From NCBI RefSeq assembly GCF_000702605.1, contig NZ_JNIR01000001.1:982501-1046500 (forward strand): DNA of 64,000 nt. Reading direction: 5' to 3'. Shown piece by piece: positions 1-64,000 of this stretch (the stretch's first letter is position 1; each line of letters starts with the position of its first letter). Both the position numbers and the translations under genes were made by a program. This DNA is from Exiguobacterium acetylicum DSM 20416. GTDB taxonomy: Bacteria; Bacillota; Bacilli; Exiguobacteriales; Exiguobacteriaceae. The notes beneath the pieces are model-generated. The model did no database searches. It was not told the DNA's origin and saw nothing but the letters and a program-made list of their open reading frames with translations.

Positions 1-11
1 CGTTTTGAAGA

Positions 12-359
12 TCAGATGCATGCGCTGTAAAGACCAATGATCATTTTTTCATCGTACGGATAAAATGAGAAAGCGTATAAAGCATAGTCGTCTTTGATTT
101 CACTCAATATTACATCATGATTGAGTGTCGTGACGCCATGTTCTTTCTGTATGTATTTCTTATATGATTTTCCGTAGAGCGATTTTGCGACGTCTGTCGC
201 GGTCATACCGAGTTTTAGTTTTTTGTACGACGTATATTCCTTTGTCGCCGCGTCGACAGAATGAGGTGCGAAAACAGCACCAATCATCGAAAGCGTGATC
301 AGAAGCGCGAAGAGTACCTTCAACTGAATAAGGTGTAATTTTTTCGTACGTATCATCAT
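12..359 (-). CDS. small exported protein with GMT motif
   Basis: Product of 115 aa with an N-terminal hydrophobic segment (about residues 8-32, ending VDAA) that reads as a signal peptide, so it is probably secreted. The mature part begins with a YKKLKLGMTATDV stretch, which resembles the 'GMT' helix of small SmpA/BLIP-like folds; this is only a motif resemblance. The ATG at 359 is chosen because GGAG lies 8 nt upstream; an upstream in-frame start at 455 has no ribosome site and would overlap the next gene. It is the third of three small minus-strand envelope genes. Function unknown. Confidence 0.7.
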   Translation of the reverse strand: MMIRTKKLHLIQLKVLFALLITLSMIGAVFAPHSVDAATKEYTSYKKLKLGMTATDVAKSLYGKSYKKYIQKEHGVTTLNHDVILSEIKDDYALYAFSFYPYDEKMIIGLYSACI

Positions 360-384
360 GATTGTGTCTCCTTTGCCAAACTTA

Positions 385-585
385 TTAAAAACCGTGCGAT
401 TCTTTTCGTTTGAGATACCAGAGTAGACCGAGGGTAATGCAAAAACCAATCGCACCTATGATTCCGATGAAAAACAAACCGGTGATTTCATCACCATAAC
501 TTTTTTGAAAAAAATAGGATGAACCGAAGATGAGGCTCATGCTCATGAAAATATTGCGTAGATGGCGGAGTACTGGAACAATCAT
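385..585 (-). CDS. small two-helix membrane protein
   Basis: A 66-aa protein with two hydrophobic stretches (about residues 10-27 and 34-58) and a basic tail KRKESHGF, consistent with two transmembrane helices. The ATG at 585 follows AGAGGG; a longer reading from 651 lacks a ribosome site and runs into the lipoprotein gene. It lies 16 bp after the lipoprotein gene and 25 bp before the GMT-motif gene, so the three are probably co-transcribed. Family not recognised. Confidence 0.6.
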   Translation of the reverse strand: MIVPVLRHLRNIFMSMSLIFGSSYFFQKSYGDEITGLFFIGIIGAIGFCITLGLLWYLKRKESHGF

Positions 586-601
586 GGATAATCCCTCTTT
601 C

Positions 602-901
602 TTATTTTTTCGTTCGACGGATCTCGGTCGCAACAATCGAGTCCTTTGCAAACGTCACTTGAATCGTGTCACCCGTCTGAATGGCAACTGTGTTATCCGT
701 TTTGCCATAGACGATCGTGTCCGTTGTGACGCGAATCTTTGTTAAAGCATACTGTTCGTCCGGTTTTTGTTCGCTCGGAGCGACGAATAACGTATCCCCT
801 GTAATTTTCTCGACGATTCGTGCATCGTTCTCGTGTGTACAGGCACCAAGCAGCATACTAAGGAATAGAATAAAAGCGAAAAGCCACCGATGTGTCGGCA
901 T
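602..901 (-). CDS. small lipoprotein
   Basis: About 99 aa with a short signal peptide and the lipobox LLGAC (Cys near residue 21), so it is predicted to be lipid-anchored on the outer face of the membrane. The mature part (about 78 aa) is rich in Thr and Asp with an alternating beta-like pattern (DTLFVAP, KIRVTTDTIVYG, GDTIQVTF), suggesting a small beta-barrel such as an OB-like fold; this is inference. ATG at 901 is preferred because AGGTG lies upstream; the ATG at 922 has no ribosome site. First gene of a three-gene minus-strand group. Function unknown. Confidence 0.7.
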   Translation of the reverse strand: MPTHRWLFAFILFLSMLLGACTHENDARIVEKITGDTLFVAPSEQKPDEQYALTKIRVTTDTIVYGKTDNTVAIQTGDTIQVTFAKDSIVATEIRRTKK

Positions 902-965
902 GAACCAGGCACCTGCTTTCATCAGTTAATAGGGTTAGATGAGATCGTATGATTATATAAATTTT

Positions 966-983
966 ACCAGTTGCGATACTGGT
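966..983. promoter_or_regulatory. 18-bp dyad, candidate operator
   Basis: Perfect inverted repeat ACCAGT-N6-ACTGGT in the 188-bp gap between the minus-strand small-protein group and the plus-strand oxidoreductase. On the minus strand a TATAAT hexamer lies just downstream at about 951-956. The position suits a regulator acting on one or both divergent units; no regulator gene is adjacent. Confidence 0.35.
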
Positions 984-1089
984 TGATGCGAATCACAAAA
1001 ATATTCTTGCTCTGAAATGAAAGGGATTCAGGCAGGAATCGGCGTATGATTAAAGAAATACCATCATCTCGATCAGAGGAGGAAATACG

Positions 1090-2007
1090 ATGAAGGCAGC
1101 CATCTGTACCCGCTACGGATCCCCTGACGTCTTGCACATCACAGAGGTACCACGCCCGGTTCCAAAATCAAACGATCTACTGATTAAAGTACATGCATCT
1201 GCCGTCCATTCCGGAGATCGTCGCATGCGTTCGCTCGATGTTCCACTGTTGGGGAAGCTTCCAATGCGTCTGGCTGTCGGCTTCAAGCGACCGCGACAAC
1301 CGATTCTTGGCGTCGTTCTTGCCGGAGAAGTCGTCGAAGTCGGTCAAGACGTCAAGCAGTTCCAAGTCGGAGACCGTGTCCATGCCTTGACGGGATTTGG
1401 CTTCGGTGGATACGCCGAATATGCATGCGTGTCTGAGAAACGTTGCATTGCAAAAATGCCGCAACATGCATCATACACGGAAGCGGTCTGTCTCCCGTTC
1501 GGTGGTACGACGTCGCTTCATTTCTTCCGGAAACTCCAAATCGATCAGATGAAGACGATCTTGATTTACGGTGCGTCGGGCGCTGTCGGGACGGCTGCCG
1601 TTCAACTCGCAAAAGCAAAAGGGCTGCAGGTGACGGCTGTCTGTAGTGGACGAAACACGGAGCGGGTCAAAGCGCTCGGTGCCGATCACGTCATCGATTA
1701 TACAAAGGACGGCTACGATGGATTGTTGCTGAAGTACGATGCCGTCTTCGATGCGTCCGGAAAGATCAATAAGACGCAAGCGAAACGGCACGTCAAACAA
1801 AACGGCGCCTTTGCATCCGTCGCGGGACAAGGTGTGGCGAGAGAACGGAAAGAAGATCTACACTATTTAAATGAACTGTTTGAAGCGGGACGATTCAAAG
1901 CCGTCATCGACCATATCTATTCACTTGATGAGATCGTCGAAGCGCACCGTTATGTCGACGCTGGGCAAAAATTCGGTAACGTCGTCGTGTTAATAGCAAA
2001 CGAATGA
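1090..2007 (+). CDS. NAD(P)-dependent MDR-family oxidoreductase
   Basis: 305-aa medium-chain dehydrogenase/reductase of the quinone-oxidoreductase branch. The N-terminal GroES-like catalytic domain carries the usual 'GxVLAGEVVEVGxxVxxFxVGDRV' pattern (about residues 77-100). The Rossmann domain follows with GASGAVGTAAVQ near residue 156 for NAD(P) binding and a conserved ADHVIDY segment. Structural zinc ligands are absent, as expected for the non-zinc branch. It probably reduces quinones or reactive enals in the cytosol; the substrate cannot be read from sequence. GAGGAGG precedes the ATG. It is single, closed by a strong terminator. Confidence 0.85.
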   Translation: MKAAICTRYGSPDVLHITEVPRPVPKSNDLLIKVHASAVHSGDRRMRSLDVPLLGKLPMRLAVGFKRPRQPILGVVLAGEVVEVGQDVKQFQVGDRVHALTGFGFGGYAEYACVSEKRCIAKMPQHASYTEAVCLPFGGTTSLHFFRKLQIDQMKTILIYGASGAVGTAAVQLAKAKGLQVTAVCSGRNTERVKALGADHVIDYTKDGYDGLLLKYDAVFDASGKINKTQAKRHVKQNGAFASVAGQGVARERKEDLHYLNELFEAGRFKAVIDHIYSLDEIVEAHRYVDAGQKFGNVVVLIANE

Positions 2008-2014
2008 TTCATCG

Positions 2015-2040
2015 AACCACCTGATTCAGGTGGTTTTTTT
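2015..2040 (+). terminator. intrinsic terminator
   Basis: Hairpin AACCACCTGA-ttcAGGTGGTT followed by a run of T, directly after the oxidoreductase gene. Confidence 0.85.
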
Positions 2041-2100
2041 ATGGTTATCCAATATATGTTAAAATAAAATAGGCTATTTTAAGGATGGGGGGATATAGCG

Positions 2101-2853
2101 ATGATGAAACAGATTCATGCGTTTGAGACAAAAACGGACTATGAGAAATACGAAGCGGTCACGCATCGCTTTCGAACACGGTTAGACGAGTATCAAACGA
2201 TCTTACAAGAGAAGTATCAACTGATCGACGTACCGAAAGGAATCGTTTGGACGTCAGCGGAACTCGCGACGACGGTCTTCTCAGACATTCCGATTCCAGC
2301 GTTTACGAATAAGGACTTGATCTACATATCACCAGACGTTGCAGAGTGGCGGATGCTATTTTTGTCTCAACTCGACGGGAAGGACGTACCGCATATTCGA
2401 GCGTTCTACGAAACGCTTACTGAAGATCACGTCTTGACGATTGCTGGTCATGAACTGACCCATCATTTGGATTTGTTCGTTGATGAATTCGACGATGAGA
2501 GAGAAGACGGAATCTGGTTCGAAGAGGGAATGTGTGAGTACCTCCCCCGGAAGCACCTGTTGTCGGACGAAGCATTCAAGCGAATTACTTTAATTGAGAC
2601 AGAGCTGGTCGAGCTCTTTCAGGGAGAGTATGGAGCGCGTTCGATTGATCAATTTGGGAGTGCCTCCTATGCCGGTAGTCTGTGGAGTATCATGTTTGAT
2701 TATTGGCGGAGCTTTCTCGCGATCCATCATCTCATCGAGGAACGGTATGACGGGAACGTCTTACGCGTTTTTGAAGCATATCGGAACTGGCATGAACAGG
2801 GGCGGATCGTGCCGCTATCGGAATACTTCAATCTTCAGACGGTAAGACGCTAA
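2101..2853 (+). CDS. putative HExxH zinc metallopeptidase
   Basis: 250-aa cytosolic protein (no signal peptide). HELTH at residues 117-121 supplies the two zinc-binding histidines and the catalytic glutamate; the downstream WFEEGMCEY segment (residues 139-146) supplies the likely third ligand Glu, the gluzincin arrangement. The rest is not similar to a family I can name. A peptidase acting on an unknown substrate is the reasonable reading. ATGATG at 2101 follows GGGGGATATAGCG, so either ATG could be used. The gene is flanked by a terminator upstream and a damaged membrane gene downstream. Confidence 0.7.
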   Translation: MMKQIHAFETKTDYEKYEAVTHRFRTRLDEYQTILQEKYQLIDVPKGIVWTSAELATTVFSDIPIPAFTNKDLIYISPDVAEWRMLFLSQLDGKDVPHIRAFYETLTEDHVLTIAGHELTHHLDLFVDEFDDEREDGIWFEEGMCEYLPRKHLLSDEAFKRITLIETELVELFQGEYGARSIDQFGSASYAGSLWSIMFDYWRSFLAIHHLIEERYDGNVLRVFEAYRNWHEQGRIVPLSEYFNLQTVRR

Positions 2854-2879
2854 GCTGTGTTTGTAGTGGAGGAGGGCTT

Positions 2880-3140
2880 ATGAATCGTTACAGTATTCTT
2901 TCGTTATCTGCATTCGTCTGTTTTTGTTTCTTCTTTTTCCTGATGAAGAGCGGAGTCAGTCTGAAAGGGTTTGGAACTGTCTATATCTTACTTCTGTTTA
3001 TCATTCCGTTAGTCGGCGTATAAACAGGGTACAAAACGAAGCACCGAATACTCAAGTGGGGATTCGGCGGTGTCCATCTCATTACGTTCTGCATGATGTC
3101 ATATTTGCTATTACTAGCTTACGGTATTTCTGAGCAGTGA
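2880..3140 (+). pseudogene. small membrane protein gene interrupted by a stop
   Basis: An ATG at 2880 behind GGAGGAGGG opens a 47-aa hydrophobic peptide (two likely helices) that stops at TAA 3021-3023. The same frame stays open for 38 more codons to TGA at 3138-3140 and encodes a basic loop (TGYKTKHR) and a further hydrophobic helix. Removing the one TAA gives an 86-aa three-helix membrane protein with normal loop charges, so I read it as a gene broken by one nonsense change. A genuine 47-aa product is the alternative. Family not recognised. Confidence 0.55.
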
Positions 3141-3154
3141 AAGGTGTTAAAAGA

Positions 3155-3198
3155 AAAGGTCAGATGATTCCGTGTAAAAAAGGAAACTTCTGACCTTT
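3155..3198 (-). terminator. hairpin terminator, probably for 3237 gene
   Basis: Inverted repeat AAAGGTCAGA ... TCTGACCTTT with a 24-nt loop between convergent genes. On the minus strand it is followed by a T-rich stretch (TTTTCTTTT). It may work in both directions. Confidence 0.55.
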
Positions 3199-3236
3199 CG
3201 TGATATGTAGTGTGAAATAAGAAATCATCACGTGAT

Positions 3237-3563
3237 TTAGTCTCGCTTTGGCAAACTAGTCGTTGTGCCCATCTCAACGACGTGATCATCTTGAAGACGA
3301 TACAGGAAATATTCTTCTTGTTGAAGCCCTTGACCCTGTACTTTCACGGCAATCTGATAGCGTTTTTCCTTGTCGCGGTGTTTGTCGTCATAGGCAGAAT
3401 GGAGTGAGGCGACATGTGCTGGACCGTACTTTTTCACGACATAGGCCTCAACTTTTGTGCTGACATGCTGCTCGAATCGTTCATCGTATCGGACGTCTAA
3501 GTAAAACAGCAGTCCACCTAGTAGGAGAAAGACAACCAAAACGTTGATTCCGATTTTTTTCAA
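3237..3563 (-). CDS. single-pass membrane-anchored small protein
   Basis: 108 aa with one N-terminal transmembrane helix (about residues 6-23, VLVVFLLLGGLLFYL) and an outside domain of about 85 residues with alternating beta strands (YQIAVKV, EYFLYRL). The start is TTG at 3563 with GGAAGTG upstream; no in-frame ATG is available. The size and layout resemble small Bacillales DUF3139-type proteins, but I cannot assign it firmly. Function unknown. Confidence 0.6.
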   Translation of the reverse strand: MKKIGINVLVVFLLLGGLLFYLDVRYDERFEQHVSTKVEAYVVKKYGPAHVASLHSAYDDKHRDKEKRYQIAVKVQGQGLQQEEYFLYRLQDDHVVEMGTTTSLPKRD

Positions 3564-3688
3564 TTCATCACTTCCGATCGTTCCATAGCATTAAACCTAG
3601 AAAAGCTGTTACAGATGATCGGAAGACGATGCATCATAACAGCGATTGAATCATTAATTTGAAAATCTACATCATTTGAGTGATTGCT

Positions 3689-3778
3689 TTAGATATCGAC
3701 TCTAACTAATTTAAGAATGATGATGATCGTGATAGCTGAGAGCGCAAAAGAACCAGCATAAGCGAGTTGTTTTTTCAA
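3689..3778 (-). CDS. 29-aa single-helix membrane peptide
   Basis: TTG start at 3778 preceded by a very strong AGGAGGAG ribosome site (spacing about 7). The product has a basic start (MKKQ), one hydrophobic helix (YAGSFALSAITIIIIL) and a short charged tail. No larger gene overlaps it. Strength of the ribosome site is the main support. An AT-rich stretch upstream holds a TTGAAA hexamer that could be a -35 box. Role unknown; small peptides of this kind often bind membrane protein complexes. Confidence 0.55.
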   Translation of the reverse strand: MKKQLAYAGSFALSAITIIIILKLVRVDI

Positions 3779-3940
3779 AGGTATCTCCTCCTCATGAAAG
3801 TATTACCATTAGTATGTCATTAAACGAGATATATGTAAAATTAATTCCATATTTTCAACGCGATTTTTAGCACAGTGTTTCATGAAGAAAATGACAACAT
3901 CCCTACTCATCGGTTCGTCAAGGCAGTAGGGATGTTATTT

Positions 3941-4633
3941 TCATGTCCACCAATCCGGTGGAGTATATCTCGTTAAAAGATCTTTCTCGACAAGTCGCTG
4001 CTTCACATAAGACGTGACACTTGGAAGTAGCGTATCCATGTTGGCAGGGTGCACCATGACCTCAACGGATGAACCGGGTGAAATTGAATCAAGTGTCGCA
4101 AACGAAACGCCCTCTCCATAAAACCGCTCATCGAAGCGATTCGTCAGCCAGAGATCCCGGTGCTTCTCGTTCCCCGCAGCACGGAACGTCGTTTGATATT
4201 CATTAGCGAGCTCGACGATGACAGAGTCGATCGCGGACCAGCCGTGGATATGATGGTGACTGTCTAAGTGGTGCAACGACAGCCCGGTAGCAAGAAAAGC
4301 TTCAATCTGGGCTTTCCATTCCAGGTAGACGTCTTCAGGATCCGGTGGCTCTTCCTTCAAAAAGCGACTCGTGAAACGAAACGTCCCGTCCTCCTTTGTT
4401 AACGACTGACTTGTCGAAGCGAGCGGTTTTCCCCAAGAGAGCACGAGATGTACGCCGACATGCAGGTCCGGGTGTTGCTGAGAAAGTCGAACAGCTTCTT
4501 CGACCGCATGTCCGTTCATCATCAGCGTCGTCGAATTGACGGGACCGTAAAGATGACTCTCGATGATGCCTTGGTTAATACCCGTCGTCAAACCGAAATC
4601 ATCAGCATTGACGATTACACGCGTCTTAGGCAT
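3941..4633 (-). CDS. chbG: ChbG/YdjC-type carbohydrate deacetylase
   Basis: 230 aa of the YdjC/ChbG family, which removes the N-acetyl group from chito-oligosaccharides (in E. coli from diacetylchitobiose-6-phosphate). The signature IVNADDFGLTTGIN at residues 7-20 supplies the metal-binding and catalytic Asp pair; HVGVHL near 58-63 and HLDSHHHIHG near 121-130 supply metal-binding histidines. The family is usually around 250 aa, so this one is a little short at the C end. It overlaps the IIB gene by 8 bp and is last in the sugar operon. Its presence argues for an N-acetylated diglucoside substrate. Confidence 0.85.
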   Translation of the reverse strand: MPKTRVIVNADDFGLTTGINQGIIESHLYGPVNSTTLMMNGHAVEEAVRLSQQHPDLHVGVHLVLSWGKPLASTSQSLTKEDGTFRFTSRFLKEEPPDPEDVYLEWKAQIEAFLATGLSLHHLDSHHHIHGWSAIDSVIVELANEYQTTFRAAGNEKHRDLWLTNRFDERFYGEGVSFATLDSISPGSSVEVMVHPANMDTLLPSVTSYVKQRLVEKDLLTRYTPPDWWT

Positions 4634-4928
4634 GTGCCGTGCCAGTCAGCGAGAGTGCTTGATCAAGCACTTGATCGCCCTTCATCAACCCGTATGCCAT
4701 GTTGTCAATCACAGCAACCGGCACGTTAACTGCTGAACGGATTTTATTCTCGAGGTAGCGGACTTGCGGACCGATCAAGATGACGTCCATCGTCGTATGT
4801 TCCTTTAGTCGCGATTCGGGTACTGCTTCGATCGTTGCGTCAAGTCCTCGTGCTACGGCTTCCGTCCGCATTTTTTCTACTAAGATTGAAGTGGACATGC
4901 CTGCTGAGCAGACGAGTAAGATGTTCAT
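4626..4928 (-). CDS. chbB: PTS lactose/cellobiose-type IIB component
   Basis: 100-aa cytosolic PTS subunit. The phosphorylated cysteine sits in the N-terminal loop LLVCSAGMSTS (Cys7), typical of the lactose/chitobiose IIB family, and the domain is full length. It passes phosphate from IIA to sugar entering through IIC. GGAGG precedes the ATG at 4928, which overlaps the IIA stop codon (ATGA), showing translational coupling. The symbol follows the E. coli chb operon; licB or celA would also fit. Confidence 0.88.
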   Translation of the reverse strand: MNILLVCSAGMSTSILVEKMRTEAVARGLDATIEAVPESRLKEHTTMDVILIGPQVRYLENKIRSAVNVPVAVIDNMAYGLMKGDQVLDQALSLTGTAHA

Positions 4929-5257
4929 TTCGTTTCCTCCAGTCGATTGATTTTCGTGATCATGTCGATCATCTCGGTCGCCAGTTCCTTGACCGTCATC
5001 GCTGTCATCAGATGATCTTGAGCGTGGACAAGTAGGACACTCATCTCGTTGCTGGTTCCTCGTGCTTCTTCTTGTAAAAGTTCTGTCTGAAGTTTGTGTG
5101 CCTCAAGAAACGAAGTCTCTGCTTCCTCGAGTTTCGCTTGAACAAGTGCTTCGTCACTGCGTTTAGCAGCAGCGATCGCTTCAAACGCACTCGAGCGTGC
5201 ATTTCCGGCATGTAGGATGATCATGAACGATAATTGTTGGATCGATTCTGTCTTCAA
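4925..5257 (-). CDS. chbA: PTS lactose/cellobiose-type IIA component
   Basis: 110-aa all-helical IIA subunit. The family's early HAGNARS motif is present (residues 16-22) and the phosphorylated histidine is in LLVHAQDHLMTAM (about residue 77). It accepts phosphate from HPr and hands it to IIB Cys7. The start is TTG at 5257 with AAGGAG 9 nt upstream; it overlaps the IIC stop by 4 bp. Works with the adjacent IIB and IIC. Confidence 0.88.
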   Translation of the reverse strand: MKTESIQQLSFMIILHAGNARSSAFEAIAAAKRSDEALVQAKLEEAETSFLEAHKLQTELLQEEARGTSNEMSVLLVHAQDHLMTAMTVKELATEMIDMITKINRLEETK

Positions 5258-6573
5258 CTGATTTTCTCTCCTTCATGTATACTGTCTTTGTTTCGATTGA
5301 TTTCGGCAGTCATGGCGCGCGCTCCTGCTACGACGAACGGGATATAGATCAATGTCGCGAGCGTCAGATTGAACACCTGAAGCAGGACACCGCGGATGCT
5401 ACCACCGGTGACAAGGTACCCGCTAATGATCGGTGGTGTCGTCCATGGAACGATGGCGACCGTTTTCGGTACCATCCCAGTCGATAGTGCGACATACGAG
5501 ACGACCGTCAAGACGACCGGTGCAAGGATGAACGGGATCAGCATGACCGGGTTGAGCACGATCGGCATGCCGAAGATGACCGGTTCGTTGATATTGAATA
5601 GACCGGCGGGTGCTGATAGCTTAGCGACTTGATGATAAGGATGATTGCGTTGTTTCCTTACGACAATGAAGATCGCAAGTAGGAGTGACAATGTCGCACC
5701 GGAGCCACCCATAAAGACGAAGGCATCGAGGAACGGTTTCGTTACCGTATATGGCACGTCATAGGCGGAAGCACCAGCTTGAAAGGCAGCTAAGTTCTGT
5801 TCAATCAGCGGTAAGTAAATCGGCTCGATGACCGACCCGATGATGTTCGTGCCGTGTAGACCGAAGAACCAGAGGACATGGTTCAAGAGGGCGATGATCA
5901 GACCAGCAGCGAGCGAATCACCGAAGCCTTGAAGCGGTTGTTGGATTGCCTTGAAGATGACCTCAAAGATGCTGAGCTCGAGTTTCACTTGGATGAGCAA
6001 CTGGATCGCAGCAACGACCGTCAAAATGATCATTGAAGGAATCAAGGCTTGGAACGATCGGGTGACACCACCGGGCACACCCTCCGGCATTCGGATCGTC
6101 AGCTTCGTATGAATGAGAAAACGGAATGCTTCCGTTACGAGAAGCGAGACGATGATGGCGACGAATAAGCCTTGGGCGCCGAGCCAAGCGAAGCTGAGTC
6201 CCCAGTCCTTCGTGACCGGAACGAGCATCACGTAAGACGCGATCGACAAGATACCAGCGGCGAGACCATCGATATCGTAGGACCGTGCCAAGTTATAGGC
6301 AATCGAGAAGGCGACCAGTAAGCCGAGGATTGCGAAGGATGCATTCCAAATGTTGCCGCCGAGCCGTTGCCAACTACCTTCACCGAAAGCGGCATTCATC
6401 GAGCCAACGAAATCGAGCGACCAGCTACCGATCTGGATGGCAGGGAAGTTATTGATTAGAATCGCGAGTGAGCCGACGATGATGAGCGGCATGACGGAGA
6501 CAAAGCCGTCACGGATGGCGACAAGATGGCGCTGGGAACCGATCCGTCCGGCAATTTCAATGAACTTATTCAT
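5254..6573 (-). CDS. chbC: PTS lactose/cellobiose-type IIC permease
   Basis: 439-aa integral membrane permease with about ten hydrophobic segments. The family hallmarks are visible: GxWSLDFVGSMNAAFG near the N end, GLHGTNIIG near residue 245, and the sugar-binding NINEPVIFGMPIVLNP near residue 335. It imports the diglucoside while IIB phosphorylates it. It overlaps the glycosidase gene by 4 bp and the IIA gene by 4 bp. Substrate (chitobiose, cellobiose, lichenan fragments) cannot be fixed from the permease alone. Confidence 0.9.
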   Translation of the reverse strand: MNKFIEIAGRIGSQRHLVAIRDGFVSVMPLIIVGSLAILINNFPAIQIGSWSLDFVGSMNAAFGEGSWQRLGGNIWNASFAILGLLVAFSIAYNLARSYDIDGLAAGILSIASYVMLVPVTKDWGLSFAWLGAQGLFVAIIVSLLVTEAFRFLIHTKLTIRMPEGVPGGVTRSFQALIPSMIILTVVAAIQLLIQVKLELSIFEVIFKAIQQPLQGFGDSLAAGLIIALLNHVLWFFGLHGTNIIGSVIEPIYLPLIEQNLAAFQAGASAYDVPYTVTKPFLDAFVFMGGSGATLSLLLAIFIVVRKQRNHPYHQVAKLSAPAGLFNINEPVIFGMPIVLNPVMLIPFILAPVVLTVVSYVALSTGMVPKTVAIVPWTTPPIISGYLVTGGSIRGVLLQVFNLTLATLIYIPFVVAGARAMTAEINRNKDSIHEGEKIS

Positions 6574-7892
6574 GAGAGAACCTCCTTAAGCTGGAATTGG
6601 GGTAAGTAAGATTGATGTGAGCGAAACAGCTCTTTAAGTAAGGCATCGATCCGTTTTTCGTCTTGGATCAATGGATTCATAATGGCAGCGACATAAGCGT
6701 CCTCGTATTTCCCAGATACGGCTGCTTGAATCGTCAGTTCCTCGAACGTCTTCAAGTTCGTGATCAGTCCACGGACGGGGAGTGGTAAGCTACCGATCGA
6801 TAGCGGACGCGGTCCGGCTTTTGTGATGACAGCGTTGACCTCGATGACGGCATCTTCCGGTAAGTCACGGATCGTCCCTTGATTCAGCGCATTGACGGTC
6901 TGGATATCACCCCGGTCGTTATAGAGCGAGTCCATCAAGTTACATGCAGCGTCCGAGTAATACGCTCCACCGCGTTGTTCAAGTTCCTTCGGTTTTACAT
7001 CGAGCGATACATCTTGGTATTGCTCAAATAGTCGGCGCTCGACTTCTTGGACGACTTCAGCTCGTGTCCCGTTCTCTTCGTAAGCTTGTCGATCTTTTGC
7101 GAGCACGTCACGTGTTTGGAAATAATATTGATGGTACGGGTTCGGCAACAGCTTGATTGAATTCAGAAATGAGTCGGACCAGCCGAGTCCAACGATATTC
7201 GCTGGCGAGTAGTCGTTTCCATCACGCAACGCAGTGAGTACATCTTCTGTCCGATCGACACCATTCACCGTGACATGTCGACCAAAGATGAAGTGATTCA
7301 ACCCGATGAATTCGATCGAGACGTGCTCGACGGGAGCGTGTAGGATTTCAGCGACGGAGTTCCGCATGTTGAACGGGATGTTGCAGACACCAATCACTTT
7401 CTGATGCTTGGAATGTTTCAAAAGTGCCTCGGTCACGATGCCGGCTGGATTCGTGAAGTTGATCAACCAGGCGTCGGGACAGAGTTCAGCCATCTCGTCC
7501 GCGAGTTCGAGCAAGACGGGAATCGTCCGGAACGCCTTGAACATACCGCCAGCACCATTCGTCTCTTGACCGATGAAGCCATGCTTGAGTGGAATGCGCT
7601 CGTCAAGAGCCCGTGCCGATAGACCCCCGACGCGGATTTGCGTCGAGACGAAGTCGGCTCCACGGAGGGCTTCTCTTCGATTGAGCGTCCAACGAAGCGT
7701 GATCTTCAAGTTAGACTTGTCAATCATCCGTTGTGCGAGTTTACCAACAATTTCGAGCTTTTCTTTTCCGTCCTCGATATCGACGAGAACGACCTCGTCG
7801 ACCGGAAAGGAATGGTGACGCAAAATGAAACCTTCGATGATTTCCGGTGTATAGCTGGAGCCTCCACCGATGATGACGACCTTGAGTGGCAT
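6570..7892 (-). CDS. chbF: GH4 6-phospho-beta-glucosidase
   Basis: 440-aa glycoside hydrolase family 4 enzyme. The N-terminal NAD-binding segment VVIGGGSSYTPEIIEGF, the metal-ligand cysteine in VIGVCNIPFNMRN (about residue 170) and the metal-ligand histidine in FIGLNHFIFGR (about 199) are all present. It cleaves the phosphorylated disaccharide in the cytosol by the NAD- and Mn-dependent elimination mechanism. First gene of the sugar operon; AGGAGG precedes ATG 7892. B. subtilis LicH is the closest named Gram-positive relative by function. Confidence 0.9.
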   Translation of the reverse strand: MPLKVVIIGGGSSYTPEIIEGFILRHHSFPVDEVVLVDIEDGKEKLEIVGKLAQRMIDKSNLKITLRWTLNRREALRGADFVSTQIRVGGLSARALDERIPLKHGFIGQETNGAGGMFKAFRTIPVLLELADEMAELCPDAWLINFTNPAGIVTEALLKHSKHQKVIGVCNIPFNMRNSVAEILHAPVEHVSIEFIGLNHFIFGRHVTVNGVDRTEDVLTALRDGNDYSPANIVGLGWSDSFLNSIKLLPNPYHQYYFQTRDVLAKDRQAYEENGTRAEVVQEVERRLFEQYQDVSLDVKPKELEQRGGAYYSDAACNLMDSLYNDRGDIQTVNALNQGTIRDLPEDAVIEVNAVITKAGPRPLSIGSLPLPVRGLITNLKTFEELTIQAAVSGKYEDAYVAAIMNPLIQDEKRIDALLKELFRSHQSYLPQFQLKEVLS

Positions 7893-7926
7893 GTTGTAAA
7901 TTCCTCCTCATGAAAGCGATTTCTTT

Positions 7927-8002
7927 TTGTTATAACAAATGTAACAAATAATACAACTTAAGACAATAATAAAATACAAATAATACAAATAAAGATTTGT
8001 AT
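7927..8002. promoter_or_regulatory. divergent control region with GntR operator candidates
   Basis: The AT-rich gap between the operon and the GntR gene holds a perfect palindrome TTGTTATAACAA (7927-7938) and a second dyad ATACAAAT-AAAG-ATTTGTAT (7983-8002), with further ATACAAATA direct repeats just before it. On the minus strand TTGTCT and TACATT hexamers spaced 17 nt can serve as the operon promoter. GntR/HutC proteins bind short dyads of this kind, so the adjacent regulator is the probable ligand. Confidence 0.55.
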
Positions 8003-8062
8003 TTGCATTTGTATGATGTCTGTATCACAATAAAGGCACAAAGGATAAGAGGAGGAGGTGGC

Positions 8063-8782
8063 ATGATGTCGCAATCAACATTACAGACGGCAATTAAAGA
8101 AGAATTGCTATCGCGGATCAAGAGAGGCTATTACGAAGAAGGGAAAAAATTCCCGACAGAGTATGTGCTGTGTGAGGAATTTGATGTCAGTCGGACGACC
8201 GTTCGAGGGGCATTGAACCAGTTGACGCTAGAAGGATACTTGATCCGACAACAAGGACGTGGAACGTTCGTTGCGGGCAAAAAAGTCCGACAGACCTTAT
8301 CGCATACACCGAACAACTACGCCGCTCAATTAGCGGTGCAAGGGAAGCGAGGCGAGGTGTCGCTAATCCAATTATCCGTCGTCTCTGCGACTGATGTCCT
8401 GACAGAGGTTTTTGCAGTAGAGGAACAGGCACCGATCCAGAAAATCGAACGGATTCGTCATGCTGACGGTGAACCGACACAATATGAGATCTCATTCATC
8501 CCGTGGTCGATTGCTCCAGGAATTACGAAGGAACAGGCGGAGCATTCGTTGTTCGATACGTTAGCAAAAGTCTTTGATATCCAGGTGGCGAAAACGACAG
8601 AGTCACTTGAAATCGTTCTAGCCGATGAAGCGATCAGTAGTCATCTGAAATGTCCAGTCAATGCACCGTGTTTCTACATCGAAACCGTAACAGAGGATCA
8701 AGGGGGACAAATCATCGAGTATTCGCGTTCCTATTTCCGTGGGGATAAGACGAATTTCGTGATTGAACGTTCGTATCGTTAA
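8063..8782 (+). CDS. GntR/HutC-family repressor (HTH + UTRA)
   Basis: 239 aa. Winged helix-turn-helix at about residues 8-68 (EGKKFPTEYVLCEEFDVSRTTVRGALNQL, then RQQGRGTFVA) followed by a UTRA ligand-binding domain (about 90-235) ending ISYSRSYFRGDKTNFVIER-like, here IEYSRSYFRGD. It probably senses a phosphorylated sugar and represses the divergent PTS operon. The ATGATG at 8063 follows GGAGGAGG; the longer frame from 7997 has no ribosome site and would cover the operator. It closes with a strong terminator. Confidence 0.88.
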   Translation: MMSQSTLQTAIKEELLSRIKRGYYEEGKKFPTEYVLCEEFDVSRTTVRGALNQLTLEGYLIRQQGRGTFVAGKKVRQTLSHTPNNYAAQLAVQGKRGEVSLIQLSVVSATDVLTEVFAVEEQAPIQKIERIRHADGEPTQYEISFIPWSIAPGITKEQAEHSLFDTLAKVFDIQVAKTTESLEIVLADEAISSHLKCPVNAPCFYIETVTEDQGGQIIEYSRSYFRGDKTNFVIERSYR

Positions 8783-8815
8783 ATTGAATAGCGTTGTTGT
8801 CGAGCAAAGCGAAAA

Positions 8816-8859
8816 AAAGGTTGTATCCATTTACACATCGAAATGGACGCAACCTTTTT
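8816..8859 (+). terminator. intrinsic terminator
   Basis: AAAGGTTG(C/T)(A/G)TCCATTT stem pairing with AAATGGACGCAACC, then TTTTT. It also has T residues on the minus strand and may stop the 8882 gene as well. Confidence 0.8.
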
Positions 8860-8881
8860 GACGTCATGCGTTTGTTTTAAC

Positions 8882-9235
8882 TTACATCATACTGAGTAAA
8901 AGCTGAGGGTGCTGTTCATGTAACGAATCGTCTTGGATATAACGATGAAAGGACAATGACGAATCGTTCATATGGAAAAGCGTCAGCTGTCGACTCTCGA
9001 AGTCCACTTCTTCTATGTAGACAAGTTCTTTGCTACTACCAGAATCACTGGTTTGACGCATGGATAAAGGAGTTCGTTCCCGTAAAGCAATGAATAATAT
9101 GACTTCCATTTTGTAAGTCATAGGAACAGAAGCATCATGGTAAAGATGAATGGATGAATCGATGGAAAGGCAAATCGGCCGGTTCATGGTGTGTAACGGT
9201 GCAGGATGAGTCATTTCTTTTTGAAGGTGCTGCAT
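8882..9235 (-). CDS. hypothetical protein
   Basis: 117 aa, no signal peptide or membrane helix. The middle (YKMEVILFIALRERTPL, ELVYIEEVDFESRQLTLFHM) has alternating hydrophobic strands suggesting a small beta-rich fold. Rich in His, Ser and Met. AAGGAGG lies 5 nt before the ATG, so it is very likely translated. It is a single gene with its own intergenic region upstream. Family not recognised. Confidence 0.6.
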   Translation of the reverse strand: MQHLQKEMTHPAPLHTMNRPICLSIDSSIHLYHDASVPMTYKMEVILFIALRERTPLSMRQTSDSGSSKELVYIEEVDFESRQLTLFHMNDSSLSFHRYIQDDSLHEQHPQLLLSMM

Positions 9236-9400
9236 GGTGGACCTCCTTGTAATAAGAACGTATGTTCATATTATGTGGTGTAGATCCATTTTTTGCAATC
9301 TTATTTAACGGCAATGATTTATGAATGTGTTGTCCATCATCGTTCAAGTTGCATTGTCAGAGATAGTACCACGCTTTTCATAAAAAGGATGCTGATATTC

Positions 9401-9859
9401 TCATATATCTTGGGATAATCGAATCATATCGGTACACCGGATTCCATTTTCGATGATTTCCTCTTCATAGTGTCTCAAGAAAAAGTTCATGTCGATTCCG
9501 ACGATCCGGAATCCACATTTTTGGTAAAGTGCTAACTGTCCAATGCTTGAATTTCCTGTTCCGATCTCTATGGTGGTGTATCCCATTGTTTTAGCTGTGT
9601 TAATCGCATGTCGTAAAAGATCCTTCCCGACACCTTTTCCTTGGTACAACTCGTCCACTGCGATATTTACGATTTCTATTGTTTGCGGTCTTGTCGGGAG
9701 AAGTACATACACGCCGATCCATTGTTCATTGTTTTCAGCAACGAAACAATGACCTCTTTTTACATAGTTTTCGACTAACTTCAGAGACGGGTCCGCCGCT
9801 AGCAAGAGCTCCATCGGAGGAGTCTCATGGATGGACAATTGATGAATATCTACATTCAT
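9401..9859 (-). CDS. GNAT N-acetyltransferase
   Basis: 152-aa GNAT-fold enzyme. Motif A is clear: IVNIAVDELYQGKGVGKDLLRHAI (about residues 65-88) with the Q/RxxGxG acetyl-CoA pyrophosphate loop, followed by motif B with ALYQKCGFRIVGID. It transfers acetyl from acetyl-CoA to an unknown amine. AAGGAG precedes the ATG at 9859. Monocistronic. Confidence 0.8.
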   Translation of the reverse strand: MNVDIHQLSIHETPPMELLLAADPSLKLVENYVKRGHCFVAENNEQWIGVYVLLPTRPQTIEIVNIAVDELYQGKGVGKDLLRHAINTAKTMGYTTIEIGTGNSSIGQLALYQKCGFRIVGIDMNFFLRHYEEEIIENGIRCTDMIRLSQDI

Positions 9860-9937
9860 AACTGTATACTCCTTACATTTTAAGATTAATTAGCGAACCA
9901 CTATTTTTATTTCCTTTAAACGTACTATCATTTAATA

Positions 9938-9974
9938 AAAACCAGCATCTGATAAATAATCAGGTGCTGGTTTC
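9938..9974 (-). terminator. intrinsic terminator
   Basis: Stem AAACCAGCACCTGAT with ATCAGATGCTGGTTT and a TTTTTATT tail on the minus strand, just after the PAS-GGDEF gene. Confidence 0.75.
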
Positions 9975-10013
9975 ATATTGTAAAGAGTCAATACCCAAGA
10001 CAAATAAGTTTTT

Positions 10014-11909
10014 TTAACTCGGCATATGTTGAAGTTCATTATAAAGAACGTAGCTTCCTGAGGGAATGTCTTTTGCGCGATACATGGCGAGATCCGCGTG
10101 CTGTAGCATCTCGAGCATACTCGAGGCATCCGTCGGATAGGAGGAGATACCGATGCTTGGCGGACAAGAAATCATATGATTGGCAATCTCATAAGGTGCT
10201 TGTAACGTGCTCAACAACTGAGTTGCCATACGATGAAGTTGTTCGTATGATTTAACATTCTTTAAAAGTAATGTAAATTCATCACCGCCTTGTCGTGCCA
10301 TCATGTCAAAATCCGTTTCGAATGATTGTAGTCTTCTAGCAACAGCTTTCAATAACTGATCACCGATATCGTGTCCAAGTGTATCGTTGACTGCTTTAAA
10401 TTGATTTAAGTCCATGAAAAATAAAGACACATTTGATGAAGGATGAAGAGAATTACTTTTAATGAGCTTTAACAGTCGTTCTTCGAACGCAAGCCGATTG
10501 AATAGTCCTGTCAGCGCATCATGATAGGCAAGGTATTGAATACGTTGTTCATTTCGTTTTATTTCAGTCACATCTTTACCGATACCGAAGATTCCAACAA
10601 TTTCGTTTTGGACGATGATTGGAACATTGGTGATGTTCATATACATACTGGAACCCAATGCATTTTCAACAACGGTCTCATAACTTCGTGGCATACCTTT
10701 AAATACTTCCTTTAATTCTTTCGCGACCGTCATCCGGTGTGTATCTTTGACATAGCGAAGGCTATCTTGACCCATCAAGTCAGTTTTAGAGACACCGAGA
10801 AGATCGCTACAGGCAGTATTCGCACTATCGAATTGACCTTTAAGGTCCGTTGAATACACTGGATCTGGATGGTATTCGAACAAGGATTTATACCTTTCTT
10901 CGCTTAATTCAAGCGTTTGTGCTTGATCGTAGTAGCGACGGACTAATTTATGATTCTCGATAATAATTAAGACTTGCCGGGTAATGACGAGTAAAATGGA
11001 AAGTCCTGAACCTACTGTCACGATATCGAAACTACGCGAGTGAAATCCCATGAAGACGAACAGAATCAAGACTCCCCCATAAGGCGTGAGCATTTGAAAA
11101 ATATTTAACTTTTCGTGATGAGTCGTTAACGTTGTACTTATAGTATTTGGCTGATGTTGAAGACCTGAAAAAGCTAAAACGATCATTGCTATGATGAACA
11201 GAGGGTCAATTAAACTACCTGAGATGTATGTGTCTTGAGCAATCAAATACAAGTAAACAGAGTCAGCGATTGCTTGTATCGTGACGGCTGCGATAATGAG
11301 ATACATGGATAAACTCTTATCTTTACTCGTAAGATTAAAAAATAAAAAGGAGGCGGCGACTAACATACCCAAATCTCCTAAAGGATAGATTAAGGAAACA
11401 ATGAGAGCATTAATGGTTGCCACACTCGTATCCAGAATAGGTTCGATTAAAAAGTGCCAAGAAAAGGTACTCGCAACGACTAAAATGATCATGACATCAA
11501 ATAAGAATGAAATGCGTTGCTGTATTGCTGCATCCTTCAAAATTTTGTATATCAAAGCGTAAAGCAGGAAAAGGACTTGAAGAATGTAAAACACGTCTGG
11601 CCATCCTGGAAACGCCACGTTTTTGTGGAAAATACTTTCTGTGAAAAACCAAATCAATTCGGCGACTAAATAACAAAAGGTGCCGAAAGCGATAAGTAAC
11701 CAGAACTTACGATCATTTGAATCAGCCCATTTGATAGCAATCTTTAAGTAGAGAAGGGCGATCAACAACCCTGCAATCGAAAAGATATTTCCCCCTAGTG
11801 CTTCAAGGAATTGAGAATCAGAAAAAGTGAAAATCCATCCATAATAGCCTAACGCATAAAGTAGAATGATTAGGATAAAACTTTTAGGTTGTTTAAACAT
11901 GCTATTCAT
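10014..11909 (-). CDS. membrane PAS-GGDEF diguanylate cyclase
   Basis: 631 aa. About nine hydrophobic helices fill residues 10-310 as a sensory membrane domain, then a PAS domain (about 335-450, YHPDPVYSTDLKGQFDSANTACSDLLG) and a GGDEF domain (about 460-625). The active site ARQGGDEF is intact and the DLNQFKAVNDTLGHDIGDQLL metal-binding stretch is normal, so it should make c-di-GMP. The RxxD inhibitory site expected five residues before GGDEF is missing. AAGGAG lies only 3 nt before the first ATG (11909) and 12 nt before the ATG at 11900, so the start is uncertain by three codons. Confidence 0.88.
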   Translation of the reverse strand: MNSMFKQPKSFILIILLYALGYYGWIFTFSDSQFLEALGGNIFSIAGLLIALLYLKIAIKWADSNDRKFWLLIAFGTFCYLVAELIWFFTESIFHKNVAFPGWPDVFYILQVLFLLYALIYKILKDAAIQQRISFLFDVMIILVVASTFSWHFLIEPILDTSVATINALIVSLIYPLGDLGMLVAASFLFFNLTSKDKSLSMYLIIAAVTIQAIADSVYLYLIAQDTYISGSLIDPLFIIAMIVLAFSGLQHQPNTISTTLTTHHEKLNIFQMLTPYGGVLILFVFMGFHSRSFDIVTVGSGLSILLVITRQVLIIIENHKLVRRYYDQAQTLELSEERYKSLFEYHPDPVYSTDLKGQFDSANTACSDLLGVSKTDLMGQDSLRYVKDTHRMTVAKELKEVFKGMPRSYETVVENALGSSMYMNITNVPIIVQNEIVGIFGIGKDVTEIKRNEQRIQYLAYHDALTGLFNRLAFEERLLKLIKSNSLHPSSNVSLFFMDLNQFKAVNDTLGHDIGDQLLKAVARRLQSFETDFDMMARQGGDEFTLLLKNVKSYEQLHRMATQLLSTLQAPYEIANHMISCPPSIGISSYPTDASSMLEMLQHADLAMYRAKDIPSGSYVLYNELQHMPS

Positions 11910-12112
11910 ATACTCCTTCTTATCATATTCACTTAGTATACAATGAGCTTATTTTTTGAAAAGAACTTGTTTATAAAACAGGTCTATACTGACTTATCAG
12001 ACAAAGCATCTTCTAATAACGCCTTAAGAACAAGGTAGAAAAATAAGTCGCAATCATAAAGTGTATGATATAAGCGATCAAACGTCATCTACATCATGCA
12101 CTTTAAAAAAAT

Positions 12113-14379
12113 TTAGAGAGAGGTAGTCTTCAAAACATCTTGTGTTTGAAGTAATGTAACAAATGCGGCAAAATCGATTGGGCGTGAGAATAGGTAGCCT
12201 TGACCGATCGTACATCCATAGGAAGTGAGAACCTCTTTTTGTTCAATCGTTTCAATTCCTTCCGCTACGACGGTTAAATTAAGATTCAAGCCAAGCTCGA
12301 TGATCGTCTTGACCATAGGCGATTTTTGATTAGGAGTCAGGCGATCGATGAACGATTTATCGATTTTCAATGTATCAATCGGAAGTTGCTCGAGTACATT
12401 TAAGGAAGAATACCCTGTTCCGAAGTCATCGATGGATGTTTTAATCTGCGAGGTCTTCAAACATTGCAAAATCGAAACGCTCTCTTTGATGTTTTGAACA
12501 ATGCTCTCTGTAATCTCAAGCTCGAGCCACTGCGGGTCAAGAGATGTCTCTTCAAGAATCTCGATGACACGCTGACAGAAGTTTGGATTTTGGAATTGAA
12601 GAACAGAAACATTGACCGATAGAAGCAAAGGTTCGAATCCTAAAAGCTGAAGTTGTTTACTTTGGTAGGTCGCAGTGAATAGGACCCACTCCCCGATTTC
12701 ATTGATCAGACCAGCTTCTTCAGCGATTGGAATGAACTCAGCTGGTGAAATCCATCCGAACTTTGGATGATGCCAACGGAGCAATGCTTCCATACCAATG
12801 ATTCTCCCAGAACGAAGATTGACTTTAGGTTGATAGTAGACACTTAATTGTTGCTCACGTATTGCATTTCGTAAGTATGATTCAATTTCAAGCTTTCGTA
12901 CTAAGTTGGATTGAAGTTCAGTTCCATAGTAAACGAATGTGTAATTTACATTCTGTTTAGCTTGATAAAGAGCTTCAGCTGTATGAGCCTGTATTTCTTC
13001 GATCGTCAAACTTTGGTCAGGAAATATACTGACACCACTATGCGCTACAATATTCAATTCTAACTCCTTTAAACGGATAGGCGCTGCAAGATGAATGAAT
13101 ATCTTTTCATTCACAACAGTGATACTAGATTTCTCTGTTTTTAGAAGCACAATCATAAACTCATCTTCACTGTACCGATACATTTTAAAATTCTCTTTCA
13201 ATACATGTTTTAAGCGGAAAGATACTTCTTTCATGATCTGTTCCCCGACATGATGCCCGAAAATATCTGTGTACATTCGAATCCGTTCTACTTGAAGCAA
13301 TATGAAGGCAAGCGGTGCATGTTCATCTTTGAGGCTATTTTTAGTGTCTAGTAAAAAAGATGCACGATTGCCTAGACTCGTTAATGGATCGATATATGCG
13401 ATTTGGTTTAATTCTGCTAATAATTCACTATTTTTCATGACAGTAAAAGCTTGTCTAATAATGATAAGAAGAAAAATCATAATCCATCCTGTACTTAAGG
13501 CATTTAAATTCCAAGCATAGCTTTGCATCATTAGGATGGAGGGGATCAAGATGCTCGAATAAGGAAAGATAAATTCTTTCTTTGTTGAAACATCAAGAGC
13601 AAATGGATCAATCATACTTTCTTGTCTTGGCTCTTTTTCATGATATCGAGCAGTGTAACCGATAAATAGTAATGCGATAGTCCAAATCAAATCGACACTG
13701 CCACCTGATATATAGCTGTTCTTAATTGTAAATTGTGCAAAAGTGATATCTCCGATGACTTGTAAAAATAAACCGATGATCAAATAAGTCAAATATACAT
13801 TTTGTTTGTTGAATAGAATTAAATAATATAGCGTAATTATAAAAAAAGAATTCCTAAATCTGCAATTTGGAAAAGAAATATATGGGCGCTGTACCACAGA
13901 GACTGCTGATTAATCTGATAGAGCGGATAAAGCAGGTAATGATAACTAATTGAAGTCGCGGCTATCATATAAATCATTGTATTAAAGAAGAATGCCGAAT
14001 TTGAAAATTTTCTCGTTTGATTCAAAAGTTGATTTAACAGTGCAGCAAAGTAGAAAAAGTAGGAGCAGACCCAAGTTAAGGATGATAAGTCCGGTGTAAC
14101 CATGACATGATTCTTAACAAGTAAGATGATCCAAACAAGTGTGCCAAGGGCGGAAAAACTCGTTCCAAGACCTAAAAACATCCAAAAACGTTTAGAAGAG
14201 TCATTTTTAAAATAACTTTTTATAATCCAACTCGTACTTAAAATACCTACGAACAACTGGACCGTGTTTAATAGAACCAATCGCATCCATTCAGATCCTT
14301 CAAAAAAATGGTTCCCATACCAAAATAATAAACCAATTCCGATGGACAGAAGGAAGGGGTAACTTATAGTTGTACGCAA
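12113..14379 (-). pseudogene. membrane GGDEF/EAL protein, split by frameshift
   Basis: Two reading frames form one gene. The first (14379-13837, TTG start behind AGGAAC) encodes six membrane helices and stops after LGILFL; the second resumes at about 13846 with FIITLYYL and continues through two more helices, a GGDEF-like domain and an EAL domain to 12113. The break is in a run of seven T (coding strand, 13841-13847); one more T joins the frames. The layout matches the neighbouring PAS-GGDEF protein (compare ADLGIL and ISGGSVDL with GDLGML and ISGSLIDP). The GGDEF motif is degenerate (SEDEF), whereas EALLRW and DDFGTGYSSL of the EAL domain are intact, so the full protein (about 755 aa) would be a c-di-GMP phosphodiesterase. 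A true mutation, slippage or a base-calling error are all possible. Confidence 0.75.
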
Positions 14380-14498
14380 AGATTGTTCCTCCCTTATGTT
14401 TAAATAGCTTTCAAATAAGTATCGGATATATTAGATTTATATTTAACATAATGTTCTAATGTCATTCAGAATTAAAAAATTGTTCCTAGTATGGTAAC

Positions 14499-14521
14499 GA
14501 ACTAAAAATAAACCTAGATCT
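14499..14521. repeat. left arm of 23-bp perfect inverted repeat
   Basis: Begins GAACTAAAAATAAAC and ends CTAGATCT. It is the exact reverse complement of 15827-15849 on the far side of the IS. Before insertion the two arms were separated by an 11-nt loop whose core CTCAATTGAG is itself a palindrome. Confidence 0.9.
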
Positions 14522-14531
14522 CTCAATTGAG

Positions 14532-14534
14532 TAG
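14532..14534. repeat. TAG target-site duplication, left copy
   Basis: TAG directly before the left IS end at 14535; the same TAG follows the right end at 15826-15828. A 3-bp duplication is usual for IS3-family elements. Confidence 0.7.
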
Positions 14535-14620
14535 TGGGCTAACCTAAAATTTTGAGACAATATAAAACACCTTCGGAGTGGTACACTTTTAAAAAGTACT
14601 AACATCGGAGGTGTTTTTGC

Positions 14621-14938
14621 ATGGGCAAAAACGTATATTCAAGTGAAGTGAAATGGGCAGTAGTCAAAGATAAGCTGAGTGGTAAGTTAACGACGAGAGA
14701 AATCATGGAGAAGTACGGAATCAAAAATGAATCTCAAATCAAAACATGGATGAGATGGTATCGCTCTAACGAACATTATCGATTTGATCAGCCAATCGGT
14801 AAACAATATACCTATGGACATGGTCCAGATTCTGCGAGTGAGGATGACAAGAGAGAACGACAAATGTCACATCTGAAGATGGAAAATGAGATCTTAAAAA
14901 AGTACATGGAAATCGAAAGAGAGTTGAGAAAGAAGTAG
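14621..14938 (+). CDS. IS3-family transposase OrfA
   Basis: 105-aa DNA-binding subunit. Helix-turn-helix at about residues 8-50 (VKWAVVKDKLSGKLTTREIMEKYGI, then IKTWMRWYR), then a C-terminal leucine-zipper-like helix (SHLKMENEILKKYMEIERELRKK). Ribosomes that slip at 14896-14902 continue into orfB to make the transposase; those that do not make this regulator. Confidence 0.9.
   Translation: MGKNVYSSEVKWAVVKDKLSGKLTTREIMEKYGIKNESQIKTWMRWYRSNEHYRFDQPIGKQYTYGHGPDSASEDDKRERQMSHLKMENEILKKYMEIERELRKK
14896..14902 (+). other. A_AAA_AAG -1 frameshift heptamer
   Basis: In the orfA frame the codons read TTA AAA AAG, so the heptamer is A_AAA_AAG in exactly the slippery phase known from IS150-type elements. 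After a -1 slip the frame is open without a stop through to the end of orfB, giving an OrfAB fusion of about 386 aa. Confidence 0.85.
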
Positions 14939-14997
14939 TCATAAAAATTGTAGAGTTTCTTCGGAGAAAGTATACAATCACCGCCATTCTTAGCGCT

Positions 14998-15783
14998 TTG
15001 AATGTACCAAGAGCAAGCTATTACCGTTGGATTAAGGAATCTGTGAAAGCACCTTCGGTGCTCGAAAAAACCGTCATTGAACTAAGTAAACAGACGAAGT
15101 GTCGGAATGGACATCGAAAAATAAAGGCATTATTACAGCAAATCTATCAGTTAAAAGCCAATCGGAATACCGTACAGAAAATCATGCAAAAACACCATCT
15201 CCAATGTCGGATCAAGCCGAAGCGAAGATGGAAGTCTCAAGGTGAGCGCATCATAACGGCACCGGATCTCATCAAGCGCGATTTCACAGCAAGTAAACCG
15301 AATCAAAAGTGGGTGACGGATATCACCTATATCCAATACGGCAGCACGACGAAATATCTTTCCGCCATTATGGATCTTTTTAATAACGAAATCGTCGCAT
15401 ACAAGTTATACGAGCATCAACAAACGTCTCTTGTGATTGATACGTTGAAGATAGCGCTTGAGAATCGAAACTATCCCGAAGGGGTCATCCTTCATTCGGA
15501 CCAAGGAAGTGTCTATACGTCATACGCCTTTCAAGAATTCGTTAAAAGGAATCACCTAACAAGCAGCATGTCTCGTAGAGGAAACTGTTGGGACAACGCA
15601 GTTATCGAATCGTTCCACTCTAATTTAAAGTCCGAGGAATTCCAGTACGTCAAATTTAATTCACTAAGAGACCATGAGGTCTCTGAACGCGTTACTAATT
15701 ACTTAAATTACTATAACGAAGAACGAATCCAAGAAAAATTAGGCTACCTGACACCGAAAAAATACGGTGTACAGGCAGCCTAA
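14998..15783 (+). CDS. IS3-family transposase OrfB (DDE catalytic part)
   Basis: 261 aa from the TTG at 14998, though normally translated as the fusion after frameshifting at 14896-14902; the frame is open back through that site. It carries an HTH_21 region (EFLRRKYTITAIL, VPRASYYRW) and the rve integrase core with the three catalytic acids: WVTDITYI (Asp), LHSDQGSVYTS (Asp) and SRRGNCWDNAVIESF (Glu). Intact. Confidence 0.9.
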   Translation: MNVPRASYYRWIKESVKAPSVLEKTVIELSKQTKCRNGHRKIKALLQQIYQLKANRNTVQKIMQKHHLQCRIKPKRRWKSQGERIITAPDLIKRDFTASKPNQKWVTDITYIQYGSTTKYLSAIMDLFNNEIVAYKLYEHQQTSLVIDTLKIALENRNYPEGVILHSDQGSVYTSYAFQEFVKRNHLTSSMSRRGNCWDNAVIESFHSNLKSEEFQYVKFNSLRDHEVSERVTNYLNYYNEERIQEKLGYLTPKKYGVQAA

Positions 15784-15825
15784 TCAAGGTGTTTTATATG
15801 TGTCTCATATTGCTAGGTCAGTCTA

Positions 15826-15849
15826 TAGATCTAGGTTTATTTTTAGTTC
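15826..15849. repeat. right TAG duplication and right arm of the palindrome
   Basis: TAG at 15826-15828 is the right copy of the target duplication. The stretch 15827-15849 is the exact reverse complement of 14499-14521. Confidence 0.85.
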
Positions 15850-15910
15850 TTTATTGTTTTTTAAGTCTCTTAGTGTAAACGACCAAAAAACTTTTTTATC
15901 GTTATGTTTA

Positions 15911-17086
15911 TTAATTTGAAACTTTCAAGTTTACAACTTGGTACGTCGTTTTCGTTCCATTCGTGATGCTATACGCCAGTACACCGTCCTGGTAAAGAGG
16001 AAGGGATACCAACTCTTCAAAGTCCGTCAGGGGAGCAACCGTCTTCGCTTTTAGGTCCGCGTACATCAACTGATTAATACCTTCGCGGAAGATGACTTGT
16101 GTGTTCGAGAGAAAACGAATGCCACTAATCGTCGTCTGGGCACTTGAAGCGGAATAGTTCAGCGTCTTTTGGTCCAATCCGATGGGCTGGAAAATGGCGT
16201 CTCCTTCTGTTCCAAGAGCGAAATAGGTGCCGCTACGACTGAAATCAATCAATCCGGACAACTCTTTTTTATACGCACCATCCAATGTCTCGAGCACTCG
16301 GACGTTCTTTCCGTTTTTGTAGTGAGACGTGTATAAGGTCACGCCGTCATCGCTATCGCGGTGCTCGTACGTGAACAGACCATCTCGTGTTTTTCCTGTT
16401 TTTAAAATGAAGGACTGGAGTGGCGTGATCTTTCCGGTTTTTAACGAATAAGACTTTAACGTGGAAATCGTTTTTTGTTCAGTCGCTTCCTGCGTGATCC
16501 AGGACGCACGTGTTGACGTGACATCGATATGCGGCGGGGACGTATCGAAACGACTTTCGCCAGCATCAAGTGTCGTCACCTGATTCGTCGTAATCTTCAG
16601 TTGGCGAATCGACCACTTCACACCGGTCTTTGTCGGCTGTTCCGTTTCGACCCATAGTAAAAACTCACCTGTACCCGTCATCATCGGGATTGCACTCTTC
16701 GTCGCACGGACGATTTTGTTATACTTTCGTTTTGTATCGTATGTATAAATGGTGCTCTTATTTTTTTGTGGATCGAAGTAGAAAATTTGGTCATGATAAG
16801 AATACTGTGGATTGAATGAAACGTGGAGTTTACTTAGTAAAGGAGAGAGGTCGTATGTCTTCGTTTGACCTAACGTGACGCGCTCTGTCTGCTTTCCTAG
16901 TTCGACCGGATGCTGATTCGTAGCTTCGGTCGTTGCTTTCTTGGATGAAACGTTCACTTGTTCAGATGGCGCGACATTTTTTTGTGCTACACGCGGTGTT
17001 GCTTGTTCTTCTATTATGGAACAACCCGCTATCGTCCAAACGACGGTCGAGAGACAAAAAACGGTTGCGAATCGATGTAATTTCAT
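15911..17086 (-). CDS. lipoprotein with beta-propeller-like repeats
   Basis: 391 aa. Signal peptide with lipobox TIAGC (Cys near residue 22), then a Ser/Thr-rich linker and a long domain with repeated short strands (YSYHDQIFYFDPQKN, GTGEFLLWVETEQP, STRASWITQEA, SGTYFALGTEG, LSNTQVIFREG) reminiscent of TolB/WD40-like propeller blades. Predicted to be anchored outside the membrane; role unknown. Start ATG 17086 follows AAGGAGC; the longer frame from 17140 would overlap the upstream gene. Last gene of a three-gene operon with two small membrane proteins. Confidence 0.75.
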   Translation of the reverse strand: MKLHRFATVFCLSTVVWTIAGCSIIEEQATPRVAQKNVAPSEQVNVSSKKATTEATNQHPVELGKQTERVTLGQTKTYDLSPLLSKLHVSFNPQYSYHDQIFYFDPQKNKSTIYTYDTKRKYNKIVRATKSAIPMMTGTGEFLLWVETEQPTKTGVKWSIRQLKITTNQVTTLDAGESRFDTSPPHIDVTSTRASWITQEATEQKTISTLKSYSLKTGKITPLQSFILKTGKTRDGLFTYEHRDSDDGVTLYTSHYKNGKNVRVLETLDGAYKKELSGLIDFSRSGTYFALGTEGDAIFQPIGLDQKTLNYSASSAQTTISGIRFLSNTQVIFREGINQLMYADLKAKTVAPLTDFEELVSLPLYQDGVLAYSITNGTKTTYQVVNLKVSN

Positions 17087-17123
17087 ATCGGATAGCTCCT
17101 TCAAAGGTTTTCGGAAACGTAAG

Positions 17124-17462
17124 TCATTGCTGTACATCATGTGGAGAGGGAGTCGGACGACGGGTGTGATGAAACACGAGATACCACCACTTTAATGTGT
17201 AGGCGAACAAGAAGACACACATCCATGCCCACGGTCGAAGTGTCGTCAATCCTTCGTAAAAATGTCTGAATTCTGTAATGTCAAGTCGGTACATGGAGTT
17301 CCAAATGAATAATGCATACATGAAAAGCATTGCTAACATCGCTCGAATCGATGCTTTTCTCAAGGCTGGATGCTTGATCGCGACGAAGATTGCACTGATA
17401 AGCGTGATGAAAAAGAAAGCATAGGACAATACCCACACCCACAAATCGTTGGTTGGTCCCAT
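17124..17462 (-). CDS. four-helix membrane protein
   Basis: 112 aa with hydrophobic segments at about residues 8-28, 38-55 and 75-98, plus a Trp-rich last helix (RPWAWMCVFLFAYTLKWWYLVF). GAGGAGG precedes ATG 17462. It lies 18 bp after the 17481 gene and 37 bp before the lipoprotein gene, so the three are likely co-transcribed. Family not recognised. Confidence 0.65.
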   Translation of the reverse strand: MGPTNDLWVWVLSYAFFFITLISAIFVAIKHPALRKASIRAMLAMLFMYALFIWNSMYRLDITEFRHFYEGLTTLRPWAWMCVFLFAYTLKWWYLVFHHTRRPTPSPHDVQQ

Positions 17463-17480
17463 ATGTATTTTCCTCCTCAG

Positions 17481-17762
17481 TTAATCATGGATGCGTCTAG
17501 AAGATCGTCTAAACAAAACAGAAAGAATGACATCGATCAGTAACCCGATCAAGAACCAACTGATCAAAGTCAGGATGTAGATCAGGAACAGCGGGATATG
17601 GAAGGAATCCAGCCAAGTTCCGAGGAAGGAACGTGACTCAAGTAGCCAGAAAACAGGGCTTGTGAGAAACAACAAGATGTTTTTGTCATCGTAACCGAAA
17701 GCATTAAATAAACAGACGGCAAGTGAAAGCAAGGGAAGCCAGAAACGAAAATCTTTTCGCAT
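17481..17762 (-). CDS. small membrane protein
   Basis: 93 aa, about three hydrophobic helices (residues 8-24, 29-41, 56-84) and a basic C end (RRSSRRIHD). CAGGAG precedes ATG 17762. First gene of the membrane/lipoprotein operon. Function unknown. Confidence 0.6.
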   Translation of the reverse strand: MRKDFRFWLPLLSLAVCLFNAFGYDDKNILLFLTSPVFWLLESRSFLGTWLDSFHIPLFLIYILTLISWFLIGLLIDVILSVLFRRSSRRIHD

Positions 17763-17843
17763 GATTATTCATCTCCTGTTTGAGTGGGATGCGTTTCATT
17801 GGACTTGAATCAAAAAAGCGGATAGACCGTCACCGCGTTCGTT

Positions 17844-18135
17844 CTACCGTGCACGAATTCCATAGATGTATGTTCCTTGAGCAGACGGTGCGGTGAAAAC
17901 GCCATTTTTTAATGAGACCTGCTCACTTTTTGTTTTTAAATCCCATCGTACGACTTGAAGTATATATGGTTCACTATCAAAAGAGAGATGGATTTTGTCG
18001 TTTGGTGACACGATGACGGGTTTACTTTTTCAGTCATATAGCGCATCGACATAAATCATGTCAGCACATTGAGCACTGAATAAACTAAACCAGCAAGAAG
18101 AATCTTGAACAGTCGAAATGGGCTTAATGTTTATT
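17844..18135 (-). pseudogene. decayed exported-protein gene, paralog of 31094-31531
   Basis: In one minus-strand frame from about 18135 to TAG 17844-17846 the translation reads ISTVQDSSCWFSLFSAQC, then ADMIYVDALYD, a TGA stop at 18030-18032, then KSKPVIVSPNDKIHLSF and so on to GTYIYGIRAR. It aligns with the intact protein at 31094 (TVQGSYCWDSLLRSQC, QKPVNVSAGAPVRIEL, NDQFNAPTEPGVYAYELNSRW), including both cysteines. The signal-peptide region and start codon are missing and there is an internal stop, so it is a relic. Confidence 0.7.
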
Positions 18136-18521
18136 TCGACTTATGGGTCGTAAGCTTCGGTACAAAATGGTTCAAAGTAAATAAAGTAGCAATCAGTATA
18201 GCTAAACAATCAATCAAAACATATTTCAGAATAGAAGTATTTTCTCTAAGAAATCAATATCATAAAACCTATAAATAGTCATTATATGGTTTTTTCCACA
18301 AAAGACTGTTGAATCCCTTCAAATGGATAGAGAAATTTTGAATGAGTCATCCGTTTCTATTTGTGACGGTTAGATGTTCGCAATTCATTGAAACCTTTTA
18401 AAGAGACAAACAATCGGTTTGGTATCAACATAGAGGGCACTTCTCTTATTGAATGGAATCACTAAACAAAAATGATGATGAGTAGGTTCTTTCGAAATTG
18501 ACGTTTTCGCCACATATAGAT
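18136..18521. other. gene-poor AT-rich stretch
   Basis: No intact gene seen. A short minus-strand open stretch just upstream of the relic (about 18140-18240, LIDCLAILIATLFTLNHFVPK) has one hydrophobic helix but no ribosome site; it may be the worn N-terminal part of a lost gene. Confidence 0.4.
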
Positions 18522-19645
18522 TTATCCCTCATTTTTCTCAACCTGTGTCATAGGTTTATACCATACAAGATTGCGTCCTCTTCGTTTCGCCTCATAGAGT
18601 GCTCGATCAGCATCTTGAACGATATCCTGCAGGTTCTCTTTCTTGTTATGAGACTGTTCATGAAAAGCTAAGCCAATCGATACGGTAATCTGAATAGGGT
18701 GCTCGTTCTTAATCTGATAGTCATAAATCGAGCTAGTTGCTCGAATGACTTCAGCCAGTTCATATGATCGGAATAACTGTAAGTTTGGACAGACCATGAT
18801 GAATTCTTCACCTCCATAACGACCGACAATGACGGAGTCCGGACAATGGTTTTGTAATAATCTACTGATTTGACGAAGAATCGCATCGCCTTGATCGTGT
18901 CCATATACATCATTGATACGCTTAAAATGATCGACGTCAAGCATTAAGATCGAAAAAGGAGTTTCTGTTTTTAGCAGTTGTCGAACAGATTCTTCAAGTT
19001 TTCGGCGATTATACAGACCGGTCAACCCGTCAATGCCTGCCTCCTGGCATGCTTGATGATAGCGGGCATATTGAGCACGTATCGTTTCGAGAGAGGCATG
19101 GATTAAAATACCCGATCCGAAGTGAATCAATATGAATTGTAGTGTATTCGTTTCCTTCATGTGTGAAGTCGATTCTATGAAATAAATGAGAGGAAGGGAA
19201 ATTAGGAGACTCGCCGCAAGCAGAACAAAAAAACTGATTGACTGGGTGATCATTCTTTTTTTCAGAAGTATGATGACATAGAAGACTACTCCATACGTGA
19301 GAACGTAACTCATGGCATGCCAAATGTCAGTCGTCTGATAGACAAAGAGACCTTGACAAAGTTGCAAGGACACTAGCGTGATAAGTCCGACTTGATGTCC
19401 TCCATAGTAGAGGCTGACCATTAAAAATAGGATGGATAAATCGATGGAAAATCCATGAAGATCAATTGCTTTTAGAAGGATCCAAATACTTGCAGCATTC
19501 GAGAACAAAATGAGTGAAACCAAATGAATGATACTTGAGAGTTCGGCTTGACGGGATTGAACCATTGAAAGAAAAATGCACTGGAGATCAGGATTAACAG
19601 TAGTGACGATACACTGACAATGAATTGATCCATAGCATGAAGCAT
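18522..19645 (-). pseudogene. membrane GGDEF diguanylate cyclase, frameshifted near N end
   Basis: An ATG at 19645 behind AAAGGA opens MLHAMDQFIVSVSSLLLILI, which runs out of frame after FFFQWFNPVKP; the rest of the protein (from about 19565 to 18522) is in another frame whose first ATG has no ribosome site. Joined, it matches the intact cyclase at 40764-41849 (LNHLILNVALTFFFVLIS, then FQFDLSITL against FSIDLSILF). The missing base lies between about 19535 and 19565. The rest is normal: five or six helices, then a GGDEF domain with GRYGGEEF intact and no RxxD inhibitory site. Translation from the internal ATG would lack only the first helix. Confidence 0.7.
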
Positions 19646-19865
19646 CGAAAAAATCCTTTCGTGAGGAACCGTTGATAGAGAGTCATCAGTAAGTATCAGA
19701 GCCATTCATTCAGACGATAGAAGTGGAATGGTAAAAATGATAAGAGGTGTCTAATCGATGTATCATTCTTATATCTTTAAGTATTAAGTATACGTCATAT
19801 GGTTATGTACCACTATCTATTTTTTGTAATATTCTAACTTTTTAAGGAGATTCAATTATGCACAG

Positions 19866-19902
19866 TAAAAAGAGTGATATCTTTTTTGCGATATCACACT
19901 CT
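19866..19902 (-). terminator. intrinsic terminator
   Basis: Stem GAGTG(TG)ATATC with GATATCACTC, loop GCAAAAAA, then TTTTTA on the minus strand. It ends the NmrA/Rrf2 transcription unit. Confidence 0.65.
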
Positions 19903-20001
19903 ATTTACTATAGGAAAGATTTCGTTATTTAAGTGGGATTCAAGATGAATCATCCAGCTTTTCTTGAAGAAATCATGTTCCTTTTACGAAGAAAGGAGGA
20001 A

Positions 20002-20856
20002 TCAATGCTTCTCCCAGTGGGCTTGATAATCGAGAATATATTGACTTAGGGGAATCGGCTCGGTACCAGTCACCTCGCGGAACTGACGGTTCGTTCGTTT
20101 CGTGAGTCCAAGACTAATCGGGAGGTGTAACATGATGACTTCATTGACGTAGCTTTTCGGATATCCTTTTTGAACCATCTTCATTTGGAAGAATGGAATC
20201 GAAGGGTTCGTGTAACGGATCGTCTTTCCTAGGAGTAGCGTCATCAGACTTGCGATCTCATGGAAACCGAAAACTTCCTCGCCATGCAACGTATAGACAC
20301 GATTGAAATGGGGAGCAGGATGTTCGAGGCAATGGATGACGAACGTCGCGATATCCCGGATGTCGATCATGCTTGTCTTCCCAAGACCAGCTGGCGTAAC
20401 GATTTGCTCGTGAAAACGGATGTCATCACGCATGAAGAGATTCAAATTTTGCATGTAGTATCCGGGACGGATGATCGTAAACGGGATGCCGGTCTCTTGA
20501 ATGATCTTTTCAATCGCATGGTGAGGTGTCAGCGGAAAGACTGGAACATCCTTGAACGAGAGATAAACAATGTGCCGGACTGAGGTGAAGCGCAAATAGC
20601 GCAGAAAGAGATGGAACTGTCGTGTTGATACTTGGGACGGATACATCAAAAAGAGTTGATCGACGCCTTTTAACGCTTGTGAAAACGTTGAGATATCGGC
20701 GTAGTCCAGGTGACGATAGTGAAAAGCATTGCCGAATTTCTCTGAAGCAGCTGCTGGGTCGATGACAGCCGCATGAAAGGGAATATGTCGCTTCATCATT
20801 GCATGACCGACGGCTAGTCCAACGTTTCCTGTGAATCCTGTTACTAAAATCGTCAT
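20002..20856 (-). CDS. NmrA-like NAD(P)-binding protein (copy 2)
   Basis: 284-aa atypical short-chain dehydrogenase fold. The N-terminal ILVTGFTGNVGLAVGHAM has the GxxGxxG nucleotide loop; YLSFKDVPVFP, PFTIIRPGYYMQNLNLFM and FVIHCLEHPAPHFNRVYTLHGEE are typical of NmrA/HSCARG relatives, which sense or reduce with NAD(P)H. The catalytic Tyr-x3-Lys is not evident, as in other NmrA proteins. Start ATG 20856 follows AGGAAGGA. It is a clear paralog of the 21646 gene (shared HHAIE/HHRIE, RPxYYMQNLN, RDIATFV/RDVATVV). Last gene of the unit. Confidence 0.8.
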   Translation of the reverse strand: MTILVTGFTGNVGLAVGHAMMKRHIPFHAAVIDPAAASEKFGNAFHYRHLDYADISTFSQALKGVDQLFLMYPSQVSTRQFHLFLRYLRFTSVRHIVYLSFKDVPVFPLTPHHAIEKIIQETGIPFTIIRPGYYMQNLNLFMRDDIRFHEQIVTPAGLGKTSMIDIRDIATFVIHCLEHPAPHFNRVYTLHGEEVFGFHEIASLMTLLLGKTIRYTNPSIPFFQMKMVQKGYPKSYVNEVIMLHLPISLGLTKRTNRQFREVTGTEPIPLSQYILDYQAHWEKH

Positions 20857-20909
20857 GTGTAACGTCCTTCCTGTACACTTGACTGAACTGCTGTTTGATG
20901 AGAAGTAAA

Positions 20910-21329
20910 TCATGATATGTCTAAGAAAAAGTGAGGTGGTAAATCGTCCGCTAATTGCTTTATCGTAACTTGATTGAGCGTATTAAAGAACGAAATCAGT
21001 GCAACATCTAATAGTTGATCTAACGCACGTACCTGATAACGCGTTCCCGGAAAAAGCGGACGTTCGAATAACGCGACGACATCTCCGACCCGGACAGTAT
21101 GACTCAATGGGAGGAGTTGAACACCGCCTTCTCGTCCAGCATGGGTTCGTAAAAGACCTGCTCTTCCTAAAATTGAAATAATCTTCGTGAGATGCTCGTA
21201 CGAGATGTTACATTGAAGCGAAATGTCTCTCGTCTTTACGTATTCTCCTCTTCGTGTCATCGATTTTGAGGTGTGTGCCAAAAAAAGTAATGTCAGTAAG
21301 CCATGTTCCGTAGCACGTTTCAACCGCAC
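20910..21329 (-). CDS. Rrf2-family transcriptional regulator
   Basis: 139 aa. Winged HTH at about residues 1-75: RLKRATEHGLLTLLFLA, then VKTRDISLQCNISYEHLTKIISILGRAGLLRTHAGREGGVQL, the standard Rrf2 pattern. The three-cysteine Fe-S cluster motif is absent (one Cys only), so it probably senses something other than iron-sulfur status. The start is GTG 21329, 8 nt after AAAGGAG; the ATG six codons upstream overlaps the ribosome site. It sits between two NmrA-like genes and likely controls them. Confidence 0.82.
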   Translation of the reverse strand: MRLKRATEHGLLTLLFLAHTSKSMTRRGEYVKTRDISLQCNISYEHLTKIISILGRAGLLRTHAGREGGVQLLPLSHTVRVGDVVALFERPLFPGTRYQVRALDQLLDVALISFFNTLNQVTIKQLADDLPPHFFLDIS

Positions 21330-21365
21330 GACCGCATCTCCTTTCATTTTTGACTGACGATGATA

Positions 21366-21659
21366 TCAGACAATCAAGAGGCAATATCGCGTCATGGAGG
21401 AAAAGGGCGCTTTCGTCATGTAAACATGCGTGTAGGAATCATCGAATGTGATCAAAGCAGAAATGAGGTGTGCGCGAATGTACCGACAGGAGAGGCTTCG
21501 CCGTTGAGGCGTAATCAGTTCATCTCTTCGAGAGTCGAAGTCGAGCAACAATTGCAATGGGTACTCTGTGAATATCGTCACCTGACAATGAATGCCGAGC
21601 CGGTGATAATAATCGACGATGCATTGACGAACGAACAGTGCTCGTTCATGAGTAATCAT
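21366..21659 (-). CDS. hypothetical protein between NmrA and Rrf2 genes
   Basis: 97 aa, no membrane helix. MITHERALFVRQCIVDYYHRL is probably helical, followed by strands (CQVTIFTEYPLQLLLDF). ATG 21659 follows AGGAGGG and overlaps the end of the upstream NmrA gene by 14 bp, showing coupling. An open frame on the opposite strand lacks a ribosome site. No family recognised; its position suggests a role with the NmrA proteins. Confidence 0.6.
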   Translation of the reverse strand: MITHERALFVRQCIVDYYHRLGIHCQVTIFTEYPLQLLLDFDSRRDELITPQRRSLSCRYIRAHLISALITFDDSYTHVYMTKAPFSSMTRYCLLIV

Positions 21660-22524
21660 ATGCTTTGCCCTCCTCTTCATTTACCCAATCGGATAGGTGG
21701 TCTTTTATATATTGCCGAAGGGTGATCGGTCGTTCACCAATTAGTTCTAGAAAGTGGTTATCCGTCTCATCCGCTAGACCTAATAAGATCGGCACATGAA
21801 GTTTGATGATTTCATTGGTTTCTTCGTAAGACAATCCATGTTGCATCATAAAGGACCGGAAAAAATCAATCGACGGGTTCGTATACATGATCTCTGTTTC
21901 AAGTTCTTCTCCGAGAAGCCGGGCGACTTCGTAAAAATTGTAAGCCGCTTCACCGCTGATCGTATAGATTTTATTGAAGTGAGTGGCTGGGTTTTCAAGA
22001 CACGTCATCACGACGGTCGCTACGTCACGGGCATCAATCATGCACGTCTTACCAATTCCTGCCGGTGCGAAGAGGTGTGCATGATCTCGTAACATATCTC
22101 GCATGAACATGTTTAAATTCTGCATGTAGTAGCTAGGACGAATGATCGTGTAGGGAATGTCGGTTTGGCGAATGACGACTTCAATACGATGATGTGGCGT
22201 GAATGGGAGGGATAGAGCGTCTTTGGCTGAGAGGTAGACGATGTGTTGCAGGGCAGTCTGTCTGAGATAATGAATAAAATATTCGAATGTCTCCAAGTCC
22301 GCGTTTGCAGGAAATTCGAGAAAGATTTGATCGCATCCTGCGAGTGCCTCTACGAACGTCGAGGCATCCTGGACATCGAATCGACGAAAGTCAAAATGCT
22401 CTCCGTATAATTCGGAAGCAGCTTGTGGATCGGATACCCCGATGCAAAAAGGCTGTTCTTCCGTGCGCATACGTTGGCTGACGAGCTGCCCGATCGGTGA
22501 AGAAAAGTCCGTAATGAAAATCAT
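21646..22524 (-). CDS. NmrA-like NAD(P)-binding protein (copy 1)
   Basis: 292 aa, paralog of the 20002 protein. The nucleotide loop is altered (IFITDFSSPIGQLV in place of GxxGxxG), so cofactor binding may be weak or lost. Conserved blocks YLSAKDALSLPFTPHH, PYTIIRPSYYMQNLNMFMRD and VVMTCLENPATHFNKIYTISGE remain. AGGAAAGGA precedes ATG 22524. First gene of the four-gene unit; the upstream 230 bp is AT-rich and should hold the promoter. Confidence 0.78.
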   Translation of the reverse strand: MIFITDFSSPIGQLVSQRMRTEEQPFCIGVSDPQAASELYGEHFDFRRFDVQDASTFVEALAGCDQIFLEFPANADLETFEYFIHYLRQTALQHIVYLSAKDALSLPFTPHHRIEVVIRQTDIPYTIIRPSYYMQNLNMFMRDMLRDHAHLFAPAGIGKTCMIDARDVATVVMTCLENPATHFNKIYTISGEAAYNFYEVARLLGEELETEIMYTNPSIDFFRSFMMQHGLSYEETNEIIKLHVPILLGLADETDNHFLELIGERPITLRQYIKDHLSDWVNEEEGKAYDYS

Positions 22525-22757
22525 GGGAAAATTCCTTTCCTCTCTTAGATGAACGAGGCATCACTGATGTTGGAAAGTGGTAAATAAAATACTTGTATTA
22601 GTTATATAATACCCTAATTATCTTTCAAATACTTGATATATGATAATTACTGCTAAAAACATAATTAAGTGTTCCATTTATTCAATATATGAACCTTAAT
22701 AATCAAAAAAATTAATTATTAATACTTATGTTTACATATCTAGGTTTATTATGAATA

Positions 22758-23279
22758 TTACTTGACGTACTTGTCGTGAAAGCTATCGTAAATTTGCGCG
22801 TATGTTTCCTTGAGTGACCTAATCGCATTCACGTCTGTTCCGATGACATCCACTACATCAGTCGACACATACAAAAGGAAATCCGAGTCAAAGAAGACGA
22901 TGTAAGCTGGTGTGTGCCCTCGATAGACGTTTAAGCAGTAGGAGATGATTTCATCTAGCTTTATATGTTTCACATGTGCATATACGACACCCGTATGAGC
23001 TCCTTCATCTTCCACGATATACTCTTTCCAGTTTCGAATCATGATCGATGATCCTACTCGTGCCTTTGCTAAGTAGCGCCGATGATGATGGATGTATGCA
23101 GCAACGAATAGAAGGTGGATGGATCTGTCTTCTTGAAAAATCGTCTGAAGAATTTCTTTCAACTGCGAGGCATTTAGGTCTTCCATTAAAAAGCGGATAC
23201 GGCGTTCTGGTGTTGACTGAAAATAGGGTGTTGGCTTCCTGATATCAAGCTCGATCTGGAACCAAGATAAATCAAGCAT
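22758..23279 (-). CDS. hypothetical protein (DUF3885-like C end)
   Basis: 173 aa, cytosolic. The C-terminal half (AYIVFFDSDFLLYVSTDVVDVIG, then LKETYAQIYDSFHDKY) is reminiscent of DUF3885-type domains, with a strand pair followed by an amphipathic helix; I cannot confirm this. GAGGAG precedes ATG 23279. It lies 20 bp after the 23300 gene, so both are probably one unit. Genes of this look are often orphan immunity proteins, but no toxin is nearby. Confidence 0.55.
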   Translation of the reverse strand: MLDLSWFQIELDIRKPTPYFQSTPERRIRFLMEDLNASQLKEILQTIFQEDRSIHLLFVAAYIHHHRRYLAKARVGSSIMIRNWKEYIVEDEGAHTGVVYAHVKHIKLDEIISYCLNVYRGHTPAYIVFFDSDFLLYVSTDVVDVIGTDVNAIRSLKETYAQIYDSFHDKYVK

Positions 23280-23299
23280 ATAGAAGTCTCCTCATTCTA

Positions 23300-23770
23300 T
23301 TAAAGTTTTGATGACGAATAGGGAATGTGACGGATGAAGGCATCCAGCTGAATGTCGAAGTACGCTTCAAGATCGAATCGAAGTTGCCTTTCTAAATCAG
23401 ATAAGCACATCACTAAGGTGTCGAGAGGAAAAACAGTGTTCATCCGTTCATCGCCCCAAATCGATTGAATGCGACCTTGATCCGTGGAAGGGACCATCGA
23501 TACGATTGCCCCTTCTTCATCATGATCAAACTCCACCGAATAATAAGAAAAGGCAGGAATGAATGAAGGCGTCACCGATCTTTTCCACCGATACAACGAT
23601 TTATAAAACTCGAAGATGGATAACGATGTTTCGAGATATAGTGCATGATCAATGATGATTTTGACATTCGCTTCAATCGACAGAATGGTGGGAATGTCCC
23701 TTGCTGAAGCATTTGAAATAGCGTTCGGTGAATTTAAAAAATCATACGTACATCTGATTTGAGAAGACAA
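23300..23770 (-). CDS. hypothetical protein
   Basis: 156 aa, cytosolic. Starts at TTG 23770, 8 nt after CCGGAG; the ATG at 23776 is too close to that site. Beta-rich middle (ANVKIIIDHALYLE, YYSVEFDHDEEGAIVSMVP) with a conserved-looking FEFYKSLYRWKR segment and a C-terminal helix. Family not recognised. Lies just upstream of the 22758 gene and downstream of the EamA transporter. Confidence 0.55.
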   Translation of the reverse strand: MSSQIRCTYDFLNSPNAISNASARDIPTILSIEANVKIIIDHALYLETSLSIFEFYKSLYRWKRSVTPSFIPAFSYYSVEFDHDEEGAIVSMVPSTDQGRIQSIWGDERMNTVFPLDTLVMCLSDLERQLRFDLEAYFDIQLDAFIRHIPYSSSKL

Positions 23771-23798
23771 GTTCATCACTCCGGTTCATGAATTGACA

Positions 23799-24692
23799 TT
23801 AGCTGAATACTTTATTTCGTTGCCGAAACGGACGAATCCCTAGAGCAATCGAAGCCCCGATGCAACTAAATAGACACCCGATGATTAAAGGAAGAGACAG
23901 CGTCGATTCACCGATCAATACTGAAGCAACACCGCCGATCAACGGGAATAGTGCTACCATATAGCCGCTCTTCGCACCACCGATCCGTTCGACGAGTTTC
24001 AAATAAAACAGCCAGGCAAGAAACGATGCGATCACGGTTAAATACAGTAAGGCAGAAAGATAGGTAACGGTTGTCGGGAGCGTAAGCGGTGTTCCTTGAA
24101 TCATGACGATTGCGCCCATCAGTAGACTCGCGACAGTGAATCCAATCGCGTTGGCGTGGACCGGGTTGATTCGTTGCTTGGCGTTCCGCGCTGAACTGGC
24201 GTCACCCACTGCTGTTAATAGCGTGCCGACCAAGGCAATCAAGACACCTTTTAAATCGGTCAGTCCATGGATGCTGCTTAGACTCGGAACAATCAGGACA
24301 CCGACGCCGATGATACCAAAACATCCGCCAATCCAAACGCGCGCATGGAGGGTCTCTTTTAAAAACAAGCGCAGAGCGATTGGTGTCAGAATGACCTTGA
24401 GTGAGAAAATCAACGTCACGATGGCGGCAGAGCTTAACATCGTCGCGTAATAGAGACATAAGTAACTCAGAGCGAAGTTACAGACTCCGAATACGACGAT
24501 GAAAGGCATGTCCGTCGCGGTAGGTTTGTTCATTCGTTTAACAAATAACGCGAATAGGATGAAGAGAACAGCGGTCATTGCTAATCGATAGGTCAGGGAT
24601 ACTTCCAAGGCGACAGGTGTTCCTTGGATTTTGACAGCAATGAAGTTCAGTCCCCAGACGATCAAACAAAATAGATACATGAAATATGTCAT
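23799..24692 (-). CDS. EamA/DMT-family transporter
   Basis: 297 aa with ten hydrophobic helices in two tandem EamA repeats (about residues 5-135 and 148-285); the repeat signatures are VWGLNFIAVK at the start and the later SFLAWLFYLKLVERIGGAKSG. Members export metabolites such as amino acids or act on drugs; the substrate is unknown. CGGAG precedes ATG 24692. Likely first gene of the unit with the two hypothetical genes after it. Confidence 0.85.
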   Translation of the reverse strand: MTYFMYLFCLIVWGLNFIAVKIQGTPVALEVSLTYRLAMTAVLFILFALFVKRMNKPTATDMPFIVVFGVCNFALSYLCLYYATMLSSAAIVTLIFSLKVILTPIALRLFLKETLHARVWIGGCFGIIGVGVLIVPSLSSIHGLTDLKGVLIALVGTLLTAVGDASSARNAKQRINPVHANAIGFTVASLLMGAIVMIQGTPLTLPTTVTYLSALLYLTVIASFLAWLFYLKLVERIGGAKSGYMVALFPLIGGVASVLIGESTLSLPLIIGCLFSCIGASIALGIRPFRQRNKVFS

Positions 24693-24792
24693 GGTTCGAC
24701 TCCGTTCTAAATATGTCGTAATGTAACTTCCATGACTCAGTGTATCAGAGAAGTGTGGTATTCGGATTGCTGAAGTGGCGTTCGTAGGAATT

Positions 24793-24821
24793 AAAAGAGC
24801 AACATCGAGATGATGTTGCTC
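24793..24821 (-). terminator. intrinsic terminator
   Basis: GAGCAACATC pairs with GATGTTGCTC around a 5-nt loop, followed by TTTTAA on the minus strand, 33 bp after the permease gene. Confidence 0.8.
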
Positions 24822-24853
24822 ATACGTAGAAAACAGGTTTAATTCGTACGCTT

Positions 24854-27800
24854 CTATAAAGCGATCTTTACTGTGATTTTTTTACCGACTGCAGCCCCGT
24901 CCGCTAACAGTACATAGGTCGCTTTTTTATCTGGCACGCGATAGACCAAATCTACTTGAGAGCGATACGGAGGATAATACTGAAAAGCATTGACCCATGC
25001 TTTTTCATTGTGATTGACGTAATCAATGGGTTCATAAGAATGTCCTTTCGCATCTTGAAGCGTGAAAGTATTCGGTCTGTAGACCGCATAGCCGATGTCA
25101 CTCTCTCCCTTTTCATGTAGGATGACTGGTACCGTCACATAACGTTCATACTTGAGTGTCGGTAAATCGAGCGACGCGGGTGGTGTCTGAATTAACCGAT
25201 CCACATGGAAAGTACTCTGTTTATGGAGCGGATCACCTGGATAGGTTTGAACTAAGCCTTGTTCCATCAGCTTGTCGATGGTCGTCGCAGTTGACTTAGA
25301 CGGTGCTTTTTCAGTTGGCTTTGAATCATTTTTCATATCGCGTAACTTACTTCCCGTCGTTTGGACAGTCGGTACTTTTGACGTGACCGGAGTCGTCGAT
25401 GTATCAGTATTCTCAGACGATGCGAAGAAGAAGAGGGTGACGACAGCAGCGAGTAAGACGCCACCCGTCGTTCCAAGGGCGATTTTAAAGCGACGCTCTG
25501 TCGCTTTCGAGTTGATGACCACACTCCCAATAGCAGCATTTGGTGTAATTCGTACGGCGCGTTGTGCAGGGAGCAATGCACCGAGGACACCAGTTAACAT
25601 CGGGATCAATAACATCGTACTTAAGAAGCCGAGTTCGCTGACCGGGAACTGATTGTAGACAAAGCCAATCATCCCGAGAGCGACGAGAAGACCGAGTATG
25701 CCGGCAAAGAGTCCGGTCATCACCCCTTCAATCAGGACGAGCGAGCGGATGTACCCATCTCGCCAACCGGTGGCTTTTAAGACGGCAAGTTGTGTTTTTC
25801 GTTCATTGACGTTCTGCCACATGATTTCTGTCGTCGTTAGAATGGCAATCATGAGTGCGACGCCCATCGCGACATAATGCATCGTTCCGACTTCTAGGGC
25901 GACGAATTCACCGAGCCACGTCGCATATAAGACACCTTTTAAGCGGAACGTGACGAATAGGAAGAAGATGAACAGGCTTGTAGGTAAGGCAATCGCAACG
26001 ATTGAAAGAAGAGTGCGTTGCCAATAGGTCGCGAGCTGGTTGATGCTCATGCCGACGATACCCCGAGCACGGACAATCCGGCGTCCTTTTGAAACTTCCC
26101 CCGACTTCATGCTCTCATAAGGACGAATTTTCCGAATGAGTGCCATCGGAACAAGTGTGCCGCCCCAGTAGATGAGAAGACCCACGAGACCAATCAGGAT
26201 GATACGTCCGACTGAAGTCGCATGGCTCGTCGTCAACCAGAATGAGCCGAGAATCGCCCAAGAAATCAAGGTGACGAAGCTTCCTAAGAGGGTCGCTTCA
26301 AAGAATAATAACTTCGATAGTTGACGCGGGCGCCAACCGAGCGACAGTAAAATCGCGAATTCCTTTTTCCGAGCAAACAGCAAAATGATGTTTGAACTAA
26401 AGACATACACTAAAGCAACCGCGATGACGCTTAAGATGACCCCACTCATCCCGACCTTGGCTTCTTGGAAAATAGCCATCGAGGAGCCAAGCTTGATCCA
26501 CGGCTGTTGCACCCAGCCGAGTGCCGATTCTCCTTTTAGACCAGGTAAGTAGGTTAAAGCGAGTTGCGGAGAGGAACCGAGCGTCACGTCTGTGATCAGT
26601 CCTGTCTTATCTTCGATTTCTTGCTCGACCGCGTGGAGTTTCTTTTCGCTCTCTGCATTCATCGTCTCGACCCCTTTGACATTGACGCGAATGACAGAGA
26701 TTGCTTTTTTGCCTCGTAACTTGAAGGCAGCATCCAGTGTTGTCAGCATTGAAGGCGGTTTTGTCAGGAAGTCATAGGCATCGTTCGTCGGTTTGACATC
26801 ACGTGGTGGATTAACTGGACGATCCTTCTTATCCATGACCCACTGAGCCTTCGCTGGGAAGTAGGTCTCCATTGGTAGTTCCGTTAACGGATCTTTTGAA
26901 ATGTCTAGCTTTTTCGGATCAAAGACGCCAATGTAATTAAAACGCATTTTAGGCATGTTATTAATGTCTGTTCCAAATAGACGTGCTTCACGGTACATCG
27001 TTCGTTTGGCTAGTAGGCTATCGTTTGTGACTTCATATGGTTTGACCTGGTAGCTGAATGGCCACCGGGATGGGTAGGGACTAGCGACACTCTGATAGGA
27101 AATCGGTGATGGTTTGAGTGCTAGCCAATTAAAGCTTCCGGAAGGCTCTTCTGGAACCGTATTTTTTAGAATGTCATTCACTAATGTCTTCTGCGTATCC
27201 GAAGTCGTGACTTTATATGTTTTTTTATCCGATAAAGGTAACGTGTTTAGGTACTTGTAGCCACCTTTTTGAATAACTTGCTCCATCGTCGTATTGATCG
27301 AATCATTCTGTAAGGGGAGATCAACTTTTTCATATTTATATGTCCGGAAGGCATCAACGTACTCGCGCTGATTTAATAAGATCGGAATTTGATAGACGTC
27401 ACTCCCCATGTCAACGGGACTGTCATCCGTTTTAAAATAGCGGCTGTATGTAGCGGATTTAGTCGATTGATCCAGTCCGACCATTTTCGCCTCGGCTTCC
27501 GGATCAATTCCAGCGAGCATCGTCGCACTACCATAAGCGAATAATGGTTGTTCTCCGAGTTCTAATAAAGACACGCCTTTCACACGTGTCCCGCTTGGAG
27601 GTTCCCAACCGGCAGCAAGGAAGGAAGTCGTCGTATCTTTTTCCATCTTCAGACCGGTATTTTGGGAATCGGTGATCGTCAGTTTATAGATGCCGGGATC
27701 GGTGATCGTGTGGGTACCGACGTTCGCATCGATATAACTATTTCCGATCATCGCAATCGGGGCAGCGACTTCGACGTCTGTAATTTTTTTGATTGTCTCA

Positions 27801-28075
27801 TATTGTTTACGCGTGATGCCGCCGTCAAGACCACTTGTATAGTTTGGTTCAAGCAACTTCAAATCTTCCGTCACGCTCCGGCTGCCTTCCGGTCGAACGA
27901 CGATATCGTAAGACGATCCCCAACGTTTTTGCAGTTCATCGACGACCGTTCCGTTGTTCGCTTGCGTCGTACCGATCAAGTAACTGAGTCCGGTACTGAC
28001 GATCAGGACGCCGACGAGGAGCAGAATGAACCGCTCCTTATTGCGCCACCAGGAGTTCCAGATGAATCTCAGCAA
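24854..28075 (-). CDS. FtsX-type ABC permease with C-terminal extra domain
   Basis: About 1073 aa. One N-terminal helix (FILLLVGVLIVSTGLSYLI), a roughly 500-residue outside region, then two FtsX-like membrane blocks of three to four helices (about 550-670 and 690-870), one further helix (GGVLLAAVVTLFFFA) and an outside C-terminal domain of about 150 residues (YVTVPVILHEKG to VGKKITVKIAL) that looks like a DUF4352-type beta sandwich. Such permeases normally need an MacB/LolD-like ATPase, but none is next to it. The TTG at 28075 fits GAGGTG 8 nt upstream better than the GTG at 28084. Probably mechanotransmission or export at the envelope. Confidence 0.8.
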   Translation of the reverse strand: MLRFIWNSWWRNKERFILLLVGVLIVSTGLSYLIGTTQANNGTVVDELQKRWGSSYDIVVRPEGSRSVTEDLKLLEPNYTSGLDGGITRKQYETIKKITDVEVAAPIAMIGNSYIDANVGTHTITDPGIYKLTITDSQNTGLKMEKDTTTSFLAAGWEPPSGTRVKGVSLLELGEQPLFAYGSATMLAGIDPEAEAKMVGLDQSTKSATYSRYFKTDDSPVDMGSDVYQIPILLNQREYVDAFRTYKYEKVDLPLQNDSINTTMEQVIQKGGYKYLNTLPLSDKKTYKVTTSDTQKTLVNDILKNTVPEEPSGSFNWLALKPSPISYQSVASPYPSRWPFSYQVKPYEVTNDSLLAKRTMYREARLFGTDINNMPKMRFNYIGVFDPKKLDISKDPLTELPMETYFPAKAQWVMDKKDRPVNPPRDVKPTNDAYDFLTKPPSMLTTLDAAFKLRGKKAISVIRVNVKGVETMNAESEKKLHAVEQEIEDKTGLITDVTLGSSPQLALTYLPGLKGESALGWVQQPWIKLGSSMAIFQEAKVGMSGVILSVIAVALVYVFSSNIILLFARKKEFAILLSLGWRPRQLSKLLFFEATLLGSFVTLISWAILGSFWLTTSHATSVGRIILIGLVGLLIYWGGTLVPMALIRKIRPYESMKSGEVSKGRRIVRARGIVGMSINQLATYWQRTLLSIVAIALPTSLFIFFLFVTFRLKGVLYATWLGEFVALEVGTMHYVAMGVALMIAILTTTEIMWQNVNERKTQLAVLKATGWRDGYIRSLVLIEGVMTGLFAGILGLLVALGMIGFVYNQFPVSELGFLSTMLLIPMLTGVLGALLPAQRAVRITPNAAIGSVVINSKATERRFKIALGTTGGVLLAAVVTLFFFASSENTDTSTTPVTSKVPTVQTTGSKLRDMKNDSKPTEKAPSKSTATTIDKLMEQGLVQTYPGDPLHKQSTFHVDRLIQTPPASLDLPTLKYERYVTVPVILHEKGESDIGYAVYRPNTFTLQDAKGHSYEPIDYVNHNEKAWVNAFQYYPPYRSQVDLVYRVPDKKATYVLLADGAAVGKKITVKIAL

Positions 28076-28236
28076 GTTCTCCACCTCATTTCGATTTGAT
28101 TAATTGGTCATTGCATAAAATTCCTTTCAATAAGATATTCTTTTATCCATATATTTCTTTTTTTTCCATTATATACAAATAAAAGTGAATTGACTAAAAA
28201 AGCTGTTAATTAGGTATGTTAGTTTTTATTAGATTA

Positions 28237-28263
28237 GAAAAAGCACCTCACGAAGGAGGTGCT
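28237..28263 (-). terminator. intrinsic terminator
   Basis: AGCACCTC / GAGGTGCT hairpin followed by TTTTTC on the minus strand, directly after the GNAT gene stop. Confidence 0.8.
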
Positions 28264-28266
28264 ACA

Positions 28267-28803
28267 TCAGGATTGATTCTTTAAAGTAAGGAATGGATTG
28301 CATTTCCGCATGATGATCTCGTCAAACGAAACGCCATTGTACAGTAAAGCGTCAGGAATCGATTCTACGATGTGAAAGCCAACTTTTTTATACGCAGCGA
28401 TGGCTCGCTCATTATGGGAAAACACTTCAAGTTCGAGTCGATGGAGCCGGAGTTCCTCGAAACAAAAGCGGATGATACACGCGATCGCTTCTGACCCGTA
28501 TCCTAGACCGGTCCAGGGGAGGGCGCGCATCGAAATGCGAAAGCCCGCTTGTTTCAACTTTACATCGATGTCTAAAATCGAACACTCGCCAATTATTTCA
28601 CCGGAGTTCAAACAGATAGCGAAGTCAAAGCGCGTCGGATCAGCTTGGATCGAAAGAATGTGTCGTTCGATCTGTTCGAGCGAAAACGTCGCCGTCGTAC
28701 CAGTCAGGTAACGTAATGTCTCATCCTGGATTTGTTCGAATAAGACGTGTGCATCCGTCACGTTAAGCGGGCGTAGGAAAATTCGTTCTGCGGTCAGGTC
28801 CAT
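28267..28803 (-). CDS. GNAT acetyltransferase, RimJ/RimL type
   Basis: 178 aa. Starts with the RimJ/L-like LTAERIFLRPLNVTDAHVLFE, and ends with GYGSEAIACIIRFCFEEL, then RLELEVFSHNERAIAAYKKVGF, the acetyl-CoA loop and the typical asparagine-bearing helix. It acetylates an N-terminal amine or a small molecule. AAGGAAGG precedes ATG 28803. Lies 16 bp after the MFS gene, so it may share the T-box controlled transcript. Confidence 0.82.
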   Translation of the reverse strand: MDLTAERIFLRPLNVTDAHVLFEQIQDETLRYLTGTTATFSLEQIERHILSIQADPTRFDFAICLNSGEIIGECSILDIDVKLKQAGFRISMRALPWTGLGYGSEAIACIIRFCFEELRLHRLELEVFSHNERAIAAYKKVGFHIVESIPDALLYNGVSFDEIIMRKCNPFLTLKNQS

Positions 28804-28818
28804 GAATACCTTCCTTTC

Positions 28819-30045
28819 TCATGACGAAAGCTTGATTGTTTCATCCGTTTCCGTCGTAAAATAATGACGCTTCGTTCGATTTTGGACGATGAAGACGATC
28901 AATCCACCGACGAACAGGAAGCTGACTGCAGAGACGGTATACGCCAAGCGAATCGAGGTCTCGGCATAGATACCTATCAACGCCGTCAAGAGAATGACAC
29001 CAGCTGACTGGACGACATGGATACTACTGAGGAATCGTCCCATCAAGTCGACCGGAATATGCGTTTGAGCAAACGTCATGAAGCCGGTGTTCGCAAACGC
29101 AAGGGCGAACGTCAGCAAGAAAAAGCCAATCGCTGCCGTCAAGAATGACGTCGCTGTGGCAAAAATCAAATAACCGATCGGTGTCACCAGTGCTCCGAAT
29201 TGAATCAAGAAGCGGAGCGACAAGCGATGCGTGAAGGTCGCATTGACCGCAGAACCACAGATGATACCGATTCCGGCGATACTGACGAGAAACCCGTACG
29301 TGCTCTCATCCATCTGCAGGACAATCGTCGCAAACGAGGCTTCGAGTGAATCAAGTCCGCTCATAAGGACAATCATCAACGCATAGAAGGCGTAGACGAG
29401 CGTGATGTAGCGCCGCGTCCGTGCAAACTGAAGGGTCTCTTTCCAGTCCGTGAGAATCACTCGAATTGAGAATGTTGTTTTTTCTTTCGATTTAATGTGA
29501 ACGTTCGGTAAGAAGGACAGGAGAATAGCAGAAAACATTAGTGCTCCCGCATTCATTATGATCGCCGTCTCCGGGGAACCGATCAAAAACAAGAAGCCGG
29601 CAATCGACGGTCCGAGAATGAAGCCGGCCGATTGAATAAAGTTCTTTAACGCATTGAACCGTTGGCGGCTGTTCTCCGGGACGAGCTTCGTCATGTAGAT
29701 CAACGACGATGTCTCAAACAGCGTGTTGCCGATGTTCAGGATAAAGACGAGCGCATAAAGGACATACAGTGAATCGATCAGTGTCAGTGAAAAGACGAGC
29801 CCGGCACGCCCGACGTCAAGCAACACGAGCAAGCGACGTTGATTGATCCGATCGACGACACTACCGGACCAAAGACTCGTCAACAGCGCGGAGATCGGCA
29901 ACAGAATATAGAGAACGGAGACGGCGAACGCTGATCCCGTTCGTTCAAGGACAATTAAATTCAAGGCGATGAAGTAGACCCAAGCGCCGATGTTCGAGAC
30001 ACCGACACCAAGTAATAGCAATCCAGGGTATTTCCAATTCGACAT
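28819..30045 (-). CDS. MFS exporter (DHA3-like)
   Basis: 408 aa with twelve hydrophobic helices. The loop after helix 2 reads SGSVVDRINQRRLLVLLDVGRAG, the MFS motif A variant of the DHA3 / enterobactin-exporter-like group (GxxxDRxxRrrxl). It is likely a proton-coupled exporter of a drug-like or amino-acid-derived compound. ATG 30045 has AAGGAG 8 nt upstream; a GTG nine bases earlier is less likely. It is preceded by a T-box leader, so its expression should rise when a specific tRNA is uncharged. Confidence 0.85.
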   Translation of the reverse strand: MSNWKYPGLLLLGVGVSNIGAWVYFIALNLIVLERTGSAFAVSVLYILLPISALLTSLWSGSVVDRINQRRLLVLLDVGRAGLVFSLTLIDSLYVLYALVFILNIGNTLFETSSLIYMTKLVPENSRQRFNALKNFIQSAGFILGPSIAGFLFLIGSPETAIIMNAGALMFSAILLSFLPNVHIKSKEKTTFSIRVILTDWKETLQFARTRRYITLVYAFYALMIVLMSGLDSLEASFATIVLQMDESTYGFLVSIAGIGIICGSAVNATFTHRLSLRFLIQFGALVTPIGYLIFATATSFLTAAIGFFLLTFALAFANTGFMTFAQTHIPVDLMGRFLSSIHVVQSAGVILLTALIGIYAETSIRLAYTVSAVSFLFVGGLIVFIVQNRTKRHYFTTETDETIKLSS

Positions 30046-30080
30046 CCGACACACTCCTTTTTATTGTGTTTTAAGCCAAT

Positions 30081-30117
30081 AAAAAAATCCCACCTCCAAG
30101 ACGTTGGTCTTGGGGAC
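30081..30117 (-). terminator. T-box regulated terminator
   Basis: TCCCCAAGAC / GTCTTGG...GGGA stem followed by seven T on the minus strand. It competes with the antiterminator formed by the T-box core. Confidence 0.75.
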
Positions 30118-30378
30118 GAGACTGTGCGTGTCGTGGTGCCACCCCTGTTCGCGAGACCGTCACCGGTACCGCCTTCATCGGTACGACCGCTTTTAAACGG
30201 CAAATACCTGAGCTCGATAACGGGAGCACCCGTCACGATATCCCCGATTCGGTTCCACCGTGCTGCTCAGAGGCTTGGTTCGGTCAATGGCTGATGCTCC
30301 TTCCCACCAATCGGAGCTCTCTAGGAAAAGCCGAGATGACGTACTGTTCTCTTCGACGCGTTTGATTCATGTGATTTG
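30081..30378 (-). promoter_or_regulatory. T-box leader upstream of MFS gene
   Basis: On the minus strand the 300-nt leader has the T-box parts in order: an AGTA element near 30343, the distal stem with AGAGAGCTCC and GGTGGGAAGGAGC, a specifier-loop strand containing GACCGAACCAAG (about 30270-30281), then the T-box core AGGGGTGGCACCACG at about 30132-30145 and a terminator ending in TTTTTTT (30117-30081). The core bulge UGGC would pair with an acceptor end that has G as discriminator. Candidate specifiers in the loop strand are AAC (Asn), ACC (Thr) and CAA (Gln); G-discriminator favours Asn or Gln. A TATGCT -10-like box lies near 30390. Confidence 0.8.
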
Positions 30379-30567
30379 TCTCATCCTAGCATATGCAGAA
30401 TGAAACAGTAAAGAATTTTATCAATTTTTTTACAATTATTGAAAATGATACATAGGTATCAGAATTGGAAAAATAATCAAAATGGTAAAAGATGTAACAG
30501 GTTGTATGATACATTGTCATGGTCACGCGTTCACCATCAAGAAAGTCGTTCGAAAGGAGGAAAAGAA

Positions 30568-31047
30568 ATGAAGCGTTTGATTTTTTTCATATCTCCACTC
30601 CTAGTTCTTACCGGAGCTGTCTTTTTCACGACGTTTCGTCCAGTCGAGCAAGCGATCTATTTCTTAATCTTATTTTTACTGACCTGTCTGTCAGCGATGA
30701 CCTTAGTGGAGCGTCTCGTCAAACGCCATGATATGATGCGACGACTGAACAAGATCCATCCACTTATCGGGATCGTAATGGGGATAGTTGTGCTTGGCTC
30801 ATTAGTCAGTGGTCTCATATGGTTAGCACCTTCGTTATCGAATCCGAGTCTCGTTGGTCTTCTCGTAACCTTCCTCTTCATGTATGGTGGAATCCTCGTT
30901 CTCGGTTTCGTTGTCAGTTGTTTCTTCGAAGGCATTACGCGACAACCGAAGGATCAATTGATTCGCCCGGTCTTTTTGTTCATCGGAACCGGCTATCTCA
31001 TCTTGACCGTCTTCGGAATCTTGCAACTGTACCGTCAAACCGGATGA
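30568..31047 (+). CDS. four-helix membrane protein
   Basis: 159 aa, hydrophobic helices at about residues 4-24, 30-48, 66-90, 96-118 and 130-152 (four or five). The linker KRHDMMRRLNKIHP is basic and so cytoplasmic. AAAGGAGG precedes ATG 30568; the longer frame from 30439 has no ribosome site. Single gene closed by a terminator. Function unknown. Confidence 0.65.
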   Translation: MKRLIFFISPLLVLTGAVFFTTFRPVEQAIYFLILFLLTCLSAMTLVERLVKRHDMMRRLNKIHPLIGIVMGIVVLGSLVSGLIWLAPSLSNPSLVGLLVTFLFMYGGILVLGFVVSCFFEGITRQPKDQLIRPVFLFIGTGYLILTVFGILQLYRQTG

Positions 31048-31052
31048 TAGCA

Positions 31053-31086
31053 AACCCCTCTGACGCCTAGAGACGACAGAGGGGTT
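31053..31086. terminator. bidirectional terminator
   Basis: AACCCCTCTG pairs exactly with CAGAGGGGTT (14-nt loop) between convergent genes. Confidence 0.7.
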
Positions 31087-31093
31087 ATTGTGT

Positions 31094-31531
31094 TTACTGA
31101 ACTTTTAACGAGAATCCAAATTGTCCGTCGCCTTGTTTCCAGCGGGAGTTCAATTCATAGGCATAGACACCGGGTTCTGTGGGTGCGTTGAACTGATCAT
31201 TTTTCAAAGTGACAGTGGCATCCTCTTTTTGATCATTCCACTGCGATAGTTTCACGCTTTCGAGGTCCCCGGTTAACTCGATACGGACAGGTGCCCCGGC
31301 AGAGACATTGACCGGTTTTTGCTCTTTTGTCATATCAAGTCCGTTGCGATATATCTTATCGACACATTGACTGCGAAGTAAGCTATCCCAACAATAAGAG
31401 CCTTGAACGGTCGGAACATCCTTTCCGTTCGCCTTAACTTCAGGTTTCGGCGGTGCACCCCGGAACGGTTCAAAAACGATGATGCACACGACTAGAATAA
31501 GTAGAACGGCTAACGTTAAACCACGTTTCAT
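31094..31531 (-). CDS. exported protein with conserved Cys pair
   Basis: 145 aa. One N-terminal hydrophobic segment (LTLAVLLILVVCIIVF) works as a signal anchor or signal peptide. Outside domain of about 110 residues: GSYCWDSLLRSQCVDK with two cysteines that may form a disulfide, then a beta-sandwich-like pattern ending GVYAYELNSRWKQGDGQFGFSLKV. AAGGAGG precedes ATG 31531. A decayed paralog lies at 17844-18135. Function unknown. Confidence 0.7.
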   Translation of the reverse strand: MKRGLTLAVLLILVVCIIVFEPFRGAPPKPEVKANGKDVPTVQGSYCWDSLLRSQCVDKIYRNGLDMTKEQKPVNVSAGAPVRIELTGDLESVKLSQWNDQKEDATVTLKNDQFNAPTEPGVYAYELNSRWKQGDGQFGFSLKVQ

Positions 31532-31723
31532 GAGGCACCTCCTTGGTATTTTCTTTATTTTACCAAAAGAAAAAATCAAATAGAAAAGCTTTTAAATGAA
31601 AAGATATTCAGTTTTTAATTTTTGGTGAGTTTGATCATTTATTTGACGTGGTGTGTATGTAAAAACAAAAGGGTAAAGGATAAGAGATGCTATATCTAAA
31701 CGAAAAGAAAGTGAGGCAAAAAC

Positions 31724-32755
31724 ATGAAGGCAGTCACGGTCATAGGACATGGTGGACTCGATCAACTGAAGTACATTGATATGGAAACACCACAACCGAA
31801 ACAAGGCGAGGTGCTGATTGAAATCAAAGCCTGTGCCTTGAACAATACAGAAATCTGGATGCGGGAAGGCGCCTATGGTGTGGAGAGTGAATCAGGCTGG
31901 AAAGCAGAAGGTGTGCAATTCCCACGAATCCCCGGTTCAGACATCAGCGGACGGATCGTCGCGGTCGGAGACGGTGTCGCAGAATCGAAGATCGGTCGTG
32001 ACGTTGTCTTGTTTCCGTTCACAGCAAGTGGAGAAATCAAAGACGAACAGAGTGCCGAGAACTTATCGTTCATCGGTTCCGAGTATGACGGCGGGTACGC
32101 TGAATACGTTCGTTGGCCGCTTAAGCTCTGTTACGACATGCCGCTTGCCTCCTATACGGACAGTGCCGTCTTCTCGGTCAGTGGCTTGACGGCGTGGCAT
32201 ATGGTCGAGCAACTCGACTTACAACAAGGGCAGACCGTTCTCGTAACAGGCGCCAGTGGCGGTGTCGGTTCACTTAACGTCCAGATTGCGAAGCGTGTCT
32301 TCGGCGCGCGTGTCGTCGCACTCGTTGGTGACTTGAAGCTAACGGATCAATTGCACGAACTCGGGGCGGACCTGGTCGTCTCCTACCGTGAGCCGGACTG
32401 GGATCAACAAGTCATGCAAGAAGTCGGTCCGGTCGATGCGATTCTCGATGTCGTCGGCGATGCCGTGTTTAAAAAAGGTCTTGAGCTGCTAAAGCGCGGC
32501 GGAACGTACTGCATTTCCGGATCGTCCGGGGGACAGGTGACGTCGCTTGATTTTCGAACGCTTTACTTAAAGCATATCCGTCTGCAAGGATCCGTCCTTG
32601 GCAATCGTCATGATTACGAGAAGCTGCTTGAGGCAGTTCGGACGCAGACGATTCAGCCGGTCATCGACCGGATGTTCCCGCTCGCTGAAGCGCGAGAAGC
32701 CCAAGCGTACTTCAAACAAGCTGGCAAATTTGGCAAAGTCGTCTTGCTACCATAA
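31724..32755 (+). CDS. MDR-family zinc-type alcohol dehydrogenase-like oxidoreductase
   Basis: 343 aa. GroES-like domain with PGSDISGRIVAVGDGV (about residues 68-83) and Rossmann domain with VTGASGGVGSLNVQIAK (about 170-186). The usual structural-zinc cysteines are not seen. Likely an NADPH-dependent quinone or enone reductase in the cytosol. GTGAGG precedes ATG 31724. It is only distantly like the 1090 gene, with the same domain order. Single gene closed by a terminator. Confidence 0.85.
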   Translation: MKAVTVIGHGGLDQLKYIDMETPQPKQGEVLIEIKACALNNTEIWMREGAYGVESESGWKAEGVQFPRIPGSDISGRIVAVGDGVAESKIGRDVVLFPFTASGEIKDEQSAENLSFIGSEYDGGYAEYVRWPLKLCYDMPLASYTDSAVFSVSGLTAWHMVEQLDLQQGQTVLVTGASGGVGSLNVQIAKRVFGARVVALVGDLKLTDQLHELGADLVVSYREPDWDQQVMQEVGPVDAILDVVGDAVFKKGLELLKRGGTYCISGSSGGQVTSLDFRTLYLKHIRLQGSVLGNRHDYEKLLEAVRTQTIQPVIDRMFPLAEAREAQAYFKQAGKFGKVVLLP

Positions 32756-32768
32756 GAGAAAACGAACA

Positions 32769-32814
32769 AAACGAGCTAACCTCTTCCAGTTAAAGAAAGG
32801 GTAGCTCGTTTTCG
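32769..32814 (+). terminator. intrinsic terminator
   Basis: AAACGAGCTA pairs with TAGCTCGTTTT. Lies between convergent genes and may work in both directions. Confidence 0.7.
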
Positions 32815-32821
32815 TGTCGAT

Positions 32822-33304
32822 TTAAGGGCTAGGTATGATGTAAAAAAGCGTGACGGTCGATGTGATAGGTTCGTCTTCCGTAAAATCCGTGAATTCCTCT
32901 TGTGATTGATAAATCGTATACGCATGGGTCGAAAAGAGATCCGTTATCCATTCTGGAACATCTGCAGAAAGGGAGAGCGACTGAATCTGTTCAAGTGGAA
33001 ACGGTGTTCCAACCGGATTTTGCGTGTGAACATGTAGTGCGTCCTGCGAAGCATCCTCGCGGGCGATTGTCATATAAATCTGATGCTCGATCTGTTTTTC
33101 CTCGAGTTTTTGGCGCATGTCCTGCAAAGCGCTCAACGCGATCCGAAGATGTGCTTTACGAAGGCGCAGACTCGTATTGCCATGACCATAAAAGTCAGGG
33201 TGCACATGCCAGTCGTCTGAATCAATATAGGAGGGAGAAGAATAACTTTTGAATTCAAGTTCTAGATTTTTAAAATAACGGCGTTTACCGCGAAATTTTT
33301 TCAT
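32822..33304 (-). CDS. hypothetical protein
   Basis: 160 aa, cytosolic, basic N end (MKKFRGKRRYFKN). Contains a His-rich DDWHVHPDFYGHGN segment (about residues 30-43) and a helix (LRIALSALQDMRQKLEEKQIEHQ) followed by a strand and a second histidine cluster (ALHVHTQN). The histidines might bind metal; this is only a composition-based thought. GAAAGG precedes ATG 33304. No family recognised. Confidence 0.6.
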   Translation of the reverse strand: MKKFRGKRRYFKNLELEFKSYSSPSYIDSDDWHVHPDFYGHGNTSLRLRKAHLRIALSALQDMRQKLEEKQIEHQIYMTIAREDASQDALHVHTQNPVGTPFPLEQIQSLSLSADVPEWITDLFSTHAYTIYQSQEEFTDFTEDEPITSTVTLFYIIPSP

Positions 33305-33535
33305 GGTTCATCGACCTTTCAAGTAAGTATGTGTACATAGTATCATGTTGTATCAAGACTATCTCATCTGTTGAACGGCATACAGTCTTAATACAATGTT
33401 CAATTATAAAATTTAAAAAATCTTATTCAAATCATTCATAAATATTTTTATGATACTCTAGATAAATCATTGTTTGTCTTATGTATTTAGTCTTTCTATA
33501 ATCAGGGAGAGAGTAAACTTAAAGGAGAACATTAC

Positions 33536-34390
33536 ATGATTGATTTTGAATGGTATCGCAGTTTCATCCATGTCTACCAACAACGTTCCGTCTCGGCAGC
33601 TGCCCGAATTCGTTTTTTGACGCAGCCAGCGGTCAGTCAGCATATCGCGGCGCTCGAGGCAGAGCTTGAGACGTCTTTGTTCATCCGTGCACCTCGGCAA
33701 ATGATTCCGACAGACGCCGGAACAGCCCTCTATACACAAGTCGTCGGGTTGATTGATCGGCTTGAAGAGTTATCGCTCGAGATGAAGTACGAAGCAGGGG
33801 AACAACCTCGTCCAGTCTTGAAGTTCGGTGGACCGACAGAATTCGTCACGCATGGGATCGTGCCAAAATTGCCGCTCGACATCGCCCAATTCACGGCCAT
33901 CTTTGATTTGACGGTTCCCTTATTGCAACGGCTGCTCTCGAATGAGCTCGATTTCATCATCGCAACGAAACGGATTGATGAGCCAGGCGTCCAGTACGTC
34001 CCGATCGCTGACGAACGCTTTCATTTGATCGCCCCGATTGGCTACGAAGTTCCGGAAGTGGATCTAAAGGAATGGATGGCCCGTCAGCGCTGGATCAGTT
34101 ACGGACTCGAGCTGCCGATCATTCGTCGGTACTATCAGACGCAGTTCGGGGAACGACCTGGGATCCGTCCGGAAATGATTTTACCGAACGTCGACGCGAT
34201 TCTAAAAGCCATCGAAGCGGGGCACGGGATCAGCGTCCTCCCCGATTATCTCGTCGAGGTAGCGGTCAGTGCTGGACGGGTCCAGCGGATTGCACCGGAA
34301 CGATTCGCGACGAATCAGTTATACGTCGCCTATCGAACGGAATCTCGTCATGATCCGGTTTTGCAGCAGGCGATTAAAGCGTTAGGTTGA
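33536..34390 (+). CDS. LysR-family transcriptional regulator
   Basis: 284 aa. N-terminal winged HTH (YRSFIHVYQQRSVSAAARIRFLTQPAVSQHIAALEAELETSLFIR, residues 7-52) and a periplasmic-binding-like effector domain (about 90-284). AAAGGAG precedes ATG 33536. The neighbours downstream (quinol monooxygenase and DJ-1/PfpI, opposite strand) are possible targets, because LysR genes often control nearby genes, but they are convergent, not divergent. Closed by a strong terminator. Confidence 0.85.
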   Translation: MIDFEWYRSFIHVYQQRSVSAAARIRFLTQPAVSQHIAALEAELETSLFIRAPRQMIPTDAGTALYTQVVGLIDRLEELSLEMKYEAGEQPRPVLKFGGPTEFVTHGIVPKLPLDIAQFTAIFDLTVPLLQRLLSNELDFIIATKRIDEPGVQYVPIADERFHLIAPIGYEVPEVDLKEWMARQRWISYGLELPIIRRYYQTQFGERPGIRPEMILPNVDAILKAIEAGHGISVLPDYLVEVAVSAGRVQRIAPERFATNQLYVAYRTESRHDPVLQQAIKALG

Positions 34391-34403
34391 ATCGTATGAA
34401 AAA

Positions 34404-34449
34404 AGTCCAATCCACAAGCAAAAATGCTGAGAGGATTGGACTTTTTTTT
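34404..34449 (+). terminator. intrinsic terminator
   Basis: AGTCCAATCC / GGATTGGACT stem followed by eight T. Confidence 0.85.
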
Positions 34450-34461
34450 ATGAAATATACA

Positions 34462-34749
34462 TTACTTCGATACGTCATCTAAGAATGTCAACGCACGATC
34501 AGCGACGAGACTCGCACTATCTGCTCGATAGGCTTGATAGTGCGGTGAGGCGACATGCTGATCGAAAGCATCTTGATCATGCCATTGTTCGTAAAAAAAG
34601 AAGACGTTCGGTTTGTCGATAGCGCGGTGTGCCTGATACATCAGGCAGCCTGCCTCGGCACGAGAAGGTGCGATCACACCTTCGATGATAGAAGCGAGCT
34701 GTTCGCCTTGATTCGGATGCGCTTCGATCCGGGCAATCAGTTGAATCAT
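34462..34749 (-). CDS. antibiotic-biosynthesis-monooxygenase-domain protein (YgiN-like)
   Basis: 95-aa ABM-fold protein: IQLIARIEAHPNQGEQLASIIEGVIAPSRAEAGCLMYQAHRA, then FFFYEQWHDQDAFDQHVASPHYQ, the standard pattern of putative quinol monooxygenases. These act as dimers in quinone or electrophile handling. AGGAGG precedes ATG 34749. It lies 53 bp downstream of the DJ-1/PfpI gene on the same strand, and the pairing suggests joint action on reactive carbonyls or quinones. Confidence 0.85.
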   Translation of the reverse strand: MIQLIARIEAHPNQGEQLASIIEGVIAPSRAEAGCLMYQAHRAIDKPNVFFFYEQWHDQDAFDQHVASPHYQAYRADSASLVADRALTFLDDVSK

Positions 34750-34802
34750 CGAATAACCTCCTATGAAAAGAGACCCTTCATCCAAAGGATCTCTTGTTTC
34801 GA

Positions 34803-35465
34803 TTAGTTGAGTGTATTAATGACAGCTTTCGCGACTGCGATCGTTGATTGTGGATTTTGACCCGTGACGAGGTTTCCGTCGACTTGGACGTTTTCCGTAA
34901 AGTTGTCAGCCGTGATGATGTTCGCACCGAGTTCACGAAGACGTGTCTCAAGCAAGAATGGCATGTAGACGTCAAGACCTGTCGCGCGTTCTTCTTCATC
35001 CGTGAACGTTGCGATCGTTTTTCCAGCGACGAGTGGTGTTCCGTCTGAAAGTGTCGCACTAACGAGTCCAGCTGGTCCGTGGCAGACTGCAGCGACTGTT
35101 TTATTCGCTTCAAACAATGTCCGAAGGGCGTTGTTCAAGGCATCGCTTTGTGGTAAGTCGAACATCGTTCCGTGTCCGCCTGGCATGAAGATTGCATCGA
35201 ATGCTGAGAAGTCCTGGATTGATTTCAAATCAAGTGTCTCTTTAAAGAGTGGAGCTGTCGCTTGGATCTCAGCTGGGACTTCGTCTGCAAGGCTCCGTGC
35301 GTCGATTGGTGATTCGCCGCCATTCGGACTTGCGACTGTGACTGTATATCCTGCGTTCTTGAACTCAATGTATGCTTCTGCGAACTCAGACAACCAAAGT
35401 CCAGTTGCGTGACCTTCCTTCATTTCCTTTGCGTTCGTGACAACCATTAAGATGTGTTTACTCAT
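34803..35465 (-). CDS. DJ-1/PfpI-family protein (glyoxalase III-like)
   Basis: 220 aa of the class I glutamine-amidotransferase-like superfamily. The nucleophile elbow VAAVCHGPAGL (Cys about residue 128) and the GGHGTMFDLP loop (about 95) match the HchA/YhbO group, which removes methylglyoxal or acts as a chaperone. The acidic residue EFAEAYIEFKNAGY near the N end is the expected Glu partner. AAGGAGG precedes ATG 35465. Cytosolic. Confidence 0.85.
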   Translation of the reverse strand: MSKHILMVVTNAKEMKEGHATGLWLSEFAEAYIEFKNAGYTVTVASPNGGESPIDARSLADEVPAEIQATAPLFKETLDLKSIQDFSAFDAIFMPGGHGTMFDLPQSDALNNALRTLFEANKTVAAVCHGPAGLVSATLSDGTPLVAGKTIATFTDEEERATGLDVYMPFLLETRLRELGANIITADNFTENVQVDGNLVTGQNPQSTIAVAKAVINTLN

Positions 35466-35584
35466 GATATGTTCCTCCTTTTTCGTTTGCCGATTGGCTA
35501 CGTGATTAGAATACGCCCGCATGAATCAAAAAAATTAATAAAAATGAGCTTATTGATAAATAAATTTATAGAAGAAAATTAAAA

Positions 35585-35612
35585 CTACTTCCGACTATCG
35601 CGTCGAAAGTAG
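35585..35612 (-). terminator. intrinsic terminator
   Basis: CTACTTTCGAC / GTCGGAAGTAG stem then TTTTAATTTT on the minus strand; ends the 35627 gene. Confidence 0.75.
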
Positions 35613-35626
35613 CCTAAAAAAGTGGA

Positions 35627-36013
35627 TTAACGAACGTCAGAAGAATAGTTAGATAAAATCGAGTGACTTCGTATTGTCACGATGACACTCGCAAGACTAG
35701 CGACCGTTCCGAGGACGGCGACGATAATTGTCGAAGAACCATTCGGAATCAAGAAGCCGACCGGAATTAATCCGACGAAGCTAAAGACGATTAGTGATTG
35801 ATAAATGACATTGACAATCTTCAGTACAGGGTTTTCGAAAAACGATAGGATGAGTGGTGGTAGGAATAAGAAGACAATTAGACCAATCGCCATGTAGACC
35901 GATAACGGCTCCTCTAACGAGATGGTATTGCCTGTTGAATGGCGTGCTGCGACGAGCACGGCGACGATCGCGACGCATAAGGTTACACAAACGAACGTTA
36001 ACCGTTTTAGCAT
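35627..36013 (-). CDS. four-helix membrane protein
   Basis: 128 aa, helices at about residues 3-22, 38-58, 65-87 and 92-113. AAAAAGGAGG precedes ATG 36013. The right end of the TnpB element lies about 40 bp upstream, so its original promoter may have been moved away. Function unknown. Confidence 0.65.
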   Translation of the reverse strand: MLKRLTFVCVTLCVAIVAVLVAARHSTGNTISLEEPLSVYMAIGLIVFLFLPPLILSFFENPVLKIVNVIYQSLIVFSFVGLIPVGFLIPNGSSTIIVAVLGTVASLASVIVTIRSHSILSNYSSDVR

Positions 36014-36052
36014 AGGAACCCCTCCTTTTTACTCTAATTCCATATTGAACTA

Positions 36053-36083
36053 CCTCCACCTACGCTTTGCTTAGAGGTGGAGG
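36053..36083 (-). repeat. TnpB element right-end hairpin
   Basis: CCTCCACCT pairs with AGGTGGAGG around a 13-nt loop, about 40 bp after the tnpB stop. This is where IS200/IS605 elements have their right-end hairpin, and the 3' part of the guide RNA would cover it. The flanking sequence next to it would act as the guide. Confidence 0.6.
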
Positions 36084-36119
36084 ATTCCTGAGTTATTCGA
36101 CCTAACGGTCGAAACGTTA

Positions 36120-37292
36120 TCAGGCTAACCCCGTCGTTCCGACGGTTGAAGAGACCAAGATTCGTTCGGCTTCTTGTTTGAGGTTCAGTCCTGCGTTCAC
36201 ATCGCGGTCGTGATGGACCCCGCAACTCGGGCATGTCCATTCACGTAGAGCAAGATGTTTCACGTCTTTGTGTTGATGGCCGCAACTCGAACAGAGCTGG
36301 CTCGAGGCAAAGGTCTTCCCGACCTTCACGACGGTCTTGCCGTACCAGGCGGCCTTATACTCGAGCATGCGGAAGAACTCCGACCAGCTGACCTCGGAGA
36401 TGGACTTGCTCAACCTGCGGTTCTTCTGCATGTTCTTTACCTGCAAGGTCTCGATCCCGATGACGTCGTGGTTTTTGACGATCTCGGTCGATACCTTGTG
36501 AAGGAAGTCGGTCCGCTTGTTGGCGATCTTTTCGTGGATGTGGGCGACCTTCCGCTTCTGCTTCTGGTAGTTCTTCGCCTCGGAGAGTTTGATCTTCTTG
36601 TTCAGGGCGATGAGCTGACGTCGGGACAGCTTCCGCTGTTCTCGCGCTAGCTTCTTCTCTAGCATGCGGAAGTAGCGGTCGTTTTTGTACACCGTGCCGT
36701 CCGACAGGATGGCAAAGTGCTTCAGCCCGACGTCGACACCGATGGATGAGCCGGTCTTGGGCAGTTCGTTGACCTCCTGCTCGACGAGCAGGGAGACGAA
36801 GTATTTGCCAGAAGCCTTTCGTCGGATCGTGGCGTTCAAGATGCGACCCTCGACCTGTTTCGACTTGGCGAAACGAACCCACTTCAGCTTCGGGAGTTTG
36901 AGGTTATTCTCGACAATCGAGACTTCAGGTAGTTGGGACTTCCCCTGGATGTTTGTCTTATAGGATTGGACAGGGTTACGCTTCGATTTGAAGCGAGGTC
37001 GTTCGTTCTGCTTTTTGAAAAAGCGGTCGTAGGCATCGGCTAGATGCTTGACACTGGTCTGCATAGACGTACTATCAACTTCTTTTAACCAGTCGAACTC
37101 CTGCTTCAACAAAGGGATTTCTTTCGAACAAGAGCCGTAGGATAGTCCTTTTCCTGTCGCCTTATAGGTTTCATCCCACTTCGCCAAGAAGTGGTTGAAG
37201 ATGAATCGTGAACAACCAATCGTCTTGGCGATCAGGATTTCCTACTCTTTTGTCGGATATATTCTGAATTTGTAAGCCTTATGTTTTAACAT
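36120..37292 (-). pseudogene. tnpB: TnpB RNA-guided nuclease gene with amber at codon 17
   Basis: ATG 37292 behind AAGGAGG starts MLKHKAYKFRIYPTKE, then TAG at 37242-37244, then [18 protein letters not shown] and the whole TnpB sequence to 36120 (390 codons). A Gln codon (CAG) is usual here, so one C-to-T change explains it. All else is intact: RuvC acids in [10 protein letters not shown] (Asp), VIGIETL (Glu) and [12 protein letters not shown] (Asp), and a CSSCGH ... CPSCGV zinc finger. Restart at TTG 37187 would lose the first 35 residues and has no ribosome site. TnpB cuts DNA guided by an RNA from its own right end. Confidence 0.85.
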
Positions 37293-37345
37293 GATTTTTC
37301 ACCTCCTTGAAGGGAGCATACCCTAAAGGATAGTTGGCGATTCAT

Positions 37346-37391
37346 CTCCCACTTTCACTAGGGTTTCGCCCTCAACGTTTAGAAGTGGGAG
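37346..37391 (-). repeat. TnpB element left-end hairpin
   Basis: CTCCCACTT pairs with AAGTGGGAG around an inner GGGTTTCGCCC hairpin, about 55 bp upstream of the tnpB start; fits a left-end IS605-type structure. Confidence 0.6.
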
Positions 37392-37421
37392 TATTCTCGC
37401 CTAATTTTGATAAATCATTTT

Positions 37422-38282
37422 TCAAATGAAAGACAATCTTTTTCCGGACGTCCAGTAGTGACGAATCGCTTCGATGATGACGTCTGGACGATCCCAGTGT
37501 AATAGATGTCCTGTCTCCGGGACGAAATGGACCGTCGCTTGCGTTATCTCATGTAATCGGTTCGTTGCCTGCTGACGGATCGATGCTTGATCTGTCGGTA
37601 ACGTTGCGGCGTACAACTGAATGTTCGCTGGTGGAACGTCCGGGAGGAAATCAAGAACATCCTCGTGGTGAAGCGCGCGTACGATCGCAGCAGCCGTCTC
37701 TCCTCGCGCATGCCAGTGGAATCGTCCTTCCTCCATCCGAAGGAGATCGGCTCCGGCTAGATCGAGGGAGGGCGAGCGACGGGCGTTTGGGGCATAAACG
37801 GCAATATCCAAAAATTCGTTCCATGTCGAAACGGAATCCTCGAAATCTTGTTCATAAAAGGCGACTTCTTCCTCTACGGAACGACCGTAAAGTCGTTTAC
37901 TGTGATAGCCGCCGTCAATCAGAATCGTGCCGAGCACACGGTCCGCATGTTCAATCAAATAATACAGTGACAGAACACTGCCCCATGAGTGTGATAAGGC
38001 ATAAAACTGTTGGATATCGAGTTCATTTAGAACTTCATCAATCCAGTCTGTGAGCGGCTTCATGCGATAGTGTAGAGGGTCTGAGAAAGCTGGTGTTTTG
38101 CCGTGACCGGGTAAATCAATCGCAATCAGACGGAATTCGTCCGCGAGCGCTTCGGCGATTTCGATGAAGCTGAGACTCGTACTGCCGAGTCCATGAAAGC
38201 AGACAATCGTCGGAAGCTGTTTGGTTCCCCATTCCGTAATGTGGACGGATTGTTGCTGACAGGTGATCGTATAACGTTTCAT
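37422..38282 (-). CDS. alpha/beta hydrolase
   Basis: 286 aa. HGLGST oxyanion-type loop (about 29-34), nucleophile elbow SHSWGS (Ser about 99), acid LAAT/LYAATLPTD region near 225 and catalytic His in VPETGHLLHW (about 262). Catalytic triad complete. Likely a cytosolic esterase or C-C hydrolase of unknown substrate. AAAGGAG precedes ATG 38282. Confidence 0.85.
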   Translation of the reverse strand: MKRYTITCQQQSVHITEWGTKQLPTIVCFHGLGSTSLSFIEIAEALADEFRLIAIDLPGHGKTPAFSDPLHYRMKPLTDWIDEVLNELDIQQFYALSHSWGSVLSLYYLIEHADRVLGTILIDGGYHSKRLYGRSVEEEVAFYEQDFEDSVSTWNEFLDIAVYAPNARRSPSLDLAGADLLRMEEGRFHWHARGETAAAIVRALHHEDVLDFLPDVPPANIQLYAATLPTDQASIRQQATNRLHEITQATVHFVPETGHLLHWDRPDVIIEAIRHYWTSGKRLSFI

Positions 38283-38407
38283 TTGCCGTCTCCTTTTTTC
38301 TTTTACTGTACCATGAGGAGAATGTTGGGAATTGAAAAATAAGGAAACTTTCTTTAAGGAGTAGCGTAGAGTAAGATAACACGTCGTTTATATAGAGGAG
38401 AATTCAC

Positions 38408-38497
38408 ATGGAAACCATCATCACGATGCTCTTAACAGCCGTTACCTTATATGGACTCGGTGTCCTTGTCACGAAAGTAAAAGAACGCTTGCGTTAA
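38408..38497 (+). CDS. 29-aa single-helix membrane peptide
   Basis: ATG at 38408 behind AGAGGAG, encoding METIITMLLTAVTLYGLGVL then a basic tail (KVKERLR). It ends 27 bp before the ABC permease gene and shares its direction, so it is probably the first gene of that operon. Confidence 0.6.
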   Translation: METIITMLLTAVTLYGLGVLVTKVKERLR

Positions 38498-38524
38498 TCA
38501 AAAATATGTCCAAAGGAGTCCGTC

Positions 38525-39208
38525 ATGTTTCCAATCGTAAAACAAGAATTCACGAGCAGCTTCAAAAGCATCAAAGCGATTCTATTGATTCTTTTTCTGA
38601 CGATCACGTCCGTCTTCACAGCATCGTATTTGACGAGGCATCCGGAACTGCTTGCTGGCGTTAATCAACCGTCTGCCTATACTTCAAGCATTAAGTTCTT
38701 CATCCTGTTCTTCGGTTTTCTGTTCGTGGCTGCGTTACCACACGACATCATCAATCGTGAAATCGAGACGCGGACGATTCGTTTACTGGTCACGAAGACG
38801 TCGCGTCTGCGAATCGTTTTGGAGAAGTTTCTCGGATCATTGTTGTTCTGGTGCGCGACGCTTACGATCAATTTCCTGATTGTCTCACTCTACGCACAGC
38901 AATGGTTCTGGATGGATTATCTGACGGTTCTGATTGTCATCATCTACATCACCAGTTTCAACATCTTTTTGTCTACGATGATTGCGAAGCCTGGTTTGAC
39001 GATGTTCCTCGGTATTTTTCTCGGGATTGTCGTACCGATCATCGGTCTCTGGTCAGCGTTCTCAGAAAAACGGTATCTGCTACCGTTTCAATACATCTTG
39101 CCGTATCATGCCGTCATTATGTCTGGAACGTTGTTAGTGTTACCTGTTTTGTGGAGTGGGGTGTTCTTGACGATTGCTTACTTAAAGCTAAAACGAAAGG
39201 ATTTGTAA
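38525..39208 (+). CDS. ABC-2 type permease
   Basis: 227 aa with six hydrophobic helices, the CcmB/ABC-2 arrangement. AAGGAG precedes ATG 38525. It ends 1 bp before the ATPase gene, so together they form an exporter; the single permease would act as a homodimer with two ATPase copies. Substrate unknown. Confidence 0.82.
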   Translation: MFPIVKQEFTSSFKSIKAILLILFLTITSVFTASYLTRHPELLAGVNQPSAYTSSIKFFILFFGFLFVAALPHDIINREIETRTIRLLVTKTSRLRIVLEKFLGSLLFWCATLTINFLIVSLYAQQWFWMDYLTVLIVIIYITSFNIFLSTMIAKPGLTMFLGIFLGIVVPIIGLWSAFSEKRYLLPFQYILPYHAVIMSGTLLVLPVLWSGVFLTIAYLKLKRKDL

Positions 39209-39209
39209 T

Positions 39210-40100
39210 ATGTATGCGATTGAAGTAAGAGGGTTGAAGAAATCGTTCGGTGCGAAAGAAGTCTTACGAGAGGTGGATTTGACGGTCGAGCCTGGAGAAA
39301 TCTTTGGGTTTTTAGGTCGTAATGGTGCCGGAAAATCAACATTCATTCAAATCATGACCGGGATTACGCAAGCAACAGGCGGAACCGTCTCGCTCCTCGG
39401 TGAACCCGTTGATCGACTGGATGCCGTCAAACAACGAATCGGGGTCATGCCGGATACATCGAATCTGTATCATGATATGACGGCACGTGCGTTCCTCGAA
39501 TACATGGCAGGATTATCAGGAGTTCGCATCAGTAAGCAAGAAGTTGGAAGTTTGCTCGAACAGGTCGGATTAAGCGGGACGGAGCGACAAAAGATCGGGA
39601 GCTTCTCGTTCGGGATGAAGAAAAAGATCAGTATCGCACAAGCGCTCACTGGAAATCCGGAATTACTCTTTTTAGATGAACCGACGTCCGGTCTTGATCC
39701 AGAGTCGGCGATCGAGATCCAGCGATTGTTGCTTGCATTAAAAGCGGAGGGGAAAACGATTTTCTTGACCTCGCATAACTTGAATGAGATCGAAAAGATG
39801 TGTGACCGTGTCGCCATCATGGCGGAGCGGCGAATCGTCCGCTGCGGAACCGTTGCGTCCTTACAAGAAGCAATGAGGCAGGAGATTCAAATCCGTATTC
39901 GGACTGTTCCGCGAGTAGAGCCATCGCATCTGCCAGCATACGCTCGACTTTTGTCACAAACCGATGAGTATACACAGCTAACTCTAACGACGGAAGAAGA
40001 TATTCCAGAGTTACTCGTCATGCTTGCAAAACAAGACGTCAAAGTCTACGAGGTACAGATCGAACGCCAATCGTTAGAAGAGATCTTCTTAGCGGTCTGA
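39210..40100 (+). CDS. ABC exporter ATP-binding protein
   Basis: 296 aa. Walker A GRNGAGKST (about 37-45), signature SFSFGMKKK (about 133, SGG replaced by SFG, common in this branch), Walker B LLFLDEPTSGLD and H-loop SHN. C-terminal extension (about 220-296) typical of the CcmA/bacitracin-like branch. Directly follows the permease gene. Convergent with and overlapping the YdeI-like gene by 12 bp. Confidence 0.88.
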   Translation: MYAIEVRGLKKSFGAKEVLREVDLTVEPGEIFGFLGRNGAGKSTFIQIMTGITQATGGTVSLLGEPVDRLDAVKQRIGVMPDTSNLYHDMTARAFLEYMAGLSGVRISKQEVGSLLEQVGLSGTERQKIGSFSFGMKKKISIAQALTGNPELLFLDEPTSGLDPESAIEIQRLLLALKAEGKTIFLTSHNLNEIEKMCDRVAIMAERRIVRCGTVASLQEAMRQEIQIRIRTVPRVEPSHLPAYARLLSQTDEYTQLTLTTEEDIPELLVMLAKQDVKVYEVQIERQSLEEIFLAV

Positions 40101-40700
40101 CCGATCAGCTATTGATTCCGTCTCCGGAACATCTTCGAGTAAAAGACGACCACCATCATTCCACTGACCGTACATCTGATTCAGTTTCGTTTTTTCAATC
40201 AACGTTTGCAGACGTTTTTCGTAGAGAACAGGATCCTTGCGGACACTTTGAATCGTATCAATTCGGATGCGTCGATAGAGTTCCGGGAAGTCATTAAACT
40301 GTTCATAGACGATCGGGTCTTCTTGAAGACGCGCTTGGATCGTGTCATCGATGACGAACGCATCAGGACGCATGTCTGGTAGAACCTGTCGTCCGGACGA
40401 TTGCATCAAGCCGAGGCGCTCTAAGCGACGGACCCGTTCCTTGTTCAGTTCGGTCCAGTTACTGTTTTTTCGACGCGGGGTGAATCGTTGCGCCAGTTCA
40501 CCGTCATCGGTCTTCTTTGCAATTCCATCAATCCAGCCGAAGCAAAGTGCCTCTTCGACGGCATCGAGATAAAGTAACCCATCTCCGCCTTGTTTTCGAC
40601 TGAGAATCACCCAACAGAAGGTCGCGTGATCTGCGTGGTTCGTCAGCCACTGTCGAAAGCCATCGCGATCGGTAAAGCGTAAGACATTCGTGATTTCCAC
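40089..40700 (-). CDS. YdeI/OmpD-associated-family protein
   Basis: 203 aa. Family pattern: FRQWLTNHADHATFCWVILSRKQ, then ALCFGWIDGIAKK, RFTPRRKNSNWTELNKERVRRLERLGLM. Related proteins are named bacteriocin-protection or YdeI proteins, but the biochemical role is unclear. GTG start at 40700 behind GGAGG. It overlaps the ABC ATPase gene end. Confidence 0.8.
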   Translation of the reverse strand: MEITNVLRFTDRDGFRQWLTNHADHATFCWVILSRKQGGDGLLYLDAVEEALCFGWIDGIAKKTDDGELAQRFTPRRKNSNWTELNKERVRRLERLGLMQSSGRQVLPDMRPDAFVIDDTIQARLQEDPIVYEQFNDFPELYRRIRIDTIQSVRKDPVLYEKRLQTLIEKTKLNQMYGQWNDGGRLLLEDVPETESIADRSDR

Positions 40701-40724
40701 GTTCGTTCCTCCATTTCAGATAGC

Positions 40725-40762
40725 AGTGCCCCCTCCACGTCACGCGAGGGGGCACTTTTTTC
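40725..40762 (+). terminator. strong hairpin with T-run on plus strand
   Basis: AGTGCCCCCTC pairs with GAGGGGGCACT (10-nt loop), then TTTTTTC on the plus strand. Both flanking genes are on the minus strand, so in their direction the hairpin has no U tail; it may still end or protect the GGDEF message. Confidence 0.6.
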
Positions 40763-40763
40763 T

Positions 40764-41849
40764 TTAACGTAACGGGTCATGATGAAAGACACAATTCCGA
40801 CCACTCTTCTTCGCTTGATAGAAGGCAGCGTCTGCCTGCTGGATCGTCTGCAGAAAATTATGGGTCTCAGACGGTTGATGAGTTTGGCGGGACACCCCAA
40901 TCGATAACGTCACTTGCAGCGGTTCCGTCGCTGATAACTCATACGACCGCTTAGCACTGGCTTCACAGATTTGTTCCGCGAGTCGACGCGTCTTCGGCAA
41001 CGAATGCTCCGGCAACAGCATCATGAACTCTTCACCGCCGAATCGTCCGAGCACACAAGTTGGGGGACAATACGATGCAAGCAAAGAGCTGATTTGTCGT
41101 AAGATATGATCACCGCGGTCATGACCGTAAGTATCATTGACCTGTTTGAAATGATCGACATCGATGATCATGATTGAAAAGTCTGTCTGTTGGGATTTGT
41201 ATCGTTGGACGGTCTCTTCTAGGCGACGTCGATTATCGAGACCTGTCAACGTATCCGTCAAGGCGAGACGCCGATGCATCCGGACTTGAGTGAAGTGCCA
41301 GCGGACTTGATGCAAGATGCTGTGCAAGAGGAGACCGGCGCAACCATTCCCGATGAGAAAGACAGTCATTGCTGTCATATCATTCGGTTGAACATGTTGA
41401 ACGTATGGTAAACAGAGAATGAGTGCAATCGTGAAGATGATTGGAAACGAGATGAATCGATCCGGTGCTTCATTTTGTAAGTACAAGACAACGATGCTGA
41501 CGATCAGATACGTACCGATCAGCCAATAGGCATGAGCGGAATCAAAAACGAACGTTTGAAGGAAAGCGAAGACGAGGGTCGTGATGAAGCCGCTACTAAT
41601 ACCTCCATAAATGAAGGCGATGACAATCAAGGTAATCGATAAGTCGAATTGAAATCCCTCATAGGTGATGGCATTATGGATGATCCAGTAGTCGGCACCT
41701 GTCGCAAGAATCAGTACTAACAGATTTTTCTTCAACCAGCTGTCGAACGTGTTTCGAAACTGAAATCGTTTAAAAAAGAACAGAGAGATGAGCACGAAGA
41801 AAAAGGTCAGAGCGACGTTGAGGATAAGATGATTCAATGTATTCCACAT
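40764..41849 (-). CDS. membrane GGDEF diguanylate cyclase
   Basis: 361 aa. Five or six membrane helices (about residues 5-190) then a GGDEF domain (about 195-355) with DVDHFKQVNDTYGHDRGDHIL and the intact active site GRFGGEEF. No RxxD inhibitory site. It is the closest intact relative of the frameshifted cyclase at 18522-19645. ATG 41849 has GAGAGGA upstream; the ATG at 41876 has none. Confidence 0.88.
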   Translation of the reverse strand: MWNTLNHLILNVALTFFFVLISLFFFKRFQFRNTFDSWLKKNLLVLILATGADYWIIHNAITYEGFQFDLSITLIVIAFIYGGISSGFITTLVFAFLQTFVFDSAHAYWLIGTYLIVSIVVLYLQNEAPDRFISFPIIFTIALILCLPYVQHVQPNDMTAMTVFLIGNGCAGLLLHSILHQVRWHFTQVRMHRRLALTDTLTGLDNRRRLEETVQRYKSQQTDFSIMIIDVDHFKQVNDTYGHDRGDHILRQISSLLASYCPPTCVLGRFGGEEFMMLLPEHSLPKTRRLAEQICEASAKRSYELSATEPLQVTLSIGVSRQTHQPSETHNFLQTIQQADAAFYQAKKSGRNCVFHHDPLR

Positions 41850-41974
41850 GTTCGTGTTCCTCTCGAAATGATTCATTTTAAAAGCATTTATACAGTACTT
41901 GGTCCGATACCCTAACGATGTTGAGAAATATCAATATTTCCTTATCTTTTAAAAAAGAGAACTTCTCGTCTAGC

Positions 41975-42358
41975 TCAATAATATTCGGAGATTTTCTCGC
42001 GTGAAGACTCGATTAGATAATCAAGTGAGACGAAATTACGAATGAATGCATACGAGCCGATTTCCTCGATGGATACGCCTAATCTCTCTGCCTGTTGATT
42101 GCGGACGTCTTCTGATGATTGCAGAATCTCGAAGCCTGCCGCTTGCATCCGCTCCCCGTCAAATTCGAGCGTAACGACATCTCCATCCTGCCAATCACTC
42201 TTCAATTGATGAAAGTGATTTTGATACGCTACGCTTGGAGGATCGACTTCAAAGGCGATCCAGCCTGTTGGTGCATCGATTTGAAATGTCGGTGACAACC
42301 CACCGCGCGTCACGATTGATTTCATATGAAGCCGATGTGTCATATGGCGTAATAGCAT
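41975..42358 (-). CDS. hypothetical protein
   Basis: 127 aa, no membrane helix. A first beta-rich half (GLSPTFQIDAPTGWIAFEVDP) and a middle DVVTLEFDGERMQAAGFEIL, then a C-terminal helical part. AAGGAG precedes ATG 42358. It is divergent from the ABC operon at 42501 (143-bp gap). No family recognised. Confidence 0.6.
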   Translation of the reverse strand: MLLRHMTHRLHMKSIVTRGGLSPTFQIDAPTGWIAFEVDPPSVAYQNHFHQLKSDWQDGDVVTLEFDGERMQAAGFEILQSSEDVRNQQAERLGVSIEEIGSYAFIRNFVSLDYLIESSREKISEYY

Positions 42359-42500
42359 GGTCAGACCACTCCTTTTTCATCTATTATTACGCGACTACGT
42401 CAGAATATCGAGAAAAATTTTCAAAAGAGATGGAAGAATCTTGGATTTTTTTGGTATACTACGTTTTCGGAAAGCGTTTGCACAAAAAGGGGGAGAATAC

Positions 42501-43505
42501 ATGCAACCATATGCCGTCAAAGCAACAGGACTGACGAAACACTATCAAATCCTACAACGGGAACCGGGGCTACGCGGGGCGATCAAAGCACTCTTTCGCA
42601 GGACATACCGGACGAAAGAGGCAGTCAAAGCGATTGATTTGACGATCGCGCCAGGAGAACGCGTCGGCTATATCGGTTTCAACGGTGCGGGGAAATCAAC
42701 GACGATCAAGATGCTCGCTGGAGTCTTACGTCCGGACGCGGGGAACGTCCGGGTATTCGGACTTGATCCACACGCCGACCGCGTCAAGAACGCGTCACAA
42801 ATCGGAGCCGTCTTCGGTCAGCGGACACAACTGTTCTGGGACATTCCGGTCCAAGAATCGTTTGAGCTGTTGAAGGAAATCTATCAAGTACCGACGTCCG
42901 AGTTTGACGAAACGCTCGCGTGGTTTCGGGAGAAGCTCGATCTCGCACCGCTTCTAGACGTACCGGTCCGACAACTGTCGCTCGGACAAAAGATGCGCTG
43001 TGAACTAGCCGCAGCCTTCCTGCATCGACCAAAAGTCGTCTATCTCGACGAACCAACGATCGGGCTTGATATCGAGATCAAGGAGACGATCCGTCACTTC
43101 ATCCGCGAGATGAGTGATCGCTGGGGAACGACCGTCATCTTGACGACGCACGATATGCAGGACATCGAGGAAGTTTGTGACCGGGTGATCGTCCTTGATG
43201 ACGGCAAGATCATCTATGACGATACGATTGATCAATTGAAGGCATCCTTCAGTCACGAGCGGACACTTCGAATCACGCTCGAAGAACCGGTGCCGTTCGC
43301 TTTACCGACAGTGTTGATCAATCGTGTGATCATGTTTGAGACGGATGAACTAACGTATGAGCTCGCCTTCGACGACCGAGAACTGTCAAGCGGTCAAGTC
43401 ATCAAGGAAATCGTTTCGCTGTACGCCGTTCGGGACGTCTCCGTGTCCGTACCGAAGATGGAGACGTTAATCCGCAAGCTCTACCAAGCGGGGATCAGTG
43501 CATGA
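42501..43505 (+). CDS. ABC exporter ATP-binding protein
   Basis: 334 aa. Walker A GFNGAGKSTT (about 60-69), signature LSLGQ (about 158), Walker B VVYLDEPTIGLD (about 178-189) and H-loop TTHD. Preceded by a family-typical N-terminal extension with YQILQREPG. The start is the ATG at 42501 behind GGGGGAG; an upstream open frame from 42357 has no ribosome site. Part of a three-gene ABC-2 exporter (ATPase and two permeases). Substrate unknown. Confidence 0.88.
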   Translation: MQPYAVKATGLTKHYQILQREPGLRGAIKALFRRTYRTKEAVKAIDLTIAPGERVGYIGFNGAGKSTTIKMLAGVLRPDAGNVRVFGLDPHADRVKNASQIGAVFGQRTQLFWDIPVQESFELLKEIYQVPTSEFDETLAWFREKLDLAPLLDVPVRQLSLGQKMRCELAAAFLHRPKVVYLDEPTIGLDIEIKETIRHFIREMSDRWGTTVILTTHDMQDIEEVCDRVIVLDDGKIIYDDTIDQLKASFSHERTLRITLEEPVPFALPTVLINRVIMFETDELTYELAFDDRELSSGQVIKEIVSLYAVRDVSVSVPKMETLIRKLYQAGISA

Positions 43506-44296
43506 GAATCCGTAAATATACCGCGTTGATGCGGTCCCAAATCAAGGTTGATCTCGCCTACACGGCCTGGTACTGGGCAAGCATGTTCAGCGTGACGATG
43601 CGTTTGTTCATCCTCTATTTCTTCTGGCAAGTCGTGTATGCCAATAAGACCGATGTCTCCGGTATCTCACTGTCGACGATGCTGACGTATGCGGTGCTTG
43701 CGACGATGATCGATCAGTTCCGAGGGGGTGCCGGACGTGATCTTGCCCGAATGATCAAACAAGGGGCGATTGCAATCGAGTTGCTCCGTCCGTATCACTT
43801 GCTCGATAAATTACTCGCTCAAGATATTGGCTCAAAAGTCTCGGTCTTGTTCCGCTCGATCCTGCCACTCGTTCTCGTCTCAATCCTGTTCATCGGCGTG
43901 GATCGACCACAGTCGTGGCTGGCTGGACTCGCCTTCGTAGGCAGCGTTCTTTGTGCCGTGTTGCTTGCGACGTTGATTGACCTGCTCGTCGGCATCTTCG
44001 CCTTCTACACCGTCAATATTTGGGGACTATCCGTCTTACAAGACGCCGTCATCACGATCATGTCCGGTGCGATCGTCCCGTTGACGCTGTTTCCGGACTG
44101 GTTTCAGACGATTAGTCTGTACTTACCGTTTGCTTCACTCGTCTACGTCCCGGTTGCAATCTATACGGGAGAGATCGGGGCAAGCGGTATCCTGCAAGCG
44201 TTACTGATTCAAATCGGTTGGTTGATTGGATTCTTTGTCATCTTGCGGATCACGTTCGCGCTCGCGATCCGGAAAGTGACGGTGTTCGGCGGATGA
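43502..44296 (+). CDS. ABC-2 family permease subunit 1
   Basis: 264 aa with six helices, of the DUF990-like ABC-2 permease branch. ATG 43502 overlaps the ATPase stop (4 bp), so translation is coupled. It pairs with the next permease as a heterodimer. Confidence 0.82.
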   Translation: MRIRKYTALMRSQIKVDLAYTAWYWASMFSVTMRLFILYFFWQVVYANKTDVSGISLSTMLTYAVLATMIDQFRGGAGRDLARMIKQGAIAIELLRPYHLLDKLLAQDIGSKVSVLFRSILPLVLVSILFIGVDRPQSWLAGLAFVGSVLCAVLLATLIDLLVGIFAFYTVNIWGLSVLQDAVITIMSGAIVPLTLFPDWFQTISLYLPFASLVYVPVAIYTGEIGASGILQALLIQIGWLIGFFVILRITFALAIRKVTVFGG

Positions 44297-45084
44297 AACG
44301 ATACATAAAACTCTACTGGTTGTATGTCAAAAGTCATTTTAAAGTGATGATGGAATACCGGATCGATTTCCTGATCGGTGTCTTGTCGGTCTTCGGTCAA
44401 CAGTTCGCCTCACTCTTTTTCCTGTCGGTCGTCTTTCAGCATATCGAGACGCTAAACGGCTGGGACTTTTACGAGATCCTATTCATTTACGGGATCGCTT
44501 TTTTAGGACGAGCCTTACATCATATCTTCTTTGATAATCTTTGGACGATCGGCTGTCAGTACATCCGGACCGGGAATCTGGATCGGTTGTTGATGCGCCC
44601 AGTCAATCCGTTGTTTCAAATCATCGCTGAGCGGGTCCAGCAAGACGGGTTCGGTCAACTATTGATTGGCGGTGGCGTACTGTACATCGCCTCGGATCAT
44701 CTCGATATGGTTTGGAGCTTCGGTGATGTCTTGATGTTGCTCGTGCTCGTCTTATCGAGCGGATTGCTCTATATCGCAATCAACCTGTTTTTTGCGACGT
44801 TCTCGTTCTGGATGGTCGATAGTTTACCGATCGTCTCAGCGGTCTTCAGTTTGAGTGACTTCGCCCGTTATCCGATGACGATTTACTCAAAGGTGTTGAT
44901 GTTCGTCTTGACCTACATCATTCCGTTCGGATTTACCGCCTTTTATCCGGCGATGTATTTCTTTGACGGAAGAGGTTACGGCGCGATGGCAGTCGCGACA
45001 CCACTTGTCGCGATCATCGCCTGTTTGATTGCTTATCGGTTCTGGTTATTAGGACTAAAGGCATTTGCGAGTACGGGATCATGA
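44293..45084 (+). CDS. ABC-2 family permease subunit 2
   Basis: 263 aa, six helices, same family as the previous gene (KRYIKLYWLYVKSHFKVMMEYR then DFLIGVL at the N end). ATG 44293 overlaps the previous stop (ATGA). Closed by a terminator. Confidence 0.82.
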   Translation: MKRYIKLYWLYVKSHFKVMMEYRIDFLIGVLSVFGQQFASLFFLSVVFQHIETLNGWDFYEILFIYGIAFLGRALHHIFFDNLWTIGCQYIRTGNLDRLLMRPVNPLFQIIAERVQQDGFGQLLIGGGVLYIASDHLDMVWSFGDVLMLLVLVLSSGLLYIAINLFFATFSFWMVDSLPIVSAVFSLSDFARYPMTIYSKVLMFVLTYIIPFGFTAFYPAMYFFDGRGYGAMAVATPLVAIIACLIAYRFWLLGLKAFASTGS

Positions 45085-45091
45085 AAGAAGG

Positions 45092-45129
45092 AGAACCTTG
45101 AAGTGTTGCGACGCTTCAAGGTTCTTTTT
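45092..45129 (+). terminator. intrinsic terminator
   Basis: AGAACCTTGAAG / CTTCAAGGTTCT with a short loop, then TTTTTG. Confidence 0.85.
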
Positions 45130-45233
45130 GTTTATAGTCAATCTGGAGGTGGACTTTTTATCTAAAATATGAAACTTTTGTTATTAAATGACAGTATAAA
45201 ATATTGAGACATAAATCTGAGGGAGGGGTTACA

Positions 45234-46223
45234 TTGAAAAAGGGATGGCTCGTATTACTCTGTTTGATGTTGGTTACCTTATCGGGTTGTACCGTTTGGG
45301 AAAGGACAGAAAACTTCTTTTCACCGAACGACGAAACGATTAAAAACAAGACGATCAAGATTGGTCAAGAGGATCAGGTCAAGATCGTTCCGCTCTATAC
45401 GCAATACAATCAGTACTTAGAAGAAGCGATGCAGACAGGAAACTCAGACGACAACACGAACAGTTACCTAAAACATGTCTTAGGTTACATCGATGAAATT
45501 GGTGAGCAACAAGATCTCGATCTAACATATATGAAAAGTTACTTTATGCTACAAGCAACTGAGTATAAAGAACAATTGGTGAGTCGGACGAAAGAGCTGA
45601 TGAAACAAGATACAGAGATCAAAAAAATCATTGAAAAAAGTTACACTGCTTCATATCGGGCATTACCAAAACAAACGAATACGATATTCATCGTGCCTGT
45701 TAACTCGGAATTCATGGAGCGTATGGATGTCATGGGAGGGGTCGCAGGATTGGCAACTAGAGATTGCTTCATGCTATTCCTTACCGCTGACTACGATAAG
45801 AAAATGTTGGAATATGCAGTAGCCCATGAATATCACCACACTGCTTTATATGATCGGATGAAGCTAGATACTTCCTTAGGAGAGGAAGCTAGTCCACTGA
45901 TCCATTCACTCCTCCTTGAAGGGAAAGCGGATCAGTTCGCGAAACGCGTCGTTAAAGGTGTGACACCAGCTTGGGTCGAGCCATTAGAAGAAGAGACGAA
46001 ACAGCGTGTTCTACGTTTAATGAAAAATGGTGAGTTAACGCAAGATGATATCATGGACGGCAATAAGAAACAGGATGTACCTATGTGGAGTATGTACCGA
46101 TTAGGTAAAGATATCATGGACGCATATCTTGAAAAACATCCTTCAGAATCGATAGCAGATTGGACGACTAAAGACGCGGAAACGATTTTAAAGGATTACA
46201 AGTATAAAAATGATCTACTTTGA
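45234..46223 (+). CDS. DUF2268-type Zn-dependent protease lipoprotein
   Basis: 329 aa. Signal peptide with lipobox TLSGC (about residue 18), then a domain with VAHEYHHTALYDRM (about 199-212): HEYHH is the HExxH zinc motif. The DEGLAEFF-type third-ligand stretch reads LLEGKADQFAKRV (Glu about 238). These match the DUF2268 predicted Zn-dependent proteases. TTG start at 45234 behind GAGGGG. Predicted to work outside the membrane, substrate unknown. Confidence 0.8.
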   Translation: MKKGWLVLLCLMLVTLSGCTVWERTENFFSPNDETIKNKTIKIGQEDQVKIVPLYTQYNQYLEEAMQTGNSDDNTNSYLKHVLGYIDEIGEQQDLDLTYMKSYFMLQATEYKEQLVSRTKELMKQDTEIKKIIEKSYTASYRALPKQTNTIFIVPVNSEFMERMDVMGGVAGLATRDCFMLFLTADYDKKMLEYAVAHEYHHTALYDRMKLDTSLGEEASPLIHSLLLEGKADQFAKRVVKGVTPAWVEPLEEETKQRVLRLMKNGELTQDDIMDGNKKQDVPMWSMYRLGKDIMDAYLEKHPSESIADWTTKDAETILKDYKYKNDLL

Positions 46224-46227
46224 TTCA

Positions 46228-46272
46228 AAAAATAGACCCGTCAGCATCAAGAAGCTGATTGGTCTATTTTTG
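46228..46272. terminator. bidirectional terminator
   Basis: AAAATAGACC ... GGTCTATTTTTG with an inner CAGC/GCTG pairing. It overlaps the end of the minus-strand PH-domain gene. Confidence 0.75.
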
Positions 46273-47742
46273 TACTTCAGGATTATGTCCTTCGATATAC
46301 CATCTTTGACACTGCTTCGCCCAATCAATCGGAACATCCATAATCCGTACTTCCTTTGCTGGTGTCGCATGTAAGGTGACGGTGACGCTAGCAAGACCAA
46401 GACGTTGTTGCACGTAAGACTCGGACAGTTCGAGTCGTTCGATGCCATCACGGCGCATCCAGTACGTAAGAGGTGCGAGTCCCCCTTGATGGAAGTGTAG
46501 CACTGTCGGACTCGTCGTATATGTACTGAAGCGGCGACTCAAGATTTGTGACGTGATGACAGTAAAGCAGATTAACACGGCAAGAAGACGTAAGTTCGGA
46601 AACATGAACCATAGGCAAATCGGAACGCCAGCCCATAACAAGACGGTCCGACATAATTTGACGACGACCGCCTGTTTCGGAATCGGAAGCGTCCGAGGTG
46701 CCACTTGAAAATCAGGTAAGATTTTCGGAATCAAGTCGAGCGCTTTTGAACGCCGGATGAACGGGAACAAAACAGCGGACGTGTTTTTGTCTTGTTGCTC
46801 GGGATCAATCGAACTGATCATCTTGACTTGACTGATTCCGAGTAACTGATGGATGAAGCGACTCCGCATCGTCAAAGCTTGAATCCGGTCTTTTGGAATC
46901 GAAAAGCGCGTGACGCTCTCCCAGCCTTTTTCAATCTGGATCGATCGTTGATTTGTATCAATGCGAAAGCCCGCATATAGGCGATAATTCCGAAAGACAC
47001 CATAACTGAGAGCAAGGATGATCAAGAGTCCGATCATCGCAACACGCATGACGTTAGATTGGGTACTGAAGGTAACGAGCGAAGAGACGATATCATCGAG
47101 CTCAAGAAAACGACTCAATTCTTGATAAACAGAGTACAGAAGGAAGAAAAAGAATAGCGGACTGAGTGACGTCAGCGAAGCCAGCGCAATCTCCTTGAAT
47201 TGAATCGCGTATTGCTCTGGATTTGGCGCTAGCATGGTCGTTGCGACTTCTGGTAGTGCCTGAGGATCATGCTGTCGTGTAACGATCGACTCGATCTGTT
47301 CCTTGATGTGCGTTGCTTCTTGTTTTGATAGCATCTCGAGACGAACGTCGGCATCGGAATCCGTTGAACCGGTCTCAATGACGAGTGATGTCAGACCCGT
47401 CACGCGATGAAACAACGATTCGTATTCCGTGATTCCTTGTATCCGTTCATAGGGAATCTGCTTTTTCTCCGTCACGAACGCCCCTTTTTCAATCAGTAGC
47501 TCTTGTTCCTTGAGTTGATATGTAAAGTGTTTCCACTGCAACACGAGACCGATTAGACGCACGAGAATGAAACTACCGAGCAACGTGTATCCATACCAAG
47601 AGAACAGTGGTATGGATAAGCGGCGGAACAAGAAGGAAATCAAAAAAGCAGCGAAGACGAATTCTTTCATAGCAATGCCAAAGCGATACGGAATCCAGGC
47701 AGGATGGAGCTTAAAGGAAGTCAGGGGCGGTTCCTGTCGCAT
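46264..47742 (-). CDS. ydbT: YdbT-like bacterial PH-domain membrane protein
   Basis: 492 aa. Three bPH2 domains are visible by the recurring pattern KxIPYERIQGITEYESLFHRVTGL (about 85-110), SIPKDRIQALTMRSRFIHQLLGISQVK (about 280) and a third in MRRDGIERLELSESYVQQRLGLASVTV (about 430), separated by membrane helices. Matches B. subtilis YdbT. AAAGGAG precedes ATG 47742. It overlaps the YdbS-like gene by 32 bp. In B. subtilis the pair is cell-envelope stress related. Confidence 0.85.
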   Translation of the reverse strand: MRQEPPLTSFKLHPAWIPYRFGIAMKEFVFAAFLISFLFRRLSIPLFSWYGYTLLGSFILVRLIGLVLQWKHFTYQLKEQELLIEKGAFVTEKKQIPYERIQGITEYESLFHRVTGLTSLVIETGSTDSDADVRLEMLSKQEATHIKEQIESIVTRQHDPQALPEVATTMLAPNPEQYAIQFKEIALASLTSLSPLFFFFLLYSVYQELSRFLELDDIVSSLVTFSTQSNVMRVAMIGLLIILALSYGVFRNYRLYAGFRIDTNQRSIQIEKGWESVTRFSIPKDRIQALTMRSRFIHQLLGISQVKMISSIDPEQQDKNTSAVLFPFIRRSKALDLIPKILPDFQVAPRTLPIPKQAVVVKLCRTVLLWAGVPICLWFMFPNLRLLAVLICFTVITSQILSRRFSTYTTSPTVLHFHQGGLAPLTYWMRRDGIERLELSESYVQQRLGLASVTVTLHATPAKEVRIMDVPIDWAKQCQRWYIEGHNPEVQK

Positions 47743-48241
47743 CAGCTCGCTCCTTTCGTGACGTACGGTCCGATAGGGCAGTGATCCGTTGCGTGATTTC
47801 CGTTGCTTGCGCAAGCGGTAAAAACGGAATGTCATGGACGTAACCGATCGTACCGATTTTGACTGTCGCAAGACCGTACTGTTTACTGAGCGGTCCTTGC
47901 GATGTCTTAACGAAATAAATTTTCTCGATCGGAATGATTAGGTGCGTACGCATGAACGCGCCATGCTTTAATTGAATGCACTTGGCATCAATCTCATAAC
48001 GCCATGTCTTTTGCCGATAGACAGGCAATACGGTGCACTCAATCAAAGCTGAAATGATCGTCACTGCCATCAACACGTAGAGGACGATCCCAATCCAACT
48101 GGACCACTGATAGTACGTATCGACGAACAGAAGACCAATCAATCCGATCAACACGGCAGTCGAAACCAACGCGTCGGTCAAGCGCCACACCTTGATCGCG
48201 TCTTTCGAGATGGTTTGAGTAGGTTCTTTTAATTCATACAT
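47711..48241 (-). CDS. ydbS: YdbS-like bacterial PH-domain membrane protein
   Basis: 176 aa. Two hydrophobic helices (about residues 28-50 and 52-75) then one bPH2 domain (YEIDAKCIQLKHGAFMRTHLIIPIEKIYFVKTSQGPLSKQYGLATVKIGTIG-like). AAAGGAA precedes ATG 48241. First gene of the ydbS-ydbT pair. Confidence 0.85.
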   Translation of the reverse strand: MYELKEPTQTISKDAIKVWRLTDALVSTAVLIGLIGLLFVDTYYQWSSWIGIVLYVLMAVTIISALIECTVLPVYRQKTWRYEIDAKCIQLKHGAFMRTHLIIPIEKIYFVKTSQGPLSKQYGLATVKIGTIGYVHDIPFLPLAQATEITQRITALSDRTSRKERADATGTAPDFL

Positions 48242-48290
48242 CCAGATCGTTTCCTTTCTACACTTCTTTTAGAGATACATCTTTGATTCA

Positions 48291-48462
48291 TTGTCATAGT
48301 GTAAAATAATGGTATCATGCATAGGGGAGCAAACCTATCACGAACAGGAATATTATTCCTTTCAAAACTGTAATGAAGTATTCTTTTGAAGTGGATTCTG
48401 ATTCATCCTAAACGCAATACGTCCGGATCTCCTATGACTTAGGACATCCGGACGTATTTTTT
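48291..48462 (+). ncRNA. candidate small RNA with own promoter and terminator
   Basis: TTGTCA and TATCAT hexamers 16 nt apart (48291-48318) followed by about 100 nt without a good open frame and a strong terminator: AATACGTCCGGAT / ATCCGGACGTATT then TTTTTT (48416-48462). Only a 12-codon open frame without a ribosome site is inside. It lies between two minus-strand genes. Function unknown and could be a short leader for nothing downstream. Confidence 0.4.
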
Positions 48463-48474
48463 AGAAGACATCAT

Positions 48475-49236
48475 TTAAGCGAGTGAACGGATAGCGTTTG
48501 ACATGGCAGGGGAGACAGGATGAATCTGTTCGATGTAATCGAGGATCACTAGTGCAGCCGTTTTATTATGCGAATAGCCTGGCATCATCTCTGAGAATTG
48601 GTTGACCATTTCTGGGAAACGTTGCTCAATCCGACGTTCCGGAGCAAACGGATCAACAGATGTCGCTTCCTCTTTTTCAAATGAGGACAGAACGTGTAAC
48701 AATTGACCAACGGCAAATTGTTGAATCAAACGGAAGGCTGATAATGTTTCGCCACGTGCTTCGCGACAGAGCCCGACATATACGTTCGTCAGTGCTTCAT
48801 GGATGGCGTAATCGACGGATGGATGTTCGCTCGAACTGTTACGTGGTTGTGGGACTAAGCGTTCAAACGCGTCGAAGGAAGGATCGCACCACACGATACG
48901 ACCAGCGGAAAATGCAATTTCAGAAAGTTCATCTAGTTCGAAGATGGCGAATTCGGCATAGATACCGTCGTCAAACATGACTTTATGTCCATCCTGCGTA
49001 TTTTGAAATTGAAAGTGTAAAGGGTATGTGTTTTCTAACCAGTCGAGTTGCTCGATGAATCGAGCCTTTTTACCGGGCTTTGCGATGACGAAAAAGTCTA
49101 AGTCCGAATAGTCATCGAGTCGTTCAAGTTCTTGACCGACAGAACCGAGTCCGAGCAGGACGAGCGCATCATCTGTTTGTGCAATCGTTTGCCCAATTGC
49201 GTCTAATCGTTCCAATAATACGTCTGTATGTGTCAT
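48475..49236 (-). CDS. nucleotidyltransferase-domain protein
   Basis: 253 aa with a polymerase-beta-like nucleotidyltransferase motif: LLGLGSVGQELERLDDYSDLDFFVIA (about residues 25-50), i.e. GS followed by DxD. The rest is helical, like lincosamide-type or kanamycin-type nucleotidyltransferases. Substrate unknown, perhaps a small molecule. GGGAG precedes ATG 49236. Confidence 0.78.
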   Translation of the reverse strand: MTHTDVLLERLDAIGQTIAQTDDALVLLGLGSVGQELERLDDYSDLDFFVIAKPGKKARFIEQLDWLENTYPLHFQFQNTQDGHKVMFDDGIYAEFAIFELDELSEIAFSAGRIVWCDPSFDAFERLVPQPRNSSSEHPSVDYAIHEALTNVYVGLCREARGETLSAFRLIQQFAVGQLLHVLSSFEKEEATSVDPFAPERRIEQRFPEMVNQFSEMMPGYSHNKTAALVILDYIEQIHPVSPAMSNAIRSLA

Positions 49237-49318
49237 CTCTGTTGCTCCCTCTTTATGGTGTTTATATGTAAGAATTGCGGACACCTCATTAGGGAAGCGT
49301 CCGCGAGTGTCAGGGCGA

Positions 49319-49741
49319 TCAAAAATGATCGCTTTGCATCTTATGGAGCAATTGGTCGAACGTCTCGTGGTCCTTTGATGTAAAGGCACGGAAATAACGA
49401 TCATCAATCTCTTCGATCTCGGGAGCTGACGTTTGAATCAGCGCTGCACCATCTTCCGTCAAGAGAATCCGTTTTTCCCGGTTGATTCGTTTTCGGATGA
49501 CGAGGTGTTCCGCGAGCAACTTCTTGACCGTTTGCGAAATGGCACCGCTTGAGAGTTCGAGCGTGCGTTCAAGTGATTTTTGTGTCGCACTCTCTTGATG
49601 ATACAGGGTCATCAATAAATCGAATTGGGATTTTGAAAGCCCTTTTGGTTTCAGTACATCGTTGACTTCTTTCGAATAACGAGAATGGATTCGCTGAATG
49701 GCGTTCCAGTGTTGCATTGAAGATTCGAATGTGAAGGTCAT
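49319..49741 (-). CDS. MarR-family transcriptional regulator
   Basis: 140 aa. Winged HTH: LSKSQFDLLMTLYHQESATQKSLERTLELSSGAISQTVKKLLAEHLVIRKR (about 35-85), with the wing INREKRILLTEDG. Starts at ATG 49741 behind GAGGAGG. Its partner is the next MarR gene, 19 bp upstream. Confidence 0.82.
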   Translation of the reverse strand: MTFTFESSMQHWNAIQRIHSRYSKEVNDVLKPKGLSKSQFDLLMTLYHQESATQKSLERTLELSSGAISQTVKKLLAEHLVIRKRINREKRILLTEDGAALIQTSAPEIEEIDDRYFRAFTSKDHETFDQLLHKMQSDHF

Positions 49742-49760
49742 GATTTTTCCTCCTCTTCTG

Positions 49761-50180
49761 TCATGCAGGGTTGAGCTTATCGAAGAAACGGATTAATTCT
49801 TCCTGTTGTCGAGCCGTCAAAGCGGCGAATTGTTCTTGTTGAAAACGTTCGTAGGCGGGCAACACTTCTTGCAGAATAGCTGTTCCTTTTTCCGTCAATA
49901 GCAGATAGTTCGTCTTCCATTTGCGCTTGCGGGTGATGAGTTGCCGATCAAATAAACGTTTGATTCCGTGTGAAATCGTGCCATCGGTCACTTGGATCCG
50001 TTCCGCGATTTCCTTCTGGCTCGTGCATGAGGTCGTTTGTAGGCAACGCAATACTTCAAGATTCGTATGGGAGAGATCCCATTGTTTCAAGAAAGCATTG
50101 ACGCGCTTGATTTGTTGATTATGATACGTCGAAATCGTATGCCAGCATGTCATGGGATATGTCTCGGTCATTGTTGTCAT
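49761..50180 (-). CDS. MarR-family transcriptional regulator
   Basis: 139 aa, paralog of the 49319 protein: LSHTNLEVLRCLQTTSCTSQKEIAERIQVTDGTISHGIKRLFDRQLITRKR (about 34-85). ATG 50180 follows AGAGG. Together with the next gene a two-regulator unit; no transporter or enzyme target is adjacent in the same direction. Confidence 0.82.
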   Translation of the reverse strand: MTTMTETYPMTCWHTISTYHNQQIKRVNAFLKQWDLSHTNLEVLRCLQTTSCTSQKEIAERIQVTDGTISHGIKRLFDRQLITRKRKWKTNYLLLTEKGTAILQEVLPAYERFQQEQFAALTARQQEELIRFFDKLNPA

Positions 50181-50333
50181 GGGGAACCTCTTAAATGTAG
50201 AATGTACTGCTGATGAATTACTTTTACCATACCATATTAAAAATATGTAGTGCTACTAGTTTGAACGCAAACCCATCACTTCCCATCATTGCCTAGGAAC
50301 TGTACAAAAAAGACCTGAACGTGTCAGGTCGGT

Positions 50334-50864
50334 TCAGGAAGGAATCCCATTCGAAAGCGTGAGATAGGAATCCGTTAACTGGAATCCATATTTCGTAAAA
50401 CATTGATCTGAGACGCGTCCTTGTAAGGTGATCGTCGCATAATCGCCACGAATCGCGTAATGAGTGTACTTTTTTTCAATATCATGAATCAATGACTCAA
50501 GTAACAGACCACGCTCGCCGAGTCCTTCCTCGCGAACGTTGATCTCAAGTAAACAGAATGTACCGTATTCGGTGAGGGACGTGCGCTCCGTTCGTTCATG
50601 AAGCACGGTTAAGAACGAACGTTTTGAGATGAGAGATCGACTATGGGGTGGTTCAAGAATCGTAACGTAATAACTGAGCGCTGGGGGGCGCATGTTGCGC
50701 GTGACTTCGACGACTTGCCGCTGATTGTTGTACGCGAGACCAACAAATTGTTCTTGTGGATGATGCGGCACGGTCAGTCCTTCTTGCTCACAAACGGTTT
50801 GCCACTCGGCTTCTGGAATCCAGACAGCCTCTTCGGTTTTCGCTAAAGCTTTAAAGAACTTCAC
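50334..50864 (-). CDS. hypothetical protein, perhaps GNAT-like
   Basis: 176 aa, cytosolic. N-terminal part (EEAVWIPEAEWQTVCEQEGL) and a C-terminal KKYTHYAIRGDYATITLQGRVSDQCFTKYGF that vaguely resembles the last strand-helix of an acetyltransferase. The GTG start at 50864 is 13 nt from AGGAGG, unusually far. No family is certain. Confidence 0.5.
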   Translation of the reverse strand: MKFFKALAKTEEAVWIPEAEWQTVCEQEGLTVPHHPQEQFVGLAYNNQRQVVEVTRNMRPPALSYYVTILEPPHSRSLISKRSFLTVLHERTERTSLTEYGTFCLLEINVREEGLGERGLLLESLIHDIEKKYTHYAIRGDYATITLQGRVSDQCFTKYGFQLTDSYLTLSNGIPS

Positions 50865-51063
50865 GTTGAACGGATGACCTCCTATAGGGTATGTAAAATG
50901 ACTATTCCCATCATGCCTGATGGCTAGACAAAAAACGAGTTACAATCTGACGACAAATGATCTTCCTTTGCTATAAGTATACCGTGAAATTTCATTTTGA
51001 AACAGACTACACCTGAATCAATCGACTGTCTATACTAAATGTATCCAGTCAGGAGGCGAGCGT

Positions 51064-51465
51064 ATGAAACCAGTCGAAGGTCCGTTTTTCCATGGCACGA
51101 AAGCCACGTTGCGAATCGGTGACGAATTGAAACCAGGGCACGCGTCGAATTTTCGTGATCGACCGCTCCAGCACGTCTATTTCACAGCAACACTTGATGC
51201 AGCGAAGTGGGGCGCGGAGCTCGCACAATCTGACGCTCCGGAGCATATCTACCTCGTCGAGCCACTCGGAGCGTATGAGGATGATCCGAACTTGACGAAC
51301 AAACGGTTCCCAGGCAATCCGACTCGGTCGTATCGGTCGACAGAACCCGTGAAGATCATTGCTGAACTCGGAACATGGGAGCGGCATACAGATGAAGAGA
51401 TTGAGACGATGAAAGCATCCTTGCAGCGTTTACGCGCAGAAGGGAAGGATACAATCATTGACTAA
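51064..51465 (+). CDS. arr: rifampin ADP-ribosyltransferase (Arr-like)
   Basis: 133 aa, full length for Arr. Conserved stretches FFHGTKATLRIGDELKPG, VYFTATLDAAKWGAELA and YLVEPLGAYEDDPNLTNKRFPGNPTRSYRS match Arr enzymes that transfer ADP-ribose from NAD to the C23 hydroxyl of rifamycins. GAGGCGAG precedes ATG 51064. It is followed after 20 bp by an unknown gene. Such genes occur in environmental Bacillales chromosomes. Function is inferred from the family. Confidence 0.88.
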   Translation: MKPVEGPFFHGTKATLRIGDELKPGHASNFRDRPLQHVYFTATLDAAKWGAELAQSDAPEHIYLVEPLGAYEDDPNLTNKRFPGNPTRSYRSTEPVKIIAELGTWERHTDEEIETMKASLQRLRAEGKDTIID

Positions 51466-51485
51466 AAGAGCGGGGGGAGAAAAGC

Positions 51486-52001
51486 TTGCCTGTATACGAT
51501 TTTAAATCGATCCAACCGACGAACGTGAACGTCATTGATCAATTATTAGTTAATCACTTGCATGCCATCCGCCTGAATCAAGACGACGAGCGTTTGATCA
51601 CGATCTTCGAAGATCCATTCGTTCCACCTGTTGAAACGATCGTTGCAGTCTATTGTGTCTATCGAAAATCAATTCTTGATCTGTTGCAAGGTAGGATTGC
51701 CTCCATCGAATCGTATGACTTTCAGAATGCATCTGTGAAAGACAAACTCATGACAGCAGAAAGCATCGAAGGAGTGCTTGATATGGCGACATTCGTCGTC
51801 ATTGCCTCAGAAGACAACACCTATATGTCTCACTATTTTATCGGCGGTGAGGCAGAGAAACTTAATTCGATACTAAATGTATGCTTTGGTCATCCGAATT
51901 TGATTGACGAACAAGCATCAAAACATTCTATCAAACGCTTCGAGCAGGATGTTTTGATCGTTGAAAAGATGGGATTCATGAAATTGCTTCGAAATGAATA
52001 G
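51486..52001 (+). CDS. hypothetical protein
   Basis: 171 aa, cytosolic. Beta-strand/helix alternation (AVYCVYRKSILDLLQG, VLDMATFVVIASEDNTYMSHYF) with no signal peptide. TTG start at 51486 behind GGGGGGAG. It shares direction with the arr-like gene 20 bp before and is likely co-transcribed. No family recognised. Confidence 0.55.
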   Translation: MPVYDFKSIQPTNVNVIDQLLVNHLHAIRLNQDDERLITIFEDPFVPPVETIVAVYCVYRKSILDLLQGRIASIESYDFQNASVKDKLMTAESIEGVLDMATFVVIASEDNTYMSHYFIGGEAEKLNSILNVCFGHPNLIDEQASKHSIKRFEQDVLIVEKMGFMKLLRNE

Positions 52002-52105
52002 AGAAACGAATTGAATGTAAGATAAGCACTACCACGTATTTTTTTGTCAGAATGTACTGCAAGGTGAAGAAGGAATGGTACAATATGTAAAAAGGGGGCG
52101 TTTAT

Positions 52106-52282
52106 ATGTCTCGCTTCAAACAAGAAAAGAAACAACCACTCGATCATCTCCGAGATGGTGTCGATCAAGGTCTCGGTAGTGCCGTACCCCGAGGACAAAA
52201 CGACGGGATGCGTGGATTTGAGATGCTTGCAGTGCTTGTCGTTCTCGGTGGAGGATACCTGGTATATCAATGGTTTTTCTAA
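52106..52282 (+). CDS. 58-aa membrane peptide
   Basis: ATG 52106 behind AAGGGGG. Polar basic N end (MSRFKQEKKQPLDHLRDGVDQG) and one helix at the C end (EMLAVLVVLGGGYLVYQW). Followed by a strong terminator. Tail-anchored membrane peptide of unknown role. Confidence 0.65.
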   Translation: MSRFKQEKKQPLDHLRDGVDQGLGSAVPRGQNDGMRGFEMLAVLVVLGGGYLVYQWFF

Positions 52283-52285
52283 AGC

Positions 52286-52322
52286 AAGAAGCATCGCGCT
52301 CATAAGGACGATGCTTCTTTTT
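52286..52322 (+). terminator. intrinsic terminator
   Basis: AAGAAGCATCG / CGATGCTTCTT stem then TTTTTG. Overlaps the 3' end of the Rrf2 gene on the other strand. Confidence 0.8.
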
Positions 52323-52731
52323 GTTCGATTTCATTGACGATATCATCCAGTGTTACATGAGCGAGCACCTTCTCAAGAGCGGATTGTGCGAGCTCGAAGA
52401 TTGGTGTGACCGTCGATTGGATGTTTCGTCCGACCGGGCAGTCTGGGTTTGATGCGGCATGGACGCCGAACAATTCCTTGTCCGGTACGACAGCGACGGC
52501 GTGATAGACGTCAAGTAGCGTGATCTTAGATAACGGACGGGCAAGTCGCGCACCGGCGACACCCGGGCGGACCGCGATCAAATCAGCTTTTTTCAGCATG
52601 CTCATGATTTTACGAATGACGACCGGATTCGTATTGACGCTGCCGGCAATCAAGTCGGATGTCATCTTCTCGTCGGTCGCGATCAACGAGAGAATATGAA
52701 TGCCGACGGAAAAACGAGTACTGATGGTCAA
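52300..52731 (-). CDS. ywnA: Rrf2-family regulator (YwnA-like)
   Basis: 143 aa. Winged HTH: STRFSVGIHILSLIATDEKMTSDLIAGSVNTNPVVIRKIMSMLKKADLIAVRPGVAGARLARP (residues 4-66). No three-Cys cluster (one Cys in NPDCPVG). TTG start at 52731 behind AAGGAGG. Divergent from the ywnB-like gene, as ywnA and ywnB are neighbours in B. subtilis. The name is by context and is tentative. Confidence 0.82.
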   Translation of the reverse strand: MTISTRFSVGIHILSLIATDEKMTSDLIAGSVNTNPVVIRKIMSMLKKADLIAVRPGVAGARLARPLSKITLLDVYHAVAVVPDKELFGVHAASNPDCPVGRNIQSTVTPIFELAQSALEKVLAHVTLDDIVNEIEQKEASSL

Positions 52732-52819
52732 CGGATGACCCTCCTTCTTAAAAACATTGTTCTCTCATTATACGCTGTATCGTTCATTTGGCAAGAAACG
52801 GGGAATAGGAACAACAATG

Positions 52820-52874
52820 TTGACAAACAAAGTGATTGTAACTATATTGGTTACATGTAATCAAAATAGTTACA
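52820..52874 (+). promoter_or_regulatory. ywnB promoter with two tandem dyad operators
   Basis: Consensus-like promoter TTGACA (52820-52825), 17-nt spacer, TATATT (52843-52848). The -10 lies inside TGTAAC-N7-GTTACA (52837-52855), and a second dyad TGTAAT-N7-GTTACA (52856-52874) abuts it. Two 19-bp repeats end to end fit two regulator dimers, most likely the divergent Rrf2 protein. Confidence 0.75.
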
Positions 52875-52894
52875 TATCAAAAGGAGGAATCATC

Positions 52895-53530
52895 ATGAAC
52901 ATTGGAATCATCGGCGCAACTGGTAAAGCAGGGAAATTAATCGTACAAGAAGCAATCGAACGCAGACACGACGTCACGGCAATCGTCCGTAACGCCGCAA
53001 AAGTAACCGCAGACGTCACGATTCTCGAATGCGATGTGCTCGCGCTGACGAAAGATGATCTGAACGGGTTTGACGCAATCGTCAATGCGTTTAACGCTGC
53101 ACCGGGTGAGGAAACAAAACATATAGAAGTCGGTCGTCATTTGATCAACGTATTAGCAGGAAGCAAGACGCGCCTGTTCGTCGTCGGTGGTGCGGGAAGC
53201 TTATTCGTCGATGCCGAGCATAAGGTACGTGTCATGGAAACGCCAGATTTCCCGGAAGCGTACTACCCGACAGCCTCGAACATGGGGAAAAACCTGATTG
53301 AACTGCAAGGACAGCAAGACGTGACATGGACGTATCTCAGCCCGGCGGGATTCTTTGATCCGAACGGTAAACGCACAGGAGCGTATACAGTCGGCGGCGA
53401 GCAGATGATTCTAAACGCAAAAGGGGAAAGCTACATCAGTTACGCGGATTATGCCATCGCTGTAGTCGATGAGCTAGAAAAGGGACAACACCTCAACGAG
53501 CGGTTCTCGGTCGTTGGCGAACAAGGATGA
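52895..53530 (+). CDS. ywnB: NAD(P)-binding oxidoreductase (YwnB-like)
   Basis: 211 aa. N-terminal NIGIIGATGKAGKLIVQEA (GxxGxxG loop) and a Rossmann fold; SPAGFFDPNGKRTG and a TVGGEQMILNAKGESYISYADYA strand match NAD-dependent NmrA-like reductases of the YwnB type. ATG 52895 follows AAGGAGG. Regulated by the tandem operators upstream, probably induced by a thiol- or electrophile-type stress through the Rrf2 protein (inference). Confidence 0.82.
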   Translation: MNIGIIGATGKAGKLIVQEAIERRHDVTAIVRNAAKVTADVTILECDVLALTKDDLNGFDAIVNAFNAAPGEETKHIEVGRHLINVLAGSKTRLFVVGGAGSLFVDAEHKVRVMETPDFPEAYYPTASNMGKNLIELQGQQDVTWTYLSPAGFFDPNGKRTGAYTVGGEQMILNAKGESYISYADYAIAVVDELEKGQHLNERFSVVGEQG

Positions 53531-53658
53531 TGGTATCAGACCGACTTAAGTAGTCGGTCTTTTTTGATGGGTGGAGGACGAGATACAGCGGAGGGCGGAT
53601 GGCATAGTAGCTCGGTTTGCTTAAAATGAGGATAGAAACGACTAAAGGAGTATAAATC

Positions 53659-53841
53659 ATGATGCGACGATGCTTTAGTATCATCAGTCTGTTAGCTGTT
53701 TTGATCGTCTGTACGACGTCTACGCAACCGTCCCGATTCGAACGTTCGGAACCGGTCGCGACGATCGAGGATCATTACGAGGGACAAATCAATTGGCCAA
53801 GTGAAAGCGATCCGTTGCTGGAGCTTCATGCCAAACCGTGA
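53659..53841 (+). CDS. small exported peptide
   Basis: 60 aa. ATGATG at 53659 behind AAAGGAG. N-terminal basic-hydrophobic segment (MRRCFSIISLLAVLIVC) like a signal peptide; the site before Cys17 (LIVC) is not a proper lipobox. Short mature part with an acidic stretch. Function unknown. Confidence 0.6.
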   Translation: MMRRCFSIISLLAVLIVCTTSTQPSRFERSEPVATIEDHYEGQINWPSESDPLLELHAKP

Positions 53842-53859
53842 TCTACATATCGCTGAGCA

Positions 53860-53892
53860 AAAGCCCGTCTCCTTGAAGAAGATGGGCTTTTT
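53860..53892 (+). terminator. intrinsic terminator
   Basis: AAGCCCGTCT / AGATGGGCTT hairpin then TTTTT. Confidence 0.75.
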
Positions 53893-53899
53893 AGTGACG

Positions 53900-54181
53900 T
53901 TAGATGACGGTCATTGCGTTCAAGAAAACGAACAAGAACGTGATGCCGCTCGTCAAAATCAAAAAGGGGAGGACGATCAGTAATTCAAGGTGCGGACGAA
54001 CGCCGTGGTAGAACAGAAAGAACAGTGTCAAACAGGCGGTCGTGATCGTCAATGCAAGTGAGGCAATCAATTGATGAAGAGGTTCGACGAACGGAACGAG
54101 AGACGATCCTGTGACCGTGTCGAAGGCTAAACCGAAGGACAAGAATATCAGTAAGTGCAGAAGTGATTTTTGACGAAACAT
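53900..54181 (-). CDS. small membrane protein
   Basis: 93 aa with three helices (about residues 7-24, 34-58 and 65-88). AGGAGA precedes ATG 54181. Same strand and 90 bp after the 54271 gene; likely a separate promoter or the end of the same unit. Function unknown. Confidence 0.6.
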   Translation of the reverse strand: MFRQKSLLHLLIFLSFGLAFDTVTGSSLVPFVEPLHQLIASLALTITTACLTLFFLFYHGVRPHLELLIVLPFLILTSGITFLFVFLNAMTVI

Positions 54182-54270
54182 GCGGCATGTCTCCTTTACT
54201 GAACGATAGATTCAGTATAATGCCTAGGCTGTCATTCTTACCTAACAAAAATGTAAGAAAGTGGCTGATT

Positions 54271-54666
54271 TCAAACAACCTTGTCTTCTTTATATAATAA
54301 CGTCAAACGCGTCATCATAAAGTAGAGGAAAGCAGCGCTACTTGCAATTGCTTGAAAATAAAGCGGTTGAAACAGACCATTGAAGACGATTAATAAGATG
54401 CCACCAATTAATAAGGCAATGCCTTGATTCAAAAAGAGATGTGCTCTCCAGGAGAATGGACGCGTTCGGAAGCCGAAGTAACGGATTGCGTCAGTCAGGA
54501 TGCCACCGATCGTGATGACAATCATAAACGACAGCAATGTCTCGAAGACACCTGAATAATAGCCGACGTCCGTACCTGGCATGAGTCGTGGTGACGATGG
54601 GAGGTGTTGATACAGCATCAAAAAAATCCAGTTACTCATCAGAAGTCGAAATGATAGACGGACCAT
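54271..54666 (-). CDS. four-helix membrane protein, paralog of 54632-55435 C half
   Basis: 131 aa, four helices. Shares the pattern 'IxxALLAVRFxxRxxPWxxHLxxxQGxxxxxxGxxxL' with the C-terminal half of the next gene (ITDAIRYFGFRTRPFSWRAHLFLNQGIALLIGG here; ADALLAVRFTKRSLPWTTHLLVHQGTVFMFAG there), ending MMTRLTLLYK against MITRLFIVMK. AAGGAGG precedes ATG 54666, which overlaps the upstream gene by 35 bp. Function unknown. Confidence 0.65.
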   Translation of the reverse strand: MVRLSFRLLMSNWIFLMLYQHLPSSPRLMPGTDVGYYSGVFETLLSFMIVITIGGILTDAIRYFGFRTRPFSWRAHLFLNQGIALLIGGILLIVFNGLFQPLYFQAIASSAAFLYFMMTRLTLLYKEDKVV

Positions 54667-55435
54667 AGTGCTCCTCCTTCCCCGTTTTCATGACGATGAA
54701 GAGACGGGTGATCATCACGTACAAAAAGGCAGCGACTACGTTTCCGATGAAAAATATTGCAGGAAGCGAAGTGAACAAGGTGAATGCGCCAGCAAACATG
54801 AAGACTGTACCTTGATGAACGAGAAGATGCGTCGTCCAGGGTAGCGAACGTTTCGTGAAACGGACAGCCAAAAGAGCGTCAGCAATCGCGATACTGCTGA
54901 AGTACAACAGCAGGACTGCGTCCAAGTGCTCATTGACCAACTGCACCGTGTAGGACATAAACGGTACCATCATCGTCATCGATCCAAATAAATGGAGAAA
55001 TAGAAAAAAGCTGAAGACGGTCCGACCGAGCCACCCGAACAGATAGGGTAGGAATGACGGATACTTCCGTGCCGACTCGGAGACGATAAGATACATCAAC
55101 GCTACACCAGAACAGAACAAGACAAAGTAGAACAAAAATTGATTGGATTGCAGAATCAGATAGAGGGCGACACTAGCAAATAGGGCGACGACTTGATTGA
55201 GGATGAATCGTTGTGCGAATGAAACAGTCGAACGGAATAACAGGAGCGGAAGCCATTCTGTCAAGAGTGCGCTAATCAGGATGACAGGACCGGCAAACAG
55301 TAGACCAATTAAGAAGAAGTCGGTGAAGGACGTGCCGTATATTGCTAGATCACCCATCTCAAGCCCAGCAATGAGTGCGTACAAGAAAGCGAACAATATC
55401 GTAGAAATAAAACTGTTCTTTACGATAGACAACAT
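54632..55435 (-). CDS. polytopic membrane protein
   Basis: 267 aa with about eight hydrophobic helices. The C half is related to the whole 54271 protein, so the gene probably arose by internal duplication or fusion. AAAGGA precedes ATG 55435. First gene of the unit. Function unknown. Confidence 0.65.
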   Translation of the reverse strand: MLSIVKNSFISTILFAFLYALIAGLEMGDLAIYGTSFTDFFLIGLLFAGPVILISALLTEWLPLLLFRSTVSFAQRFILNQVVALFASVALYLILQSNQFLFYFVLFCSGVALMYLIVSESARKYPSFLPYLFGWLGRTVFSFFLFLHLFGSMTMMVPFMSYTVQLVNEHLDAVLLLYFSSIAIADALLAVRFTKRSLPWTTHLLVHQGTVFMFAGAFTLFTSLPAIFFIGNVVAAFLYVMITRLFIVMKTGKEEHYGPSIISTSDE

Positions 55436-55460
55436 CAGATAAGTCCTTTCTGGCTGACGT

Positions 55461-56003
55461 TTAAAATAGTTTGTACCAGTATAACGTCAAATCGATATGA
55501 GGATTGGCAGATTGTTTTAGACTATCGACACCACCGAGCACGAAGCCCTCTCGGACGTAGAAGCGGCAAGCCATTAGATTGTCGTTCTGTGCTTCGAGCG
55601 ACAGACCAAGCAGCTCGCGTTGTTGTGCCCACTTCGTCGCAGCGGTGAGCAGTTGGTGTCCGACGCCATGTTTACGAAATGCTTGTTTGACAGCGATATT
55701 CTCGATGTAGGCAAAACGGTTCCAGTCACGCACGAGGCGAATCTGTCCGATACAAGAAGTGCCGGAGAAGGCGAGGAGGACGATTCGGTCCTCGTTATCA
55801 ATGTAGGTCGTCCAATCGAGTCGGTCGTCCGGGAAATGGGTTTGAGTAGCTGTTTCATATAGTTCTTCCGTGTAGGTCCATGCGGCATCCGAAAACTGCG
55901 GAACGATGCGTCCGATGATTGGGAAGGGATCGTTGGCATCATTGACGAGTGGAATATGCTCGGGCGAGAGCGGTCGAATCGTCAGTTGTTCAGTCTCTTT
56001 CAT
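55461..56003 (-). CDS. satA: GNAT acetyltransferase, SatA/YyaR-like
   Basis: 180 aa. YIENIAVKQAFRKHGVGHQLLTAATKWAQQ (about 103-132), LGLSLEAQNDNLMACRFYVREGFVLGGVDS and the last HIDLTLYWYKLF match the streptothricin N-acetyltransferase SatA/YyaR group of Bacillales (consensus YIEDIAVDKxYRxLGVG, LETQNNNVAACKFYEKCGFVIGG, YWYxxF). Probable substrate is an aminoglycoside-like or peptide antibiotic; whether it acetylates streptothricin is not known. AAGGAGAAGG precedes ATG 56003. Confidence 0.75.
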   Translation of the reverse strand: MKETEQLTIRPLSPEHIPLVNDANDPFPIIGRIVPQFSDAAWTYTEELYETATQTHFPDDRLDWTTYIDNEDRIVLLAFSGTSCIGQIRLVRDWNRFAYIENIAVKQAFRKHGVGHQLLTAATKWAQQRELLGLSLEAQNDNLMACRFYVREGFVLGGVDSLKQSANPHIDLTLYWYKLF

Positions 56004-56217
56004 CGTCCTTCTCCTTCTTTCTATAGAGATTTACTTCAGTCTCTTTATCATCTCCTAAAAACTGAGAACTGTCACGAGGTGAGATGAGAGAATGGGTCAA
56101 TTTTCGAATGAAACAGGTTTTAATTTTTCTAAAAAAGGAATTGCATGAACAGGAACGAATACATAGTCAGAAGACGATGAAACAGTACAGAGAGACAGCA
56201 GTAGAGGACGTGACAAC

Positions 56218-56847
56218 ATGAACATGGATACGGTCAACCAGTATCTCGATGCCTATGGATATGGCGTTATTTTCATCTTTTTATTTTTTGGCATCGTCGG
56301 GATCCCGGCACCGGAAGAATCACTACTCGTCCTGATCGGTATCTTAAGTGGTCAGAACGAAGAACGCTTGATCTATTCGATCTTGACCGCTTACGCCGGG
56401 ACGTTCGTCGGCATGCTGACAGCATATGGCGCGGGGCGCTTCTTTGGACCGACCGTCTTACGGTACGGTCGGTTTATCGGATTGACGAGGGAGCGCTGGG
56501 AACGGGTGTCAAACGGCTACATGGGACGAATCAATCGGACGATCATTGGCGGTCTTTATATTCCCGGTGTGCGGCAAATCAATCCATATTTTGCAGGGAT
56601 GAAGCGGATTCCATTCGGTCGGTATTTCTGGGTGTCGGCACTTGGTTCCGCACTATGGGTCGTTCCTTTCGTCTTACTCGGTCACTTTGCCGGAAAGACG
56701 TTTCATATCAAGCCGGAAGTCGTCCCGTATTTCGGACTTGCCTTACTCGTGTTGTTCCTGCTCGGTGTCCTCGTCAAATGGATCAAGCGTAAACGGCTCG
56801 AAAAACGCGTCGTTTCAAGGGAAAACCAAGCGGGAAAAGAAGACTAA
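56218..56847 (+). CDS. DedA/SNARE-associated family membrane protein
   Basis: 209 aa. DedA hallmark: FLFFGIVGIPAPEESLLVLIGILSG (about 20-45), then GRFFGPTVLRYGRFIGLTRERW and GLYIPGVRQINPYFAGMKRI. DedA proteins are lipid transporters or flippases in the membrane. Followed by a lipid glycosyltransferase gene after 54 bp, which fits a lipid role. Weak ribosome site; ATG 56218 or 56224. Confidence 0.82.
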   Translation: MNMDTVNQYLDAYGYGVIFIFLFFGIVGIPAPEESLLVLIGILSGQNEERLIYSILTAYAGTFVGMLTAYGAGRFFGPTVLRYGRFIGLTRERWERVSNGYMGRINRTIIGGLYIPGVRQINPYFAGMKRIPFGRYFWVSALGSALWVVPFVLLGHFAGKTFHIKPEVVPYFGLALLVLFLLGVLVKWIKRKRLEKRVVSRENQAGKED

Positions 56848-56901
56848 GCGATACTTCTTTTTAAAGGATTTTTGCGGATAGTTTGAAGGAGTGGACATAC
56901 G

Positions 56902-58029
56902 ATGCAAAAAATAGTGATCTTTCCTTTTTTAAGGATGCGATCCGGTCATCATCTCGTCGCGGAAGCCATCGCCGAACGATTGCAGGGACCAGACGTTGAA
57001 GTCAAGGAAGTAGAGTTACTCAGTACAATCAGCCCGTTTGCGGAATGGGTGACATCGAAGTTTTATCTGAACTGGATTCGCCATTTCTCTAACGGTTATA
57101 GTCGTTTTTATCATCGGCACATCGCCGGACGTTCGAGTAACGCGCGCTCGACAGGGTGGACGTCGCATTATTTCCAACAACAGATGTTACGGATCATTCG
57201 GACGGAAGAGCCGGATGTCATCATCTGTACACATGCGTTTCCGTCCTATCTGTTGAATCAATTGAAAGAACGAAACCTTTGTGACGTACCGGTCATCAAT
57301 GCTTATACCGATCTATTCGTCAGTCGGGTTTGGGGAAAGACGCATATCGAGTATCATTTGTTGCCGAATCGTGAGGCAAAACAGGAGTTACTCACGCAAC
57401 ATGCCGTGCCGGAAGAGCGCTTATTTGTGACGGGAATCCCTGTCCATCCAGCAATCTCTGGCGGTTCGATCATTCGCTCGACGCAGTCCCGCAAACAAAT
57501 TCTTGTTGCTGGAGGAAACGGTGGGCTCGGTCAACTGGAGACGTTGCTGAAGCAAATCGAGCACTGTGCGGAAGCGGATTTTTACGTCTTATGTGGCAAT
57601 AATCGCTCGTTATACAAACGATTGTCGTCACAGAAACAAGCTCACATCCATCCACTTGCCTATATCGATTCACGTGATGAGATGAATCAGCTATATGAAC
57701 GGATGGATGCAATCGTCACGAAGCCTGGTGGCGTAACGGTCAGTGAAGCATTCGAAAAACGGGTACCGCTTTTTATGCAGCATGTCCTACCAGGGCAAGA
57801 AGAAATCAATCGAACTTATTTATTAGATAAAGGACTTGCCTTTTCGTTCGATCAAACAGATACACTCGCTGACGTCATTCGTCGAACACTTGAGAATCCG
57901 GACGTCATGCACCAATGGCAGCAAGCGATCTCACAGTATCAAAGTGAGCAAGTGATTGCCGATCGACGTTTTTTTGAGAAACGGATTGCGGGTAGTCTTG
58001 AAGGTGGTCAGCGTCAAGTAAACGGATAA
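56902..58029 (+). CDS. UgtP/MGDG-synthase-like glycosyltransferase
   Basis: 375 aa GT28/MGDG-synthase type: N-terminal FPFLRMRSGHHLVAEAIAERL (lipid-substrate HHxxA), middle NAYTDLFVSRVWGKTHIEYHLLPNREAKQELL, and C-terminal donor loop KPGGVTVSEAFEKRVPLFMQHVLPGQEEIN. Probably adds glucose from UDP-glucose to diacylglycerol (glycolipid or lipoteichoic acid anchor). GAAGGAG precedes ATG 56902. Confidence 0.85.
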   Translation: MQKIVIFPFLRMRSGHHLVAEAIAERLQGPDVEVKEVELLSTISPFAEWVTSKFYLNWIRHFSNGYSRFYHRHIAGRSSNARSTGWTSHYFQQQMLRIIRTEEPDVIICTHAFPSYLLNQLKERNLCDVPVINAYTDLFVSRVWGKTHIEYHLLPNREAKQELLTQHAVPEERLFVTGIPVHPAISGGSIIRSTQSRKQILVAGGNGGLGQLETLLKQIEHCAEADFYVLCGNNRSLYKRLSSQKQAHIHPLAYIDSRDEMNQLYERMDAIVTKPGGVTVSEAFEKRVPLFMQHVLPGQEEINRTYLLDKGLAFSFDQTDTLADVIRRTLENPDVMHQWQQAISQYQSEQVIADRRFFEKRIAGSLEGGQRQVNG

Positions 58030-58038
58030 AGGAGAATT

Positions 58039-58731
58039 ATGCAGATGCGGTCACGCCTTGTCACAGCGGGAGTTCTCGCTACACTTGCCTATACGGTCGT
58101 TCCGTATATGGCCTCACGCGTCTTTGGATGGCGCGTCACGAAATCAATGGATTCACGATCCGTCGCCTTGACGTTCGATGATGGTCCAGATCCCGTCTAT
58201 ACAGCAGAATTACTGGACCTTTTACAACAAGAAGGGATTCAGGCGACGTTTTTCGTCGTGGGTCATAAAGCGGAGGCACATCCGGATCTCATTCGCCGGA
58301 TGCACGAAGAAGGGCATCAACTCGGTATTCACAACTATGTCCATCGTCCAAACTGGTCGATGCGACCGTCGACGGTCCGTCAAGGAATCGAGCGGACGGC
58401 AACAGTCATTGAACGGATCACGGGCGAATGTCCGACGGTCTACCGTCCACCGTGGGGGGCGCTTAATGCTGGAGATGTCCTCTGTCCTCCTTCTTACAAA
58501 ATGATTCTCTGGTCGAAGATGGCGGAGGACTGGAAGCTAGAGGGCGGGAGCGCAAAAATCAAACGACTGCTATCAAATGTGTCAGAAGGAGACATCATCT
58601 TGCTCCACGATAACGGGGATACGTTCGGGGCAGATGCACAAGCGCCCGTGCAGACGATTGCGGCGCTAAAAGAACTCTTGCCGGAGTGGAAAGCACGCGG
58701 CTTACAGTTTCGGCGGATCGATCAAGCGTAA
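58039..58731 (+). CDS. polysaccharide deacetylase (NodB domain)
   Basis: 230 aa. N-terminal helix (LVTAGVLATLAYTVVPYMA) as signal or anchor, then NodB: VALTFDDGPDPVYT (Asp), ATFFVVGHKAEAHPD, LGIHNYVHRPNW (two metal His), RPPWGALN, ILLHDNGD (catalytic His). Deacetylates a cell-wall or capsular glycan outside the cell. AAAGGAG precedes ATG 58039. Third gene of the DedA/GT/deacetylase operon. Confidence 0.87.
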   Translation: MQMRSRLVTAGVLATLAYTVVPYMASRVFGWRVTKSMDSRSVALTFDDGPDPVYTAELLDLLQQEGIQATFFVVGHKAEAHPDLIRRMHEEGHQLGIHNYVHRPNWSMRPSTVRQGIERTATVIERITGECPTVYRPPWGALNAGDVLCPPSYKMILWSKMAEDWKLEGGSAKIKRLLSNVSEGDIILLHDNGDTFGADAQAPVQTIAALKELLPEWKARGLQFRRIDQA

Positions 58732-58734
58732 AGA

Positions 58735-58770
58735 AAGAGGACTTACCGGTTTCATGGTAAGTCCTCTTTT
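58735..58770 (+). terminator. intrinsic terminator
   Basis: AAGAGGACTTACC pairs with GGTAAGTCCTCTT then TTGC; also acts against the convergent gene. Confidence 0.75.
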
Positions 58771-58777
58771 GCATGGA

Positions 58778-59026
58778 TCATGCTTCGTGTGACATGTCGT
58801 CCTCGTCTTCTTGGCTATGATGGAGAATCAAACGCCGCACGACGAACGAGCGTAAGAATAAGATGAAGGTGACGAGCGGAAGTAGTAACCACCACGATTG
58901 CGTTAAAAATAAATCATCAAACGTCGTGATCATGACGAAATGACGCCCGATGGACAACCACATGAAAAAGGAACTGACGAACAGAATCGCTTCTGATGTC
59001 GTCATGAATTCAAAATCGGATTTCAT
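58778..59026 (-). CDS. small two-helix membrane protein
   Basis: 82 aa, two helices (ATSEAILFVSSFFMWLSIG-like at about 10-26 and LLLPLVTFILFLRSF at about 45-60), acidic C end (HSQEDEDDMSHEA). AAGGAG precedes ATG 59026. Unknown. Confidence 0.6.
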   Translation of the reverse strand: MKSDFEFMTTSEAILFVSSFFMWLSIGRHFVMITTFDDLFLTQSWWLLLPLVTFILFLRSFVVRRLILHHSQEDEDDMSHEA

Positions 59027-59111
59027 TGCTTCACTCCTTATGGATGGATGATCTGTTTTTTTAGCATCATCCAGCGTACTCTACTAAACAAACTAATGGG
59101 TATGATAAAGA

Positions 59112-60221
59112 TTAAGAACGGACCGGTTCGCGGTCTTGCGTCGTTATCGCTGCCTCGGCATCGACCTCGTACAGAATGACACGGTTCCGCCCTTGCTCCT
59201 TGGCGGCATATAACGCTTCATCGGCAAGGATATTCATCCGCTGGGCGGCGACGTGTTTCCCATGGGCGATACCGACGGACGCCGTGATGGAGATGGCGGG
59301 AAAGCCGTCGAGCTGAAAGCGCGTGTTCGCGATCCGCTCCCGGATTCGGTTGGCGACCTTCGCGACTTTCGAAGGCGTCAAATCATAGACGAGTACCATG
59401 AATTCCTCTCCACCGATGCGTGCCGTGATATCATGCGGACGCGTTTCTTCCTGTAAGATCCGTGCGAACTGTTGTAAGACGAGATCCCCATTCGCATGCC
59501 CGTATGTATCGTTGACGTGCTTGAAGTGGTCGATGTCGAGCGCGAGCACATTGTAGACGCGTCCTTCTTCTTCGAGAAATGCCGTTCGTTCATCCCAAAC
59601 ACGTCGATTGTACAGACCCGTCAAGTGATCGAGTTCTGCGGATTGTTTATAGCGTTGCACCTGTTCGTTAAGCAACTGAAAATCAATCGTCAATAAGCTC
59701 GATAAGAGTCCAACCGCGAGTCCGATCGTCCATGTCGAAGCGAGTAAGCGAAAGGCGGCGTCACTGAAACCGAGATTGATTGAGACGGCGATTGAAATCA
59801 TGAACAACGCCCAGACGTTCATGATCAGATTTTGCAAGAATGGTCGATGAAGCAACCGCTTGTGGATGAAGTACATCCCGGTGCTGATGCCAAGGACAGC
59901 GAGAAAAGCGACGACCGCTTGTGGAGTCCAACCGAAGTAGAACCGGGAGCAACCGATGATCAGCGTCGCGATGATCAGTGGCGAGCGGACGCCATAAAAG
60001 GCGAGCAGGACGAGCGGTAAATGTCGCAAGTCCATCCGTAACGACTCGTTGATGGCGATCCCCTTAAACATCAATAGTACCCCGAGCAGCCCGGTGGCGA
60101 GACCGACAATGAGGGATTTCAAGCTACTTGACGCGAGACGTTGACTATAAATGATTTTGGCGATTAAATAAAAGCCGGTGAAGGCGATGCAAGCATTCAA
60201 TAACAACTCGGCAATGAACAT
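59112..60221 (-). CDS. membrane GGDEF diguanylate cyclase with I-site
   Basis: 369 aa. About six helices of the 5TM-LYT type (residues 1-190), then a GGDEF domain with DIDHFKHVNDTYGHANGDLVL and ARIGGEEF intact. RPHD five residues before GGEEF gives the RxxD inhibitory site, so this one is probably product-inhibited, unlike the other cyclases here. The ATG at 60221 has AAGGAT nine nt upstream; the GTG at 60230 is too near. Confidence 0.88.
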   Translation of the reverse strand: MFIAELLLNACIAFTGFYLIAKIIYSQRLASSSLKSLIVGLATGLLGVLLMFKGIAINESLRMDLRHLPLVLLAFYGVRSPLIIATLIIGCSRFYFGWTPQAVVAFLAVLGISTGMYFIHKRLLHRPFLQNLIMNVWALFMISIAVSINLGFSDAAFRLLASTWTIGLAVGLLSSLLTIDFQLLNEQVQRYKQSAELDHLTGLYNRRVWDERTAFLEEEGRVYNVLALDIDHFKHVNDTYGHANGDLVLQQFARILQEETRPHDITARIGGEEFMVLVYDLTPSKVAKVANRIRERIANTRFQLDGFPAISITASVGIAHGKHVAAQRMNILADEALYAAKEQGRNRVILYEVDAEAAITTQDREPVRS

Positions 60222-60370
60222 CGGTTCCACATCCTTGAGTATGATACCTTCACGATAGCAGTTTGATAAAGGATGTCAACGAGAGACTCTCAAAATTTTA
60301 GTAAATCAGGTAAAGACTTGCTTCGATATGATCATTTGGTAAAATAAGAGAGCTTTAGGGAAAGGGAGGG

Positions 60371-60886
60371 ATGAGGTTGGAACCGAAACATCTAACGATT
60401 GAAGCGCGGAAGTTTGACGGACGTCTGCACTATTCGTGGGACGGAGACGTTCTTGTTCAGACGGAAGCGTATCTGCTCGTCGCGAATATGCCCGGACGGA
60501 CACTTTTACATCATTGTCGCGAAGCGGTTTATACATATGACAATTATAGTCTGGAATTCTATCCGCTTGATGCTGATTTCACAGTCGGTCTCGATTTAGA
60601 GCGGACGGGAGAAGTGACGTATTACTGTAACATTTGCTTACCGTCGGTTCTTCAAGGAACTACCTTATCGTTCATCGATCTGGATCTCGATCTCGTCCAT
60701 CGAGAGGGAGTGTGGACGGTCGTCGACGAGGACGAATTTTTAGAGAACCAACAATTGTACGACTATCCGACTGATGTGATTGAACGAGCTCGTGCATCGT
60801 TACTGAACCTACAACAGCGAATCTCGCAGCAGAGTTTCCGTTTGACGGCTTTTTGGATCCGTTCATCCCGACCGTCCTGCAGATGA
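60371..60886 (+). CDS. DUF402-family protein
   Basis: 171 aa. The family core is seen in LEFYPLDADFTVGLDLERTGEVTYYCNICLPSVLQGTTLSFIDLDLDLVHREGVWTVVDEDEFLENQ (DLDLDLV and DEDEF, metal-binding acids). DUF402 members include nucleoside tri/diphosphatases that use metal ions. The TTG at 60377 is 7 nt after GGGAGG and may be the true start; the ATG at 60371 is 1 nt away. Confidence 0.78.
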   Translation: MRLEPKHLTIEARKFDGRLHYSWDGDVLVQTEAYLLVANMPGRTLLHHCREAVYTYDNYSLEFYPLDADFTVGLDLERTGEVTYYCNICLPSVLQGTTLSFIDLDLDLVHREGVWTVVDEDEFLENQQLYDYPTDVIERARASLLNLQQRISQQSFRLTAFWIRSSRPSCR

Positions 60887-60905
60887 AGAGAAGGGGGAAT
60901 GACAC

Positions 60906-61391
60906 ATGAAGACGATTCGTTGTCACCGGGCATTCGGTGTCTATGGATTATTGATGAAGGATGATGCCTTACTCGTCATCGACAAGAATGGTGGACCGTA
61001 TATCAATCGCTATGACTTACCAGGGGGGAGCCTCGAAGAAGGGGAGACGCTCGCTACGGCGATGCGCCGGGAATTCACGGAAGAGACAGGGCTCGAGGTG
61101 GCACTCGAACGGCAGATCGGCGTCGCGGACTTCAAGCTTCCGTGGGATTGGCGCGAGTTCGAAGAAGTCCATCACATCGCCGTCTTTTATCTCGTCCGAC
61201 AGACGGGTGGAACGCTTTGTATCCCTGAACAATTCGTCGGACAAGACTCGCTCGGTGCGCGCTGGGTCAAGGCGAGTGACGTCTCGATCGATAACGCGTC
61301 ACCGCTCGTACTCGAAGCGTTTCGCTGGATTGAGGAACAGCAACTCGATCTCGAGGCAAGGCACTTTTCAAATTGGGATGTCTTGAAATGA
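60906..61391 (+). CDS. Nudix hydrolase
   Basis: 161 aa. Full Nudix box GGSLEEGETLATAMRREFTEETGLE (about residues 39-63, GX5EX7REXXEEXG). The start AFGVYGLLMKDDALLVIDKN fits. Hydrolyses nucleoside-diphosphate-X compounds. AAGGGGG precedes ATG 60906. Operon-like with the DUF402 gene (19-bp gap). Confidence 0.86.
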   Translation: MKTIRCHRAFGVYGLLMKDDALLVIDKNGGPYINRYDLPGGSLEEGETLATAMRREFTEETGLEVALERQIGVADFKLPWDWREFEEVHHIAVFYLVRQTGGTLCIPEQFVGQDSLGARWVKASDVSIDNASPLVLEAFRWIEEQQLDLEARHFSNWDVLK

Positions 61392-61395
61392 ATCG

Positions 61396-61428
61396 AAGCG
61401 CTCTTCGCATGAGGAGAGCGCTTTTTTT
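61396..61428 (+). terminator. intrinsic terminator
   Basis: AAGCGCTCT / AGAGCGCTT hairpin then seven T. Touches the end of the convergent DinB-like gene. Confidence 0.8.
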
Positions 61429-61925
61429 CATGTTCGATTCGCTAATGCAGCATCGAGTCGTCGTTTTTGATGCTGATGATGTGCGAGATGGTACGAAACG
61501 AGAGCATACCACTCTGCTGCGTTCAACCAGCCCATTCCACCGTGACGCGTCTTTTGGTCAGATGCTGTCGACTGAGCGATCGTTGCAAGCGCGGCGTGAC
61601 GATCGCTCAGCTGTCGCCAGCGCGTCCGTAGTCGCTCGATTTGATCCGTCTCGTCAGGTGGTGCATTCATCGTATCCGGTAATCGGATTGGAGTCGCCGG
61701 AAACGCGCCGGCAGTAAATAATCGTTCACCGAACGGAGACTTCCCGGATTCTGTTACTGGTGCGAACTGACATGCCTCGACTTCATCTAAATATTCATGA
61801 CTGACGACAATCAGGTGATCATACATCTGACTGATCGACCATGTGTCATGATCGATGTGATGGATTAATTCATCGGGACGATAGTGATCCAGTTCGTGTA
61901 AGTAAAATGTAAATAGCTCGTTCAT
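61428..61925 (-). CDS. DinB-family protein
   Basis: 165 aa, four-helix-bundle pattern: FTFYLHELDHYRPDELIHHIDHDTWSISQMYDHLIVVSHEYLD, then NAAEWYALVSYHLAHHQHQKRR. Metal-binding histidines (HxxH in SISQMYDHL, AEWYALVSYHLAHH) match DinB_2. These proteins are stress-linked thiol or metal enzymes. AGAGGAG precedes ATG 61925. Confidence 0.8.
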   Translation of the reverse strand: MNELFTFYLHELDHYRPDELIHHIDHDTWSISQMYDHLIVVSHEYLDEVEACQFAPVTESGKSPFGERLFTAGAFPATPIRLPDTMNAPPDETDQIERLRTRWRQLSDRHAALATIAQSTASDQKTRHGGMGWLNAAEWYALVSYHLAHHQHQKRRLDAALANRT

Positions 61926-62015
61926 TTCGTCACTCCTCTCAAAAAACTTCTCCCTACTCTTTTCGAACAAACAGTCACTTCTTCCTGTCATCTTTCCTAG
62001 AAAGGAGGAATCACT

Positions 62016-62771
62016 ATGCAAACCCCTTATCTTCCGATTCCCCATACGCTCTTACGGAGCGGGACGGCATTCGCGTCCGTCCATGAAAAGATGATTTACC
62101 TGATCCTCGAGAGTTTCAGCGGTCAGGATGGTCAAGCGTTTCCGTCCTATCAGACGATTGCCGATGCTGTCCCGTGCAGCAAATCGACGGTCAAGTCGTG
62201 TATCCAGTCCTTGATTGCGAGCGGTCGGATTGAAAAGGTCGAACGCTTTACGAAACACGGAGGGCAGACATCAAATGCCTATCGTGTCCTGCCTCGTGTT
62301 GACAGTACACCCCCGGTAAGTCAGGAGACGACTGCCCCCGAGGTTTTTGTTGCCTCCGAAGAAGAGGTCTTGAAGAAAACGACTTTAAAAAAGGAACTGG
62401 TGCAGCAGTACGAGACGAATCTCGGCAAAGCGACACCCCGAATCAAGCAAGAATTGCTTCAGCTTGCGTCGGAGCACCCAGTCGAGCGGATTCAGTACGC
62501 AATCGAAGAAGCGGCACGGGCGAATAGTCGTCACTTCGGTTATATCGAACAAGTCGTCAAGCGCCTCGCGACCGGATCCGCGACTAAACGTTCCAAACGA
62601 ATAACTCATCGAACGCGGAAAGGAACTTCATTATTTCAATTACCGAATTGGGTTGAACAAGAAAAAATATCACAACGCGCTTACGAGGCGAAACAACAAG
62701 AGCAGCAAGTCATTCCTGACGATGCCGAGATCGCTGAATTGTTACAAGCATTGACAAGGGAGGGAGCTTAA
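62016..62771 (+). CDS. HTH_36 / replication-initiator-like protein
   Basis: 251 aa. N-terminal HTH_36 domain (MIYLILESFSGQDGQAFPSYQTIADAVPCSKSTVKSCIQSLIASGRIEKVERF, residues 24-75), then a helical tail with a basic segment TKRSKRITHRTRKG. The layout resembles phage DnaD/Rep-type replication proteins. AAAGGAGG precedes ATG 62016. It overlaps the next gene by 1 bp. Function in a phage-like context is inference. Confidence 0.7.
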   Translation: MQTPYLPIPHTLLRSGTAFASVHEKMIYLILESFSGQDGQAFPSYQTIADAVPCSKSTVKSCIQSLIASGRIEKVERFTKHGGQTSNAYRVLPRVDSTPPVSQETTAPEVFVASEEEVLKKTTLKKELVQQYETNLGKATPRIKQELLQLASEHPVERIQYAIEEAARANSRHFGYIEQVVKRLATGSATKRSKRITHRTRKGTSLFQLPNWVEQEKISQRAYEAKQQEQQVIPDDAEIAELLQALTREGA

Positions 62772-63406
62772 TGCAATTAGAAGAGTTACTGCGACGGGCA
62801 AACCAAAAACTAACTGTCCCCGGCATGCACCCGACAGTCGTCCGAATCGCGCGTGACGTGATTCGTGAGCTCTATCCGCAAGGGATCAAGCTCGGTATAG
62901 CGCAAAGCTTTCGGAGCATAGCCGAACAGAACGCGTTATATGCGAAGGGACGGACGACACAAGGACCGATTGTCACACAGGCACGAGGGGGTCAATCAAA
63001 CCATAACTTCGGTGTCGCAATCGACGTCTTCCATTACGAAAATGGCGCATTGTTCCTTTCTCCGCCAGACGCGCGACTCCGGCGGATCGTTGCAGCGATG
63101 AAACGACGCGGAATGGACTGGGGAGGCGATTGGTCTCGTTTTCCCGACTACCCACATTTTGAACTGTACGATCATGTTAGTCTTGCCCGCCATCATGTGC
63201 CAAAACCGGGACTCTATCTACGGGAACGAATCCAAGCACCGGAACTCGTTCGGGCAATTGAAAAACGATTAGGTCTAGCGGTAACCGGAGTGTTTGATGC
63301 CCGATTGACGCACGCCGTTCGAACGTTCCAACAGACGTGTCGTCTTGTCGTTGACGGAATTGTTGGTCCACTAACATGGCATCGTTTGTTTCCGGTGTCA
63401 CCATGA
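62771..63406 (+). CDS. M15-family endolysin with PG-binding domain
   Basis: 211 aa. N-terminal VanY/CwlK peptidase domain: IKLGIAQSFRSIAEQNALYAKGR, GGQSNHNFGVAIDVF (HxxxxxxAxD, metal ligands) and DWGGDWSRFPDYPHFEL (second metal His), residues about 35-140. C-terminal peptidoglycan-binding_1 domain (VRAIEKRLGLAVTGVFDARLTHAVRTFQQTCRLVVDGIVGPLTW). It cuts peptide stems of the cell wall; no signal peptide, so it needs the holin next to it for release. Confidence 0.87.
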   Translation: MQLEELLRRANQKLTVPGMHPTVVRIARDVIRELYPQGIKLGIAQSFRSIAEQNALYAKGRTTQGPIVTQARGGQSNHNFGVAIDVFHYENGALFLSPPDARLRRIVAAMKRRGMDWGGDWSRFPDYPHFELYDHVSLARHHVPKPGLYLRERIQAPELVRAIEKRLGLAVTGVFDARLTHAVRTFQQTCRLVVDGIVGPLTWHRLFPVSP

Positions 63407-63648
63407 TTCGTTTTCAAGCGTGGATTCGACTCTTGATTCCGCTCTACGTCTTTCTTGAGTTACTCTTACCGACGCTCGGATTTTCGGCATTACCGGTGTC
63501 GTCAAGTGACGTCGAGCGATTCGTGACGGGTTTGATTGGACTAGTCGGTCTTTTCATTGCTTGGTGGAAAAACAATGACGTGACCGAGCGTGCACTGAGA
63601 CGAAGACAGGCACAGGAACAGCTGGAAAACACATCCTTGACCGATTAA
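63403..63648 (+). CDS. SPP1-family holin
   Basis: 81 aa. One or two helices (IRLLIPLYVFLELLLPTLGF and FVTGLIGLVGLFIAWW) followed by NNDVTERALRRR and a basic tail, the SPP1-type holin pattern (LPVSSSDVERF, AWWKNN). ATG 63403 overlaps the endolysin stop (ATGA), so the two are coupled. Forms membrane pores to release the endolysin. Confidence 0.8.
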   Translation: MIRFQAWIRLLIPLYVFLELLLPTLGFSALPVSSSDVERFVTGLIGLVGLFIAWWKNNDVTERALRRRQAQEQLENTSLTD

Positions 63649-63782
63649 GAAGGCTGGAAGCGTTTGGAATGTGTCAGCAACGGGCATTATTTCATACAAA
63701 CGACTAACAGTTTGATTTCAAGACACCGATATAAGGGATAGACTTTAGTCAAGTAGATAAAGAAAGAAAGGTCGGTCTTTTT

Positions 63783-64000
63783 GTGAAATGGTCAACGTTG
63801 CAGCGGTATTTGTTTTTAGCACTTTGTGCGCTTTTGTTTACAAGCGTCTGGAGCTATCAAGCTTTCCTGAAAATCGAACGAGAAAATGCTCGTATCTTAA
63901 ACGAGGCGATTCCCATCTCGACGGAAGCAGCAGAATTATTTCCAGCGTTATTGAACCTTGAACTCGTCGTCCGCAGTTATATCCTCTCACCGAACGAGGC
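63783..64000 (+). CDS. start of a membrane sensor protein (CHASE3-like), cut by window end
   Basis: GTG at 63783 with AAAGG upstream. The first 72 codons encode one N-terminal helix (YLFLALCALLFTSVWSY) and then a helical outside segment (ENARILNEAIPISTEAAELFPALLNLELVVRSYILSPNEA) with the CHASE3-type 'LExxxRxYxL' look. Probably a histidine kinase, chemoreceptor or GGDEF sensor; the output domain is beyond the window. Confidence 0.6.
   Translation, partial: MKWSTLQRYLFLALCALLFTSVWSYQAFLKIERENARILNEAIPISTEAAELFPALLNLELVVRSYILSPNE

Follow-up and report, generated by a model that had tools for sequence, protein, structure and literature searches.

Sites resembling intrinsic transcription terminators as probable targets of IS150-like IS3-family insertion sequences of Exiguobacterium and of related elements

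A terminator-like palindrome split by an insertion sequence

Insertion sequences of the IS3 family belonging to an IS150-like lineage of Exiguobacterium lie, for the most part, within sites built like intrinsic transcription terminators. Read from the junctions, the pattern makes it very probable that the transposase itself directs insertion there. A hairpin followed by a T-tract at a gene end is found at most copies, not at all of them. One copy resides in the window, the whole 64 000-nucleotide stretch that was analysed, where it interrupts a perfect palindrome of 23 bp. As the initial annotation had proposed, the flanks at 14499..14521 (left arm) and 15827..15849 (right arm) are indeed exact reverse complements. 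They are separated by the loop CTCAATTGAGT (14522-14532; 14522..14534 with the first TAG copy) and by the element (14535..15825, plus strand, 1291 bp). The TAG duplication is equally borne out: its copies, at 14532-14534 and 15826..15828, enclose the element, the second overlapping the right arm, and its length falls within the 3-5 bp range of the IS3 family. Extended without gaps, the arms reach 36 nt (86%). Up to three mismatches being allowed, the arm sequence occurs at two places only in the 64 kb, with a mean of 0 in 100 shuffles.

The search for an empty site, suggested at the outset, succeeded: the 57-nt site (23 + 11 + 23) is intact in two other Exiguobacterium genomes (L304 and L305), 97.8% and 87.9% identical over some 900 nt spanning the junction. 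The more distant of the two, L305, carries one stem pair changed from A-T to G-C on both sides, while a second pair could still form as G-U on the minus strand (both by eye). These changes would fit a hairpin in the RNA, downstream of ORF 15911..17140 (minus strand, 409 aa, no Pfam match), which lies upstream of the palindrome on that strand and might be the source of a transcript that the palindrome terminates. Folded alone as minus-strand RNA, the site yields -34.7 kcal/mol (z -12.06); it is A/U-rich, and its U-run is interrupted. Elsewhere in the window (12113-14379), a GGDEF-EAL ORF (12113-13897) overlaps a second minus-strand ORF (13837-14379), and the two are possibly one frameshifted gene.

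By its sequence, the element is a member of the IS3 family, with a transposase in two frames: orfA (14621..14938, plus strand), the helix-turn-helix part (PF13518; partial NF033516 match, below cut-off), and orfB (14998..15783, plus strand), the catalytic part with its rve/DDE domain (PF00665, 9.6e-26; NF033516, 271 bits for a cut-off of 160). In the translation of orfB, 35 residues separate D from E, the D35E spacing (by eye). An A AAA AAG heptamer in the orfA frame (14896..14902, plus strand) is likely to be a -1 frameshift site. The ends are common to 10 full-length, near-identical copies in the genome. The left terminal inverted repeat TGGGCTAACCTAAAATTTTGAGACA (14535..14559, plus strand) matches the right one, TAGACTGACCTAGCAATATGAGACA as read on the minus strand (15801..15825), at 18 of 25 positions, and relatives have similar ends; where the hallmark of the family is 5'-TG...CA-3', the window copy begins with TG and ends with TA. 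The first 94 nt of the element also comprise a conserved RNA hairpin (14564..14617, plus strand; -24.6 kcal/mol, z -5.35), with arms largely invariant in 19 aligned elements. Its 3' arm holds a likely ribosome-binding site, GGAGGTG (14607-14613), 7 nt ahead of the orfA start. A scan with a consensus terminator did not return this hairpin among its hits.

Target sites of other copies, relatives and control elements

The idea that a single insertion fell by chance into one palindrome has nothing in its favour beyond the single case. We consider it practically dismissed, contradicted as it is by the counts in other copies and by the controls. In the own genome, 6 of the 10 copies pass an automatic hairpin score, and 8 of 10 are terminator-like by eye, a count that includes L007 and L010 once the exchange of their flanks, described below, is undone. 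L001, L002, L004, L005, L008 and, more weakly, L009 sit in sites where an A-tract, a hairpin and a T-tract follow one another, in sequences that are unrelated (by eye); L003 and L006 stay below the hairpin threshold and do not fit a terminator-like site. The flanks of the other copies had been designated beforehand as the place where the initial proposal could fail. They differ from copy to copy, and most of them rebuild a terminator-like site, so that the proposal withstood this check. It had offered two readings. A preference of the element for palindromes holds as a preference for hairpin sites, most junctions rebuilding a hairpin with a T-tract, split near the loop. A terminator-like palindrome common to many copies stands as regards its terminator-like nature and falls as regards one shared sequence, each copy being in a different site. 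A single shared repeat as the target is thus rejected, the flanks of the 10 own copies being different.

The flanks of L007 and L010 (C1:1684522-1711562), two inverted copies of the element, are swapped: the left flank of L007 joined to the right flank of L010, and the left flank of L010 joined to the right flank of L007, each rebuild a terminator-like site. We infer recombination between the two copies, which would have inverted about 25 kb of the chromosome between them. L072 and L073, in Metabacillus halosaccharovorans, have the same appearance.

Relatives were scored with one script, which retains the best stem with its apex near the junction (score at least 20, loops up to 14 nt) and further asks for TTTT at the stem end. 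Of the 96 loci examined in the target lineage, 34 were dropped (one end, or 45 nt of left flank, missing), leaving 62. A hairpin with its T-tract is present in 34 of 54 close relatives (hairpin alone, 38 of 54) and in 6 of 8 copies of a far clade at 51% (7 of 8); 16 of the 54 close copies thus remain under the hairpin threshold and 20 lack the combination. Held-out relatives, fetched later (31 loci, L273 and L322 being dropped for poor ends), give 17/21 and 20/21, respectively. A further distant clade, at 44%, gives 10/12 and 11/12. A few copies perhaps pass wrongly: L072, with its swapped flanks, L157 and L277, at the base of a hairpin, and L009, with two possible hairpins. Some of the sites are orthologous (L126, L159). 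In Exiguobacterium sp. Leaf196 (L126 / L097), the element's right end resembles a duplicate of the left one, and its terminator is also taken in genome G016 (L159).

Other IS3 elements of the genus were abandoned as negative controls because many of them also lie in terminators. Among these loci (L170-L209), 37 of 40 were scored, L194, L195 and L205 being left out. A hairpin with its T-tract accompanies 10 of 20 copies in clade c315 (hairpin alone, 11/20) and 6 of 11 in clade c322 (10/11). Elements of two IS3 clades have entered one and the same terminator in two species, facing opposite ways (L008, L178; by eye). The exceptions are clade c306 (2/6; hairpin alone, 3/6) and the element of genome G274 (0/8 for both). 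For all scored IS3 copies, this makes 85/140 with hairpin and T-tract, and 100/140 with hairpin alone. The IS3 copies of genome G007 (L181-L186) have similar flanks, for example CAGGGTCTTGCCTGCCTCTGAA and AGTGCGTT, which may mean that this element occupies a repeat of its own.

The G274 element, a 73% relative nested in the close lineage, is likely to have changed its target. Seven of its eight copies share a repeat containing GCAAC (by eye), and L271, L280, L284, L295, L299, L316 and L317 lie in repeats resembling AAAGTTCGCAACGCTA, not in terminators. Arrays of repeats of about 21 bp were found at both of the G274 loci tested (L271, L295).

ISL3 and IS256 elements of the same genus served as controls instead. 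Hairpin with T-tract is seen in 0 of 14 ISL3 and 0 of 5 IS256 copies, hairpin alone in 2/14 and 0/5, while 11/14 and 3/5 of their junctions, respectively, are outside ORFs of 120 aa. Leaving out c306 and G274, 83/126 IS3 copies against 0/19 gives p = 1.5e-8 (Fisher), a value to be read with the fact that copies are not fully independent. A further set, of elements with a PF01609 transposase (21 loci, L229-L249), was fetched as a control and kept out of the scoring because their ends look hairpin-replacing. Many of these elements (about 538 aa, ends GAGGCTGGGACATAA; G016, G004) are located between A- and T-tracts; they may be taking the place of terminator hairpins, as IS1272 is described to do, and one of them, L233, seems to have entered the terminator that L007/L010 occupy in the own genome.

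These figures bear on selection as the cause, with elements inserting everywhere and surviving only in intergenic terminators. Copies are nearly all intergenic, as this would have it, a single junction out of 62 in the target lineage being inside an ORF of at least 120 aa. Against it stand the ISL3 and IS256 elements of the same genus, none of which is in a terminator, and random positions in the same flanks, of which 0.5% of 3720 pass, intergenic positions reaching just 2.1% (of 2733); moreover, the duplication has a preferred place within the hairpin. We therefore hold selection alone to be quite improbable. From the counts in relatives, together with the ISL3, IS256 and random controls, target choice therefore seems to lie with the elements themselves. 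As for host genes, the pairs around 45 hairpin sites (++ 4, -- 8, +- 17, left + only 6, right - only 7, others 3) comprise 17 convergent and 12 same-direction pairs, the rest being unclear or divergent; no clear bias toward the direction of host transcription emerges at these sites.

Position of the duplication and recognition of the site

Duplication lengths in the 62 copies are 3 nt in 36, 4 nt in 10, 5 nt in 1 and 6 nt in 1, while 14 copies are without any of at least 3 nt. The duplication, usually of 3-4 nt, tends to be near the boundary between the loop and the 3' arm: of 38 close and far copies with both duplication and hairpin, 30 have it 3' of the dyad, 5 have it 5' of the dyad and 3 have it at the centre. 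In 59 of 79 right flanks the first T-run comes at a distance of 6-14 nt from the right end, compared with 8.0% of 21910 positions, and the joined flanks usually carry an A-tract opposite the T-tract side.

With targeting by the transposase as the preferred reading, two accounts of what is recognised can be set against each other. The enzyme might read the spacing of A- and T-tracts in bent duplex DNA, hairpins being used since terminators supply this framing. In the close lineage, the duplication begins 10.7 nt before the T-run (sd 2.5, n = 35), on the side of the right end; this distance is nearly constant (slope 0.18 on the gap between tracts), and the distance on the A side absorbs the slack. 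Some framed sites without a stem are used (L083, L085, L089), and the G274 copies with their ~21 bp repeats also speak for spacing. In all, an inner stem of score 12 is missing from 9 of the 44 framed sites in the close lineage, and therefore a stem may not be strictly required. Stems are, by contrast, enriched beyond the framing itself, being found in 25/30 insertions framed by A5/T5 against 25/56 such sites (p = 6e-4), and in 35/43 A/T-framed insertions against 85/315 in 400 kb of the own genome. An apparent helical phasing between the tracts (10 or 20 bp), conspicuous in the initial set – with 2/31 in the gap class 22-27, against 15/52 own-genome terminators – was not upheld in held-out framed sites, where the supposedly depleted class has 4/18; this two-distance version of spacing is rejected. 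Recognition by tract spacing is a tentative reading, to which we give appreciably less than even credence.

Alternatively, an extruded cruciform or a single-strand hairpin might be recognised, with insertion at the apex of the folded target. The duplications of clade c315 coincide with the centre of the dyad (median -0.5, n = 9, copies with hairpins), those of the far clade are roughly midway between the tracts and those of close copies near the loop edge, which agrees with a folded target. At L084, however, the stem is long and the duplication starts 10 bp inside its arm, and the near-constant distance to the T-tract in the close lineage is not expected from apex insertion alone. We entertain this account with the same reserve as the former.

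Common to both, and in line with targeting of terminator-like sites, the transposase complex would capture palindromic DNA between A- and T-tracts, whether bent as a duplex or extruded as a hairpin. The element would thereby gain an intergenic place, where insertion into a terminator probably does little harm. Its 5' hairpin may substitute for the terminator broken by the insertion, and may also shield the ribosome-binding site from read-through transcripts.

Known hairpin targets and the IS150-like branch

Hairpin targeting by mobile elements is already known, from IS1272 and IS1397. IS1397, ISKpn1 and ISPsy8, all of the IS3 family, insert into REP palindromes, and evidence that the transposase sets this specificity is cited in PMC1525189. 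IS1397 shares with the window lineage both its family and its palindromic extragenic targets. It differs in that REPs form a repeated family, whereas the targets of the window lineage are unrelated sequences with a common terminator-like architecture. A multicopy target of the REP type was not found: the flanks of the own copies differ and, in other genomes, the 635-nt left flank of the window copy is matched over its full length in just two, G002 and G006, once in each. IS1272 and TnSha1, of the IS1182 family, enter hairpins – several of them confirmed transcription terminators – with no primary sequence consensus, according to PMC4923244 (see also PMC5678879). Hairpin or terminator targets are thus common to them and to the window lineage, but their transposase is of another family, and they insert bluntly, deleting part of the hairpin and making no duplication, whereas in the window lineage a duplication of 3-4 nt is usual and both arms are kept. 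An element of the IS1182 / IS1272 type is ruled out by duplications of at least 3 nt in 48/62 copies and by the IS3-type transposase. PMC10379815 states that IS911 and IS150 are the only members of the IS3 family for which a specific insertion preference is seen. Our search of the open-access literature, with subscription journals mostly outside and hence weak as evidence, found no report of intrinsic terminators as targets of this family.

IS150 is the type element of its subgroup. Its OrfB is 37.9% identical to that of the window (31.1% for IS3), and in the OrfB tree the E. coli element is sister to clade c322 (100/98), in a topology where deep branches are long or open and long branches meet. 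As in the window lineage, the IS150 duplication is at the 3' loop edge of a hairpin: by eye, 9 of 15 sites have GCCCC, 20-24 nt and GAGGC split at that edge of a sok-type hairpin, 3 more have the same half reversed, and 3 differ, with the proviso that the 15 sites come from a few homologous hok/sok-like loci and are non-independent. Unlike in the window lineage, the automatic hairpin score reaches at least 20 in only 1 of the 15, the longer loops of these sites being missed by the script, and they were thus judged by eye. IS150 repeatedly turns up next to hok genes (L335-L349), where its site is apparently the sok hairpin, and at hokA it occurs in both orientations; a sokA fragment is annotated beside IS150 in the K-12 record. 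The hairpin that it splits we take to be the Sok terminator.

Terminator-hairpin targeting might be ancestral to the whole IS150-like branch of the IS3 family, uniting the elements of Exiguobacterium and Bacillus, IS150 (sok) and perhaps IS1397 (REPs), a view that we place a little short of an even chance. If true, it could explain how these elements persist between genes, their own 5' hairpin replacing the terminator that they break. Landing in terminators would be a way for elements to spread without disrupting genes. It would predict insertion positions and the genes at risk of read-through, and would suggest insertion tools that spare coding regions. A broad lineage with this habit would also make target recognition in the IS3 family testable with short synthetic targets.
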